Shown here piece after piece: positions 1-48,055 of a stretch of 48,055 nt of DNA. Each line of letters begins with the position of its first letter. Positions within the stretch are counted from its first letter, which is position 1. The notes below the pieces were generated by a model. It had not been told where the DNA came from and searched no databases. It worked only from the letters and a program-made list of their open reading frames with translations. The position numbers and the translations under genes are program-made. This DNA is from Nitrospinaceae bacterium. Lineage in GTDB: Bacteria > Nitrospinota > Nitrospinia > Nitrospinales > Nitrospinaceae. The stretch is taken from positions 1-48,055 of the forward strand of contig JAJDBJ010000064.1 of assembly GCA_029261395.1 (NCBI GenBank), given 5' to 3'.

Positions 1-2
1 TC

Positions 3-1475
3 GGACCCGGTGACCAGTGTCACACCTGTAAATTAAGGGAGCAGTGTTTGGATCAGACGCGCTGTCTCCATTTAGCCGCTGAAAGTTACGGCCCGGATTC
101 CCAGCCTGTAGAAGAATGGAAAGACGATTACACCCGGATTCCTTTGGGTGTTGGAAAGGTAGGGCGTTGTGCGGTGACAGGGGAGGTCGCCGATATTGTT
201 TCTCGAGAAGGCGATCTGGATTATTCAATTTCCAAACTTTGGGCCGAGCAAGCCAATGTGATTGGGCTTGCAGTACTGCCGTTGGTCTTTCAGGGGAAAG
301 TCCTGGGTGTGTGTGGTTATTTTGCCTCGAAGGAAGTGGAAATGGAAGGTGAAGGTTTATTTTGGGGCCGGTTGGTGGCCGACCATTTGGCGGTCTCAAT
401 CACGAATGCCGAAGCATTTGAAAAAATTGAGAAATTAAATAAACAACTGAAAGATGATAATGAATACTTAAATCAGGAATTGGTTGAAGCTCAGGCATTT
501 GGAGAGTTCGTCGGTCAGAGCCCCGCCTTGAGTATGGTTGTCAGGCAGATCGATATGGTTGCGACGACGGATGCCAGCGTGCTGATTACCGGCGAATCGG
601 GGACGGGCAAGGAGCTGGTAGCGAGGGAAGTGCATAAAAGGAGTGCGCGGTCTAAACGGCCCTTTATAAAGGTGAATTGTGCCTCCATTCCCAGAGACCT
701 GTACGAAAGTGAATTCTTCGGACATTTGAGAGGCTCGTTTACCGGAGCCATCCAGGATCGAAAAGGCCGTTTTGAACTGGCCGATGGGGGAACCCTGTTT
801 CTGGATGAAGTGGGAGAAATTCCTCTGGATGTTCAAAGCAAGCTTCTACGGGTTTTGCAGGAAGGAGAATTCGAACGGGTAGGTGACGAACGAACGAGAA
901 AAACTGACGTCAGGATACTTGCGGCCACCAACCGGGATCTCAAGCAGGAAATCAAAGGCGGCCGGTTCCGGCAGGATCTTTATTATCGCTTGAACGTTTT
1001 TCCCATTGAATCGCCTCCTCTGCGGGAGCGGATGGAAGATATTCCCTTATTGGCCAGACATTTTATCGGACTGGCATCCAGGAAATTCAATAAAACCGTT
1101 AAACCTCTTGCGCTTTCCAGGATCTCCGTACTTAAGAAATATGACTGGCCTGGGAATATCAGGGAGTTCCAAAACGTGATAGAAAGAGCGGTTATCACTT
1201 CCAAGGGGGGTCGGCTGGAAATTGATTTGCCTCAACTTAAAGCCATAGAAGTTGAGAAAGCTATCCAGTCTGTGCCATCTACTGATGATGAAACAGTGTT
1301 CACTGAAAAGGAGATGAGACAATGGGAGAAAGAGAACATTCTCCGTGCACTTACCCTATGCAACGATAAAATTTACGGGGGAGATGGGGCGGCGCAATTT
1401 TTAGGAATCAAACCCACCACTCTGGCCACACGTATTCGAGCGATGGGTTTAAAAAAAAATTATTCTTCCAGGTAA
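3..1475 (+). CDS. Sigma-54-dependent transcriptional activator with Cys-rich GAF region (5' partial)
   Basis: Enhancer-binding activator that would drive sigma-54 promoters by ATP hydrolysis. The frame is open to the left window edge, so the true start is outside; the TTG at 48 is only the first possible start codon inside. Upstream of it the frame encodes cysteines at codons 18, 27, 45 and 63, spaced CX2CX5CX5C, next to a GAF-like domain. A coiled linker (about residues 125-150 from the TTG) leads to the AAA+ domain: Walker A GESGTGKE, a variant loop GSFTGA in place of GAFTGA, Walker B GGTLFLDEVGE. The C-terminus is a Fis-type helix-turn-helix with GAAQFLGIKPTTLATRI. The Cys cluster suggests an Fe-S or redox sensor (inference). 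It lies directly upstream of the SUF genes, in the same direction. Confidence 0.92.
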   Translation, partial: GPGDQCHTCKLREQCLDQTRCLHLAAESYGPDSQPVEEWKDDYTRIPLGVGKVGRCAVTGEVADIVSREGDLDYSISKLWAEQANVIGLAVLPLVFQGKVLGVCGYFASKEVEMEGEGLFWGRLVADHLAVSITNAEAFEKIEKLNKQLKDDNEYLNQELVEAQAFGEFVGQSPALSMVVRQIDMVATTDASVLITGESGTGKELVAREVHKRSARSKRPFIKVNCASIPRDLYESEFFGHLRGSFTGAIQDRKGRFELADGGTLFLDEVGEIPLDVQSKLLRVLQEGEFERVGDERTRKTDVRILAATNRDLKQEIKGGRFRQDLYYRLNVFPIESPPLRERMEDIPLLARHFIGLASRKFNKTVKPLALSRISVLKKYDWPGNIREFQNVIERAVITSKGGRLEIDLPQLKAIEVEKAIQSVPSTDDETVFTEKEMRQWEKENILRALTLCNDKIYGGDGAAQFLGIKPTTLATRIRAMGLKKNYSSR

Positions 1476-1861
1476 CTATTTTTTGAGAACGTAGATAAGT
1501 CCCCTTGCAACGCTGTGGTTTGGTGGCCATGGGACTTCGCGGTAGTATGTGAACCTCAGTTTCGCAAAATAGCACACTGATTGCCTGTGAACGGCAGAAT
1601 GACCTCCATTGCTGGGTTTCCCTTTGTATAAATGGTGTCACCGGGAGGGCACGCCGGGCGGAAAAACGCAACTTTCCTTGAATTTATAAGACCTTTCGTC
1701 TCTGAGGTGCATCTAATGTTCAATTGCTATCGGTCTATTATTGATATAATATTGCCGTTATTCTTGGAATTTTGATATAAAAAGAGTCTCTAACCTGTAC
1801 GGGTCTGGGATAAGTTCCTTAATTTTCGTTATTTAGGTGCCTTCCCAGTGATGTGATAAAT
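1476..1861. other. Intergenic region between the activator and the Fe-S assembly genes
   Basis: This 386-base gap has no credible gene: the one minus-strand frame of about 87 codons shows no recognisable protein. AAGTCCC (1497-1503) and GGGACTT (1531-1537) could form a long-looped stem after the activator, with no T-tract. AT-rich sequence from 1720 to 1790 holds the best promoter candidate. I saw no convincing sigma-54 -24/-12 pair. Confidence 0.5.
1752..1781 (+). promoter_or_regulatory. Candidate sigma-70 promoter for the Fe-S assembly operon
   Basis: TTGCCG (1752-1757) and TATAAA (1776-1781) are 18 bases apart, about 80 bases upstream of the IscU/Nfu-like gene. A second -10-like TATAAT lies at 1745-1750 but its best -35 (TTGCTA) is only 15 bases away. 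The assignment rests on box similarity alone. Confidence 0.4.
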
Positions 1862-2620
1862 ATGTCTGTAACCGAAGAGAAATTTTCCGAAAAATTCGAA
1901 ACCGCTGCCAAGAGTCCGAAAAATCGTGGTGCCTTTTACCAGGAAGAAGCCACCGAAAAAGGGATGGCTCTGGTTGAGGCCAAGTTCAAGGATATGAAGC
2001 TCTATTGGCTGGTGGATACCGAAGAAGACCGGGTCTGCAGTGCCAAGTTTTTTGCTTATGGCGGCAAAGTGTCGGTTGCCATCGGCGAAACCTTGTCCTC
2101 AATGGTTCAGAACCTCACTTTGGACGAGGCCTGCTCTCTGTTGGGAGCGGATATCGAGCGCACGTTGAGGGATGATCCCGATGCACCGGCAGTACCGGAA
2201 TCGAAAAAACTGGCGTTCGGCAACGTACCGGAGCTGTTGAAACTGATCAAAGAAAATTATCCCTCAGCCAAAGCAGTTGCCCTGGCGGCCGCAGGGGTCA
2301 ATAAAGAAGCAGGCAAGCCTGCCGGTATCAAAGAACTCAACATGCAGGAACAGGCATGGATGGGGCTGAGCGAGAAAGAACAGATTGAGCAAATCAACAT
2401 CGTGCTGGACGCCAAAATCCGTCCGGCACTCATGAACGACGGCGGCAATGTGCAGGTGCAGGAGGTGGTGGATGGTGAGAAGATCATCATTCAATACCAG
2501 GGCGCCTGCGGCAGTTGCGGGTCTTCCGTAGGCGGCACTTTGTCGTTTATCGAGCAGACCCTCCGCAAGGAGATTTACAAAGATCTCCAGGTGACGCCCA
2601 ATATGGATACGACATTCTGA
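1862..2620 (+). CDS. IscU-like/Nfu fusion, NifU-type Fe-S cluster protein
   Basis: Fe-S scaffold or carrier at the head of a SUF run. The N-terminal half (about residues 25-105) has the IscU/NifU fold signature, but the three scaffold cysteines are not in place: only one Cys sits at the first motif (RVCSAKFF) and the usual G-S-G-C motif is replaced by AIGETLSS. The C-terminal Nfu domain (about 175-245) is intact, with CGSC at residues 216-219 as the cluster-binding CXXC. The central NifU ferredoxin domain is replaced by a linker. I chose ATG 1862; a GTG at 1853 is in frame and neither has a strong Shine-Dalgarno. Cluster transfer probably depends on the Nfu domain alone (inference). Confidence 0.85.
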   Translation: MSVTEEKFSEKFETAAKSPKNRGAFYQEEATEKGMALVEAKFKDMKLYWLVDTEEDRVCSAKFFAYGGKVSVAIGETLSSMVQNLTLDEACSLLGADIERTLRDDPDAPAVPESKKLAFGNVPELLKLIKENYPSAKAVALAAAGVNKEAGKPAGIKELNMQEQAWMGLSEKEQIEQINIVLDAKIRPALMNDGGNVQVQEVVDGEKIIIQYQGACGSCGSSVGGTLSFIEQTLRKEIYKDLQVTPNMDTTF

Positions 2621-2649
2621 TTCCTCTGAGGAATTAAGGAGTACTTATA

Positions 2650-4113
2650 ATGAAAGATGAAACGAACTCCAAAACTATCAGCGTTGATGAAGCATTGGAG
2701 AAAAATGACTACAAGTACGGGTTCACGACGCTTATTGAATCCGATACCCTGCCCAAAGGCCTGAACGAGGACGTCGTTCGCGCCATTTCCCTGAAGAAAA
2801 AAGAGCCGCAGTTCATGCTCGATTTTCGACTCAAGGCGTATCGGAAATGGCTGACGATGAAGGAACCGGCCTGGCCGAACGTGCATTACCCGAAGATCGA
2901 TTTCCAGGATATCTCCTACTATTCCGCGCCGAAGCCCAAGAAAAAAATTGAAAGCCTCGACGAGGTCGATCCGGAACTGCTCCGCACTTTCGAGAAGCTG
3001 GGCATTCCACTGGACGAACAGAAGCGCCTGTCCAATGTCGCCGTCGATGCGGTGTTCGACAGCGTCAGCGTCGCCACCACCCATAAAAAGAAGCTCATGG
3101 AAGTGGGCATTATCTTCTGTCCTATTTCCGAGGCGTTGCAGGAATATCCCGAACTGGTCGAGGAGTACCTGGGCACCGTCGTGCCGATTGGTGACAATTA
3201 TTACGCCGCTCTCAACAGCGCCGTGTTCACCGACGGATCGTTTGTTTATATTCCGCCGGACACGATTTCACCGATGGAGCTGTCCACCTACTTCCGCATC
3301 AATACCGAAGAGACCGGGCAGTTCGAGCGCACCCTGATTATATGCGCCGAGAACAGTCACGTTTCGTATCTCGAAGGCTGTACCGCGCCGCAGTTCGATA
3401 CCAACCAACTGCATGCGGCAGTGGTGGAGTTAGTGACGCTCGAAAATGCGGAAATTAAATACAGCACCGTACAAAACTGGTACTCCGGCGATCCGGAAAC
3501 GGGCAAGGGCGGAATCTATAATTTTGTCACCAAGCGCGGCAAGTGCGCCGGGGACAACTCCAAAATTTCGTGGACACAGGTGGAGACCGGTTCCGCCATC
3601 ACCTGGAAATATCCCAGTTGTATCTTGCAGGGAGACAACACCCAGGGCGAATTCTATTCCGTGGCGCTGACCAACGGCCATATGCAGGCTGATACCGGCA
3701 CCAAGATGATCCACATCGGTAAAAATACCAAGTCGAGTATCATCTCCAAAGGGATTTCCGCCGATCATTCCAGCAACAGTTATCGCGGACAGGTCAAGGT
3801 GAGTAAGGGCGCGGCCAATGCCCGTAACTACACACAGTGCGACAGCATGCTGGTGGGGGATCAGTGCAGTGCGCATACGTTCCCCTACATCGAAACGGCC
3901 AACAAATCCGTCCAGCTGGAACACGAGGCATCGACCTCCAAGATCAGCGAGGAACAGTTGTTCTACTTCGAGCAGAGGGGTATCTCCCGGGAGAACGCGA
4001 TTACCGCCGTCATCAATGGGTTCTGCAAGGAAGTATTCAGGCAGTTGCCCATGGAATTTGCGGTGGAAGCGCAGAAGCTGTTGACGCTCAAGCTCGAAAA
4101 CAGCGTCGGCTAG
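2650..4113 (+). CDS. sufB: Fe-S cluster assembly scaffold SufB
   Basis: SufB is the core scaffold of the SufBCD complex, on which clusters are built with SufC ATPase activity and sulfur from SufS/SufU. The 487-residue length is normal for the family. The C-terminal beta-helix has typical SufB motifs ([20 protein letters not shown], then [20 protein letters not shown] and QCDSMLVG) and ends with the helical FVEAQ-like region. AAGGAG at 2636-2641 sits 8 bases before ATG. It follows the IscU/Nfu gene by 29 bases. A terminator-like hairpin follows before sufC. Confidence 0.97.
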
Positions 4114-4175
4114 CCAGCGGACAAAGAAATATCTGACAAGATCACAGGAATAGCCAAAACTGCAATAGGGTAGTT

Positions 4176-4198
4176 GCCCCATTCATGGGGCGTTTTTT
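4176..4198 (+). terminator. Intrinsic terminator-like hairpin between sufB and sufC
   Basis: GCCCCAT (4176-4182) pairs with ATGGGGC (4185-4191) and is followed by six T residues (4193-4198). The position inside the suf gene run suggests partial termination, setting a SufB:SufCD ratio, rather than an operon end. A very similar palindrome with one compensated base pair occurs at 33221-33236. Confidence 0.6.
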
Positions 4199-4275
4199 GT
4201 TATTGCAGGGGTCAAAATAAAAGTTCGATGAATCGGGCAATTCAATTACACAACAATTAATGGGTTGATTAAAAT

Positions 4276-5031
4276 ATGTCATTACTCGAAATTAAAGATT
4301 TACACGCGGGGTTTGATACCACTGAAATCGTCAAGGGCGTTACATTGACGATCAACGCGGGTGAGGTTCACGCGATCATGGGGCCCAATGGTTCCGGCAA
4401 AAGCACTCTGTCGAAAGTGCTGGCAGGTCACCCTGCCTACGTCGTAACTCAGGGAAGTATCACCTACAACGGCCAAAACCTTCTGGAGATGGACGCGGAA
4501 GAGCGTGCGCTGGCTGGTATTTTCCTGGGATTTCAGTATCCGGTGGAAATTCCCGGCGTCAACAATGCCGAGTTTCTACGCATGGCGTACAACGCCAAAC
4601 TGGCGAGTCAGGGGAAGGACGAGGTCGATCCTCTGGACTTCGATGAAATTCTCGATGAGAAAATGAAGATGGTTGGGATGAATAAGAAGTATAAAGATCG
4701 TTCTCTAAACGAAGGTTTCTCCGGCGGTGAGAAAAAGAAAAATGAAATTCTGCAGATGGCCGTACTCGATCCCAAACTGACCATTCTAGATGAAACCGAT
4801 TCCGGTCTGGATATTGACGCGTTGAAAGAAGTGGCGCAGGGTGTCAACAAACTCACCAGCGAGAATAACGCATTGATCATGATCACCCATTACCAGCGCC
4901 TGCTCAATTATATCGAGCCGCAATTTGTGCATGTGTTCAGCGACGGGAAAATCGTCAAGTCCGGTGGCAAGGATCTGGCCCACGAGTTGGAGGCGCAGGG
5001 TTACGACTGGGTCACCGCTCCGGCGAAATAA
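4276..5031 (+). CDS. sufC: SUF system ATPase SufC
   Basis: ABC-type ATPase of the SufBCD complex; ATP binding drives conformational change of SufB-SufD during cluster assembly in the cytoplasm. The 251-residue protein has Walker [10 protein letters not shown] (36-44), the SufC-type signature [10 protein letters not shown] (148-157), Walker B with [12 protein letters not shown] (168-179) and the H-loop histidine at 205 (MITHYQR). It lies 162 bases after sufB and 9 bases before sufD, so it is clearly coupled to sufD and less clearly to sufB. Confidence 0.97.
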
Positions 5032-5040
5032 GGAGCTATT

Positions 5041-6360
5041 ATGTCAGGATCAGCCATGGAAAAAACGGAATCCCCGGAAACGGTGGTGCTTGCTCTTCAT
5101 AAAAAGTTTCTGGGAGCAAGTCAGGCCAGGGCCTCCCTAAGCGCCGTCAATCAGGCTGGGATTGAGCGCTTCGAGTTGTTGAAGTTTCCCCACAAGAAAC
5201 ACGAGATGTATACGTTCGTCAATACGAACGAATTGGCCGGCACTACATTTGAACTGGCCGCCGACAGTCCCGTGGATACCGCCTGGGTGCAAAGCCAGAT
5301 TTATCCCGCCTGTAAAAACAGCGTGGCGGTGTTCGTCAATGGCGCATATCAGGAAAACCTTTCAGACCTGTCCGGTCTCGGCGATGCATTCAAAATGCAA
5401 TGCCTGTCCGAAGCCGACGATGAAATCAAACAAGTTCTGCTGGGTTCGTTGGAAGAAGAAAACGACGTGTTCGCCGCGATCAACAGCGCGTTTGTACAGC
5501 ATGGCGTGTGGATCGATATTCCTGCCAAGGCCACTTTTGAAAACCCCGTACAGTTTCTTTATATTTCAACCGGTTCAGAATCGACCCCGGTAACCTCCCA
5601 CCCTCGTCTGGTCGTGCGGTTGGGGAAAACGGCGGAGCTCAAAGTGATTGTCACCTACGCCGGGACGCAGGAAAATTATTTCGTCAACGCGGTTAACGAC
5701 TTTATCGTCAAGGATGGCGCGGGCGTCACTTACACCCAGGTGCAGAAAGACGACGCGGAATCCTGGCATTGTTCGAAGACGCGGGTGCAGTTGCACCGGG
5801 ACGCACATTTCTTCGGCAGAAACGGTTCTTCGGGAAACCGGCTGACGCGGCATCATTACGAAGTGCGTCTGAAAGAGGAAGGCGCCGAATTACACCTGAG
5901 TGGTGCTTCTGTTCTGGTGAATCAGGAGCAGGTGCATAATTTTATACGGATTCACCACGAAGCATCGCATTGTAACAGCAACCAGTTGTTCAAAAACGTC
6001 ATCGACGATAAAGGCCGGTCCAGTTTTGACGGTACGGTCATTGTCAACAAGGGAGCGCAATTGACCAACTCGGATCAGTTGATCAACAACCTCATGCTGT
6101 CGGACGATGCGCATTCGGACAATAAGCCGAACCTTATGATTTTCGCGGACGACGTCAAATGCACCCACGGGACGACCGTCGGACAAATCAACGAAGACCA
6201 GCTGTTTTATCTCAAGACGCGCGGCTTGTCCCAGGAGTTGGCCAAGTCCCTGCTCACCACCAGTTTCGTGAACAGCCTGATTCAGACAATTCCGTTTCCG
6301 GACGTGATAGCGGATCTGAATGACATACTTTTAAAAAAATTGGAGGCGAAACATGCCTGA
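5041..6360 (+). CDS. sufD: Fe-S cluster assembly protein SufD
   Basis: Partner of SufB in the SufBC2D scaffold complex, related to SufB through the beta-helix core. The 439-residue protein has the SufD pattern in its second half, including FGRNGSSGNRLTRHHYEVRL, then GRSSFDGTVIVNKGAQLTNS and the conserved AKSLLTTSFVNSLI near the C-terminus. AAGGAG lies just before the ATG. Its end overlaps the sufS start by 8 bases, suggesting translational coupling. Confidence 0.95.
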   Translation: MSGSAMEKTESPETVVLALHKKFLGASQARASLSAVNQAGIERFELLKFPHKKHEMYTFVNTNELAGTTFELAADSPVDTAWVQSQIYPACKNSVAVFVNGAYQENLSDLSGLGDAFKMQCLSEADDEIKQVLLGSLEEENDVFAAINSAFVQHGVWIDIPAKATFENPVQFLYISTGSESTPVTSHPRLVVRLGKTAELKVIVTYAGTQENYFVNAVNDFIVKDGAGVTYTQVQKDDAESWHCSKTRVQLHRDAHFFGRNGSSGNRLTRHHYEVRLKEEGAELHLSGASVLVNQEQVHNFIRIHHEASHCNSNQLFKNVIDDKGRSSFDGTVIVNKGAQLTNSDQLINNLMLSDDAHSDNKPNLMIFADDVKCTHGTTVGQINEDQLFYLKTRGLSQELAKSLLTTSFVNSLIQTIPFPDVIADLNDILLKKLEAKHA

Positions 6361-7606
6361 GTCCGATACCCTGACCACTGCCAAACCGCCATTCGATGTC
6401 GATCAAATTCGCGCAGAGTTTCCCGTGCTGTCACAAACGGTACACGGCAAACCGCTGGTGTATCTGGACAATGCAGCCACCACACAGAAACCACGGTGTG
6501 TTATCGAGAAAGTTCGCCAGTTCGACTCGGAGGAATACGGCACCGTTCGTCGAGGGGCATACAAATTAAGCGAACGCGCCACGCTGATGTTTGAAGATGT
6601 CCGGCAGAAAGTGGCCGGGTTGTTCAACGCGGCGGACAAAAAGGAAATCATTTTTACCAGCGGCACCACCCAGGCCATCAATCTGGTGGCGTACAGTTTT
6701 GGTAAGGCATTCGTCAAGGAAGGCGATGAAGTCATCATCTCCAACATCGAACATCATGCCAACACGGTGCCCTGGCAGGTATTGTGCCAGGATAAAGGCG
6801 CTCACCTGAAAGTCATTCCGGTCAACGACCGCGGCGAACTCATCATGGAGGAGTATAAAAAACTCCTGTCGCCCAAAACGCGAATCGTGGCAGTCAATCA
6901 CGTGTCCAACGCGCTCGGAACGGTGAATCCCATCAAAGAGATCACCCGGCTGGCGCATGAAGCAGGTGCCAAGGTGTTGATCGACGGAGCGCAAAGCACC
7001 CCGCATATGAAAATCGATGTGCAGGATATCGACTGCGATTTCTACACCTTCTCCGGACACAAGATGTACGCTCCGAGCGGCGTCGGTGGGCTCTATGGCA
7101 AGTATGATGTATTAAAGGAGATGCCGCCCTACGTCACCGGCGGCGACATGATCCGCCAGGTCACCCTGGAAAAAACTTTGTACGCTGATCCTCCCGCCCG
7201 GTTCGAAGCGGGAACACCGGCGATTACCCAGGTGATGGGTCTCGGCGCGGCGATCGATTATCTCCAGGAAATCGGCCTCGACAAGATCGCTGAATACGAG
7301 CATGCCCTGTTGGAATACGGCACCCGGCTGTTATCCGAGATTGACGGGTTGAAAATCATCGGTACCGCTGAAAACAAGGCGAGTATTCTGTCTTTCCATA
7401 TCGACGTTATCCATCCGCATGATGTAGTGACACTGCTGGATCAGGATGGCATCGCGGTTCGGGGCGGACATCATTGTGCACAACCGACCATGCAACGGTT
7501 CGGAGTACCCGCGACCTCCCGCGCTTCGGCTTCGTTTTACAACAAATACGAAGAACTGGACGCCCTGGCCGCCAGTATCCGCCGGGCCATCAAGCTGTTC
7601 TCCTGA
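6353..7606 (+). CDS. sufS: Cysteine desulfurase SufS
   Basis: PLP enzyme that removes sulfur from cysteine to form a persulfide for cluster assembly. The 417-residue length fits group II desulfurases. The PLP lysine is K237 in FSGHKMYAPSG, and the catalytic cysteine is C375 in RGGHHCAQP, in the short-loop SufS context that needs an acceptor such as SufU. The PLP-contact region HHANTVPW is present. It overlaps sufD and is followed, after an 88-base gap with its own promoter-like boxes, by sufU. Confidence 0.97.
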   Translation: MPESDTLTTAKPPFDVDQIRAEFPVLSQTVHGKPLVYLDNAATTQKPRCVIEKVRQFDSEEYGTVRRGAYKLSERATLMFEDVRQKVAGLFNAADKKEIIFTSGTTQAINLVAYSFGKAFVKEGDEVIISNIEHHANTVPWQVLCQDKGAHLKVIPVNDRGELIMEEYKKLLSPKTRIVAVNHVSNALGTVNPIKEITRLAHEAGAKVLIDGAQSTPHMKIDVQDIDCDFYTFSGHKMYAPSGVGGLYGKYDVLKEMPPYVTGGDMIRQVTLEKTLYADPPARFEAGTPAITQVMGLGAAIDYLQEIGLDKIAEYEHALLEYGTRLLSEIDGLKIIGTAENKASILSFHIDVIHPHDVVTLLDQDGIAVRGGHHCAQPTMQRFGVPATSRASASFYNKYEELDALAASIRRAIKLFS

Positions 7607-7624
7607 TACTCCGTATCGATTAGG

Positions 7625-7653
7625 TTGGATATCCCTTCTTTGTCTTTTATAAT
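7625..7653 (+). promoter_or_regulatory. Candidate internal sigma-70 promoter upstream of sufU
   Basis: TTGGAT (7625-7630) and a perfect TATAAT (7648-7653) are separated by 17 bases, in the sufS-sufU gap, with the sufU ATG about 40 bases downstream. This would allow sufU, and possibly amrS, to be transcribed apart from sufBCDS. Confidence 0.6.
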
Positions 7654-7694
7654 GACGAGTGCGGGACTATATTACTTCTAGAGGGAAGTTTTGA

Positions 7695-8147
7695 ATGTCA
7701 TACGATAACGAGCTGTACCAGCAGGTGATTCTGGATCATAACAAGAAGCCGCGGAACTTCCATGAAATGCCGGAAGCCACGCATTTTTGTCATGGGTTCA
7801 ATCCGTTGTGCGGCGACGACTATACAGTTTATCTGAAGATCAATGCCGACGACGTGATTGAAGAAGTCAGTTTCATGGGGTCGGGGTGTGCCATTTCCAA
7901 AGCCAGCTCGTCTCTGATGACTGGTTTTCTAAAAGGCAAGAAAGTCGATGAATCCAAAATGATCTTCGAAGAATTCCACAAAATGGTTCTGGGGGAAATG
8001 GACCCGGACCAGCAGGAGCATCACCTTGGCAAACTGGCTCTGTTTAAAGGCATCCGGGAATTCCCCTCGCGCATCAAGTGTGCCAGCTTGTCCTGGCATT
8101 CCATGATGGGTGCACTGGAAAAGAGCAAAGATATAACAACCGAATAA
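7695..8147 (+). CDS. sufU: SufU-type sulfur acceptor (IscU-like)
   Basis: Zinc-dependent sulfurtransferase that takes persulfide sulfur from SufS in SufU-type SUF systems. The ligand set is complete: C39 and D41 in NPLCGDD, C65 in GSGCAISKASSS, C129 in KCASLSWHSM. The insertion between the second and third Cys that marks SufU is present (about residues 85-115). Its intact cysteines contrast with the degenerate IscU-like domain of the first gene of the run, which implies a division of roles. TCTAGAGGGAAG before the ATG gives the ribosome site. Confidence 0.95.
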   Translation: MSYDNELYQQVILDHNKKPRNFHEMPEATHFCHGFNPLCGDDYTVYLKINADDVIEEVSFMGSGCAISKASSSLMTGFLKGKKVDESKMIFEEFHKMVLGEMDPDQQEHHLGKLALFKGIREFPSRIKCASLSWHSMMGALEKSKDITTE

Positions 8148-8154
8148 ATTCGGT

Positions 8155-8204
8155 TGGCACAGCCCTCAGTTTAATGGCCTGCGTGCCAGGTGAGGGCAAG
8201 GAGG
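8155..8204 (+). promoter_or_regulatory. Two interlocked complementary stems abutting the amrS ribosome site
   Basis: TGGCAC (8155-8160) is complementary to GTGCCA (8183-8188), and GCCCTCA (8162-8168) to TGAGGGC (8191-8197). The order is interlocked, as in an H-type pseudoknot, and the last strand directly abuts AAGGAGG (8198-8204). The linker between the third and fourth strands is only 2 bases, so the stems may be alternatives rather than formed together. Either way the second stem could occlude the ribosome site. This is inference from base pairing only. Confidence 0.4.
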
Positions 8205-8210
8205 CGGATA

Positions 8211-9278
8211 ATGACGCCCACAGCTCAAACTTTACTGGATGAAAACACGCGTCCCGGTGAACTGTTCATTCCTCTCGAAAAAGATTCGCTGATCTGCACG
8301 GCCTGCGGTCACCGTTGCCAATTGCGCCCCGGCCAGCGGGGAGTCTGCAAGGTCCGCTACAGCGATTCGGATGGCGTGTTGAGAGTCCCTTTCAACTACG
8401 CCGCCGGCATCCACAACGATCCCATCGAAAAAAAACCGTTTTTCCATGCCCTGCCCGGAACCCAGGCGATGAGTTTTGGCATGCTGGGATGCGATTTCCG
8501 TTGCGCCTATTGCCAAAACTGGTTCACCTCCCAGACGCTTCGCGACGATGCCGCCGCTCTCCATTTTGACACCATCACCGCTCAAGGCCTGTGCGATCTC
8601 GCCGAACAGCACGGCTCTCATACGGTGGTCTCCACCTACAACGAACCGTTGATCACTTCCGAATGGGCGGTCGAGGTATTCAAAGAAGCCAAGGGCAGGG
8701 GACTGGTCACCGGCTACGTCTCCAACGGCCATGGCACGCCGGAGGTGCTGGAGTATGTAAGGCCGTGGCTGGATCTGTTCAAGATCGACCTCAAATGTTT
8801 CGACCGGAAAAAGTATTTGAAACTCGGGGGGAAATTTGAAGAGGTCCTGGAAACCATCCGGCAGGTATATGCGATGGGATTCTGGACCGAGATCGTGACG
8901 CTGGTGGTTCCCGATTACAACGATTCCGACGAAGAGTTGACTCAGATGGCCGAGTTTGTTGCCTCCGTTTCGGTGGATATCCCGTGGCACGTCACCGCGT
9001 TTCATCCGCAATACAAAATGAACGACCGGGACAGCACCCCGGTGTCCACCCTCCTGCGTGCCCGCGGGATCGGTCTGCAGGCAGGTCTCAAATTCGTTTA
9101 TTCCGGCAACCGGCCCGGCCATGTGGGAGATACCGAAAATACGATGTGCCCACGATGTGGAAAAACCCTGATCGAACGCTACGGATTTCAGGTGCTTGCC
9201 AATCGCCTCGAAAACGGAGCCTGCCCCGATTGCCGGGAACCCATCCCCGGAAAATGGGCGGACAATGAGAACTCATAG
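8211..9278 (+). CDS. amrS: AmmeMemoRadiSam-type radical SAM enzyme
   Basis: Radical SAM protein of the AmmeMemoRadiSam family, related to pyruvate formate-lyase activases; the natural substrate is not established to my knowledge. ATG 8211 is preceded by AAGGAGG at 6 bases, better than an upstream GTG at 8190. The protein has 355 residues. An N-terminal cysteine set (C29, C32, C36, C46) precedes the radical SAM motif C94-X3-C98-X2-C101 (CDFRCAYC). The C-terminus has two more CXXC pairs (CPRC and CPDC), likely a zinc or rubredoxin-like knuckle. No AMMECR1 or Memo gene is visible in the window. It follows sufU by 63 bases, so a link to Fe-S supply is plausible. Confidence 0.9.
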   Translation: MTPTAQTLLDENTRPGELFIPLEKDSLICTACGHRCQLRPGQRGVCKVRYSDSDGVLRVPFNYAAGIHNDPIEKKPFFHALPGTQAMSFGMLGCDFRCAYCQNWFTSQTLRDDAAALHFDTITAQGLCDLAEQHGSHTVVSTYNEPLITSEWAVEVFKEAKGRGLVTGYVSNGHGTPEVLEYVRPWLDLFKIDLKCFDRKKYLKLGGKFEEVLETIRQVYAMGFWTEIVTLVVPDYNDSDEELTQMAEFVASVSVDIPWHVTAFHPQYKMNDRDSTPVSTLLRARGIGLQAGLKFVYSGNRPGHVGDTENTMCPRCGKTLIERYGFQVLANRLENGACPDCREPIPGKWADNENS

Positions 9279-9413
9279 AACGGTGCCACCCTATCTTGTC
9301 GAAAGACTCAACATGGCACCGATAAAAGATGTTTATATCCCGGAAAAACAAAGTCTCTGGTGGCTTCCTCTATCTGAATGATATATAATGAGTTATTCAA
9401 TAAATAGGGAATA

Positions 9414-9490
9414 GCCGAGCACAGGACGACGGTTTTTGGGGGAGTTCGGCGGAAGATCCCATCGGCGATGCAAGTGCCGACTCAAAACCG
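9414..9490 (+). promoter_or_regulatory. Structured leader upstream of tpsB
   Basis: CGGTTTT (9430-9436) pairs with AAAACCG (9484-9490). Nested inside, with no gap on the 3' side, GAGTTCGGC (9442-9450) pairs with GCCGACTC (9476-9483) with one bulged T. The apical loop can form CATC/GATG (9460-9470). An upstream GCCGA (9414-9418) could compete for TCGGC, giving a switch-like alternative. TATAAT at 9384-9389 is a possible -10 but has no good -35. I could not match a known riboswitch class. Confidence 0.4.
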
Positions 9491-9498
9491 GACGTTGA

Positions 9499-11241
9499 AT
9501 GATCCTATTGAACAGGACCACGCTCAAACTCTGTCTGCTATTAATTGCACTTAGTTTCCTTGGGAGTGCGATGATATTCCCTTTGCTCCTGCAGGCTCAG
9601 GTGCCTCCTGCGGGAGAATCCGGCGTGGGGCAAAAAGCGCTGGAGCAGTCCCAGCCCAAACTCCAACCTCCTGAAGAAGAACTCCCGCCGCTTTCCATCA
9701 AGGACAGCCGTACCGTGGTCGATCCGGGGGCGGGTCCCAAATTCATCGTCAAACAATTCAAGGTGACCGGTAACACGCTGATCGATGACGCCACTCTGGC
9801 ACCTATTCTGGAAGTGGGCGACGGGTTGGAAGTGACCCTTGGTATTCTCCACCTCATTGCCCAGGAAATCACCTCCCAGTACGCCCTCGAAGGATACGTC
9901 CTGACCCGCGTCTATGTTCCGGAACAGGAAATTGAAAACGGAGTCGTAACCCTTCAAGTGGTTGAGGGCAAGTTGGGTAAAATTGAAGTGAGCGGAAACG
10001 GGAAATTCACGAAGGAGGAGATCCAGGCGCGGTTGCAACCGCTAGTGGGCGACCCGGCTCTCCAGGAAAGTACCCTGGAAAAGTATCTGCTGGGACTGAA
10101 CGCCATCCCGGGATTGAAAGTGAAAGCCGTGCTGAAGCCGGGGGAGGTGTTCGGCACATCGGACTTGACGGTGCAGACGAAGGAATCCCGCACTTACCGC
10201 ATTGCTTTCGACGCGGATAATTTTGGTTCCCGGTTTACCGGGGAGCAACGGTACGGTTTGACGGCAGAAGCCGGAAGCCTGTTGCGGTTGGGAGACCGCT
10301 TCTCCGTACGCGGGGTCAAGTCCAACGAGGATCAGAATTTTATCAACCCCTCCTATTCGATCCCCATCGGTCCCTATGGCACCACCGCCACACTGTCGTA
10401 TATTTTTACCGAATTCAACCTGGGCGGCCAACTGGCAGTACTCAATGCCGGCGGTCGGGCTAACATTTTTACCATGGACGTGAGCCACACCCTGTTCCAG
10501 ACCCGTAGTTCCGAGTTTCACATGAGCCTGGGCGGGGATATTCGCAATTTTGAAAACGATCTTGCGGGGTTCCCATCCAGTGACGACAAACTGCGCGATG
10601 CCTATCTATCAGCGGGCGGTTTCTTCAAGGACCCGCTACGCGCCCGCACGTTTTATAATCTGCGTTTGCAACAGGGCTTCAGCGAACGCGATGTTTCCGA
10701 CCCGCTCAATTCTCGGTTTCAGGGACGCGGCGATGCCCTGATTTCCAGCTTCGATGTCACCCGTTACCAGTCCGCTTTCATCGGGAAAACTTATTTGATG
10801 GTGATGGCTAAAGGGCAGATCGTTTCTAAAAGGGTTCTTTCGCCGGATCAGTTCGCGATCGGCGGCTTCGGGTCAGTGCGGGGATACCCGCTGGCGGAAG
10901 CGGCAGGGGACAACGGGTATATCGTATCTGCGGAGCTGGTGATTCCCTTTCCCTTCAAAGTGACCGTACTCAAGAGCCCTCGTAAAATACAACTGGATCA
11001 GGTGCTCTCCTTTTTTGCTTTTCTCGATCACGGGAAGGTGTTTGTTAAAGATCCGCAACCCGGTGAGAATGACAAGGAGTTGAACGGTCTGGGCCTTGGA
11101 ATGCGATTGAATATTCCTCCCCTGGGAACCAACTATCCCGCCGTCAGCTTTTCCCTTGCCTACGGGATCCCCGTTGGAGGTCCCGACCCTTCGGATGGAT
11201 CTTCCAATACGCTGTACCTCAATGGCATGATTTCCTTCTAG
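9499..11241 (+). CDS. TpsB outer-membrane translocator (ShlB/FhaC/HecB family)
   Basis: Two-partner secretion pore that moves a TpsA exoprotein across the outer membrane. A signal peptide (about residues 1-33) precedes a proline-rich linker and POTRA domains (about 80-215, starting FIVKQFKVTGNTLIDD). A 16-strand barrel follows from about residue 225 to the end. The family's lid-loop motif is visible as GGFGSVRGYP near residue 455, and the chain ends in an aromatic residue (MISF). At 580 residues it is full length. The TpsA partner is two genes downstream, with a FecR-domain gene between. Confidence 0.93.
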   Translation: MILLNRTTLKLCLLLIALSFLGSAMIFPLLLQAQVPPAGESGVGQKALEQSQPKLQPPEEELPPLSIKDSRTVVDPGAGPKFIVKQFKVTGNTLIDDATLAPILEVGDGLEVTLGILHLIAQEITSQYALEGYVLTRVYVPEQEIENGVVTLQVVEGKLGKIEVSGNGKFTKEEIQARLQPLVGDPALQESTLEKYLLGLNAIPGLKVKAVLKPGEVFGTSDLTVQTKESRTYRIAFDADNFGSRFTGEQRYGLTAEAGSLLRLGDRFSVRGVKSNEDQNFINPSYSIPIGPYGTTATLSYIFTEFNLGGQLAVLNAGGRANIFTMDVSHTLFQTRSSEFHMSLGGDIRNFENDLAGFPSSDDKLRDAYLSAGGFFKDPLRARTFYNLRLQQGFSERDVSDPLNSRFQGRGDALISSFDVTRYQSAFIGKTYLMVMAKGQIVSKRVLSPDQFAIGGFGSVRGYPLAEAAGDNGYIVSAELVIPFPFKVTVLKSPRKIQLDQVLSFFAFLDHGKVFVKDPQPGENDKELNGLGLGMRLNIPPLGTNYPAVSFSLAYGIPVGGPDPSDGSSNTLYLNGMISF

Positions 11242-11461
11242 TCGCAGATTTCTCCCTTTTTTGTAAATCTAAGTTCAAGCTATTCCTGAATTTGCCCGAA
11301 ATATCTAAAAAATGTGAAATTTTTGCCCTCCTAAGTACGGAAAAATCAAACCCTTTTGGGGTATTTTGTTAGATTTCCTGAATTTCCCCTCTTTTTATTT
11401 ACATTTACCCATATAATGTTTCCATCAAGTCATGAACATTGAAATGTGCAGGAGTAGAGGG

Positions 11462-12268
11462 ATGATAAAGCATATCGGAAAGGCGCTGGCTCTGCTGATA
11501 ATCGCGGTTTTGATTCTTCCGGCGAATGTTTGGGCGGAGAAAAAGCCGGTGGGAAAGATCATTGCCATTATTGGAAGCGCAGAATACCTTCCGGGTGGTG
11601 AGGAGCCGGTAGCCGGTGCCCAAGCCGGGCAGGTGGTTCCCGTGTCATTGACCCCCTGGCAGAAGGTGCAACCCAAGCAGATGGTGTATGCCAGCGATGA
11701 GTTCCGGACCGGTCGCAAGAGCCGCCTGCGCATTTTGTTTGAAGATTCCAGTCTGATGGCTTTGGGACCCAATTCCCAGATGACGGTTTCCTCTTACCTG
11801 TTTGATGCCAAGGAAAAGCTTCGTCAGGGTGTGATCAGTATCGGCCACGGTATTTCCATGTATATCGTCAACAAGGAACAGAAGCATCCCCAATCCCATT
11901 TCAAGATTCTTTCCCCCACCGCCAATGTGGCGGCGCGCGGCACCCAGGGATACCTGAGCATTTCACAACTTAAAACCCTGGTCGCGAACCAGGCGGGACT
12001 CATCCGGGCTCTCAATGCCGATCCCGCCGTTATAGGGGATGTGATGGTGGGACCGATGATGAAGACGGTCATCGAAGAAGGCAAACCTCCGACGGAACCT
12101 GAAGCCCTGACGGGGGCGGAGAGGAATATGGTTCAGCAAGTGATCATGGGTTGGGTGGGTTCGCGGTATCGTGAAAAACCCCGGCAAGGTTCCATTGTGA
12201 CGGATGCCTTAGAGGAAGAATATGATTTGTTCGAGGAAGATGAATCGGATCCGTGTACCTCGGGCTGA
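11462..12268 (+). CDS. Secreted FecR-domain protein
   Basis: Exported protein with a FecR domain, a fold used for periplasmic or surface ligand sensing. I chose ATG 11462, with GGAG 7 bases upstream, over ATG 11432. The result is 268 residues with a clean signal peptide ending ANVWA. The FecR core shows TGRKSRLRILFEDSSLMALG and then LSPTANVAARGTQGYLSI. There is no FecR anti-sigma helix and no sigma factor nearby, so this is not a classic iron-dicitrate regulator. FecR proteins of this kind often accompany TPS or CHASE2 genes (recollection), and both flank it here. The C-terminal tail is very acidic (EEEYDLFEEDESD). Confidence 0.85.
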   Translation: MIKHIGKALALLIIAVLILPANVWAEKKPVGKIIAIIGSAEYLPGGEEPVAGAQAGQVVPVSLTPWQKVQPKQMVYASDEFRTGRKSRLRILFEDSSLMALGPNSQMTVSSYLFDAKEKLRQGVISIGHGISMYIVNKEQKHPQSHFKILSPTANVAARGTQGYLSISQLKTLVANQAGLIRALNADPAVIGDVMVGPMMKTVIEEGKPPTEPEALTGAERNMVQQVIMGWVGSRYREKPRQGSIVTDALEEEYDLFEEDESDPCTSG

Positions 12269-12291
12269 GGCAGGATTAAGGATAGGACATC

Positions 12292-13941
12292 ATGCGAAAA
12301 TTCGAATCGAAACAAAACCAAAGATTGAACCGGCTGGCTGCCAGCCTTCTGGTGGGCCTGTGGGCAGTGGCTCCGGGATGGGTGCATGCCCTACCCAACG
12401 GCGGGGAGATCGTCTCCGGAACCGGCAGTATCGAACAATCCAAACAGGATATGGTGATCCAGCAGGATACCACGCAGTTGATTACCAACTGGCAGGGATT
12501 CAGTATCGGATCGGCGGAATCGGTCACCTTCGTTCAACCCAACTCCAGCGCCATAGCACTCAACCGGGTGATCGGCATAGACCCCAGCATCATTCTCGGA
12601 AAACTTTCTGCCAACGGCCAAGTGTTTCTGTCCAATCCCTCCGGAGTGTTGTTCGGGAAAAGCGCCGTGGTGGATGTCCATGGTCTTCTGGCGACTACGC
12701 TCAACATCTCCAATGACGATTTTCTGAGCGGTAAGTATCAGTTTTCACAAGATCCAAATCAATCTGATAAAGATTTTCTGAGAGGGAACCATCACTATCC
12801 TCATTATCCAAACCAATCTTTGGCTACAATCATCAATAAGGGTGTTATCAAAGCTAGTAGTTATGTCGGCCTGGTCGCTCCGGCGGTGATAAATAGCGGC
12901 TCCATTGTCGTCGCGGATCTGGGATCCATCGCACTGGTTGCCGGCACGGCGGTTACGTTGGATTTCAATGGCGACGGCCTGATCAGTTTCGCGGTGGCCG
13001 ACGCCGAGGGCAAAGTTCTCGATGACGAGACCAATGATTCCAAACTCATTCGCGCTAATGAAGGACAGGTCCTGCTGACGTCCAAGTCTGCCAGCGATGT
13101 GATCGGCAACGTGGTCAATCATTCCGGAATCATCGAAGCCCACCACGTCAAGCAGAAAGACGGTAAAATCATCCTCGCCAGAGACCCGGGTACGGTTAAG
13201 ATTTCCGGGACACTGGATGCTTCCGAAGTATTTATCACAGCAGATACGGTGGCAGTGGCCGCAAACAAATCCCTGTCGACCCATAACGGGAATATGAGTA
13301 TCGTAGCCAATCATCTGGATATCAAGGGTGATATGAACAGCGGCACGGGCGACGTCGTCTTCACTCTCGCGGATGGTGGCGATTTGGATATCGGCCCTGG
13401 AAATAATCCCAATGGAGGTCTGGGCAACAATGACATTCGTCATATCATTGCAGAAAACTTGATACTCAATACGGACGGTAGCATCAACGTGAAAGGCATC
13501 ACCGAGAAAGATACGGATGGCATTAAAGATTCGGTGATTCTGAATTCCGGCTGGGACATTAGTTTTGAAGAAGCAATTTCCATTTTCCCGGCCTTGAAGT
13601 TGTTTGCCATCAACGACATCAACATAAATGCTGATATCACCACGACGCAGGGGGATTTTGTTGCGGTGGCCGACAGCGAGAATAATGGCAAGGGCGATTT
13701 CACCGTGGCTCCGGGCGTGGTTATCGCGTCGGCACGGGATATTGATGTGAGCGCTCCCAATATCAAGGCCGATGAATCATCGTTCAATGAAACCCGTGAT
13801 TTGATCCTGAATGGTAGCGTGCTAGGCGGCAGTGAGCCCCTGCAACCCCAGCTCCCCTTCGATACCAATTCTATCCAGCAGGGATCCTTGGGCTCCTTTC
13901 TTACCGATTTTTTCCAGAATGGTGGGTCCGGCGGTTGTTGA
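12292..13941 (+). CDS. Short TpsA exoprotein with filamentous haemagglutinin N-terminal (TPS) domain
   Basis: Secreted partner of the TpsB protein two genes upstream. A signal peptide ends near residue 33 (GWVHA). The TPS domain follows (about 36-270), with LPNGGEIVSGTG, then NWQGFSIG, LNRVIG and NPSGVLFGKSA. At 549 residues it is short for a TpsA: it has a beta-helix stem but no long adhesin or toxin repeats. Inside the TPS domain an 18-residue segment is duplicated in tandem (12718-12825). The chain ends in GGSGGC, a lone terminal Cys that could serve as an anchor or disulfide hook (inference). AAGGA lies 9 bases before the ATG. Confidence 0.9.
   Translation: MRKFESKQNQRLNRLAASLLVGLWAVAPGWVHALPNGGEIVSGTGSIEQSKQDMVIQQDTTQLITNWQGFSIGSAESVTFVQPNSSAIALNRVIGIDPSIILGKLSANGQVFLSNPSGVLFGKSAVVDVHGLLATTLNISNDDFLSGKYQFSQDPNQSDKDFLRGNHHYPHYPNQSLATIINKGVIKASSYVGLVAPAVINSGSIVVADLGSIALVAGTAVTLDFNGDGLISFAVADAEGKVLDDETNDSKLIRANEGQVLLTSKSASDVIGNVVNHSGIIEAHHVKQKDGKIILARDPGTVKISGTLDASEVFITADTVAVAANKSLSTHNGNMSIVANHLDIKGDMNSGTGDVVFTLADGGDLDIGPGNNPNGGLGNNDIRHIIAENLILNTDGSINVKGITEKDTDGIKDSVILNSGWDISFEEAISIFPALKLFAINDININADITTTQGDFVAVADSENNGKGDFTVAPGVVIASARDIDVSAPNIKADESSFNETRDLILNGSVLGGSEPLQPQLPFDTNSIQQGSLGSFLTDFFQNGGSGGC
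12718..12825 (+). repeat. Two-copy 54-base tandem duplication inside the TpsA TPS domain
   Basis: Units 12718-12771 and 12772-12825 both begin GATTTTCTGAG and near the end share CCAAAYCAATCT. The encoded units share DFLxG at the start and PNQS near the end while the middles differ, so the duplication is old. The segment is more AT-rich than its flanks. Confidence 0.65.
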
Positions 13942-14027
13942 TTTAGGGTAATCAAACCCATTTAACCGGGGTTCCTACTCTTCCTGACTTTTTCCTTGTT
14001 GGGTCCCCCTTGTGTTAAAATTTCCCC

Positions 14028-16256
14028 ATGAAAACTCGCTGGCTGAATGCCTTTACAGTTTCTGTGTTGATCACCCTGCTTTCCCTCTACATTTATTCTC
14101 TCGATCTCCCCTTTTTTAAACTTCTGGAATATAAAGCCTACGATTTTAAAATGTCCCTGCGTGACTCACGCCCGGTTTCCGGTCAGGTGGTGATCGTTGC
14201 CATTGATGAGCACAGTCTCAAACGGGAAGGACGCTGGCCCTGGCCGCGTACCCGGTTGGCGAGGCTGGTGGACAAGTTGACGGAATCCGGTGCGGCGGTG
14301 ATCGGTTTCGATTTTTTATTTCCTGAAAAAGATATTTATGTCCCCTTCGATCAAGTTAAAAGCGAATTGGAAAAGCAGGATCTGACCGGTATGGACAGGA
14401 AAAAATTAATGCACTGGTTGGAAGGAGTGAGCGATTCGGATTCTCAGTTTGCCGATGCGATTCGCCGGTCAGAACGGACGGTATTGGGTTATTTTGTCTA
14501 CACCACAGCAGAGCAGGCGGCTGGCTCTGCCGAAGAGATGGGGCCAAAGGAGTTTGCATTGCTGGACTTTTCCCAGTACTCCATGGTGCAGTCCAGCGAT
14601 CAATCGATTACCCCGGATTTTCTGCAACCTATTTATGCGGTAGGCCTCAGTCTGCCTTCTTTAATGGATGCCTCCAACAGCGCGGGTTACTTTTCCTTTG
14701 TGCCGGAGCGCGACGGGGTCATCCGTTTTATGCCCATGGTGCGAATGCATAAGGAGGCGGCATTTCCGCCATTCAGTCTGCAATTGTTGCGGGAAGCCAC
14801 TAAATTGAGTGCGGTGGTTCGAGTTTTTCCTGACCGTGTGGGAGAAATACGATTGGGGGATTCCCGGATTCCCGTTACAGAGGAAGGGGATTTTCTGGTG
14901 AATTATTACGGGCCGAAGCAGACGTTTACCTATTTGTCCGCGTCCGACGTCATTGATGGCACGGTCGGGTCGATGCAATTGAAAGATAAAATTGTTTTGG
15001 TCGGCGCCTCCGCCGCCGCCTTGCATGACTTGCATACTACCCCCTATGGTTCTCTGTACCCCGGAGTGGAAGTGCACGCCAATATAATCGAAAATATCCT
15101 TCAACAGGATTTTCTCGAACGTCCGCCCTGGGTCCCGGTTCTGGATATGACGATGATTCTGGTGACGGGTATTTTGCTGGGTTTGGTTGCCCTTTATTTT
15201 AAAGCCGTCGGCACCGCCGTATTGTTAGTGGTTGGAGTGGCAGGGTATCTGGTTATTGATTATATGTTGTTCACTCAGCAGGGGCTGTGGGTTCACAGCG
15301 TGTTTCCGGTGTTTTCTCAATTCCTGGTATATTTTGGAATCACACTCTACCGTTTCACATTTGAAGAAAGGGAAAAACGGTTTATCAAAAGCGCATTCAG
15401 CCAGTACCTGGCTCCGGCAGTGGTGGACCAGTTGGTGGAAAATCCCAAGCTGTTGAACCTGGGAGGTGAGGATAAAGTGTTGACGGCTTTTTTCTCGGAC
15501 ATAGCGGGGTTCTCTTCAATCTCGGAACAGTTGACCGCCGGCGAACTGGTAATTTTGCTGAATGAATATTTGACCGAGATGACCGATATTGTCATGCAAT
15601 ACGAAGGCACAGTCGACAAGTTCGAAGGTGATGCCATCATCGCGTTTTTTGGTGCGCCCATCGATTTTAAAGATCACGCGACCCGAACCTGTTACGCCGC
15701 TCTGGATATGCAGAAGCGGTTGGCTCAGTTGCGTAGCATCTGGAAAAAGAAAGGCAGGCATGAATTGTTCATGCGCATCGGCATCAATACCGGCGAGGTG
15801 ACTGTGGGCAACATGGGTTCCGAGAATCGGTTCGATTACACCATGATCGGCGATCCGGTGAACGTCGCGGCACGGCTCGAAGGGGCGAACAAGCAATACT
15901 ACACGTACACCATGCTCAGTGAATTCACTTATGAGTTGGCGAAGAACGATATTGAAGCACGCGAGTTGGACTCCATTCGTGTGGTTGGTAAAAAAGAGCC
16001 GATCAAAATTTACGAACTGCTCGGACGCAAGGGGGAGATGGCGAACCACATCCGCCTCATTCTGCCTCATTTTCAAGAAGGATTGGAGCATTATAAAAAC
16101 CAGCGATGGGAGGAGGGCACCACCTGCTTTGAAAATGCGTTGAATTTGTACGAAGACGACGGCCCGTCGCTGACTTATTTCGAGCGTTGTATCACGTTTC
16201 AACATCACCCGCCGCCTCCGGATTGGGATGGTGTGTTTGCCATGCGGACCAAGTAG
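14028..16256 (+). CDS. CHASE2-domain class III adenylate cyclase
   Basis: Membrane sensor cyclase, likely making cAMP. One N-terminal membrane helix (about 10-28) leads into an extracytoplasmic CHASE2 domain (about 30-360), followed by three membrane helices (about 367-450). The cytoplasmic class III cyclase domain spans about 480-665. Metal-binding aspartates are in FFSDIAGF and in KFEGDAIIAFFG, and the KFEGD lysine plus DYTMIGDPVNVAARL fit ATP rather than GTP specificity. A helical, TPR-like tail of about 70 residues ends the 742-residue chain. The gene starts 86 bases after tpsA. The CHASE2 ligand is unknown, and the TPS/FecR neighbours suggest a surface cue. Confidence 0.93.
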   Translation: MKTRWLNAFTVSVLITLLSLYIYSLDLPFFKLLEYKAYDFKMSLRDSRPVSGQVVIVAIDEHSLKREGRWPWPRTRLARLVDKLTESGAAVIGFDFLFPEKDIYVPFDQVKSELEKQDLTGMDRKKLMHWLEGVSDSDSQFADAIRRSERTVLGYFVYTTAEQAAGSAEEMGPKEFALLDFSQYSMVQSSDQSITPDFLQPIYAVGLSLPSLMDASNSAGYFSFVPERDGVIRFMPMVRMHKEAAFPPFSLQLLREATKLSAVVRVFPDRVGEIRLGDSRIPVTEEGDFLVNYYGPKQTFTYLSASDVIDGTVGSMQLKDKIVLVGASAAALHDLHTTPYGSLYPGVEVHANIIENILQQDFLERPPWVPVLDMTMILVTGILLGLVALYFKAVGTAVLLVVGVAGYLVIDYMLFTQQGLWVHSVFPVFSQFLVYFGITLYRFTFEEREKRFIKSAFSQYLAPAVVDQLVENPKLLNLGGEDKVLTAFFSDIAGFSSISEQLTAGELVILLNEYLTEMTDIVMQYEGTVDKFEGDAIIAFFGAPIDFKDHATRTCYAALDMQKRLAQLRSIWKKKGRHELFMRIGINTGEVTVGNMGSENRFDYTMIGDPVNVAARLEGANKQYYTYTMLSEFTYELAKNDIEARELDSIRVVGKKEPIKIYELLGRKGEMANHIRLILPHFQEGLEHYKNQRWEEGTTCFENALNLYEDDGPSLTYFERCITFQHHPPPPDWDGVFAMRTK

Positions 16257-16271
16257 AAAGGAACTCTGTCT

Positions 16272-16646
16272 GTGATTTTTGGAGAGTATCTCGTAGAACA
16301 GAATATCATCCGGGAAAAAGACTTGGCGCGTGCGCTGGAAATCCAAAAAACCGACCGGGTGCCGTTGGGACAGTTGGCGATGCAAGAGGGATTGATCGAC
16401 AACAAGCAGTTGTTTCGGATTCTGTCCCGTCAGAGGAAACCGGAGGAGAAAAATAAAAACTTCGGAAAACTGGCTGTGGAGATGGAGTACCTGAGTCAGG
16501 AGCAGGTGGAGACATTGCTGGAACGGCAAACCCACACCAACCGTCTGCTCGGAGAGATTTTGGTATCACAGGGCTGGGTCTCCCAGATAGAATTGATCAA
16601 AGCGCTGAAAATATTTCGGTCGCACAACAAAAAAAATAACTTCTAG
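16272..16646 (+). CDS. Small protein with four GspE-N/MshEN-like units
   Basis: 124 residues from a GTG start with AAAGGA 9 bases upstream, 15 bases after the cyclase. The chain is four copies of a roughly 30-residue unit, starting near residues 3, 32, 64 and 93, each of the form (F/L)G-x-L-x6-I/L...L-x2-(A/I/L)-L. This resembles the N-terminal domain of GspE/PilB/MshE ATPases, which in MshE binds cyclic di-GMP. No ATPase domain is attached. It may be a stand-alone nucleotide-responsive adaptor for the neighbouring cyclase or secretion genes (inference). Confidence 0.7.
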   Translation: MIFGEYLVEQNIIREKDLARALEIQKTDRVPLGQLAMQEGLIDNKQLFRILSRQRKPEEKNKNFGKLAVEMEYLSQEQVETLLERQTHTNRLLGEILVSQGWVSQIELIKALKIFRSHNKKNNF

Positions 16647-16732
16647 TATGGTAGGAATGGAGTTCCCGGGGTCTGTTTTGGGTATAATAGCCCCTTTGAT
16701 TTTTTTGGATTCACGAAATTAAGGAGACTGCA

Positions 16733-17209
16733 TTGAAAAACAAAAAAGAGGTGGGTAAAGCTCTGGGCCGAATTCCAAGCGGCTTGTTTGTGGTGACGGC
16801 AAAACATAAAGATAATGAGGATGCGGTGTTGGCCAGTTGGGTCAACCAGTGTTCGTTCGACCCGCCCGCGCTGACCGTGGCGCTGGGGATGACGCGCGAG
16901 TCGCGGCTTTTGGTGGAGGCATCCAAAGCCTTCATCGTGAACGTGTTGGGCAAGAACTCAAACGACTTGATGAAGCATTTTTTCAAAGCACCGGTACCCG
17001 GCGTTTCGGTGTTCGATGGATTAAAGGTGAAGAAGGGGTTTCACGATATCAAAATTCTGAGTGATGCCGTGGCCTATGTAGAATGCGAACTGCGCGAGCA
17101 GACGGCTTTTGGGGATCATGTGGTGTATGTCGGAGAAATCGTCGGTGGCAAAATGCTGAAGGGTGGGGAGCCCTACTTTCACGTTCGCGACAACGGATTC
17201 AATTACTGA
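16733..17209 (+). CDS. Flavin reductase-like FMN-binding protein
   Basis: Member of the flavin reductase/DIM6-NTAB split-barrel family, which binds FMN and reduces flavins with NAD(P)H. The TTG start is supported by AAGGAG 6 bases upstream, giving the usual short 158-residue form. Typical motifs are IPSGLFVVTA, then LASWVNQCSFDPPALTVALG and FIVNVLG. A TATAAT at 16683-16688 suggests its own promoter, but no good -35 is visible. It ends convergent to the small membrane protein gene, 13 bases away. The partner and substrate are unknown. Confidence 0.85.
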   Translation: MKNKKEVGKALGRIPSGLFVVTAKHKDNEDAVLASWVNQCSFDPPALTVALGMTRESRLLVEASKAFIVNVLGKNSNDLMKHFFKAPVPGVSVFDGLKVKKGFHDIKILSDAVAYVECELREQTAFGDHVVYVGEIVGGKMLKGGEPYFHVRDNGFNY

Positions 17210-17222
17210 CAGGGGAGGGGGA

Positions 17223-17489
17223 TTACTCCAGTCCGATCATTTTGAGCAGGTCGGTTCGGGTGATCGCCCAATAGGCCCCTAATCCTAAAAAAATTACGGC
17301 ACCGAAGCCTCCGGCCACCAGGAAGATCAGCCGCTTCGGATCTTTCTCGTAGAATTCCTTGATGTCTACCGCAAAACTTTCCGCAAGGTTTTCATCTGCG
17401 TGTTTTTTGAACGTCTTGTCAATGGCATCCCGGCCATAGATGATGCCGAAGATGATTGCAATGATCAGTATTTCGATTGCGCCGATCAT
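17223..17489 (-). CDS. Small two-helix membrane protein
   Basis: 88 residues, starting at an ATG that overlaps the upstream gene's stop (ATGA), so it is translationally coupled to the transglutaminase/TPR/FGE-like gene. A membrane helix (about 3-18, IEILIIAIIFGIIYG) is followed by a charged amphipathic stretch (19-51) and a second helix (54-76, LIFLVAGGFGAVIFLGLGAYWA). The family is not recognised. The coupling implies action with its upstream partner, perhaps as a membrane anchor. A longer frame reaching 17603 only reads into the upstream gene and is not used. Confidence 0.75.
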   Translation of the reverse strand: MIGAIEILIIAIIFGIIYGRDAIDKTFKKHADENLAESFAVDIKEFYEKDPKRLIFLVAGGFGAVIFLGLGAYWAITRTDLLKMIGLE

Positions 17490-20005
17490 GGGTTGAGTCC
17501 TGAGCCTTCCTGAACCTTGTGTTCCAGTCGTGTCGGAATGAATAAATGTTCCCGGGAGGTCAGTCGCTTCGGGGCGGTGCCTTCCGGCCCGTCCTGAGCG
17601 CATCGGAACCCGTAATCATCCAGCGCCGTATTCGAGTGGCTGTTGTTCCGGAAAGAGGCGTAAATGAAGGACCTGAGGTCTCTCCACGATCCGCCTTTGA
17701 GGACTTTAAACTCCCCCCCGATCTGTCCCTTTGGATTTAAGTTGTGATTTTCTTCCTTATAATACTCTCGATCATACCAGTCGTCCACCCATTCTTTGAC
17801 GTTGCCCAGCATGTGAAACAACCCGAAAGAGCTTTTTCCTTCTGGCATGGAATCGACCGGGACCATGACACGGTGGGCGATTTCCTCGGTCCATTTTTGT
17901 CGATATCGGGCTTTTTGAGGGCTGATCGGGTCGTTGCCCCACGGGAAGAAGTTGCCTTCGGTTCCGCGCGCCGCTTTTTCCCACTCCGCTTCGGTGGGCA
18001 GGCGTTTGTTCTTCCATTTGCAGAAAGCCGCCGCCCCGAACCAGGACACATTGTTGATGGGATAGGATTCCAAACCCTTGCGCGGCCTGAAATCCTTTTC
18101 CAAAACCAGCATGCCGAATTTGTTGTCCTTGTAGAATTGCTTGTAGGTTTTGACATCGTTTAAAAACGCGGCAAACTCCGCCGCTGTCACTTCAAATTTA
18201 TCAATGTAATAGGCATCCAGATAGACCTTGTGCTCGGGAGCTTCGTCATCGCCGTGCCCGTTGGCCCCCATGATGAAATATCCCTTTGGAATCAGGATCA
18301 TGCCTTCCGGTGCCGAAAGCGCGACCTTGTTCAGTAAGCCCCGTGCTTTGTCGGCGAAAGGACCTTTGGGGCTTTGTGACAAGTAACGATTGAGCCATTT
18401 GCGAGCCTTATCCTTCTGGTCACCCTGCAATAAAATCCATCCGCCGAAGTAGTTCATTTCTGGAATGCCGGGATAATTTTTGAAGGCGCCGTTCAAATCT
18501 TCAATCATCGCATCGACAGCTTTCGGGTCATCGGCATCGAGCGCTTTCTGGTACCACTTCTCGGCGTCATCGAATTGTTTTGAGAGCACGCTATAAAATC
18601 CAAGATTCATATGACCCAGAGTGGTGAGCCGGTTTGCTTGTGAGTTGGCTTGAAGACCCTGGCGGGTGACTTCGATAGCCTTGGCGACGTTTCCCGTTTG
18701 GTAATGGACCCATCCCAGCTGAATATAATTTTCAGTGGATTGTGGAGCGCGCTCAATGACGAACTCGTATTGAACGATCGCTTTTTGGTACTCCTTCTGC
18801 CGGTAATACGCGTCCGCCATGCGTTGATTGATCGCAATAGCCTGCGGGAAGCGGCTTTGCAAGTCCTCGAAGTATTTCAAGGCCATTTCCGCCTGACCCA
18901 TTTCCAGAAGGACGGTGCCGATATTCAATTCAGTGTTGAGCTGTCCCGGTTGCAGGCGTTTCATGATTTTCAAATGGAGCAAGGCACCCGCAAATTTTTT
19001 CTGTTGCAGGTAAATGCGTGTCAGCATTTCATGGGCCAGATGATATTGGGGATTGATCTGCGCCGCCTGCAGGAATGTCCCTTTGGCTTTTTCCAGGGCG
19101 CCTGTTTCCATATAAGCCAGTCCCAGGTTGAACAAGGTTGAGAAATTTCCAGGGTCGGCTTTCAACGCCCGCTCGTAGGCGTGGATGGATTTGTCGTGCT
19201 GTTTTAATTCCGAGTAGATGTTGCCGAGGTTGTTGAGCGCATCGATGGACTGCGGATTGATAGTGGCCGATTGCTCCAGATAAAAAATAGCGATCTTGGG
19301 TTTGGCGGCGCGGTACATGACCAGCCCGACATTGGAGAAGTAAGCGCCCAGCGTTTGTTTCTTGCCCAGGTTACTCATGAAATATTTGGAACCCTGGTCC
19401 ACTCCAAACCGTTGTTCATAAAACGAATCGGGAAATGCGGTGCCGCCTTCGGTCGCCTCAATGTTCACCCTGTACTCCGGCGATTCGTAGCGCACGAAAA
19501 AATGATTCGGCAGAGGGACACCGAACAACGGCAGGTTCAACCGCTCGCCGAGAATGAGATACAGCAGGGACAGGTTCATGCAGTAGCCGCGTCGGGTCTG
19601 TAACAGCCCATGCAGAAATAATTCCGCAGGATTGACCGGCATGCCCGCCGGGTCGAGTGCTTCGGTGTAACGGTATCGCCCCTCCTCATGAATGACCTTG
19701 CGCAAAATTTCTACGGTTTGCGCTGGCGAAGGATTGCCCTGGAGTTGGTTGCGGGCCGACTCGGTCAACCGATCCAATATTTTCTTGAGGGGGGCTGTTT
19801 CCAGCCGGGGATCCCAATGGCGCGAGATCAAAAGGAGCGTTTCGGTCAGGTCGATCTTGTTTTCGGGCAAAGCCAGAGTGGCGACCAGCTCTTCGGTAAT
19901 CGAGACTTGCCGGGGTGCGGCCTGGGAGGGCAGGGCACCCGCCAGTAAAAGGCAGAAGGCCATAATCGCGATAAATTTGGCAGTGCGCAGTGTTCGAAAA
20001 ATCAT
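17486..20005 (-). CDS. Exported transglutaminase-like/TPR/FGE-like triple-domain protein
   Basis: 839 residues from ATG 20005, chosen because it gives a clean signal peptide ending PSQAA; an ATG at 20053 adds 16 residues in front. Domain one (about 35-210) is a SirB1/transglutaminase-like fold with RRGYCMNLSLLYL (C142), PNHFFVRY (H168) and an acidic residue at 183, consistent with a Cys-His-Asp/Glu triad. Next come about nine TPR units (about 235-560). The last domain (about 570-810) is of the formylglycine-generating/SUMF1 family (PEGMILIPKGYFIMG, then RLPTEAEWEKAARG and GGSWRD). It lacks the paired catalytic cysteines of true FGE, so it is probably a binding or other-function relative. A sulfatase is not visible nearby. 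Confidence 0.85.
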   Translation of the reverse strand: MIFRTLRTAKFIAIMAFCLLLAGALPSQAAPRQVSITEELVATLALPENKIDLTETLLLISRHWDPRLETAPLKKILDRLTESARNQLQGNPSPAQTVEILRKVIHEEGRYRYTEALDPAGMPVNPAELFLHGLLQTRRGYCMNLSLLYLILGERLNLPLFGVPLPNHFFVRYESPEYRVNIEATEGGTAFPDSFYEQRFGVDQGSKYFMSNLGKKQTLGAYFSNVGLVMYRAAKPKIAIFYLEQSATINPQSIDALNNLGNIYSELKQHDKSIHAYERALKADPGNFSTLFNLGLAYMETGALEKAKGTFLQAAQINPQYHLAHEMLTRIYLQQKKFAGALLHLKIMKRLQPGQLNTELNIGTVLLEMGQAEMALKYFEDLQSRFPQAIAINQRMADAYYRQKEYQKAIVQYEFVIERAPQSTENYIQLGWVHYQTGNVAKAIEVTRQGLQANSQANRLTTLGHMNLGFYSVLSKQFDDAEKWYQKALDADDPKAVDAMIEDLNGAFKNYPGIPEMNYFGGWILLQGDQKDKARKWLNRYLSQSPKGPFADKARGLLNKVALSAPEGMILIPKGYFIMGANGHGDDEAPEHKVYLDAYYIDKFEVTAAEFAAFLNDVKTYKQFYKDNKFGMLVLEKDFRPRKGLESYPINNVSWFGAAAFCKWKNKRLPTEAEWEKAARGTEGNFFPWGNDPISPQKARYRQKWTEEIAHRVMVPVDSMPEGKSSFGLFHMLGNVKEWVDDWYDREYYKEENHNLNPKGQIGGEFKVLKGGSWRDLRSFIYASFRNNSHSNTALDDYGFRCAQDGPEGTAPKRLTSREHLFIPTRLEHKVQEGSGLNP

Positions 20006-20094
20006 TGAAAACTCGTTGGTTATGCGGTTTGAGACGGCATGGATTGAAATCATTATATCAGAATGAGATTGGCAAACCTACGGTAGGAATCGGA

Positions 20095-22242
20095 TCATTC
20101 TTTGCGGACGATCCAGCCCTCCCAGAACATCATGACCGCCAGCAGGAGAAATAAAAGAGTGGTCAGGGGTACGCCGGCGCCGACTGAAGCCGCGTTCAGT
20201 GACTGATCGGCCGGAGAGTAGTCCACCTGAGCTCCGGGAAAATATTGTGACAATTCTTTTTCAGGGACTTTGCCGGGGACGGATTCCGCCGGATCGAAAT
20301 TAACGGTAAAACTTCCCAATCGTTTGGCATCAGCGGGCAGTTGTTTGGGGGGCAGAGAATCCATCGGCTCGGAAACGGACGGTGCTGACCAGTGATACAA
20401 CTCATATACGCCCGGGCGGTGAGTGTCTTCAAACACCGGCGGCGACTGAGGGTTTTTCCGGGCAATGGAAATTATGCCGCCGGGTGCGACCACCAACGGC
20501 GCTTGCTCCATCTCCTCAAACACCAACGGCGTGCCCACGGTGACGTCGTGGCGGGAAATGTTTTCGAGGCCTTGTGCGGCGTATTTCACCCAGCGTTGAA
20601 TCCAGGGGAGAAAAGTCGGATGAATGGGGAAATTGTTCCAGTCCCGATCGAGAGAAGAAACAAACAGGATAACCTTGCCTTCTCCAAAGTTCGATTCGAT
20701 CACTGCGGGGAACCGATTGGTGAAGTGCATCGGCGTCTCAAACTCCCGTTCGCGTCGGGGTTCGACACTGTAGAGTGTCTGGAAAGGAATACGTGCCATC
20801 TCCTTGAGCATACTTCCGGTAAATACCTTCAAAGCCGGATGGTCACTGGGTTGTGCCTTGAGGTGGAAGGGCTTGTCTTTGGTTCTCACCTGATTGATGG
20901 ATTTCAAAGTGACCGGCAGAAGCAGGCCCAATCTCTCATTGTAGTATTTCGGATCGACCTGATCTCCCAGACCGATGAGCAGAGCGCCGCCCCGCAGTAC
21001 AAATTTTTCCAGCTCCTGTTCGAGACCGATCGCCAGGTCCCGCACGTTGCACAAAATAATCACGGAGTATTGTTTTAAATCCCGCTCTGAAAACTCCGAG
21101 AGCGTGGACACGGTCGGTTCGATATCGGCCATGGGGGAAGAAAACGGATTGAGTGCCTTTTCGACATAAAACGAGTCGTGCTGGTGCGCCACACCGCGCG
21201 GGTCACCGTCCACCACCAGTGCTTTGATTTTGCGGTCGGGTTGATAGACGAACAGCCGCCGATTGTCCGCCGCTAACGCGTCTTCCTGGATTTCAACGTG
21301 ACCTGTAACCGGGTCGTTATTCAATAAGGGAAACGAAAACTCATGAGTCGCCTTACCCTTGGCGGGCAGATCAATCATGCTTTCGCTCTGTCGCTTGCCG
21401 TTGATGACCAGGGTGACCGGAAGTTGCTTGATGGCCCGGTTCGGTAGCAGGTTGGCAATTGTAGCCTGTACCCGAATAACACGGCGGTTGGTGAGGAATT
21501 CCTGATTCAGTTTGACCTTCTCCACCAGCGCCCGGTTGAGTCCTTTTTGGGATGCTGAAAAATCGATGATTTTGATCTGGGTGGATGAATCCTCCGCAAG
21601 CGCAGTCGGAAATTCATCCCGGTCCCAACCGTTTTGATCCATATCGGTCAGGATAAAAATCCGTTTGTTTTCCTGCGGTGCGCTACTCAATAGATCAGCC
21701 GCCACAGTCACGGCTTTGCCAATGCGGGTGATGCGATGGGAAGGTTGCGCCGCCTTCAACCATTTCAGGGTTTGGCCGGGGTCTTCCGTCCAGTCCTGCA
21801 CCACGCGGGCGGGGTGGGATGCGAGCACAAGGCTGAAGGAATGGTTACCGGGAAGTTTCTCAATCAGTTCAGTCAACGTCGTCTTGGCCCGGTCGAACAA
21901 CGTTCCCTGGTCGCTTGTCGCGGACATGCTGTAGGAATCATCCAGAACAAACACATGGGCGGAAGGACGTGACGCCAGAATACTTTCAAGTCCACCGGAT
22001 GAAAGATTGGGATTGGCCAGTGCCAGGCACAGAAAACCGATGGCTAGGCAACGCAAGAGCAGAAGGAGAAGTTTGTTGGGTCGGGATTTACGCACCGACC
22101 GTTTCCTCGCCTGTTGCAACAGGTAGACCGCTGAAAATTTCAGCCGGGTCTGCTGGCGACGGGTCAGCAAATGGATCAGGATGGGCAGTGCCAGGCCTAA
22201 CAACCCCAGCAGGTACCACGGAGATGTGAAACTGAAATTCAT
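20095..22242 (-). CDS. BatA-like membrane protein with vWA and glutamine-amidotransferase-like region
   Basis: 715 residues. The N-terminus is the BatA type: membrane helices at about 8-26 and 57-77 around an RRQQTRLKFSAVYLL segment. A von Willebrand A domain follows with a MIDAS motif D101-x-S103-x-S105. The middle to C-terminal part (about 335-560) looks like the class I glutamine-amidotransferase-like domain found in such proteins (VDGDPRGVAHQHDSFYVEKAL; ALLIGLGDQV). A final helix (about 690-708) returns to the membrane. The start overlaps the DUF58 stop by 4 bases. Such pairs usually sit with a MoxR ATPase and act in envelope stress or assembly, but MoxR is absent here. Confidence 0.88.
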   Translation of the reverse strand: MNFSFTSPWYLLGLLGLALPILIHLLTRRQQTRLKFSAVYLLQQARKRSVRKSRPNKLLLLLLRCLAIGFLCLALANPNLSSGGLESILASRPSAHVFVLDDSYSMSATSDQGTLFDRAKTTLTELIEKLPGNHSFSLVLASHPARVVQDWTEDPGQTLKWLKAAQPSHRITRIGKAVTVAADLLSSAPQENKRIFILTDMDQNGWDRDEFPTALAEDSSTQIKIIDFSASQKGLNRALVEKVKLNQEFLTNRRVIRVQATIANLLPNRAIKQLPVTLVINGKRQSESMIDLPAKGKATHEFSFPLLNNDPVTGHVEIQEDALAADNRRLFVYQPDRKIKALVVDGDPRGVAHQHDSFYVEKALNPFSSPMADIEPTVSTLSEFSERDLKQYSVIILCNVRDLAIGLEQELEKFVLRGGALLIGLGDQVDPKYYNERLGLLLPVTLKSINQVRTKDKPFHLKAQPSDHPALKVFTGSMLKEMARIPFQTLYSVEPRREREFETPMHFTNRFPAVIESNFGEGKVILFVSSLDRDWNNFPIHPTFLPWIQRWVKYAAQGLENISRHDVTVGTPLVFEEMEQAPLVVAPGGIISIARKNPQSPPVFEDTHRPGVYELYHWSAPSVSEPMDSLPPKQLPADAKRLGSFTVNFDPAESVPGKVPEKELSQYFPGAQVDYSPADQSLNAASVGAGVPLTTLLFLLLAVMMFWEGWIVRKE

Positions 22243-23177
22243 ATCTTACGTAAACTTTTTCGGCGGAGAAGGTAATACCGTAACGCCTGTTCCAGCGGCG
22301 TGGAGGTTTCCAGAAATAGATAATCGATACCCAGAGTCGGGCAATTTTTCGTGTAGAACTCAATCTGTTCCTGAATGGCTTGCTGATATTGTTGGCGCAC
22401 ATCGAACGGGTCCAGTCCCAGAGGCGGGTCGTCTTCCAGTGATTCAAAAACAAGGTCGCCTTCAAAGGGCAGAGTGACTTCGTCGGGGTGGAGGACGTGA
22501 AACAGGATGACCTCCAGCCCACGGGACTTGAGCATTTTGAGTGTTTTAAATACGTCGTCTTCCCGCGTTAACAGGTCGGAGACCAAAATCAACATGCCGC
22601 GGCCCGGCAGGCGTTCGATCAAATTACCCACCACTTCTTCTATCCGGGTGACTCCCTTGAACTCCATATCCTGCAATCCATGCAAAATATTCTGGAAATG
22701 CGAGGGTTTGGACCGGGGAGGAAGATGCGACACCACTGCATCGTTGAACAGGGTCAGTCCCACAGCGTCAAATTGCTTCAGGAGCAGATACCCCATGGCC
22801 GCAACCAGCGTGCGGGCGTAATCCCGTTTGTCCATGCCGGGGGACTTGGAGTCGGGTGAGCGGTAGGCCATGGACCCGCTGGCGTCGAGCAGAAGGGTGC
22901 ATTTCAAATTGGTGGATTGTTCGAACTGCTTGACGTGATATTTGTCCGTTTTGCCCACCACTTTCCAGTCGATATGACGGATATCGTCACCCGGCGAGTA
23001 GTCCTTGTATTCTGCAAATTCAACGCTGGAACCCTTGTGAGGACTTCGGTGGTGACCCGACAACAGGCCCTCGACCAATTGGATGGCCCGAATGCTGAGG
23101 GAGGAAACTTCCGATAGAGTTTCCGGTCCGTAGTTGAATTGTGTGCTTTCTGCCATTGGCATTCTCCGGTCGATCAT
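22239..23177 (-). CDS. DUF58 protein with vWA-like MIDAS
   Basis: 312 residues. The DUF58 signature is visible as EYKDYSPGDDIRHIDWK (56-72), and a MIDAS-like DASGS lies at 98-102. ATG 23177 has GGAGG about 4 bases upstream; ATGs at residues 6 and 8 are alternatives. DUF58 proteins are typical partners of MoxR AAA+ ATPases and vWA membrane proteins; the vWA partner is the next gene with a 4-base overlap. It is the first gene of this minus-strand operon, and the 272 bases upstream hold no gene. The cellular role is unproven for most of the family. Confidence 0.92.
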   Translation of the reverse strand: MIDRRMPMAESTQFNYGPETLSEVSSLSIRAIQLVEGLLSGHHRSPHKGSSVEFAEYKDYSPGDDIRHIDWKVVGKTDKYHVKQFEQSTNLKCTLLLDASGSMAYRSPDSKSPGMDKRDYARTLVAAMGYLLLKQFDAVGLTLFNDAVVSHLPPRSKPSHFQNILHGLQDMEFKGVTRIEEVVGNLIERLPGRGMLILVSDLLTREDDVFKTLKMLKSRGLEVILFHVLHPDEVTLPFEGDLVFESLEDDPPLGLDPFDVRQQYQQAIQEQIEFYTKNCPTLGIDYLFLETSTPLEQALRYYLLRRKSLRKI

Positions 23178-23449
23178 TCGACCTCCGAAACATTATGTTG
23201 TTTTCCGGGCCGGGTATCAAGCGAGGAGTGAATCTGAGGACCGGTGTCGGAAAGGGCCGGTGTATGCAAATAGACTGAGATCAGGGACGATAGACTTTTC
23301 GTCAGACCTGGTCAAGTTTATGGGTTCTATAACTATTTGATTTTATTGGTTAAATTAATCAAGAGTATCCCTGTATTTATTTTTCGTGTTACACTTAAAC
23401 CACTCCATAAGGGGTATTTTTTTAATATTGAAAGAAATAGGGATTGTGT

Positions 23450-24022
23450 ATGAACAAGCCTTTTAATGATGAACCGGTAGAACAATTGATCCCAAAACTG
23501 CTATCCAAAGATGGCAAATTGCTGGATCTCAGGCTAAAATATATAGGAGATGACGGTTTGAAAATCGTCGCCGCGACCGATGCTCTCCGGGGTTTGGAGG
23601 TGTTGAACCTGGAGCGCAACGATATCGGTCCGGAAGGGATTCGCGCTTTGGCGGAATCTCAAGTCATTACCGGGCTGGTTGAGCTTCACTTGGAACGCAA
23701 CGATCTTGGAGATGACGGGACGCGCATTATTGCGGAATCTTCGAATTTTTCTAAGTTGAAGTATTTGAACTTGTGGAAAAACAAGGTGGGAGCGGGTGGG
23801 GCCGAGGCTCTTGCTCAGTCGCTGTATCTGTCCTCTTTGATGAGGTTGGACATGGCGCAGAATAATATAGGGGATGAAGGGGCTCGGGCTCTTTCGGGAT
23901 CTCTGACTCTTTCCGATCTGAAGTATTTGGATGTTTTCGGTAACGGGATCAGTCCAGAAGGTCAGGAATTGTTGAAGAACGCTGAAGGGCTAGGCAAAGT
24001 TCAGGATATGATTCTAACCTGA
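23450..24022 (+). CDS. Leucine-rich repeat protein (ribonuclease-inhibitor type)
   Basis: 190 residues from ATG 23450; a TTG at 23444 is in frame but less likely. After about 25 leading residues it is built of roughly 28-residue LRR units of the RI subfamily: LEVLNLERNDIGPEGIRALAES, then LVELHLERNDLGDDG and LKYLNLWKNKVGAGG, and so on, with five to six units. There is no signal peptide or membrane segment, so it is likely a cytoplasmic binding scaffold. It is followed after 34 bases by a small exported membrane protein and probably shares its transcript. The binding partner is unknown. Confidence 0.82.
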   Translation: MNKPFNDEPVEQLIPKLLSKDGKLLDLRLKYIGDDGLKIVAATDALRGLEVLNLERNDIGPEGIRALAESQVITGLVELHLERNDLGDDGTRIIAESSNFSKLKYLNLWKNKVGAGGAEALAQSLYLSSLMRLDMAQNNIGDEGARALSGSLTLSDLKYLDVFGNGISPEGQELLKNAEGLGKVQDMILT

Positions 24023-24056
24023 TCTTCATACTGTTAATTTAAAAGGAGGACTTATC

Positions 24057-24485
24057 TTGTTTACTCAATGGAATAAGGGAGCCGTACTTGCAATGAGTTT
24101 AGTGTTGGCTTTTATATTTACAGTAACTAGTAGTGTATTTTATGAGCCGACCCCGGCGTGGGCTGGGGATCGCGATACTGCCAGTGAAACTGCCGAGGAG
24201 TCCCAAGCGGTCAAAGGCAAGATAGCGGGTGCGGCTGATGGCGTGGGCGGATTTTTCAGCGGTATTATGAATTGGATCAAAAGCATCACCGACGCTGTCA
24301 ATAACATGTGGGGCATGGAAAATGGCACGGGTGTTGCCAAAGTAGTGAACGGAATTTTTTACCTGATTCTCATCGGCGGCGTTTTATTTGGCGGTAAAAT
24401 GATCTTCAATATATTTACCGATGCCGTTAAGGGAGAGAACAGCGTAGACGACAGGTACAAGAAACCGTCGTTCCGTAAAAAGTAG
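24057..24485 (+). CDS. Small exported membrane protein of unknown function
   Basis: 142 residues from a TTG start, chosen because a perfect AGGAGG (24044-24049) sits 7 bases upstream. A signal peptide or first helix (about 10-36, ending TPAWA) is followed by a polar Ala/Gly/Ser stretch. Next is an amphipathic stretch (FFSGIMNWIKSITDAVNNMW), then a Gly-rich second helix (about 100-122, GIFYLILIGGVLFGGKMIF) and a basic C-terminus KKPSFRKK. The family is not recognised. The layout resembles small pore- or spacer-forming membrane proteins only in outline. It lies downstream of the LRR gene. Confidence 0.75.
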   Translation: MFTQWNKGAVLAMSLVLAFIFTVTSSVFYEPTPAWAGDRDTASETAEESQAVKGKIAGAADGVGGFFSGIMNWIKSITDAVNNMWGMENGTGVAKVVNGIFYLILIGGVLFGGKMIFNIFTDAVKGENSVDDRYKKPSFRKK

Positions 24486-24486
24486 G

Positions 24487-24506
24487 CTCCCGCAGTTTAT
24501 CGGGAG
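24487..24506. terminator. Hairpin between convergent genes
   Basis: CTCCCG (24487-24492) pairs with CGGGAG (24501-24506) across an 8-base loop, between the exported protein stop and the end of the minus-strand spermidine-synthase-like gene. There is no T-tract, so termination is possible but weak. Confidence 0.35.
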
Positions 24507-24521
24507 ACGGTCAGGGGGTGT

Positions 24522-27140
24522 TTACTTCCAGCCTGATTCGGACAGTTGGATGGAAGGCTCCTCGCGGTTTGCGAGGAAAAGCCGTACCTGTTCGAGTCCC
24601 ACTCCGTAATTTTTGAGGGCGAAAGCCTCCGCTCCGGGGCCCTTGTACCTCTGCGAAAAAATTGAGATTCTCTGCGCGGTTCGCACCGCATAATTTTTTT
24701 GAAGATAGGCCACCTCTTCCGGTCCCACTCCCCTCGTGGGGGGAAACTGCCCCACTCGGTATTGCAGTAGATTCAAAAATGATTCATCGGTCTCCCGCTT
24801 CAAGGGCGGGACCAGTGTCGCCGGGGAATGCTCCAGTAAAGGGCGGTCATCCGTGATCACCGGGGCGCGGTCCATCAGCGGAGCCAACGATGCGCCATCC
24901 GCCAGGTAAAAATCCATCATATCCAGAAAATTGAAAATCCCGATTTGCTCCGCCATCTCCCTCACTTCAGCCTGCTTCATGGCATCCTCGAATCGTGATT
25001 TGTCGAGCACCTGCGGTTGGTCCGATCCCACCAGCAAAACGATACGCGTCAGATAACTGTTCCACACGCTGGTGTGGGGAAAAACCGATTGAAACGTTTT
25101 TACAATGGCCCGCGCGTCCTCCGGACCCACCAGGTGCAACGGAAGCCACTGCATCATCAATCCTCCCGAATTCAATCGCTGGCGGGACTGTTCGTAAAAT
25201 TCCTTGGAATAGAGATTGTTGACTCCCGCTTGCACCGGCGACATAGGTTCCAGCGTGATGACATCATATCTTTCGTCCGTCCAGCGGATGAACCCGCGCG
25301 CGTCCTGATAAGTCAGGTGCACGTTATCCCGGTTGATCGCGTCGTGATTCCATTGGGAAAACCAGTGCGCCATTGAAACGACGTTACGGTCGATTTCCAC
25401 CCCGTCGACGGTCACCCCCGGAAACCGTGCGACCGTGCCCAGCGTGTTGCCGGTACCGAAGCACATCACCAACGCCCGTTTCGGATCGGGATGCAGGATC
25501 ATCGGCACGAATCCCATCGCCTGCATGTAAGCGCTCCCGCCCACCGAGTTGGATACGGTTGCGGTGCTGAATCCATCGACGTATAACGTGCGTGCGCCGG
25601 ACCGCTGATCTTCCATCACACTCAGGGTTGAGAAGTTGCCTTCCTTGTAGTCGAGTAGTTTTAAGTTTTCAGATGCGGTGTTGATCTCCACCCGGGCCAG
25701 GTTGTTCTCCCCCAGTGTTTGTCTCGCCATCGATGGTGTGAACGCGGCATAACTGCCAAAGATCACCAGCCCACCGACAACCACCGCAACCGCCCATTGT
25801 CGGAGTTGATTGCCCCAGTGCCAGGCCAGCCCCGCCAGGCTCAATGTGATCAGCAGGGCGTATAGGATGAAGAGCGATTGTTGTATTCCCCACAAGGGCA
25901 GTAACAGAAACGGAGTGAGTAGAGTTCCCAGAATGCCGCCGATGGTGTTCACGGCGTAACTGTTGCCCAGCGTTCCGGTCACACTGCCAAACAAATTAAA
26001 ATGAATGTGATTGGCCAGCGGATACACCAGGCCAAATCCCAGTGTCGGCAAAATCATCAGCGCGAAAGCCGCCAGCGATCGTATCATCAGGGTACGTTCG
26101 GGAGTGTTCTCCAACGAGTAAAACAATTGGTCAGCTTTGAGTGTCCACTCCGTGAGGTTGTCAAAAACGGGAAACATCAGCAGGCAGAGCAGGCCGATGC
26201 TCAACTCCACCATCAGGAACTTGAGGACCCAGCGTGACCGTCCCAGTAGTTTTTCTGCGACCAGGCTTCCCAACGCGATGCCGAATAAAAATGTGGCGAG
26301 AATAATGGCAAAGGAATACAGCGAGCTCCCCAGGGGAAAGATCAACACGCGCGTCCACAGAATTTCACTCGCCAGCGCCACCAACCCGGAAAAACCGAAC
26401 ACGACGAGGAGAAGCAATCCCAGTCCGCGAGAAGGAACGTCCTCTTCTTCCGCCACCGGCTCCGGTCGGCGTGGCGAAGACGGCTCCTGGGCGTCGCCCG
26501 GTTTCCAGAACCAGCAGAGCACGAACACCAGGCCGTTCAGCACCACCGCGCTCAGGTTGGTCCACTGGATACCAAAGATGGCGGTTCCGATAAACTGAGT
26601 GTACACAACTCCCGCCACCGCGCCGAAGGTATTGAGCGCGTACAGAAACGACAGGTTGGAGAATATTTTCGAGCTTTGGGCACCGATGGACCAGCTACCG
26701 ATCACCGGCAGGGTGGCACCCATCAGGAACGTGGCGGGGAGCATCAACAATGCACTGAGACAAAATTCGATGAGGTGCCGGGGTATCCCTGATCCCGTGG
26801 CGAAATCGATCAGATGAGGATAGACGGCCGACAACCCGCCCAGCAACAGCGGGAACAGCAGGGCGTACAGGCCGATTCCGGCTTCCAGTATGCCGTACAG
26901 TCGGACAAGGCGAGTTTTCTCCCGGCCGGGCCTCTGCAGGTATTTTGAAATCCCCCACGCACCCAGTGCCAATCCCGCCATAAACGCACACAGCACGGCG
27001 CTGATGGCGTACAGGGTCCCACCGAACACCAGCCGCAACTGTTTGATCCAGATCAGCTCGTAGGTCAGGCTGGTCAGCCCGGAAAGGAACAGGCAAAAGT
27101 ACGGAATGAATTTGGCGGAGAATGGGCGGACGAATGGCAT
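24522..27140 (-). CDS. Fused MFS-like/spermidine synthase-like membrane protein
   Basis: 872 residues from ATG 27140; a TTG at 27197 would add 19 residues that do not look like a signal peptide. About a dozen membrane helices fill residues 8-470. A spermidine/spermine synthase-like methyltransferase-fold domain follows (about 480-730), with MCFGTGNTLG as the nucleotide-binding loop, VEIDRNVV, YQDARGFIR and DVITLEPMSP. The last motif has Glu-Pro where polyamine synthases usually keep a catalytic Asp, so aminopropyl transfer is doubtful. The C-terminal part (about 735-872) is soluble. No speD or polyamine gene is nearby. Confidence 0.85.
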   Translation of the reverse strand: MPFVRPFSAKFIPYFCLFLSGLTSLTYELIWIKQLRLVFGGTLYAISAVLCAFMAGLALGAWGISKYLQRPGREKTRLVRLYGILEAGIGLYALLFPLLLGGLSAVYPHLIDFATGSGIPRHLIEFCLSALLMLPATFLMGATLPVIGSWSIGAQSSKIFSNLSFLYALNTFGAVAGVVYTQFIGTAIFGIQWTNLSAVVLNGLVFVLCWFWKPGDAQEPSSPRRPEPVAEEEDVPSRGLGLLLLVVFGFSGLVALASEILWTRVLIFPLGSSLYSFAIILATFLFGIALGSLVAEKLLGRSRWVLKFLMVELSIGLLCLLMFPVFDNLTEWTLKADQLFYSLENTPERTLMIRSLAAFALMILPTLGFGLVYPLANHIHFNLFGSVTGTLGNSYAVNTIGGILGTLLTPFLLLPLWGIQQSLFILYALLITLSLAGLAWHWGNQLRQWAVAVVVGGLVIFGSYAAFTPSMARQTLGENNLARVEINTASENLKLLDYKEGNFSTLSVMEDQRSGARTLYVDGFSTATVSNSVGGSAYMQAMGFVPMILHPDPKRALVMCFGTGNTLGTVARFPGVTVDGVEIDRNVVSMAHWFSQWNHDAINRDNVHLTYQDARGFIRWTDERYDVITLEPMSPVQAGVNNLYSKEFYEQSRQRLNSGGLMMQWLPLHLVGPEDARAIVKTFQSVFPHTSVWNSYLTRIVLLVGSDQPQVLDKSRFEDAMKQAEVREMAEQIGIFNFLDMMDFYLADGASLAPLMDRAPVITDDRPLLEHSPATLVPPLKRETDESFLNLLQYRVGQFPPTRGVGPEEVAYLQKNYAVRTAQRISIFSQRYKGPGAEAFALKNYGVGLEQVRLFLANREEPSIQLSESGWK

Positions 27141-27295
27141 CGGGAAGAATCGGCAATAGGTTTCCGGGATTGTCACACATGCCGGAAGGGGAGTCAACTT
27201 GGCCCGGTTGCAACCGTTCTTAAACGGTGGTAGCCTTGCTGAATCAACGAACCCGTTACCAGTTGGAAGCAGGGTGTGTTAAACGAATTTCAGCT

Positions 27296-27700
27296 ATGAA
27301 ATTGATACAAAGAGTGATATCTTTCCTGCTTTTAATTTTAGGATTTGCCCTGCCGTCGGCCCTGTTCGCCGATCCCGGTGCGGCGCTGTTCAAGGAAAAG
27401 CACTGCGTCCTGTGCCATAATATCCACAATCCTGGAACGGTATTCGCTCCCGCGTGCCCCGGATTGCAGGGCGTGCGGCACCGGCATAGCAAGGCTTGGA
27501 TCCGCAAATGGTTGAAGAACCCCGCCGCCGTCTGGGCGGGAAACGATGCGGACGTGCAGGACATCAACGCCCGTTATTTCCGCTACCGGGGGAGTGCCCC
27601 CAAGCCGCGGGAAAGCTTCATGTCCACGATCATCGGCAAGAAAGTCGTGCTCACGGACGAAGAAATTGAAGCGCTAATCGACTATTTGTGGAAACTGTAA
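27296..27700 (+). CDS. Small class I cytochrome c
   Basis: 134 residues from ATG 27296, chosen because the longer frame from 27227 places the signal peptide internally. The signal peptide ends near residue 25 (ALFA). A single c-type haem site is CVLCH (37-41), and the likely distal methionine is in SFMSTIIG in the second half. The C-terminal helix LTDEEIEALIDYLWKL is typical of small soluble cytochromes c. It is a periplasmic electron carrier; the partner is not shown by context. The gene is divergent from the spermidine-synthase-like gene, 58 bases upstream in the same spacer. Confidence 0.88.
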   Translation: MKLIQRVISFLLLILGFALPSALFADPGAALFKEKHCVLCHNIHNPGTVFAPACPGLQGVRHRHSKAWIRKWLKNPAAVWAGNDADVQDINARYFRYRGSAPKPRESFMSTIIGKKVVLTDEEIEALIDYLWKL

Positions 27701-27757
27701 GGAATCACCGGCGGGAATCACGCCGTTTCTATTCTTTTATATATTGGAGTTATTCGC

Positions 27758-28804
27758 ATGTTTAAACCATCAGGCTGGATTTTTGGAATCGTTTTACTGA
27801 TCAATTTGATCTTGAGCGCACCCGTTGGGGCGGTGGAACCCGTGGACGGGCAGGATCTCACCGAGGGCATGAATATTCCCGGAGTGGTGGCCAAGGTCAA
27901 CGGTGTCGAATTGCGCTCCGATTACATTCGGTTCCGGGTGAACCTGGATCTGCGCCGCATCGGCCAAAATCTGGACGCCAAGCAGAAATCCAAACTGGCG
28001 GGAGCCATCATCGATAAGGAAATTGTGCGGGAGCTCATGTATCAGGAAGGCCAGGCCAAGGGAAGCGGAGTGGCTCCGGAAACGGTTGAAAAGGAATTGC
28101 AGGCATTCAAAAAATCCTATGAGTCGGAAGAAAAATTCCAGGAGATCCTGAAAATGCGCGGACTCACCGAAGATGAATTAAAAAAAGGCATCGAAGTCGA
28201 TCTCATCGCCAAGAATCTGCTCGATGACCGGGTCAAGGGCAAGGTTCACGTCACCGATACCCAGGTCAAAAAGTTTTACGATGACAAGAAGGAAAGTTTC
28301 AAACGACCCGAGTCCTTTCGCGCGCGCCATATCTTTGTTGCTCATATTCCCTATGATGTTGTGAAGAGCACTCCGCAGGAGGAGTTGAAAGAAAAAGCCA
28401 GTGAGTATCGCGCCACCGCCAAAAAGAAAATCGAAGAAGTATTCGCCAAGGTCAAGTCCGGGGGGAATTTCGAAGAGCTGGCCAAGCAGTACTCGGACGA
28501 TAAAGGAAGCGCGGAAAAGGGCGGCGACCTCGACTTCATGTACAAAGGCGTGTTCGACCCTCAGTTCGACAAGGCCGTGGCCGGTTTGAAAATCGGCGAG
28601 ACCAGCGACATCGTGGAGACCGAGTTCGGCTACCACATCATCCGGCTCATGGAAACCAAGCCGTCGGATTACGCGCCTTTCAAGGATGTCGAGGAATCCA
28701 TTCAAAAACACCTGTTTATGACCGAAGCCCAGAAACTGGTCGGACGTTATATCGAAGGTCTCCGGAAAAAAGCCGATATCATCGTGTATTACCGCGGTCA
28801 GTAA
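27758..28804 (+). CDS. Exported parvulin-type peptidyl-prolyl isomerase (SurA/PpiC-like)
   Basis: 348 residues. A signal peptide (ending near residue 25, APVGA) precedes a SurA-N-like helical chaperone region (about 40-175) that begins VVAKVNGVELRSDYIRFRV. A parvulin domain follows (about 180-310): RARHIFVAHI, then FEELAKQYSDDKGSAEKGGDLDF and ETEFGYHIIRLMET. A long insertion lies after the first parvulin strand (EELKEKASEYRATAKKKIEE). It probably acts in periplasmic folding of outer-membrane proteins, and could help fold the TpsB barrel among others (inference). GGAG lies about 10 bases before the ATG. Confidence 0.92.
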   Translation: MFKPSGWIFGIVLLINLILSAPVGAVEPVDGQDLTEGMNIPGVVAKVNGVELRSDYIRFRVNLDLRRIGQNLDAKQKSKLAGAIIDKEIVRELMYQEGQAKGSGVAPETVEKELQAFKKSYESEEKFQEILKMRGLTEDELKKGIEVDLIAKNLLDDRVKGKVHVTDTQVKKFYDDKKESFKRPESFRARHIFVAHIPYDVVKSTPQEELKEKASEYRATAKKKIEEVFAKVKSGGNFEELAKQYSDDKGSAEKGGDLDFMYKGVFDPQFDKAVAGLKIGETSDIVETEFGYHIIRLMETKPSDYAPFKDVEESIQKHLFMTEAQKLVGRYIEGLRKKADIIVYYRGQ

Positions 28805-28850
28805 GTCCGCCCGATCTCCTCTGTGATACAATAACCACTTCCAGAAAAAG

Positions 28851-28877
28851 CCGGTCGGTCCTCATGGACCGTGCCGG
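28851..28877. terminator. Hairpin between the parvulin and DUF3386 genes
   Basis: CGGTCC (28856-28861) pairs with GGACCG (28866-28871) around a TCAT loop, and the outer CCGG (28851-28854) with CCGG (28874-28877). A short TTATT follows. It is probably a weak terminator after the parvulin gene. Confidence 0.4.
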
Positions 28878-28929
28878 TTATTGGACTCTAACCTACGAAT
28901 AACTTTTCATATAGCAAGGAGCTCGTTTT

Positions 28930-29607
28930 ATGGCCACCTATACCAAGGAACAGGATGTCGCTACCACGCAGGAGGACGATCCGAAAGCACGTGAAGCCCT
29001 GAAGGAAGTGTTCGGCAATACCGCACGATGGGATGCCGACTTCAAAGGATTCACCGCCGATATCAATGTGAACATCAACGGCAAGGAAGAAAACGGGACC
29101 GTCACCGTCAAAGGCCCGAAGGAAATCGAACTGTCGATTCAGGACGAAAAGGCGAAGGAGTTTGCGTCGGAGAATCTGGGATCAATCGCCATGCATCGCG
29201 GACCCCGCTCGTTCGACGAATCCGACGGCAAATACAAATTGACGTTCGGCGACGAAGGCACGCATCCCCTGGGACGTAGCGTCGTCATGGGCGGCGACGG
29301 TATGGGCTCGTTCTACCGCGTGAAAGACGGGCGCATCCAGCAGATCAACCGCAAAACGCCGCGCTTTTCGTTTTCTATTAATATTGAAGAAAGCGTGAAG
29401 AACGCCGAGGACAAGTTTCTGACCAAAAAGTATTCGGTATTCTATTTCAATCCGGAAAACCAGGGACTGAAAAACGTCGAAAGCTACACCGATCTCTACA
29501 CGCGCGTCGACGGGTATGACCTACCCGAACATCGCCGCATCATCGACTGTCAGGAAGGCACCTGCGTGGTCAGCTCCATGACTCTCAGCAATCACAAAAT
29601 GCTTTAA
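28930..29607 (+). CDS. DUF3386-family protein
   Basis: 225 residues with AAGGAG 8 bases before ATG. The pattern ARWDADFKGFTADINVNING and then VKGPKEIEL matches the DUF3386 family, mainly known to me from cyanobacteria and plastid-bearing plants. There is no signal peptide or membrane segment. The repeated beta-strand layout suggests a lipocalin- or barrel-like binding fold (inference). It ends with a pair of cysteines in IDCQEGTCVVSS and is followed by a strong terminator. The function is unknown and no operon partner is visible. Confidence 0.75.
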   Translation: MATYTKEQDVATTQEDDPKAREALKEVFGNTARWDADFKGFTADINVNINGKEENGTVTVKGPKEIELSIQDEKAKEFASENLGSIAMHRGPRSFDESDGKYKLTFGDEGTHPLGRSVVMGGDGMGSFYRVKDGRIQQINRKTPRFSFSINIEESVKNAEDKFLTKKYSVFYFNPENQGLKNVESYTDLYTRVDGYDLPEHRRIIDCQEGTCVVSSMTLSNHKML

Positions 29608-29627
29608 ATATTTATCTGTTTAAATAG

Positions 29628-29660
29628 AAACCCCGCTCTGGCAACAGGGCGGGGTTTTTT
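29628..29660 (+). terminator. Strong intrinsic terminator after the DUF3386 gene
   Basis: AAACCCCGC (29628-29636) pairs with GCGGGGTTT (29649-29657), with further pairing toward the loop, and the T-run continues to 29660. The upstream A residues make it usable on both strands. It overlaps the stop region of the convergent pyrophosphorylase gene. Confidence 0.9.
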
Positions 29661-30657
29661 ATTGTGCCAGAGTTTTTTTGTCGAGGATTTGTTTGTCTTT
29701 CACAGTTACACCGTTTCCCAAAATGGATTGGTTGGCGTAACTGTTCTTTCCTAAAGTCACACCTTGCCAGCAGATGGAGTGTTCGATGACGGCGTGGTTG
29801 CCGATGGTGCAGTTGTCTCCCAGCACGGCGTAGGGGCCGATGGTGGCGGTGTCGGCGATCTTGCAGTTCTTTCCGACCAATACCGGTTGCGTGAGGTGTC
29901 CGTTCGACGGATTGTTGTTCTCGATGGGAGGTCCGCCTTCCATACGCTCGTCCAGCAAATCCTTGTGCACGTCGAGGTAACTTTGAATCGTGCCGACGTC
30001 TTTCCAGTAACCGTGGTGCCAGTACGCGAACATCGGCAGTGCATCCGCCAGCATGCCGGGGAATACATCTGTCGTTGTGCCAAAAAATTTGTTTTCCGGG
30101 ATGCGGTCGAAGATTTCTGGTTCCATCACCTGAATGCCGGTGAACAATATTCGTGTAGTGTCGTCCGGCTTGTTCTTGGAAGACGTGCCGACCATGTGCA
30201 CGATGCGGTCGTCGGCGTCCACTTCAATTGGATCACACTGCTCGGGCGAGTCGCCCTGGCGCACCACCAGTGTCAACGCCGAGCCTTTGGCTTTGTGAAA
30301 TGCAATCACCTTGCTGAGGTCGCAATCGGTCACCACGTCGCTGTTGATCACCAGAAACGCTTCGCCGTTCAGAAATTCCTGTGCTTTCTTGATGCCGCCC
30401 GCCGTGCCGAGGATTTCCGGTTCGTGCGACCAGTGCAGGTTCACGCCGAAATCTTTGCCATCACCAAAATGATTTTTGATGATCTCCGGCAGGTGGTGCA
30501 GGTTGACGGTGATGTCGTGGATGCCGTGCGTGCGGAGCAGGTGAATCGTGTGTTCCAGGATGGGCCGGTTTAGGATCGGCACCATTGGTTTCGGAACGGT
30601 GTCGGTGAGGGGTTTGAGTCGCGTGCCGAATCCCGCCGCCAGGATCATCGCTTTCAA
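29659..30657 (-). CDS. NDP-sugar pyrophosphorylase with left-handed beta-helix tail
   Basis: Sugar-1-phosphate nucleotidyltransferase. TTG 30657 gives the classic start MKAMILAAGFGTRLKPLTD and has AAAGG 7 bases upstream, better than starts at 30684 or 30648. The N-terminal Rossmann-like domain has the nucleotide loop GFGTRLKP and PKPM (about residues 9-25). The C-terminal part (about 245-332) has hexapeptide repeats such as ATIGPYAVLGDNCTIGNHA, as in mannose-1-phosphate guanylyltransferases. The exact sugar and base cannot be told. It probably supplies activated sugar for LPS or capsule. The upstream gap carries a dispersed repeat. Confidence 0.88.
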   Translation of the reverse strand: MKAMILAAGFGTRLKPLTDTVPKPMVPILNRPILEHTIHLLRTHGIHDITVNLHHLPEIIKNHFGDGKDFGVNLHWSHEPEILGTAGGIKKAQEFLNGEAFLVINSDVVTDCDLSKVIAFHKAKGSALTLVVRQGDSPEQCDPIEVDADDRIVHMVGTSSKNKPDDTTRILFTGIQVMEPEIFDRIPENKFFGTTTDVFPGMLADALPMFAYWHHGYWKDVGTIQSYLDVHKDLLDERMEGGPPIENNNPSNGHLTQPVLVGKNCKIADTATIGPYAVLGDNCTIGNHAVIEHSICWQGVTLGKNSYANQSILGNGVTVKDKQILDKKTLAQ

Positions 30658-30741
30658 GAGGTGACCTTTGCAAAACTGGACCATCCATCAGTTAATTTGG
30701 CATGAAAGAGATAATAAAAATTTCTCTGGGTTTTTCGTGCT

Positions 30742-30873
30742 CCCCTCCTTACCAAGGAGGGGATACAGGGGAGGTTGTGATAACCCACTTCCTTGGTTTT
30801 TATGAAGCAATCCAAATTACCGACCGGTTTAAAAAAATAACACCACCTCAGTCCTCCCCTTGGTAAGGGGAGG
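30742..30873. repeat. Dispersed palindromic repeat, family A, copy 1 (interrupted)
   Basis: Two 9-bp-stem palindromes, CCCCTCCTT/AAGGAGGGG (30742-30762) and CCTCCCCTT/AAGGGGAGG (30853-30873), bound the element. Compared with the compact copy at 38667-38742 the middle is about 55 bases longer and unlike it, so this copy looks interrupted. Confidence 0.85.
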
Positions 30874-30916
30874 AGAAATACCGTCAAATTCAGATACCTT
30901 TGTGCACAGGCCATTT

Positions 30917-31957
30917 TCATGACTGTGCCGCGAGTTGTTTCAGGCTTTCGGTGTAGGGCGGCTTGGCGATGCCGTGTTCGGTGATGATGGCGGTCACCAG
31001 TTCGTTGGGGGTGATGTCGAACGCCGGATGCCCCACTTCGATATTCTCCGGGGCGATGCGTTTGTTGTTGAACGATACCACTTCCTCGGGGCTTCGTTCT
31101 TCGATCGGGATATCGTCACCCGACGACAGCGACAGGTCGAGCGTCGATACCGGCGCCGCCACGTAGAACGGGATGTTGTGTTTCTGTGCCAGCACCGCCA
31201 CCATGTAGGTGCCGATCTTGTTGGCGACGTCGCCGTTGCCCGCGATGCGGTCGGCTCCTACTACGACAGCATCGACTTCGCCCTTGCGCATGAAGAATCC
31301 ACACATGTTGTCGGTGATGAGTTTGACTGGAATATTTTCTTCCTTCAGTTCCCAGGCGGTCAGGCGCGCTCCTTGTAAAAAGGGTCGGGTTTCGTTGGCT
31401 AATACGCGGATATCTTTCCCCGCGTTGACCGCCGCGCGGATGACTCCCAGCGCCGTACCGAATCCGGCGGTAGCCAGTGCTCCGGCGTTGCAGTGGGTGA
31501 GTACCGTCTGGCCGCTGGCGATCAGGGTCTGGCCGTGACTGCCCATCGCTTCATTAGCGGCAATATCCTCCGCGCAAATGTTCAGGGCTTCGTGTTTCAG
31601 GCGCATTTTGATATCGGATACGCTCTTGTCTTTATTTTCCCGTGTGATGCGTTGCATGCGGTCGATGGCCCACGCCAGGTTGACAGCTGTGGGCCGCGAT
31701 TTTCCCAGCGCGATGCATTGGGTTTCCAGTTCCTCGTAAAACGTGTCGAAGTCCGGCGCGTCGATGGCGTCCGCCGCCAGACTGATGCCCATCGCCGCCG
31801 CCACGCCGATGGCCGGTGCGCCGCGAATGATCATGGTCTTGATGGCATGGCCGACGTCCTCGACCGTTTTGCAGTCGACGAACACTTTTTCATTGGGCAG
31901 GCGGGTCTGGTCGATCATTCGTACCACGCCGTCGATGTACTCAATTGTTTTAACCAT
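30917..31957 (-). CDS. mtnA: S-methyl-5-thioribose-1-phosphate isomerase
   Basis: Converts methylthioribose-1-phosphate to methylthioribulose-1-phosphate in the methionine salvage pathway. The 346-residue length is standard. The catalytic cysteine is C156 in LTHCNAGALAT and the catalytic aspartate D236 in VVVGADRIAGNGD; RGAPAIG at 45-51 is the N-terminal substrate motif. It is the last gene of a minus-strand run after yggT, divIVA and DUF167, 11 bases downstream of the last. The nucleosidase-like gene at 36581 may feed the same pathway; other salvage genes are not in the window. Confidence 0.95.
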   Translation of the reverse strand: MVKTIEYIDGVVRMIDQTRLPNEKVFVDCKTVEDVGHAIKTMIIRGAPAIGVAAAMGISLAADAIDAPDFDTFYEELETQCIALGKSRPTAVNLAWAIDRMQRITRENKDKSVSDIKMRLKHEALNICAEDIAANEAMGSHGQTLIASGQTVLTHCNAGALATAGFGTALGVIRAAVNAGKDIRVLANETRPFLQGARLTAWELKEENIPVKLITDNMCGFFMRKGEVDAVVVGADRIAGNGDVANKIGTYMVAVLAQKHNIPFYVAAPVSTLDLSLSSGDDIPIEERSPEEVVSFNNKRIAPENIEVGHPAFDITPNELVTAIITEHGIAKPPYTESLKQLAAQS

Positions 31958-31968
31958 GGTTTACTTTC

Positions 31969-32277
31969 TCAATGCGTCTCTTCAATCAGGGGCGCGAGTG
32001 TATTTTTAAAAGTTTCGGGGTCCATTCCCTCGAACTGGATGATTTTGTTCCGGCTGGTTTCGCCCTTGACGATGGCAATGCGCGAAGGGCTGATGCCGAA
32101 CGCCTTCGCCAGAAATTTGATGCAGGCCTGGTTGGCCGCGCCGTCCACTGGCGGTGAAGTCAATTTAATTTTCAGGCAATGGTTGTGGATTCCGAGAATC
32201 TGGTTGCGCGACGCCCGCGGTTGAATCGCCGCTGAAAACTGGATGCCTGTCTTGTTGGATTTGATTTCAAGGGTCAT
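31969..32277 (-). CDS. DUF167 (YggU-family) protein
   Basis: 102 residues, matching the small YggU/DUF167 family: IQPRASRNQILGIHNHCLKIKLTSPPVDGAAN is recognisable, especially SPPVDGAANQACIKFLA. The function is unknown. In many bacteria DUF167 genes neighbour yggT, as here, with divIVA between. There is a 61-base gap from divIVA, so the gene is probably co-transcribed. Confidence 0.9.
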   Translation of the reverse strand: MTLEIKSNKTGIQFSAAIQPRASRNQILGIHNHCLKIKLTSPPVDGAANQACIKFLAKAFGISPSRIAIVKGETSRNKIIQFEGMDPETFKNTLAPLIEETH

Positions 32278-32338
32278 GGATCCGACCGGGCGGCAAACCG
32301 CCGCAGGTAAATTAAGAACCTTTAAATTGCGTTTTGTC

Positions 32339-32764
32339 CTATTTGTTTCGCGCGTTGGCGAAGGACTTGGTGGCGGCCTTGAGGTTGTCGATCAAATGCT
32401 GTCTCTCTGCTTTCAGGCGGCTGATGTCCGTTTGGAGATGGTTCACTTCGGCTTCCACTTTCTGCCGGTGCCGATCCGCCTCGTTACGCGCCTGATTCAC
32501 AAACTTACGCGCTTTTTCCTGAAGAGATGTGCGGAAGCTTTCAAAGCTGGGTGGCTGGTTCTTCCCGGAAGTCAGTGCCTCATCCAACTCCCGAACCTGT
32601 CGGTCCTTCACGTTCAATTCTTCCCGCAAACGCGCGAGATCCCGCTTCATTTCCTTGAAATCCTTCGCCACAATTTTGAGAAAGTCATGGACTTCCTCCT
32701 TGCTGTAGCCACTCAGGGATTTTTTAAAGGTTTGCGCCAGAATTTTGTCGTGATCAAGTCTCAT
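32339..32764 (-). CDS. DivIVA-domain protein
   Basis: 141 residues. The N-terminus begins with the DivIVA membrane-curvature and polar-targeting region (DHDKILAQTFKKSLSGYSKEEVHDFLKIV). Two coiled-coil segments follow (about 38-62 and 85-135). This small version is common in a yggT-divIVA-DUF167 neighbourhood in Gram-negative lineages outside the enterics. Likely a cell-pole or division-site scaffold; the partner is unknown. It starts 3 bases after the yggT stop. Confidence 0.88.
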   Translation of the reverse strand: MRLDHDKILAQTFKKSLSGYSKEEVHDFLKIVAKDFKEMKRDLARLREELNVKDRQVRELDEALTSGKNQPPSFESFRTSLQEKARKFVNQARNEADRHRQKVEAEVNHLQTDISRLKAERQHLIDNLKAATKSFANARNK

Positions 32765-32767
32765 GGG

Positions 32768-33070
32768 TCACCGTAGGGATGCGGCAGTGTGTTCGAGAGA
32801 GCCTACCAGAAAAATTTGAAGAAAATAAATTGCCAATATGATGAGGATGGGGGACAAGTCGATACCTATCCCGTGCATCGGAATTGCTTTTCGGACGCGG
32901 TACAAGACCGGCTCGGTGATGCGGTTTAAAAACTGCACGATCGGGTTGTAGGGATCGGGGTTCACCCAGGACAAAATCGCACGGGCAATAATAATATACA
33001 TGTAAAGGTTGAGTGCGATGCTTAGCACTTGGGCAAGAGCATGTAAAAATAACGATATATAACCGGACAC
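32768..33070 (-). CDS. YggT-family membrane protein
   Basis: 100 residues from a GTG start with AGGAAG upstream. Two hydrophobic segments (about 5-33 and 70-92) flank the family's central motif, ARAILSWVNPDPYNPIVQFL, followed by RITEPVLYRVRK. YggT proteins are small membrane proteins of uncertain role, reported in some bacteria in cell-shape or osmotic settings. It is the first gene of the yggT-divIVA-DUF167-mtnA operon and has a good promoter candidate 83-111 bases upstream. Confidence 0.92.
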   Translation of the reverse strand: MSGYISLFLHALAQVLSIALNLYMYIIIARAILSWVNPDPYNPIVQFLNRITEPVLYRVRKAIPMHGIGIDLSPILIILAIYFLQIFLVGSLEHTAASLR

Positions 33071-33152
33071 GCTGGGCTTCCTATCGGTCTGAGTCGACCA
33101 TAAATATTTAAAACTAAAAGAGTTTTTCCGCTTCGGGCAATGCTACTGAATT

Positions 33153-33181
33153 AAAATATCGAAAAAGCCCGGTCTTGTCAA
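33153..33181 (-). promoter_or_regulatory. Candidate sigma-70 promoter of the yggT operon
   Basis: On the minus strand a perfect TTGACA (33181-33176) is followed after 17 bases by TATTTT (33158-33153). It lies about 83 bases upstream of the yggT GTG. The 385-base gap 33071-33455 also holds a short palindrome and a family B repeat; no gene is seen in it. Confidence 0.55.
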
Positions 33182-33220
33182 TGAGACCTTTAAGTAAGTG
33201 ACTTAATTGATATTGTAGTT

Positions 33221-33236
33221 GCCTCATTTATGAGGC
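33221..33236. repeat. Short palindrome related to the sufB-sufC hairpin
   Basis: GCCTCAT (33221-33227) pairs with ATGAGGC (33230-33236). Together with the preceding TAGTT and following CG it matches the hairpin at 4176-4191 except for a compensated C-G to T-A pair and one loop base. No T-run follows here. Confidence 0.6.
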
Positions 33237-33243
33237 GGGGTTC

Positions 33244-33331
33244 AAACATAGATTCTTCGTCGGCAAGACCTCCTCAGAATGACAAGACGTATCTCTCTGT
33301 CATTCTGAGCGTTAGCGAAGAATCTGTGTTT
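33244..33331. repeat. Dispersed inverted-repeat element, family B, copy 1
   Basis: AGATTCTTCG (33250-33259) is inverted at 33316-33325, and TCAGAATGACA (33274-33284) at 33299-33309, around a short centre. A second copy in the same orientation lies at 34976-35061, on the other side of asnS. Motifs of the type GTCATTCTGAGCG are widespread intergenic repeats in bacteria. Confidence 0.8.
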
Positions 33332-33455
33332 TAATGTTTTGCTTTAAAATGGCAGTAGAGGAGAAATTTTGTCCTTTCCAAGCAATTGAAAAAGAGATTA
33401 TAGTAGGCATTGGCGGCATATGGCGTCGGCAATCAATAAAGGGAGTGGATAGCAC

Positions 33456-34853
33456 ATGGCGAAGAAGAAACGCGATACAGTCAAAGTCCTGCTGGCGGAT
33501 CAACCCCGCGAGGGCGTTCTGGTGCAGGGATGGGTGCGGACACGGCGCGACTCCAAAGGCGGGTTCTCGTTTATCGAGGTCAACGACGGGTCGTGCCTGA
33601 AGAATATCCAAATTATTGCGGAACATAAGCTCGATTCCTTCAAGTATTGGAATAAGCCGCTGACCACCGGAAGTTGCGTGTCCGTTCACGGCAATCTGGT
33701 GGCATCGGAGGGCAAAGGCCAGTCGGTGGAAGTGCAGGCGGTGTCCATTGAGGTGCATGGTTCCGCCGATCCCGAAACCTATCCTCTGCAGAAAAAATTT
33801 CACTCGCTGGAGTATCTGCGGGAGATATCCCACCTGCGACCCCGCACCAACACCATCGGCGCGGTGATGCGCGTGCGCAACCGGCTGGCGTATTCCGTCC
33901 ACCGTTTCTTCAACGACCGCGGGTTTCTGTACCTGAACACGCCGATTATTACGACGAGCGATTGCGAAGGCGCGGGGGAGATGTTCCAGGTGACAACGCT
34001 GGATATGACCAATCCACCGAAGAACGATGGGAAAATCGATTACAGTGAAGATTTTTTCGGCAAGCAAACCAGCCTCACCGTGAGCGGTCAATTGGAAGCC
34101 GAGATTTACGCGATGGCGTTGTCGCTGGTCTACACCTTCGGCCCGACGTTCCGCGCCGAAAACTCCAATACCAGCCGCCACCTCGCCGAGTTCTGGATGA
34201 TCGAACCGGAGATGGCGTTTTACGATCTCGACGACAATATGGATCTGGCGCAGGAGTTCCTCCAGTTTTTGTTCAACGATGTACTGGAGCACTGCACCGG
34301 CGACCTCGAATTTTTCAATCAGCGCATCGACAAGCATCTGCTGGAAACGCTGAACCAGGTGGTGAGTCACGATTTCGAGCGTCTGCCGTATTCCGAGGCG
34401 ATTCACCTGCTCGAAAAGACCAGTCAGAAGTTCGAGTATTCAGTCGAATGGGGGTGTAACCTTCAGGCAGAACATGAACGCTATCTGGCGGAAAAAGTGT
34501 TCAAGAAACCGGTGATCATTTACAACTATCCGGAGACCATCAAGCCGTTTTACATGAAACTCAACGAAGATGGCGAAACCGTGCGCGCCATGGATGTTCT
34601 GCTACCGAAGCTGGGCGAGATCATTGGTGGCAGTCAGCGTGAGGACGATTACGACACGCTGATGAAGCGCATCAAGCAAAAGGAGTTGGATCCTGAAGAA
34701 TATGGATGGTATCTCGATCTACGCAAGTACGGTTCCGCACCTCATTCCGGTTTCGGTCTCGGATTCGAACGGCTGGTGCAGTTCACCACTGGCGTCGAAA
34801 ATATCCGCGATGTCATTCCCTTCCCCCGCACCCCGAAGCATGCCGGATTTTAA
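33456..34853 (+). CDS. asnS: Asparaginyl-tRNA synthetase
   Basis: Charges tRNA-Asn with asparagine. The 465-residue length is normal. An N-terminal OB-fold anticodon domain (about 17-110, [20 protein letters not shown]) precedes the class IIb catalytic core. Motif 2 is [20 protein letters not shown], and motif 3 is [10 protein letters not shown] near the C-terminus. The Glu-rich metal and ATP site segment [12 protein letters not shown] is present. It stands alone between two family B repeats, with no operon partner. Many bacteria lack AsnRS and use the amidotransferase route, so its presence is informative. Confidence 0.97.
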
Positions 34854-34868
34854 CCGGCGAAGCGCCGG

Positions 34869-34883
34869 CCAGCGTGACGCTGG
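34869..34883. repeat. Short hairpin repeat, family C, copy 1
   Basis: CCAGCG-TGA-CGCTGG followed by ACCCAA, 15 bases after the asnS stop. The identical hairpin is at 46159-46173, also just after a stop codon. There is no T-tract, so it may stabilise mRNA 3' ends or be a mobile palindrome. Confidence 0.7.
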
Positions 34884-34890
34884 ACCCAAT

Positions 34891-34953
34891 AGGCCTCTCT
34901 TTTTAAAGAGGGGTTGGGGTGACTTAGCGCCCCCTTGTAAAGGGGGGCGGCTG
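34891..34953. repeat. Dispersed repeat, family D, copy 1
   Basis: Two palindromic stretches, CCTCTCTTTTTAAAGAGG-like and CCCCCTTGTAAAGGGG, joined by GTTGGGGTGACTTAGCG. The second copy at 42561-42622 keeps the same two-hairpin plan and the CCCCCTTGTAAAGGGG core. Confidence 0.6.
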
Positions 34954-34975
34954 GATAAACAGGATTACATAAGCT

Positions 34976-35061
34976 AAACACAGATTCTTCGTCGCTTGCA
35001 CTCCTCAGAATGACAAATCGGTACTGGTTGTCATCCTGAGCGAAGCGAAGGATCTGTGTTT
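34976..35061. repeat. Dispersed inverted-repeat element, family B, copy 2
   Basis: AAACACAGATTCTTCG (34976-34991) is inverted at 35046-35061 with one mismatch, and TCAGAATGACA has its partner TGTCATCCTGA near 35030. It has the same orientation as the copy at 33244-33331; the two bracket asnS. Confidence 0.8.
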
Positions 35062-35104
35062 GCTTTAGTTTTTATCCCGTTATCCGGTCAGAATTTATTT
35101 CAGG

Positions 35105-36478
35105 CTAGGTGCGCTCAAGGAGGACCGCCGTTTCGACGTGGGCGGTTTGCGGGAACATGTCGATCACTTTGATGGCTTTGATGGAGTAATCGGTCAGTTT
35201 CGCCAGGTCGCGCGCCAGTGTGGCGGGATTGCATGAGACATAGATCAATCGCTCGACCTTCATTTTTGAAATGGCGTCGATCACCTGTTCGGAACAACCC
35301 TTGCGTGGCGGATCAACAATGAGGGTCTGTGCGGAACCGATGGCGTTCTCATCTTCCAGGAATCGTTCGAAAGTGCCCTGCACGAACCGGCAGTTGGGGA
35401 GGTTGTTGCGCTTCGCGCTTTCCTTGGCGTCGTCCACCGACGCGGCGGACTCGTCCACTCCGGTCACGCCAATGCCCGCCTTCGCCAGCCACAGGCTGAT
35501 GCCGCCGTTGCCGCAATACGCGTCCACTACCGAACCCGGTTTCTGGAGGACCCATTCTTTAATACAGTCGTACAGTTTCACCGTTTGAAACGGGTTGATT
35601 TGGAAGAACGAGGTGAGTGAGAGTTGAAATGTCAGGTCGCCGAGTCGGTCGGTCAGGAAATCCTGTCCCCACAGTGTTTCAGTTTTCTCGCCGAAGATCG
35701 CGTTGGTTCTTATATTGTTGATGTTGCGCACCACGCCGACGATACCGAGGTCGATTAAAGCTTTTCGGTTGAGCAGTTGCTCTGGAAAGCCCTTGGGGAA
35801 ATCGCCGGTGGTGGTCACGAAGCCGAGCAGGCTCTCTCCGGTTTCCGGGGAGTGACGCAACACCAATCCGCGTATCAGTCCTTTGTGGTTTTTTTCATGG
35901 TAGATGGAGAGGCGGTGCTGTTGCATCAGGCTCCGCACCCATTCCTTGATGGCGTTGATCGGCTCCAGCAGGGTGTCGCAGGTGGGGGAGTCCACCACCT
36001 CATGCGTGCCCTGTTTGTAAAAACCGATACGGGGTTTGCCACCGCGGGGGCCGAACGCGAAACTTCCCTTGTTGCGATAGTTCAGGGCTTTCTCCGCAGG
36101 CACCGATTCAATGGGCACGGGAATCTTGATTTTCCCGATGCGCTCCAGCGCGTCGATGACGGATTGCACTTTGAACGCCATCTGCGAGTCGTAATTCAGA
36201 TGTTGGATCTTACATCCGCCGCATTCCGGAAACACCGCGCAGGGCGGCTCCACCCGGTCCTTCGATTGTTGGTAGAAGACGATCGCGCTCGCCACGCCGA
36301 AGCGCGGGGTGGTCTTCACGATTTCGCACTTGGCGACGTCGCCGGGCAGTCCGGACGGGAGAAATAGGGTGTATCCCTCGTGACGGCACAGGCCATCGCC
36401 GCTGGAAGCAAGGGTTTCCACCGTCAGTTCCAAACGGTCGCCGAGTTTGACGGGTATAATCTGTTTTTCTTTGGACAT
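35105..36478 (-). CDS. RlmD/RumA-type rRNA (uracil-C5)-methyltransferase
   Basis: SAM-dependent m5U methyltransferase of the TrmA/RlmD family, acting on 23S rRNA in known members. The 457-residue protein has an N-terminal TRAM domain (about 8-65). A [4Fe-4S] ligand set follows: C80, C86 and C89 (CAVFPECGGC), and a fourth Cys in SPTCDTLL. The methyltransferase core shows VDAYCGNGGISLWLA, then DPPRKGC and the nucleophile Cys in YVSCNPAT. I cannot separate RlmD from RlmC/RlmCD by reading alone, so no symbol is given. It depends on Fe-S assembly and is divergent from the nucleosidase gene. Confidence 0.9.
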   Translation of the reverse strand: MSKEKQIIPVKLGDRLELTVETLASSGDGLCRHEGYTLFLPSGLPGDVAKCEIVKTTPRFGVASAIVFYQQSKDRVEPPCAVFPECGGCKIQHLNYDSQMAFKVQSVIDALERIGKIKIPVPIESVPAEKALNYRNKGSFAFGPRGGKPRIGFYKQGTHEVVDSPTCDTLLEPINAIKEWVRSLMQQHRLSIYHEKNHKGLIRGLVLRHSPETGESLLGFVTTTGDFPKGFPEQLLNRKALIDLGIVGVVRNINNIRTNAIFGEKTETLWGQDFLTDRLGDLTFQLSLTSFFQINPFQTVKLYDCIKEWVLQKPGSVVDAYCGNGGISLWLAKAGIGVTGVDESAASVDDAKESAKRNNLPNCRFVQGTFERFLEDENAIGSAQTLIVDPPRKGCSEQVIDAISKMKVERLIYVSCNPATLARDLAKLTDYSIKAIKVIDMFPQTAHVETAVLLERT

Positions 36479-36580
36479 AGGGCTTTCGGTTGGGGGTTAC
36501 GACTGAGAAAGATATCACAGGCCCCCGGCTTTGCCTAAAATATAATTTTTTTGTCGAGCGACAGCGGGTACAATCTGAAT

Positions 36581-37303
36581 ATGGGAAAGCACATCGCCAT
36601 TATCGGCGCTATCAAAGACGAAATCGCCGGTATCAAAAACCAGATGCAGATTACCGATACCCTGCGCTGGCCAACCGGCAACGCCTTTGTCGGGGAGTGG
36701 CAGGGTGTGCCCATTGTTCTTGTGCGCTCCGGTATGGGATGTGACCGGGCCCGCCGGGCCTTGCTGGAAGTGGCGGATCGGTTTTCTCTGGAGCGCGTGA
36801 TTTCCATCGGTTATGCCGGGGCACTGGACCCGGCCCTGCAGGTTGGTGAGTTGGTGGTTGCGGACAAAATTGTGCATTGCGAGACCCTGAAATCGTGTGC
36901 ATTGGATGAAGAACTCATCAGCACCATGCCGGAAGCGCGGCGAGGGACGTTGTTGACGGTCGACGAAGTGGCGGCCACCCCGTCGGAGAAGAAGGCACTG
37001 AGAGAAAAATATTCCGCTGTGGCAGTGGATATGGAAACCTCGGCGCTGGCGGAGGAGGCGGAAGCGCGTCATCTGTCTTTCGTTTCCGTGAGAGGCATTA
37101 CCGACACCGCGGATCAGGAATTGATCGATTGCTCGCATCTGGTAGCGGAAGATGGTGACGTGTCGAAGTTGAAAGCCGGGTGGCACGTTCTCACTCATCC
37201 CGGTGACCTCAAAGGCATGATCGGTCTTGGCAAGCACGCCAAGTTGGCCACGGCGAATTTAACCGCATTTTTAAAGCAATACTTTAAAGTCAGGGGAAAA
37301 TAA
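36581..37303 (+). CDS. MTA/SAH nucleosidase-like protein (phosphorylase superfamily)
   Basis: 240 residues from ATG 36581; a longer frame from 36551 adds a non-conserved leader. MGKHIAIIGAIKDEI and the substrate motif VAVDMETSALA are typical of 5'-methylthioadenosine/S-adenosylhomocysteine nucleosidases and of the related hopanoid phosphorylase HpnG. SGMGCDRARRAL is also conserved. With mtnA about 5 kb away, MTA cleavage in methionine salvage is plausible. HpnG is the alternative, as no hopanoid genes are in the window to decide. A TATAAT at 36541-36546 may be its -10 box. Confidence 0.8.
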   Translation: MGKHIAIIGAIKDEIAGIKNQMQITDTLRWPTGNAFVGEWQGVPIVLVRSGMGCDRARRALLEVADRFSLERVISIGYAGALDPALQVGELVVADKIVHCETLKSCALDEELISTMPEARRGTLLTVDEVAATPSEKKALREKYSAVAVDMETSALAEEAEARHLSFVSVRGITDTADQELIDCSHLVAEDGDVSKLKAGWHVLTHPGDLKGMIGLGKHAKLATANLTAFLKQYFKVRGK

Positions 37304-37323
37304 ATTTTGAAGGGGGAGAGAAA

Positions 37324-37695
37324 TTGAATAGGAAAGTTTTGATTGTTTTTTCAATGGTGTTGATTCTATGGTTACCGCTCAATGCAGAAGCCCTCGACAA
37401 GCGTCCGCCGTGGCAGATACTGGACGAGGCGTTGACCTATCTGCACTCGGTGCCGGAAGTGGCGTGGGTGAAGTTTGAAGGGCATAACGTATTGATCGGC
37501 TGGAAGAGTCATCCCCGGAAATTCGCGAAGATCAATAAAACCGCCGCCAAGAACGCCGCGCATGCGCTTCACAACGAAGTGACCCTCTATTCCCTGCGCG
37601 CCGAACAGACATCCTTCAAGGTAAGCGAAGAAGAATCCTACCTGTGCAAAACCATCGCCAACCCGCAGGAAATTGTAAAGTCCAACTGCCGTTAA
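37324..37695 (+). CDS. Small secreted protein of unknown function
   Basis: 123 residues from a TTG start with GGGGGAGAG upstream. The signal peptide ends near residue 24 (NAEA). The mature part has WKSHPRKFAKINKTAAKNAAHALH and two cysteines near the C-terminus (C112 and C122), which could form a disulfide. The family is not recognised. It follows the nucleosidase gene by 20 bases and is convergent with the Kelch gene, 6 bases apart. Confidence 0.7.
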   Translation: MNRKVLIVFSMVLILWLPLNAEALDKRPPWQILDEALTYLHSVPEVAWVKFEGHNVLIGWKSHPRKFAKINKTAAKNAAHALHNEVTLYSLRAEQTSFKVSEEESYLCKTIANPQEIVKSNCR

Positions 37696-37701
37696 AATTT
37701 A

Positions 37702-38658
37702 TTACGGTGTGAACACCTGATGGTATTTGCTACCACCTCCGCCGGGGTGGGGTCCGCCGTTCAGGAGATGAATCGCGCCGTTGACCACCACTGAGCCGAG
37801 GCCGTGACAGGATTTGGGCATGGGCGGCTGGGCGCTCCACTGATTCGTTTTTGGATCGTACGCTTCATTTTCGTTGAAGGTGCCTTCGCCCGACTCGCCG
37901 CCGAACACATAAATTTTTTCATTTATAAATTGCGAAGTGATGCCGGAACGTGCCGTCGGCAGGGGGGCGCGCGTTTTCCATTGATTGGATTTGGGATCGT
38001 AGGCTTCGTTGGTGTTGAGGTTTTGGTTGTAGTTGACGTTGACGCGCCCGCCGAGGGCATACAACAGTCCGTCTGCTACCGATATCGTAAGATGATCCCG
38101 TGGCGTGGGGATGGGCGCTAATTGTTTCCAGGTGTCGGTTTTGGGATCGTACACCTCGTTGGCGTTGCTGTTTCTCAGCCGGAACAATTTTTTAAGCGCG
38201 CCGCCCACCGCGTAGATTTTGCCGTCGATCACCCCCGCCGCCAGAGCGCCGCGTTCCGTCGGCATCGGTGTTTGTTCCGTCCATTTGTTTTCACCTGCGT
38301 CGTAGGCGTAAACGGTATTCACCGGCGTCCACATGCCCGACGAAAATCCGCCGATCACATATATTTTGCCGTGGGTCGAAACCGCCGTGGTGTGGTGCCG
38401 GGGAGCGGGCAGGGGCGCGACTTTTGACCAGCTCTGTGTTTTCGGGTCGTACACCTCGACCTGATCGCTGATGCCGTTGGGGGTGAATCCGCCGATGAGA
38501 TAAATCTTGTCCTGATGATTCACCACCGCCACTTCGGTGCGCGCGGTGGGCGTTGGCGGCAGAACTTTCCAGTCGCCGGTTCCCTCAGCAAGGGTTGATG
38601 CCGGTAACAGGGTGAACGCTAATATAATGAGTAAAGATTGTTTGATGGAGAGGCGCAT
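37702..38658 (-). CDS. Secreted Kelch-repeat beta-propeller protein
   Basis: 318 residues from ATG 38658 with a signal peptide ending STLAE. A frame from 38715 reads through a dispersed repeat and is rejected. Six Kelch blades are visible, each with a (V/A)YDPK-type turn, a Trp and a (P)MPTxR turn, starting near GDWKVLPPTPTARTEV and ending with NQWSAQPPMPKSCHG. Likely a binding protein in the periplasm or outside the cell; the ligand is unknown. Its ribosome site AAGGAGGGG is one arm of the family A repeat at 38667-38687. Confidence 0.87.
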   Translation of the reverse strand: MRLSIKQSLLIILAFTLLPASTLAEGTGDWKVLPPTPTARTEVAVVNHQDKIYLIGGFTPNGISDQVEVYDPKTQSWSKVAPLPAPRHHTTAVSTHGKIYVIGGFSSGMWTPVNTVYAYDAGENKWTEQTPMPTERGALAAGVIDGKIYAVGGALKKLFRLRNSNANEVYDPKTDTWKQLAPIPTPRDHLTISVADGLLYALGGRVNVNYNQNLNTNEAYDPKSNQWKTRAPLPTARSGITSQFINEKIYVFGGESGEGTFNENEAYDPKTNQWSAQPPMPKSCHGLGSVVVNGAIHLLNGGPHPGGGGSKYHQVFTP

Positions 38659-38666
38659 GATTATTT

Positions 38667-38742
38667 CCCCTCCTTGGTAAGGAGGGGATACAGGGGAGGT
38701 TATTAATAACCCCACCTCAGTCCTCCCCTTGGTAAGGGGAGG
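38667..38742. repeat. Dispersed palindromic repeat, family A, copy 2 (compact reference copy)
   Basis: Palindrome CCCCTCCTT-GGT-AAGGAGGGG (38667-38687), an inner palindrome GGTTATTAATAACC, and CCTCCCCTT-GGT-AAGGGGAGG (38722-38742), 76 bases in all. The minus-strand arm AAGGAGGGG serves as the Kelch gene ribosome site. Other copies: 30742-30873, 42656-42780, 46248-46313. Confidence 0.9.
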
Positions 38743-38833
38743 AGGTATAGTGGTAATTCACTTTTTAGGTTTTCTCTTCGGTCTCTGTGCCCTCTGTGGT
38801 GAATAGGGGGTTGCCGTTTGGCTGAAAAAAAAT

Positions 38834-39673
38834 TTATTTCAGGTGAAGCTCATCTATGGCCTTGATCTGTTTCAAGAGAGCGGGGAGCGTTTCGAACTTG
38901 AGCATGTTGGGTCCGTCGGACGGCGCACTATCGGGATCGGGATGCGCTTCCATGAACAGCATGTCGCATCCTACAGCCACCGCGCCGCGCGTCAGATGCG
39001 GCACCAGGTCGCGCTGACCGCCGGAGGTTGTGCCTTGTCCGCCCGGCAGTTGCAGGCTGTGGGTGCAGTCGAACACGACGGGATACCCGAACTCGCGCAT
39101 CAGTACCAGCGACCGCATATCGACCACCATGTTGTTGTACCCGAACATGAAACCGCGTTCGGTGAGCATGATATCTTCGTTGCCGCACTCTTTGATCTTA
39201 TCGATCACGTTTTTCATGTCCCACGGCGCGAGGAATTGTCCCTTCTTCACGTTGACCGGTATTCCCGAGTTGGCGGCCTTGACGACGAGATCGGTTTGCC
39301 TGCACAGGAAGGCGGGGATTTGTAAAACGTCGAGCACTTGCGCCGCCGGGTCCACTTCTTCTTCCTTGTGGATGTCTGAGAGGATCGGCACGTCCAACTC
39401 TTCTTTCACCTTGCGCAAAATGCGGAGGCCCTCTGTAATGCCGGGACCGCGATAGGATTTAATGGATGACCGGTTGGCCTTGTCGTAGGACGACTTGTAG
39501 ATGAAGGGCACTCCCGCATCGGCAAAAATACGTTTCAGTTGTTCGGCGGTTTCCAGCGCGTGTTTTTCCGATTCGATCACGCAGGGTCCGGCAATGACGA
39601 CAATCGGGTTGCCGCCGCCGACAGTCAGCGGGCCGATTTTTATTGCACGTGTTTGAGTTGTGGGTGAAGTCAT
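38834..39673 (-). CDS. kdsA: 3-deoxy-8-phosphooctulonate synthase
   Basis: Makes Kdo-8-phosphate from arabinose-5-phosphate and phosphoenolpyruvate for LPS inner core. The 279-residue length is standard. Motifs include [11 protein letters not shown], then [54 protein letters not shown] and [12 protein letters not shown]. It shows that the organism makes Kdo-containing LPS. It follows the degenerate receiver gene by 36 bases on the same strand. Confidence 0.97.
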
Positions 39674-39709
39674 AGTGTCAGTGCGTTGGAAGAGACGGGT
39701 ATCACGCCG

Positions 39710-40120
39710 TCAGGCCAGGGGGACCGCTTGCAGGGGTTTGCGTTCCGGCACCGGTCCATCCGGTGATATTATATTATAGGTGATTTCCTTGACGTTTTCT
39801 TTGCTGGAGGCCAGGTCGATGGACTTGAATCCCTTTTTCTTCCATTCGTCCAGGTCGATCTCCGACTTGTCGGGACCCGTCACAATGACAAAGGGAATAT
39901 TTTTTTCGCGGTGGTTTACTTTGTTGAGTTCCTTCAACTCGGCGCGGCCCGGTCGCAGGACATAAATCACGCAATCGCATCGTAGCGGGTTGTTCTTCTT
40001 GAAGCAATCCGTCAGTTTGACGAAGCCGGAGATGGTGATTATCTCCTGCTTCAGGAACTTGGCCAACTGCAGGCGCTCGCCTTTGATGGGGTCGACAATA
40101 AAAAGGGTTTTGTAATCCAT
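39710..40120 (-). CDS. Degenerate response-regulator receiver-like protein
   Basis: 136 residues with a CheY-like alternation: strand one TLFIVDP, strand three DCVIYVLRPG, strand four IPFVIVTGP, strand five GFKSIDL. The acidic pair near the start is reduced to one Asp, and the phospho-acceptor Asp after strand three is replaced (VIYVLRPG). The Thr is kept but the Lys at strand five is not at the usual place. It is likely a pseudo-receiver without phosphorylation. A proline-rich tail ends the chain. It lies upstream of kdsA; the role is unknown. Confidence 0.65.
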   Translation of the reverse strand: MDYKTLFIVDPIKGERLQLAKFLKQEIITISGFVKLTDCFKKNNPLRCDCVIYVLRPGRAELKELNKVNHREKNIPFVIVTGPDKSEIDLDEWKKKGFKSIDLASSKENVKEITYNIISPDGPVPERKPLQAVPLA

Positions 40121-40291
40121 GAATCCTCTTGGCCAGCGATAATCAATCCATTTAGTCTATCACCAAACCTCTGTCGGTTGAATCAAAATAAAAAGCGGTT
40201 TTGAGTTGCCCTTATGGACCAGCGAATCCGTTTGACTTTGCGGGTGGGGTCTGGAAAAATGAGTATGTTCATTCTTTCACCTAGAGGCATT

Positions 40292-41620
40292 ATGATCTGG
40301 AAAAAATGGTTCATGGGATGTGTCATCGGTGCCGCTCTGCTGTCCACCCCGGCGTGGGCGGAGGACCGGCCAGAAGAGGGGCGGGTGGTCGTGGTCGAAA
40401 TCAACGGCGCCATCAACCCCGTCGTGGCCGAATTCGTCAGCACGGAAATCAAAGACGCCAACGCCGCCCAGGATGCGTTCATCATTATCCGCATGGACAC
40501 ACCGGGTGGTCTCGATACCTCCATGCGCCAGATCATCAAGTCGATTCAGCAGTCGAAAATTCCGGTGGCGTCGTTTATAGCGCCGAGTGGTTCCCGTGGC
40601 GCATCGGCGGGAACGTTCATCACCATCGCATCGCACATCGCGGCGATGGCGCCGGGCACCAATATCGGTGCCGCACATCCGGTCAATATGATGGGAGGCG
40701 GTAAAGAGGGCGAACCGGGCGAGCCTTCGCCGATGGAAGAAAAAATTCTCAATGACGCGTCAGCCTATATCCGCTCCCTCGCCGAGTCGCGCGGACGCAA
40801 CGCCTATTGGGCCGAGCAGGCGGTGCGCAAAAGCGTTTCCATCTCCGCCGAGGAAGCTAAAAAATTGGCCGTCATCGACCTGGTCGCCAACAACGTCGAG
40901 GCGCTGGTGCTGGCCGTGGACGGACGCGAAGTTAAAATGGGCGACGACGCCAAAGTGACTCTCGCCACCAAGGGTAAAAAAATCGTCTATCACAAAATGT
41001 CGCCGCGTGAAAACATTCTGGACACCATCTCCAATCCCAATATTGCGTACATCCTGATGATGATCGGGCTGGTGGGTCTTTACTTCGAGTTGTCGAATCC
41101 CGGCCTTATCCTGCCCGGCATCCTCGGCGGCATCAGCATGATCCTCGCGCTGTACGCGATGCAGACCCTGCCGATCAATTATGCGGGCCTGCTACTCATC
41201 CTGCTCGGCGGTATCCTGTTCATCGCCGAATTGAACACCCCGACGTTTGGTCTACTGTCCGCGGGAGGGGTCGTTTCCATTTCCCTTGGATCGCTCATGC
41301 TGATCGATACCGACGATCCCGCCATGCAGATTTCCCATTCGGTGCTGTACCCGACGCTGGGGGCCACCGTCCTCATCGCGCTGGGCACCCTGTACCTGGC
41401 CTCCAAATCCGCCCAACTGAAACCAACCAGTGGAGTGGAAGGGATGATCGGTGTGACCGGCGTCGCGAGAGAACTGCTGAACCCGGAAGGCCATGTCTAT
41501 GTGCGCGGAGAAATATGGAACGCGGTGTGCGACGGCACCATCGACGCCGGAGAAGCTGTGGTCGTGGAACGGGTCGACGGCCTCACGGTGAAGGTTAAAA
41601 AGGCCAGCACACCCTCATGA
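40292..41620 (+). CDS. Long-form NfeD membrane protein with ClpP-class serine protease domain
   Basis: 442 residues from ATG 40292, which has AGAGG upstream and begins a signal peptide ending TPAWA; frames from 40214 only lengthen the leader. The ClpP-like protease domain (about 30-225) has catalytic S105 in SRGASAGTF, and a downstream Lys in PMEEKILND is the likely partner. Four membrane helices follow (about 240-340), then an NfeD OB-fold (about 375-440, GMIGVTGVARELL). Long NfeD proteases act with stomatin-like proteins in membrane quality control; no stomatin gene is present here. The stop overlaps the next gene (ATGA). Confidence 0.92.
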   Translation: MIWKKWFMGCVIGAALLSTPAWAEDRPEEGRVVVVEINGAINPVVAEFVSTEIKDANAAQDAFIIIRMDTPGGLDTSMRQIIKSIQQSKIPVASFIAPSGSRGASAGTFITIASHIAAMAPGTNIGAAHPVNMMGGGKEGEPGEPSPMEEKILNDASAYIRSLAESRGRNAYWAEQAVRKSVSISAEEAKKLAVIDLVANNVEALVLAVDGREVKMGDDAKVTLATKGKKIVYHKMSPRENILDTISNPNIAYILMMIGLVGLYFELSNPGLILPGILGGISMILALYAMQTLPINYAGLLLILLGGILFIAELNTPTFGLLSAGGVVSISLGSLMLIDTDDPAMQISHSVLYPTLGATVLIALGTLYLASKSAQLKPTSGVEGMIGVTGVARELLNPEGHVYVRGEIWNAVCDGTIDAGEAVVVERVDGLTVKVKKASTPS

Positions 41621-42477
41621 TCAAAAAAGTCCTCCTCAATACGGTTGTCGGCCTGGCCGCTCTGCTGGCACTGCTCATGGTCGTGCTGTCCGGTTGCGAA
41701 AACACAATCATTTATCATCCCATTAAATACCCAGACGGCCTGTGGGACACGTCCCAGATGCCACTGCCGATCAAGGACGTCTGGTTTAAAGCCGAAGACG
41801 GCGTCAAACTGCACGGCTGGTATGTTCCCAGCGAGGGCGCCGTCGGCACTCTTTTGTTTTTTCACGGCAACGCCGGCAACATCACCCACCGCCTCGAAAA
41901 TATTTTCTTCCTGCATCATTTGAAACTGAACGTTTTTATTTTCGATTACCGGGGCTTCGGGCGGAGCGAGGGCGACCCCGACGAGGACGACATTTATCTA
42001 GACTGCCAGGCGGCGTATGACACGGCATTGGCCCAGCCGGGAGTATCACCGTCCTCCCTGTTTATCTTCGGGCGGTCACTCGGTGGGCCGTTCGCGGCGT
42101 ACACCGCGTCCAAAAACCCGGCGGCGGGGCTGATCCTGGAATCGACCTTCACCAACGCCGTCGACATGGCCGACAAAATGATCCCCTTCCTGCCGGGATG
42201 GTTCATCAGCGCGGAATTGAACACGCAGGGATACGTTGCGAACCTGAATACACCGAAACTGTTTATCCACGGAACGATGGATAATATCATTCCCTATACA
42301 CTGGGACGCGAACTGTACAAAGCCGCCGCCGAACCGAAAGAGTTTTATTCGATCGTCGGAGCCGGGCACAACAATACCTGGCGCGTGGGTGGGAAGCAAT
42401 ATTTTGACACCATCAAAGCCTTCGTCGTCCGGACCGTAGCCGGCCAGGCGACAGCCGAGCAGAAAACTGCCAAATAA
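41617..42477 (+). CDS. Alpha/beta-hydrolase lipoprotein
   Basis: 286 residues, coupled to the NfeD gene by ATGA. The N-terminus has a lipobox LSGC with C27 as the lipidated residue. Hydrolase motifs are FFHGNAGN (oxyanion region), the nucleophile elbow GRSLGG with S154, an Asp in HGTMDNIIPY and a His in GAGHNNTW. This is the BEM46/YqkD-like group of serine hydrolases; the substrate is unknown. The coupling suggests a joint role with NfeD at the membrane (inference). Confidence 0.9.
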   Translation: MIKKVLLNTVVGLAALLALLMVVLSGCENTIIYHPIKYPDGLWDTSQMPLPIKDVWFKAEDGVKLHGWYVPSEGAVGTLLFFHGNAGNITHRLENIFFLHHLKLNVFIFDYRGFGRSEGDPDEDDIYLDCQAAYDTALAQPGVSPSSLFIFGRSLGGPFAAYTASKNPAAGLILESTFTNAVDMADKMIPFLPGWFISAELNTQGYVANLNTPKLFIHGTMDNIIPYTLGRELYKAAAEPKEFYSIVGAGHNNTWRVGGKQYFDTIKAFVVRTVAGQATAEQKTAK

Positions 42478-42483
42478 AATTAT

Positions 42484-42500
42484 CCACAGATGAACACAGA
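42484..42500. repeat. Short dispersed motif, family E, copy 1
   Basis: CCACAGATGAACACAGA, matching the motif at 46184-46200. A partial inverted copy at 42834-42851 lies on the other side of the family D and A elements. The gap 42478-42847 holds only repeats. Confidence 0.6.
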
Positions 42501-42516
42501 CCGCTCCGCGAGGTCC

Positions 42517-42546
42517 GATTATGGACGGGGCGATTGTGGACAGGGC
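42517..42546. repeat. Two-copy 15-base tandem repeat
   Basis: GATTATGGACGGGGC followed by GATTGTGGACAGGGC, with two mismatches, inside the repeat-rich gap. No function is suggested. Confidence 0.6.
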
Positions 42547-42560
42547 GAATAAAAATAGAT

Positions 42561-42622
42561 TCCCCCTTCTTGAAGGGGGTCAGGGGGATTTGAGCCCCCC
42601 CTTGTAAAGGGGCTGGGGGGAT
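42561..42622. repeat. Dispersed repeat, family D, copy 2
   Basis: CCCCCTTC-TT-GAAGGGGG (42562-42579) and a second G/C palindrome around CCTTGTAAAGG. It shares its plan and core with 34891-34953. Confidence 0.65.
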
Positions 42623-42655
42623 TCCTCCGTTAAGTCTTACTGAACTTAAATAACT

Positions 42656-42780
42656 CCTCCCCTTACCAAGGGGAGGATACAGGTGGGGTTGGTTTTGACA
42701 GGATCAAAGGAAAATAACAAAAAGCAAGGAAGGGGTTGTCATAACCTCCCCTGCATCCCCTCCTTGTTGGTAAGGAGGGG
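42656..42780. repeat. Dispersed palindromic repeat, family A, copy 3 (interrupted, reverse orientation)
   Basis: CCTCCCCTT-ACC-AAGGGGAGG (42656-42676) and CCCCTCCTT-GTTGGT-AAGGAGGGG (42757-42780). It is inverted relative to the copy at 38667-38742 and has a longer, unlike middle. Confidence 0.85.
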
Positions 42781-42833
42781 ACAAGCAAGCCGACGAGGAG
42801 TCTATGGCTTAAATCACCAGCGGCGGTTCGCCG

Positions 42834-42851
42834 CTCTGTGTTCATCGATGG
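42834..42851. repeat. Degenerate inverted family E motif overlapping a start codon
   Basis: CTCTGTGTTCATCGATGG resembles the inverted motif at 46373-46390 (ATCTGTGTTCATCTGTGG). The ATG of the ankyrin lipoprotein gene (42848) lies inside it. Confidence 0.5.
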
Positions 42852-43489
42852 ATAAAATTTTAGTTTTGGGGTTTTGTCTGGTCCTGTTCCTCGCCTCCTG
42901 TTCGGGAGAGGACACGACCTATTTGCACGAGTCCGCCAAGATGGGGAACCTGGCGCAGGTGCAGGGACTGCTCGAGTCGGGCGCGGACATCGACGCGAAA
43001 GACGGGTTCCACCGCACCGCCCTGCACTGGGCGGTCAATCGGGGATTCACTGCAATCGCGCGCCACCTCATCGAACAAGGCGCGAACGTGAACGCGAAAG
43101 ACCGCGAAGCCTTCACGCCTTTACACCTCGCCACACAGTTGGCGCAAAGCGACGTCGCCGAATTGCTCATTAAACATGGAGCGGAACTCAACGCAAAGGA
43201 AAAATCCTGGGGCAAAACGCCGTTACACTTCGTGTCCCAGTTCGGGCCGGAACCGATGGCGGCATTGCTCCTCGAAAAGGGCGCGGATCTCCACGCCCGC
43301 GATGATTTACAACTGACGCCGCTCCACTACGCCGCCCTCAGCGGCCAAAAGGGGGTTGCAGAACAACTCATCGCCAAAGGCGCCGACGTGAAAGCCGAAG
43401 GCCTCGACCCGTTTACGAGACAACCCGGCATCACCCCCATCCACCTCGCCAATTCTCCTGCTATGAGGGAGTTTCTGGAAGGGAAGTGA
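42848..43489 (+). CDS. Ankyrin-repeat lipoprotein
   Basis: 213 residues from ATG 42848; a longer frame to 42683 runs through repeats. The lipobox is LASC with C18. About five ankyrin units follow, for example DGFHRTALHWAVNRGFTAIARHLIEQGANVNAKD, then EAFTPLHLATQLAQSDVAELLIKHGAELNA and LTPLHYAALSGQKGVAEQLIAKGADV. No Shine-Dalgarno is seen, as the upstream bases are repeat sequence. It is probably an envelope-anchored binding protein. The next gene is a second ankyrin protein 3 bases downstream. Confidence 0.87.
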   Translation: MDKILVLGFCLVLFLASCSGEDTTYLHESAKMGNLAQVQGLLESGADIDAKDGFHRTALHWAVNRGFTAIARHLIEQGANVNAKDREAFTPLHLATQLAQSDVAELLIKHGAELNAKEKSWGKTPLHFVSQFGPEPMAALLLEKGADLHARDDLQLTPLHYAALSGQKGVAEQLIAKGADVKAEGLDPFTRQPGITPIHLANSPAMREFLEGK

Positions 43490-43492
43490 CCC

Positions 43493-44425
43493 GTGAGCAA
43501 TTTTCAAATTTTCTGTTTGAAAAACTGGTTATGGCTTGTCTTCTCTTTTGTTTTGCAGATCCCGTTTATTGCATCCAATACCGCGTTGGCGGGTGACGGC
43601 GACGATCTGTTGCACGCCGCATATTACGGTCATATCAAGAAGGTACAATCACTGCTGGACAGGGGTGTCGATGTCAACTTTCAGAATGAAGGTGACGGCG
43701 CTTCAGCCTTGCAGGTGGCCTCACAAAGAGGTCGCAAGGAAATCGTAACCCTGCTGCTGAACCGTGGCGCGAACGTCAACCTCCAGAGCAAAGAGGGGGA
43801 TACCGCTTTGCTCGCGGCTTCTTTCAACGGTTACCAGGACATCGTACAGATTCTGGTGTTGGCGGGTGCTGAAGTGAATTATAAGAACCCGGCGGACGAA
43901 ACCGCCTTGTCGTTGGCAAGGGAGGAGAGGCGCACGGAAGTCATACAACTACTATTGCAGGTGGGCGTCAAGGATATTGTGAAACGGTGTCCCAATCCCA
44001 ACGTGAAATACGAGGACTGGTCGGTGCAGGTGTACTGGCAGTGGTTTGTCGCGGGTTACATCACCGAGCGGACCATAACCGATGAAACCCTGTGCGCCAA
44101 GTACAGCTACCAGAGTGAACACAGCGTTAACCGGGGCTCGGTTTTATTTCAACTGGATAAATTGGAGAACCGTGAGGCAAAAGAAGCTGGCCTGATCGGT
44201 GGAATCAAAATCTTTTATGCGATGAATGAACTGTCATTTGGGCTTACAGACGAACTACGGCAACATTACAAAATTGATAAAAATTTTATGGAGAGACATG
44301 CCGCCCGGTTTGAAACCCTGACCGGTCTCAAATTCGCAACCGCCAAGGAGTGGTTCGAATGGATCCAATCGAATAAAGAACAATTGATGTTATCCAAAGA
44401 TGGTAAGCATATTGTCGTCCGATAA
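43493..44425 (+). CDS. Exported ankyrin-repeat protein with unrecognised C-terminal domain
   Basis: 310 residues from a GTG start. A signal peptide or membrane helix covers about residues 11-34 (WLWLVFSFVLQIPFIASNTALAG). About four ankyrin units follow (about 35-160), such as GASALQVASQRGRKEIVTLLLNRGANVNLQ. The C-terminal half (about 160-310) has no family I recognise; it is rich in charged and aromatic residues (YEDWSVQVYWQWFVAGYITERT). It follows the ankyrin lipoprotein gene directly, so the two probably work together. Confidence 0.8.
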   Translation: MSNFQIFCLKNWLWLVFSFVLQIPFIASNTALAGDGDDLLHAAYYGHIKKVQSLLDRGVDVNFQNEGDGASALQVASQRGRKEIVTLLLNRGANVNLQSKEGDTALLAASFNGYQDIVQILVLAGAEVNYKNPADETALSLAREERRTEVIQLLLQVGVKDIVKRCPNPNVKYEDWSVQVYWQWFVAGYITERTITDETLCAKYSYQSEHSVNRGSVLFQLDKLENREAKEAGLIGGIKIFYAMNELSFGLTDELRQHYKIDKNFMERHAARFETLTGLKFATAKEWFEWIQSNKEQLMLSKDGKHIVVR

Positions 44426-44566
44426 TTCCACGCAAACCTGCCTAACCCCCAACGCTGCGAGAATTTTTACAAAGCGAAGCTAATAAGGGGTAATCGGCGA
44501 ATCCTTCTTCTTGTACCTGTTTAAGTGATGGTTTAAGATGCAATACTTTATGTCTGCTTGTCGAAA

Positions 44567-45745
44567 ATGGAAAACATGAGCCGGGAACTGAGAAAAAACA
44601 TTCTGAAGAGTGCGAAGCGGGTCGTCATCAAGGTGGGGAGTGGGGTGATCTCCGACCACGAGTCGGGCAAGCCGCCTCTGGAGCGCGGTCTCAGCCTGAA
44701 GCGTATCCGCAGTTACGCCAAGCGCATCAAGGCGATTGTCGACGCCGGGTACGAGGTGATCCTGGTCTCCTCCGGCGCGATCATGGCGGGGCGCGAGCGG
44801 TTGAATCTCCAGCGCCCCAACCTCGCCATCCCGGAGAAACAGGCCTGCGCCGCCATCGGCCAGAGTTCGTTGATCCGTTCCTACGAGCGGTCGTTCGAGA
44901 AGCAGGGCCTCAAGGTGGCGCAGATTCTGCTGGGGCACGACGACCTGGAAAACCGCAAGCGTTACCTGAACGTCCGGCACACGCTGGAAGCCCTGTTGGA
45001 GTACGGCGTCATCCCCATCGTCAACGAAAACGATTCGGTGACGGTCGACGAGATCAAGATCGGCGACAACGACACGCTGTCGGCCAACGTGGCTTGCATG
45101 GCGGAGGCGCATCTTTTGATTTTGCTGTCGGATGTCGACGGGCTCTATACATCGGACCCGTCGCAAACGAATCACAAATCGGGGCAGACTCCAGAATTGA
45201 TCTCGCACGTCGGTCGCATCACTTCGAAAATCGAGCAGTTGGCGGGCAAAAGTAAAAATCCGTTGGCCGTCGGTGGCATGTCCACCAAGGTGATGGCGGC
45301 TAAGAAGACGATGAGCTTCGGCATCCCGACGATCATCATCAACGGCCTCAAGGGTGACAATTTGAAAAAGGTGTTTGCCGGGAGCCAGGTCGGCACGTTA
45401 TTCTGGTCGGGCGAGGCGAAGATCAGGGACCGCAAGCACTGGATCGCCCACACGCTGAAACCGGCGGGATCGATCACCATCGACGCGGGCGCGGGCAAGG
45501 CGCTGGTGGAGCGCGGCAAGAGTCTGTTGGCGGCGGGGGTCGTCAAAGTAGACGGAAAGTTTGAGTTTGGCAGTGCCGTGCGACTACTGAATGAGAAGGG
45601 CAGAGAAATCGCCCGTGGTCTGGTCAACTACAACTCGCGCGATCTCGACCAGATCAAGGGACTGAAAACCGCCGCCGTGCGCAGTCTCGTCGGCGCTAAC
45701 TTTTACGACGAAGTCATCCACCGCGATGACCTCGTGTTGACCTGA
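44567..45745 (+). CDS. proB: Glutamate 5-kinase
   Basis: First enzyme of proline synthesis, phosphorylating glutamate. About 392 residues from ATG 44567; ATG 44576 (MSRELRK) is an equal choice and TTG 44558 less likely. The amino-acid kinase domain has VVIKVGSGVIS, then LVSSGAIMAGRERL and the substrate motif NENDSVTVDEIKIGDNDTLSA. A C-terminal PUA domain (about 295-375) starts near AGSITIDAGAGKALVERGKSLL. obg and proA are not adjacent. The YkgJ-family gene follows after 2 bases. Confidence 0.95.
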   Translation: MENMSRELRKNILKSAKRVVIKVGSGVISDHESGKPPLERGLSLKRIRSYAKRIKAIVDAGYEVILVSSGAIMAGRERLNLQRPNLAIPEKQACAAIGQSSLIRSYERSFEKQGLKVAQILLGHDDLENRKRYLNVRHTLEALLEYGVIPIVNENDSVTVDEIKIGDNDTLSANVACMAEAHLLILLSDVDGLYTSDPSQTNHKSGQTPELISHVGRITSKIEQLAGKSKNPLAVGGMSTKVMAAKKTMSFGIPTIIINGLKGDNLKKVFAGSQVGTLFWSGEAKIRDRKHWIAHTLKPAGSITIDAGAGKALVERGKSLLAAGVVKVDGKFEFGSAVRLLNEKGREIARGLVNYNSRDLDQIKGLKTAAVRSLVGANFYDEVIHRDDLVLT

Positions 45746-45747
45746 CT

Positions 45748-46155
45748 ATGGCTAAATGGTGGGAAACAGAGCCGGTTCAGTTTGAGTGTCAGCCCGATTG
45801 CTTCAAGTGCTGTATGAAGCCCGGCGTGGTGACCTTCGACCGGGGGGATATCCACAACGCGGCGGAGTTTCTCGAAATCAAGACCTCCGACTTCAAGAAA
45901 AAGTTCCTGGTCAAAGATCACGGCGTATGGGAAATGGAGATGGAGGAGGGGCAGTTGTGTCAATTCCTCACCATGCAGGGGTGCAACATTCACACCGCCA
46001 AACCCAAGCAATGCAACACCTATCCGTTCTGGCAGGAAAACATGCGGACCCGCAACCACTGGCAACTGGTCGCCGGGTTCTGCCCCGGTATCGGCAAAGG
46101 GCCGATCATCCCCCCCGAAGAAATTGCGCAACGCCTGAAAGATTTTAAGGGCTAA
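45748..46155 (+). CDS. YkgJ-family cysteine cluster protein
   Basis: 135 residues with the zinc or iron-chelating cluster of the YkgJ/UPF0153 family: FECQPDCFKCCMKPG (C14, C18, C21, C22), then QLCQF, QGCNIHTAKPKQCNTYPFW and a final FCPGIG. The function is unproven; members probably bind a metal or Fe-S centre. It starts 2 bases after proB, so it is co-transcribed, with no obvious proline link. A family C hairpin follows the stop by 4 bases. Confidence 0.9.
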   Translation: MAKWWETEPVQFECQPDCFKCCMKPGVVTFDRGDIHNAAEFLEIKTSDFKKKFLVKDHGVWEMEMEEGQLCQFLTMQGCNIHTAKPKQCNTYPFWQENMRTRNHWQLVAGFCPGIGKGPIIPPEEIAQRLKDFKG

Positions 46156-46158
46156 CCG

Positions 46159-46173
46159 CCAGCGTGACGCTGG
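46159..46173. repeat. Short hairpin repeat, family C, copy 2
   Basis: CCAGCG-TGA-CGCTGG then ACCCAA, identical to 34869-34883. It lies 4 bases after the YkgJ stop. The gap 46156-46560 (405 bases) holds repeats, then a promoter and leader for purA; no gene is seen. Confidence 0.7.
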
Positions 46174-46180
46174 ACCCAAA

Positions 46181-46202
46181 TTAACCACAGATGAACACAG
46201 AT
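46181..46202. repeat. Short dispersed motif, family E, copy 2
   Basis: TTAACCACAGATGAACACAGAT, the near-perfect inverse of 46373-46394 (one mismatch). The two bracket a family A and a family F element. Confidence 0.75.
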
Positions 46203-46247
46203 ACACACAGATGACGAACAGAAGAAACTTTGTTTGGCTTAATACCT

Positions 46248-46313
46248 CCTCCCCTTGGTAAGGGGAGGATTGAGGTGGGGTTATAAATAACCTCCCCTGT
46301 ATCCCCTCCTTGG
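46248..46313. repeat. Dispersed palindromic repeat, family A, copy 4 (compact, reverse orientation)
   Basis: CCTCCCCTT-GGT-AAGGGGAGG (46248-46268), an inner TTATAAATAA segment, and CCCCTCCTT-GGT-AAGGAGGGG (46293-46313). Collinear with the reverse complement of 38667-38742. Confidence 0.9.
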
Positions 46314-46335
46314 TAAGGAGGGGAATATTGTTGTC

Positions 46336-46361
46336 GCCCTTCGACAGGCTCAGGGTGACAG
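46336..46361. repeat. Dispersed motif, family F (single copy here)
   Basis: CCCTTCGACAGGCTCAGGG followed by TGACAG, a short imperfect palindrome I recall as a common intergenic motif in many bacterial genomes. Only one copy is in the window. Confidence 0.45.
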
Positions 46362-46372
46362 CCTTTGAGCCT

Positions 46373-46394
46373 ATCTGTGTTCATCTGTGGTCAA
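46373..46394. repeat. Short dispersed motif, family E, copy 3 (inverted)
   Basis: ATCTGTGTTCATCTGTGGTCAA, inverse of 46181-46202 with one mismatch. Confidence 0.75.
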
Positions 46395-46427
46395 TTTTCT
46401 TTGGTTTTGTTGTAAATGTGAAACCGG

Positions 46428-46455
46428 TTGACTTTGAGGGAAGAATCTCCATAAT
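46428..46455 (+). promoter_or_regulatory. Candidate sigma-70 promoter of purA
   Basis: TTGACT (46428-46433) and CATAAT (46450-46455) are 16 bases apart, each one base from consensus. They lie about 105 bases upstream of the purA ATG, just after the repeat block. Confidence 0.5.
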
Positions 46456-46459
46456 ACCC

Positions 46460-46506
46460 GGTTGGCCCCCCGGGAATCGGATTTTTCCCGGATGAGCCGC
46501 CCAACC
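46460..46506 (+). promoter_or_regulatory. Two-stem leader of purA
   Basis: GGTTGG (46460-46465) pairs with CCAACC (46501-46506), enclosing CCGGGAA (46470-46476) paired with TTCCCGG (46485-46491). It begins at the predicted transcript start. No purine-riboswitch core was recognised, so its role is open. Confidence 0.4.
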
Positions 46507-46551
46507 TTGCAATAAAAATCGTATTAATTTTTTGGATCAATCTAAAACTGA

Positions 46552-48055
<1,504 letters not shown>

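Follow-up and report, generated by a model that had tools for sequence, protein, structure and literature searches.

A DUF58-BatA locus of a Nitrospinaceae bacterium as the probable half of a split MoxR operon, adjoined by an order-restricted pair of genes for a TGase-TPR-FGE-like protein and a two-helix protein

Among described systems, the Bat operon (Bacteroides aerotolerance) has its MoxR, DUF58, and BatA-N vWA families in common with the system analyzed here, but it also encodes two short vWA proteins, BatC, BatD, and BatE. The present locus lacks BatD, the BatC/BatE TPR genes, and a short BatA-BatB pair, and its sole vWA protein is 715 residues long. The cmdA-D genes of Rhizobium leguminosarum (RL3499-RL3502) likewise form a MoxR-class operon, a likeness drawn from its description rather than from sequence, and extracts of two studies report defects of cell morphology and envelope integrity in its mutants (PMC3893208, PMC5700661), which fits the envelope role that a first-pass annotation had suggested for the locus. 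An extract of a Leptospira biflexa study, by contrast, reports unchanged growth and morphology after deletion of all bat genes (PMC3557215), which counts against an envelope-remodeling explanation. For MoxR-vWA ternary conflict systems, in which a variable third component is linked to a MoxR-vWA pair, the extract at hand mentions rare TGase-type peptidase and FGE-type effector domains and, within its span, makes no mention of DUF58 (PMC7159879). PADLOC returned only weak TPR matches for the TGase-containing protein of the locus and a weak DolB match for the MoxR of contig C34 discussed below; with no informative match, assignment to a defence system was dropped. Among the matches listed in a title and abstract search of the open-access literature, no paper dealt with the operon split or with the TGase-containing protein.

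The window, that is, the whole 48,055-nucleotide stretch of DNA that was analyzed, carries four consecutive genes on the minus strand where they had first been annotated. They encode a DUF58 protein, a BatA-type vWA protein, a TGase-TPR-FGE-like protein (TG), and an 88-residue protein:

22239..23177, minus strand: DUF58 protein, 312 residues (PF01882, 4.7e-42)
22239..22242, minus strand: four-base start/stop overlap of the DUF58 and BatA genes, ATGA (letters read directly)
20095..22242, minus strand: BatA-type vWA membrane protein, 715 residues (PF07584, 9.6e-19; VWA_2, 3.3e-17; two_anch TIGR02226, 3.4e-21)
17486..20053, minus strand: TG, 855 residues (Transglut_core2, 6.1e-17; TPRs; FGE-sulfatase, 3.5e-54)
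19268..19912, minus strand: Transglut_core2 domain of TG, papain-like, residues 48-262 (predicted menin-like fold)
18323..19348, minus strand: TPR superhelix of TG, residues about 236-577 (Pfam TPR families and model)
17597..18307, minus strand: FGE-sulfatase-like domain of TG, residues 583-819 (PF03781, 3.5e-54)
17486..17489, minus strand: four-base start/stop overlap of the TG and small-protein genes, ATGA (letters read directly)
17223..17489, minus strand: two-hydrophobic-helix protein, 88 residues (ATGA-coupled to TG)
23192..23220, minus strand: possible promoter 5' of DUF58, weak (10/12 consensus positions)

The first-pass description of overlapping DUF58 and BatA-like genes, followed by a large exported triple-domain protein and a coupled two-helix protein, is borne out by both ATGA overlaps, by the three domain profiles of TG and its hydrophobic N terminus, which is consistent with export, and by the two hydrophobic stretches of its small neighbor. 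The vWA stop and the TG start are separated by 41 bases, and the small-protein gene is taken as 17489-17223, the longer frame 17603-17223 being a mechanical ORF only. A divergent LRR gene lies upstream of DUF58, at 23444. Promoter-like sites in the region (8, versus 5.2 with a standard deviation of 2.3 in shuffles) and terminator-like sites showed no clear excess over shuffled sequence. In 14 aligned sequences, DUF58 residues D98, S100, and S102 (DxSxS), T177, and D201 are invariant and make up a vWA-type MIDAS motif; no hydrophobic segment was found in the window DUF58. BatA residues D101, S103, S105, and D200 are invariant in 14 sequences as well, and hydrophobicity peaks near residues 9, 58, and 687 of the protein.

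MoxR had been described as absent. No moxR adjoins the four window genes, but a profile search of the same genome returned three strong MoxR matches (E <= 1e-62), along with three DUF58 and three BatA-N matches; two weaker AAA_3 matches, one of them over the cut-off, were left out of the MoxR count. One of the three moxR genes belongs to a canonical Bat operon, one lies beside another DUF58 gene, and one is an orphan on contig C34, where it follows genes for DUF4175 and Peptidase_MA/TPR proteins. The canonical Bat operon, with its own MoxR (contig C72) and BatD, BatC/BatE-like genes and a short BatA-BatB pair (contig C15), was taken as one operon from the gene content of the two pieces. The order DUF4175-Peptidase_MA/TPR-MoxR recurs in 31 of 31 fetched relatives within the order of Nitrospina relatives (37 carry the gene), and DUF58 was found at none of these 31 MoxR loci, in 3 of which the contig ends inside MoxR; a MoxR gene adjoining DUF58 in these relatives is thereby ruled out. 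A conserved partner gene after the C34-type MoxR was ruled out as well, the next gene being mostly exonuclease-like on the opposite strand, with FliD-like genes further on (assigned by eye).

The partner preferences of the orphan MoxR were read from 34 loci outside the order, chosen by similarity to the window DUF58. All 34 score higher with the window DUF58 than with that of C72, as expected of loci selected by the window DUF58. MoxR is present at 31 of them, in each case matching the orphan C34 MoxR best, rather than those of C72 or C20; it lies directly upstream of DUF58 on the same strand at 24, and a BatA relative lies downstream at 27. In a MoxR tree, the orphan, 8 further MoxR proteins of the order, and 26 DUF58-linked outside MoxR proteins are separated from those of C72 and C20 by a branch with 97/99 support, in a tree whose long branches meet near the root. 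As a control, in class genomes outside the order, DUF58 was of the C72 type at 6 of 6 loci and MoxR of the C72 type at all 5 that carry MoxR. By sequence, the orphan thus falls into the subfamily found alongside DUF58 of the window type at other loci, and the search for an unlinked MoxR that the first-pass annotation had proposed yielded a matching candidate. At three outside loci (L170, L175, and L180), genes for DUF4175, Peptidase_MA, MoxR, DUF58, and BatA are contiguous; because such contiguity characterizes only part of the outside loci, it is not taken here as a requirement for operons of this kind. These operons share five protein families, including the MoxR and DUF58 subfamilies, with the present genome; there they form one operon without TG or the small protein, whereas here the genes occupy two unlinked loci and TG and the small protein are present.

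The best explanation as a whole, to which we assign a probability of roughly 70%, is a split MoxR operon with an order-specific addition of TG and the small protein, acting on the envelope as proposed here. On this explanation, the window locus is the DUF58-BatA half of an operon of the DUF4175-Peptidase_MA-MoxR-DUF58-BatA kind, a kind found in several phyla, which in the order of Nitrospina relatives is split into a DUF4175-Peptidase_MA/TPR-MoxR part (on C34) and an unlinked DUF58-BatA part (in the window). By analogy with other MoxR/vWA pairs, the C34 MoxR may act as a hexamer, together with DUF58 in the cytoplasm and the vWA protein anchored in the membrane, in the remodeling or maturation of a protein complex of the envelope. 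Next to DUF58-BatA, the order has added a two-gene module, consisting of the exported-looking TG and its coupled two-helix membrane protein. TG may act in the periplasm, its TPR and FGE-like domains binding a client protein or glycan that its putative Cys-His-acid site would cut or transamidate, and the small protein may tether it at the inner membrane, next to the vWA protein. Gene content, the split, the MoxR subfamily match, conservation across the order, the conserved triad residues, and the predicted fold are what the sequences show, whereas the partnership in the cell, the client, catalysis, and tethering are inferences.

Distribution across genomes is consistent with this explanation. 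TG was found in 56 of 64 genomes of the order but in none of 13 genomes elsewhere in the class; in these 13, its TGase domain had no match at E <= 1e-10, and full-length copies of window-type BatA, Peptidase_MA, and TG were absent. Across 24 genomes from other groups (contributing 24 of the 34 outside loci), matches were confined to the FGE-like part of TG. Among the genomes examined, TG is therefore restricted to the order. Counting against the explanation, the occurrence of both halves in nearly all genomes of the order and in none of the 13 others may reflect a single event; in addition, Peptidase_MA had no match in G031 (single contig, 86% complete), and G032 (94% complete) lacks both BatA and the TGase domain of TG. 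The four-gene order is kept in much of the order, as the first-pass annotation had supposed; in 23 of 41 genomes (G003 among them), TG comes after BatA on the same strand at a distance of no more than 400 bp. The genome does encode another Bat operon that has a MoxR of its own, a finding which that annotation had paired with loss of the gene order as evidence against it, but the gene order is conserved.

It is nonetheless possible, though we lean against it, that TG and the small protein form an independent envelope module that merely lies beside DUF58-BatA, so that the four genes are not one functional system. Wherever both are visible on one locus, DUF58 and BatA are same-strand neighbors (38 of 38 genomes), as are TG and the small protein (36 of 36; own genome included in each), neither pair ever being found separated; the arrangement is therefore not due to chance. 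Between the pairs, linkage is loose: of 41 genomes, 7 have an opposite-strand response-regulator gene separating BatA from TG, 5 have the two apart, and 2 carry them about 8 kb from each other on opposite strands (14 of 37 informative genomes). The four genes thus fall into two modules of two genes each, and coupling of TG to DUF58-BatA is plausible but looser than had been assumed. Neither TG nor the small protein occurs at any of the 34 outside loci. Set against this separation are the frequent spacing of less than 100 bp where BatA and TG are adjacent, their retention on a single contig, some 20 kb apart at most, in G026 and G033, and the nearly equal distribution of TG and window-type BatA inside and outside the order. 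Conserved neighborhood within a single order is weak evidence in any case, because the opposite-strand FlavRed and LRR genes are conserved neighbors too.

In TG itself, hydrophobicity peaks near the N terminus, at residue 27, as would fit a signal peptide and export. Its TGase domain belongs to Transglut_core2 (PF13369; 62 bits versus a cut-off of 23.5), the SirB1-type family, and all 22 of the 22 aligned TG sequences have Cys158, His184, and an acidic residue at 199. A conventional Transglut_core2 protein is encoded on contig C4 of the same genome; TG differs in looking exported and in being fused to TPR and FGE-like domains. The family is described as being of unknown function in an extract of PMC10318531. 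A PDB sequence search with the TGase domain returned only designed proteins (E 0.015 or worse), and the menin profile (PF05053) was not among the Pfam families matched by TG at E <= 0.001. In a structure search with full-length TG, TPR proteins predominated (up to Z 23), with menin also among the matches, and a separate TGase-domain model was therefore made. Modeled at pLDDT 95.2, residues 48-262 are predicted to be closest to menin (PDB 3U84 and others) among the solved folds listed, with Z 13.0-15.9 versus 8.4 for the next fold and rmsd 2.9-3.4 over 192-199 of 215 residues, the Foldseek E value being only 0.0037. The TPR region is mostly modeled at pLDDT > 90 and the FGE-like part poorly. 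The best matches of the FGE-like domain include formylglycine-generating enzyme and PorK/GldK (GldK 123.6, far below a cut-off of 350), with the FGE-sulfatase domain in common. In an alignment with human FGE, the two active-site cysteines of the human enzyme, in its SYC/ryrC stretch, have no counterpart in the window TG, and in all 22 TG sequences this stretch contains no cysteine besides that of GFRC; FGE activity was rejected because this pair is missing from the sequence.

TG is rather unlikely to be a dead enzyme that serves as a periplasmic scaffold and binds peptides in the manner of human menin. Menin is its closest solved fold and is described, in an extract of PMC10318531, as a scaffold, probably without activity in humans, and the FGE-like domain of TG lacks catalytic cysteines; however, TG keeps its Cys-His-acid residues in every aligned sequence, where the same extract gives Ser in place of Cys in menin. 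TG further differs from menin in its N-terminal hydrophobic segment, long TPR array, and FGE-like domain. The TGase site of TG, read from conserved residues, is a putative one. A fuller proposal, which we hold to be unlikely as a whole, makes TG an active periplasmic enzyme with a menin-like fold that has joined an ancestral MoxR/vWA chaperone throughout the order, Nitrospina included; the ATPase in the cytoplasm would then power a vWA protein in the membrane that presents envelope clients to the exported TGase-TPR-lectin-type enzyme, which a dedicated two-helix subunit would tether. TG is in any case a conserved, exported-looking protein of Nitrospina relatives that, on the predicted fold, keeps an active-site cysteine lost in menin, and the function of a Transglut_core2-TPR protein is therefore directly testable.

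That the canonical Bat MoxR of C72 serves the window DUF58-BatA pair, leaving the C34 MoxR to DUF4175 and Peptidase_MA only, is very improbable: the two MoxR genes do coexist in one cell, but DUF58 and MoxR types match at every locus with both (31/31 window-type, 5/5 C72-type), which suggests a subfamily-based rule for MoxR-DUF58 pairing. Least credible is the first-pass reading of a MoxR-less variant with TG in place of the Bat TPR components, for although the locus lacks moxR and TG has TPRs, a cognate-type MoxR is present, unlinked, in the order, and the system's own TPR protein (Peptidase_MA/TPR, encoded beside the orphan MoxR) and the BatC/BatD/BatE-like genes of the Bat operon are kept. 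A MoxR/DUF58/vWA operon can thus sit split over two loci, and loci that appear MoxR-less should therefore be read against the whole genome.

The 88-residue protein has no Pfam match at E <= 0.001. Its N terminus resembles TatA by eye, an identity that was dropped because PF02416 matched only 1 of 18 members (E 2.2). It is 50-76% identical across 17 relatives, and its hydrophobic stretches lie near residues 1-19 and 54-72.

The window, contig C64 of a 2.94-Mb genome (84 contigs, 97.3% complete), carries four consecutive genes. Two of them, DUF58 and BatA, are read as one half of a known kind of operon that has been divided between two loci, and beside them lies the gene for an exported-looking protein of unusual composition that is, in the genomes compared, restricted to the order of Nitrospina relatives. 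The four genes all lie on the minus strand with no adjoining moxR, as the first-pass annotation had observed locally:

22239-23177, minus strand: DUF58 gene
20095-22242, minus strand: BatA-type vWA protein gene
17486-20053, minus strand: gene for the 855-aa TGase-TPR-FGE-like protein (TG)
17223-17489, minus strand: gene for the 88-aa two-helix protein

ATGA overlaps join the first gene to the second and the third to the fourth, and the set is bordered on its upstream side by a divergent LRR gene and on its downstream side by a convergent gene of flavin-reductase-like type.

A PF07726 search of the genome identified three MoxR genes with strong scores (E between 3e-67 and 1e-62) and two weak AAA_3 matches. 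On contig C72, MoxR is followed by DUF58, a 158-aa protein and the start of a BatD-like protein at the contig end, while contig C15 runs from its own end through the apparent remainder of a BatD-like protein, BatA, BatB, two other genes, a BatC-like TPR protein, BatD (PF13584) and a BatE-like TPR protein; the two pieces read as a single canonical Bat operon broken by assembly. Within this apparent operon a BatD-like gene is seemingly interrupted where the two contigs end (L006 11626-12060, L016 8348-8956). Contig C20 pairs MoxR with a different DUF58 (L008 5126-7080), a third pair of another subfamily whose MoxR has the longest branch in the MoxR tree. The third MoxR, on contig C34, ends a Band_7/slipin-DUF4175-Peptidase_MA/TPR-MoxR series, 188 bases before the contig end. 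It is unlinked to the window, and its subfamily matches that found with window-type DUF58 elsewhere, so the earlier reading of a system lacking MoxR was not borne out. Nor was the proposal that TG replaces the Bat TPR components, given the BatC-like and BatE-like TPR proteins on C15 and Peptidase_MA/TPR on C34.

A scan of the genome-collection contigs for window-type DUF58, in which the named relatives are Nitrospinaceae/Nitrospinota MAGs, kept 80 loci. Of these, 34 were assigned to groups other than the order, with record titles that name Planctomycetota, Acidobacteriota, Myxococcota, Pseudomonadota, Eisenbacteria and further taxa. MoxR was present at 31 of these 34, immediately preceding a co-directional DUF58 at 24, and a BatA relative followed downstream at 27; DUF4175 occurred at 11 and Peptidase_MA at 10, with DUF4175 downstream in several Acidobacteria loci. 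Three loci (L170, L175, L180) hold DUF4175-Peptidase_MA-MoxR-DUF58-BatA contiguously, and L185 holds these genes in a divergent arrangement. Neither TG nor the small protein was found at any of the 34. The C34 MoxR outscored the C72 and C20 MoxR at all 31 loci with MoxR. In a 37-row tree, which leaves out five of the 31 for contig-end cuts or coverage-filter failures, it grouped with order MoxR and all 26 DUF58-linked outside MoxR, separated from the C72 and C20 MoxR by a 97/99 branch; the nearest outside group was Myxococcota/Pseudomonadota (82/87). As a control, 13 genomes of the same class but outside the order were compared: five of them hold DUF58, at six loci that are all C72-type, and MoxR was C72-type at all five loci with MoxR. 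These patterns indicate that MoxR type tracks DUF58 type in the loci examined.

Among 41 order genomes, 37 have the Peptidase_MA gene and 39 a window-type BatA. Thirty-one C34-type loci were fetched from the 37; all have the order DUF4175-Peptidase_MA-MoxR and none a DUF58 (the contig ends inside MoxR in three), the genes past MoxR being oppositely oriented or of other families. G008 and G017, each assembled as a single contig, have about 1 Mb or more between the two halves, and the split therefore looks general across the order.

The four genes fall into two closely linked pairs that are more loosely joined to each other. DUF58-BatA is intact in 38/38 informative order genomes and TG-small protein in 36/36. 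Of the 41 genomes, 23 (G003 included) carry BatA and TG side by side on the same strand, within 400 bp of each other; 7 have a response-regulator gene of opposite orientation between the two, 5 hold them apart, and 2 have them on different strands at a distance of about 8 kb. Contig ends cut 2 and a further 2 are uninformative. Synteny alone proves little, because the opposite-strand LRR and flavin reductase neighbours are conserved too. The intervening regulator is CheB-like by eye (L056 9319-10332, L070 8519-9592, five other loci).

TGase-domain matches with E < 1e-30 occur in 56 of 64 order genomes (weaker listed matches are paralogues) and in 0 of 13 class genomes outside it; G032 is the sole miss among order genomes at least 90% complete with at most 5% contamination. 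Some MAG copies (G004, G039) contain in-frame stops. In a 22-sequence alignment Cys158 and His184 are invariant and residue 199 is Glu in 20 and Asp in 2. The whole-protein model (mean pLDDT 78.7) is good for the TGase and TPR parts and poor for the FGE-like part; the TGase domain modeled separately reached 95.2. Against solved structures, the best 39 rows for this domain were all menin (Z 13.0-15.9, rmsd 2.9-3.4, 192-199 of 215 residues), the next fold scoring Z 8.4. Because Foldseek ranked menin first at E 0.0037, with nothing below 0.001, the probable menin likeness is taken from structural alignment of the predicted model. Passages of PMC10318531 give Transglut_core_2 as of unknown function and human menin as lacking the catalytic cysteine and probably inactive, with the triad kept by some family members. 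The FGE-like domain, whose best solved matches are FGE and then PorK/GldK, lacks the FGE cysteine pair. The order is rich in domains of the FGE-sulfatase-like type: in G000 and 40 relatives TG has 23-33 matches in each genome, most listed matches covering the FGE-like part only. The genome's only other PF13369 match is a conventional Transglut_core2 protein on contig C4 (L218; open frame 293 aa).

MoxR proteins and their vWA partners are described in parts of PMC3893208 and PMC5700661 as chaperone-like factors for protein complexes, with effects of a Rhizobium MoxR operon on envelope integrity and morphology. From this we infer a putative envelope-complex maturation system in which the C34 MoxR would be the motor. 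TG might act in periplasmic binding and in cutting or transamidation; its link to the motor is a proposal from gene neighborhood and shared distribution only.

The LRR gene and DUF58 are separated in many genomes of the order by a gene of 866-872 aa that by eye resembles M1 aminopeptidases (L055 13003-15618, L059 3764-6364), versus a gap of only 267 bases in the window. Between the LRR and spermidine-synthase-like genes, window positions 24057-24485 encode a small exported-looking protein with 51-63% identity to its counterparts in close relatives (L047, L048, L082), versus 82-92% for its neighbors.
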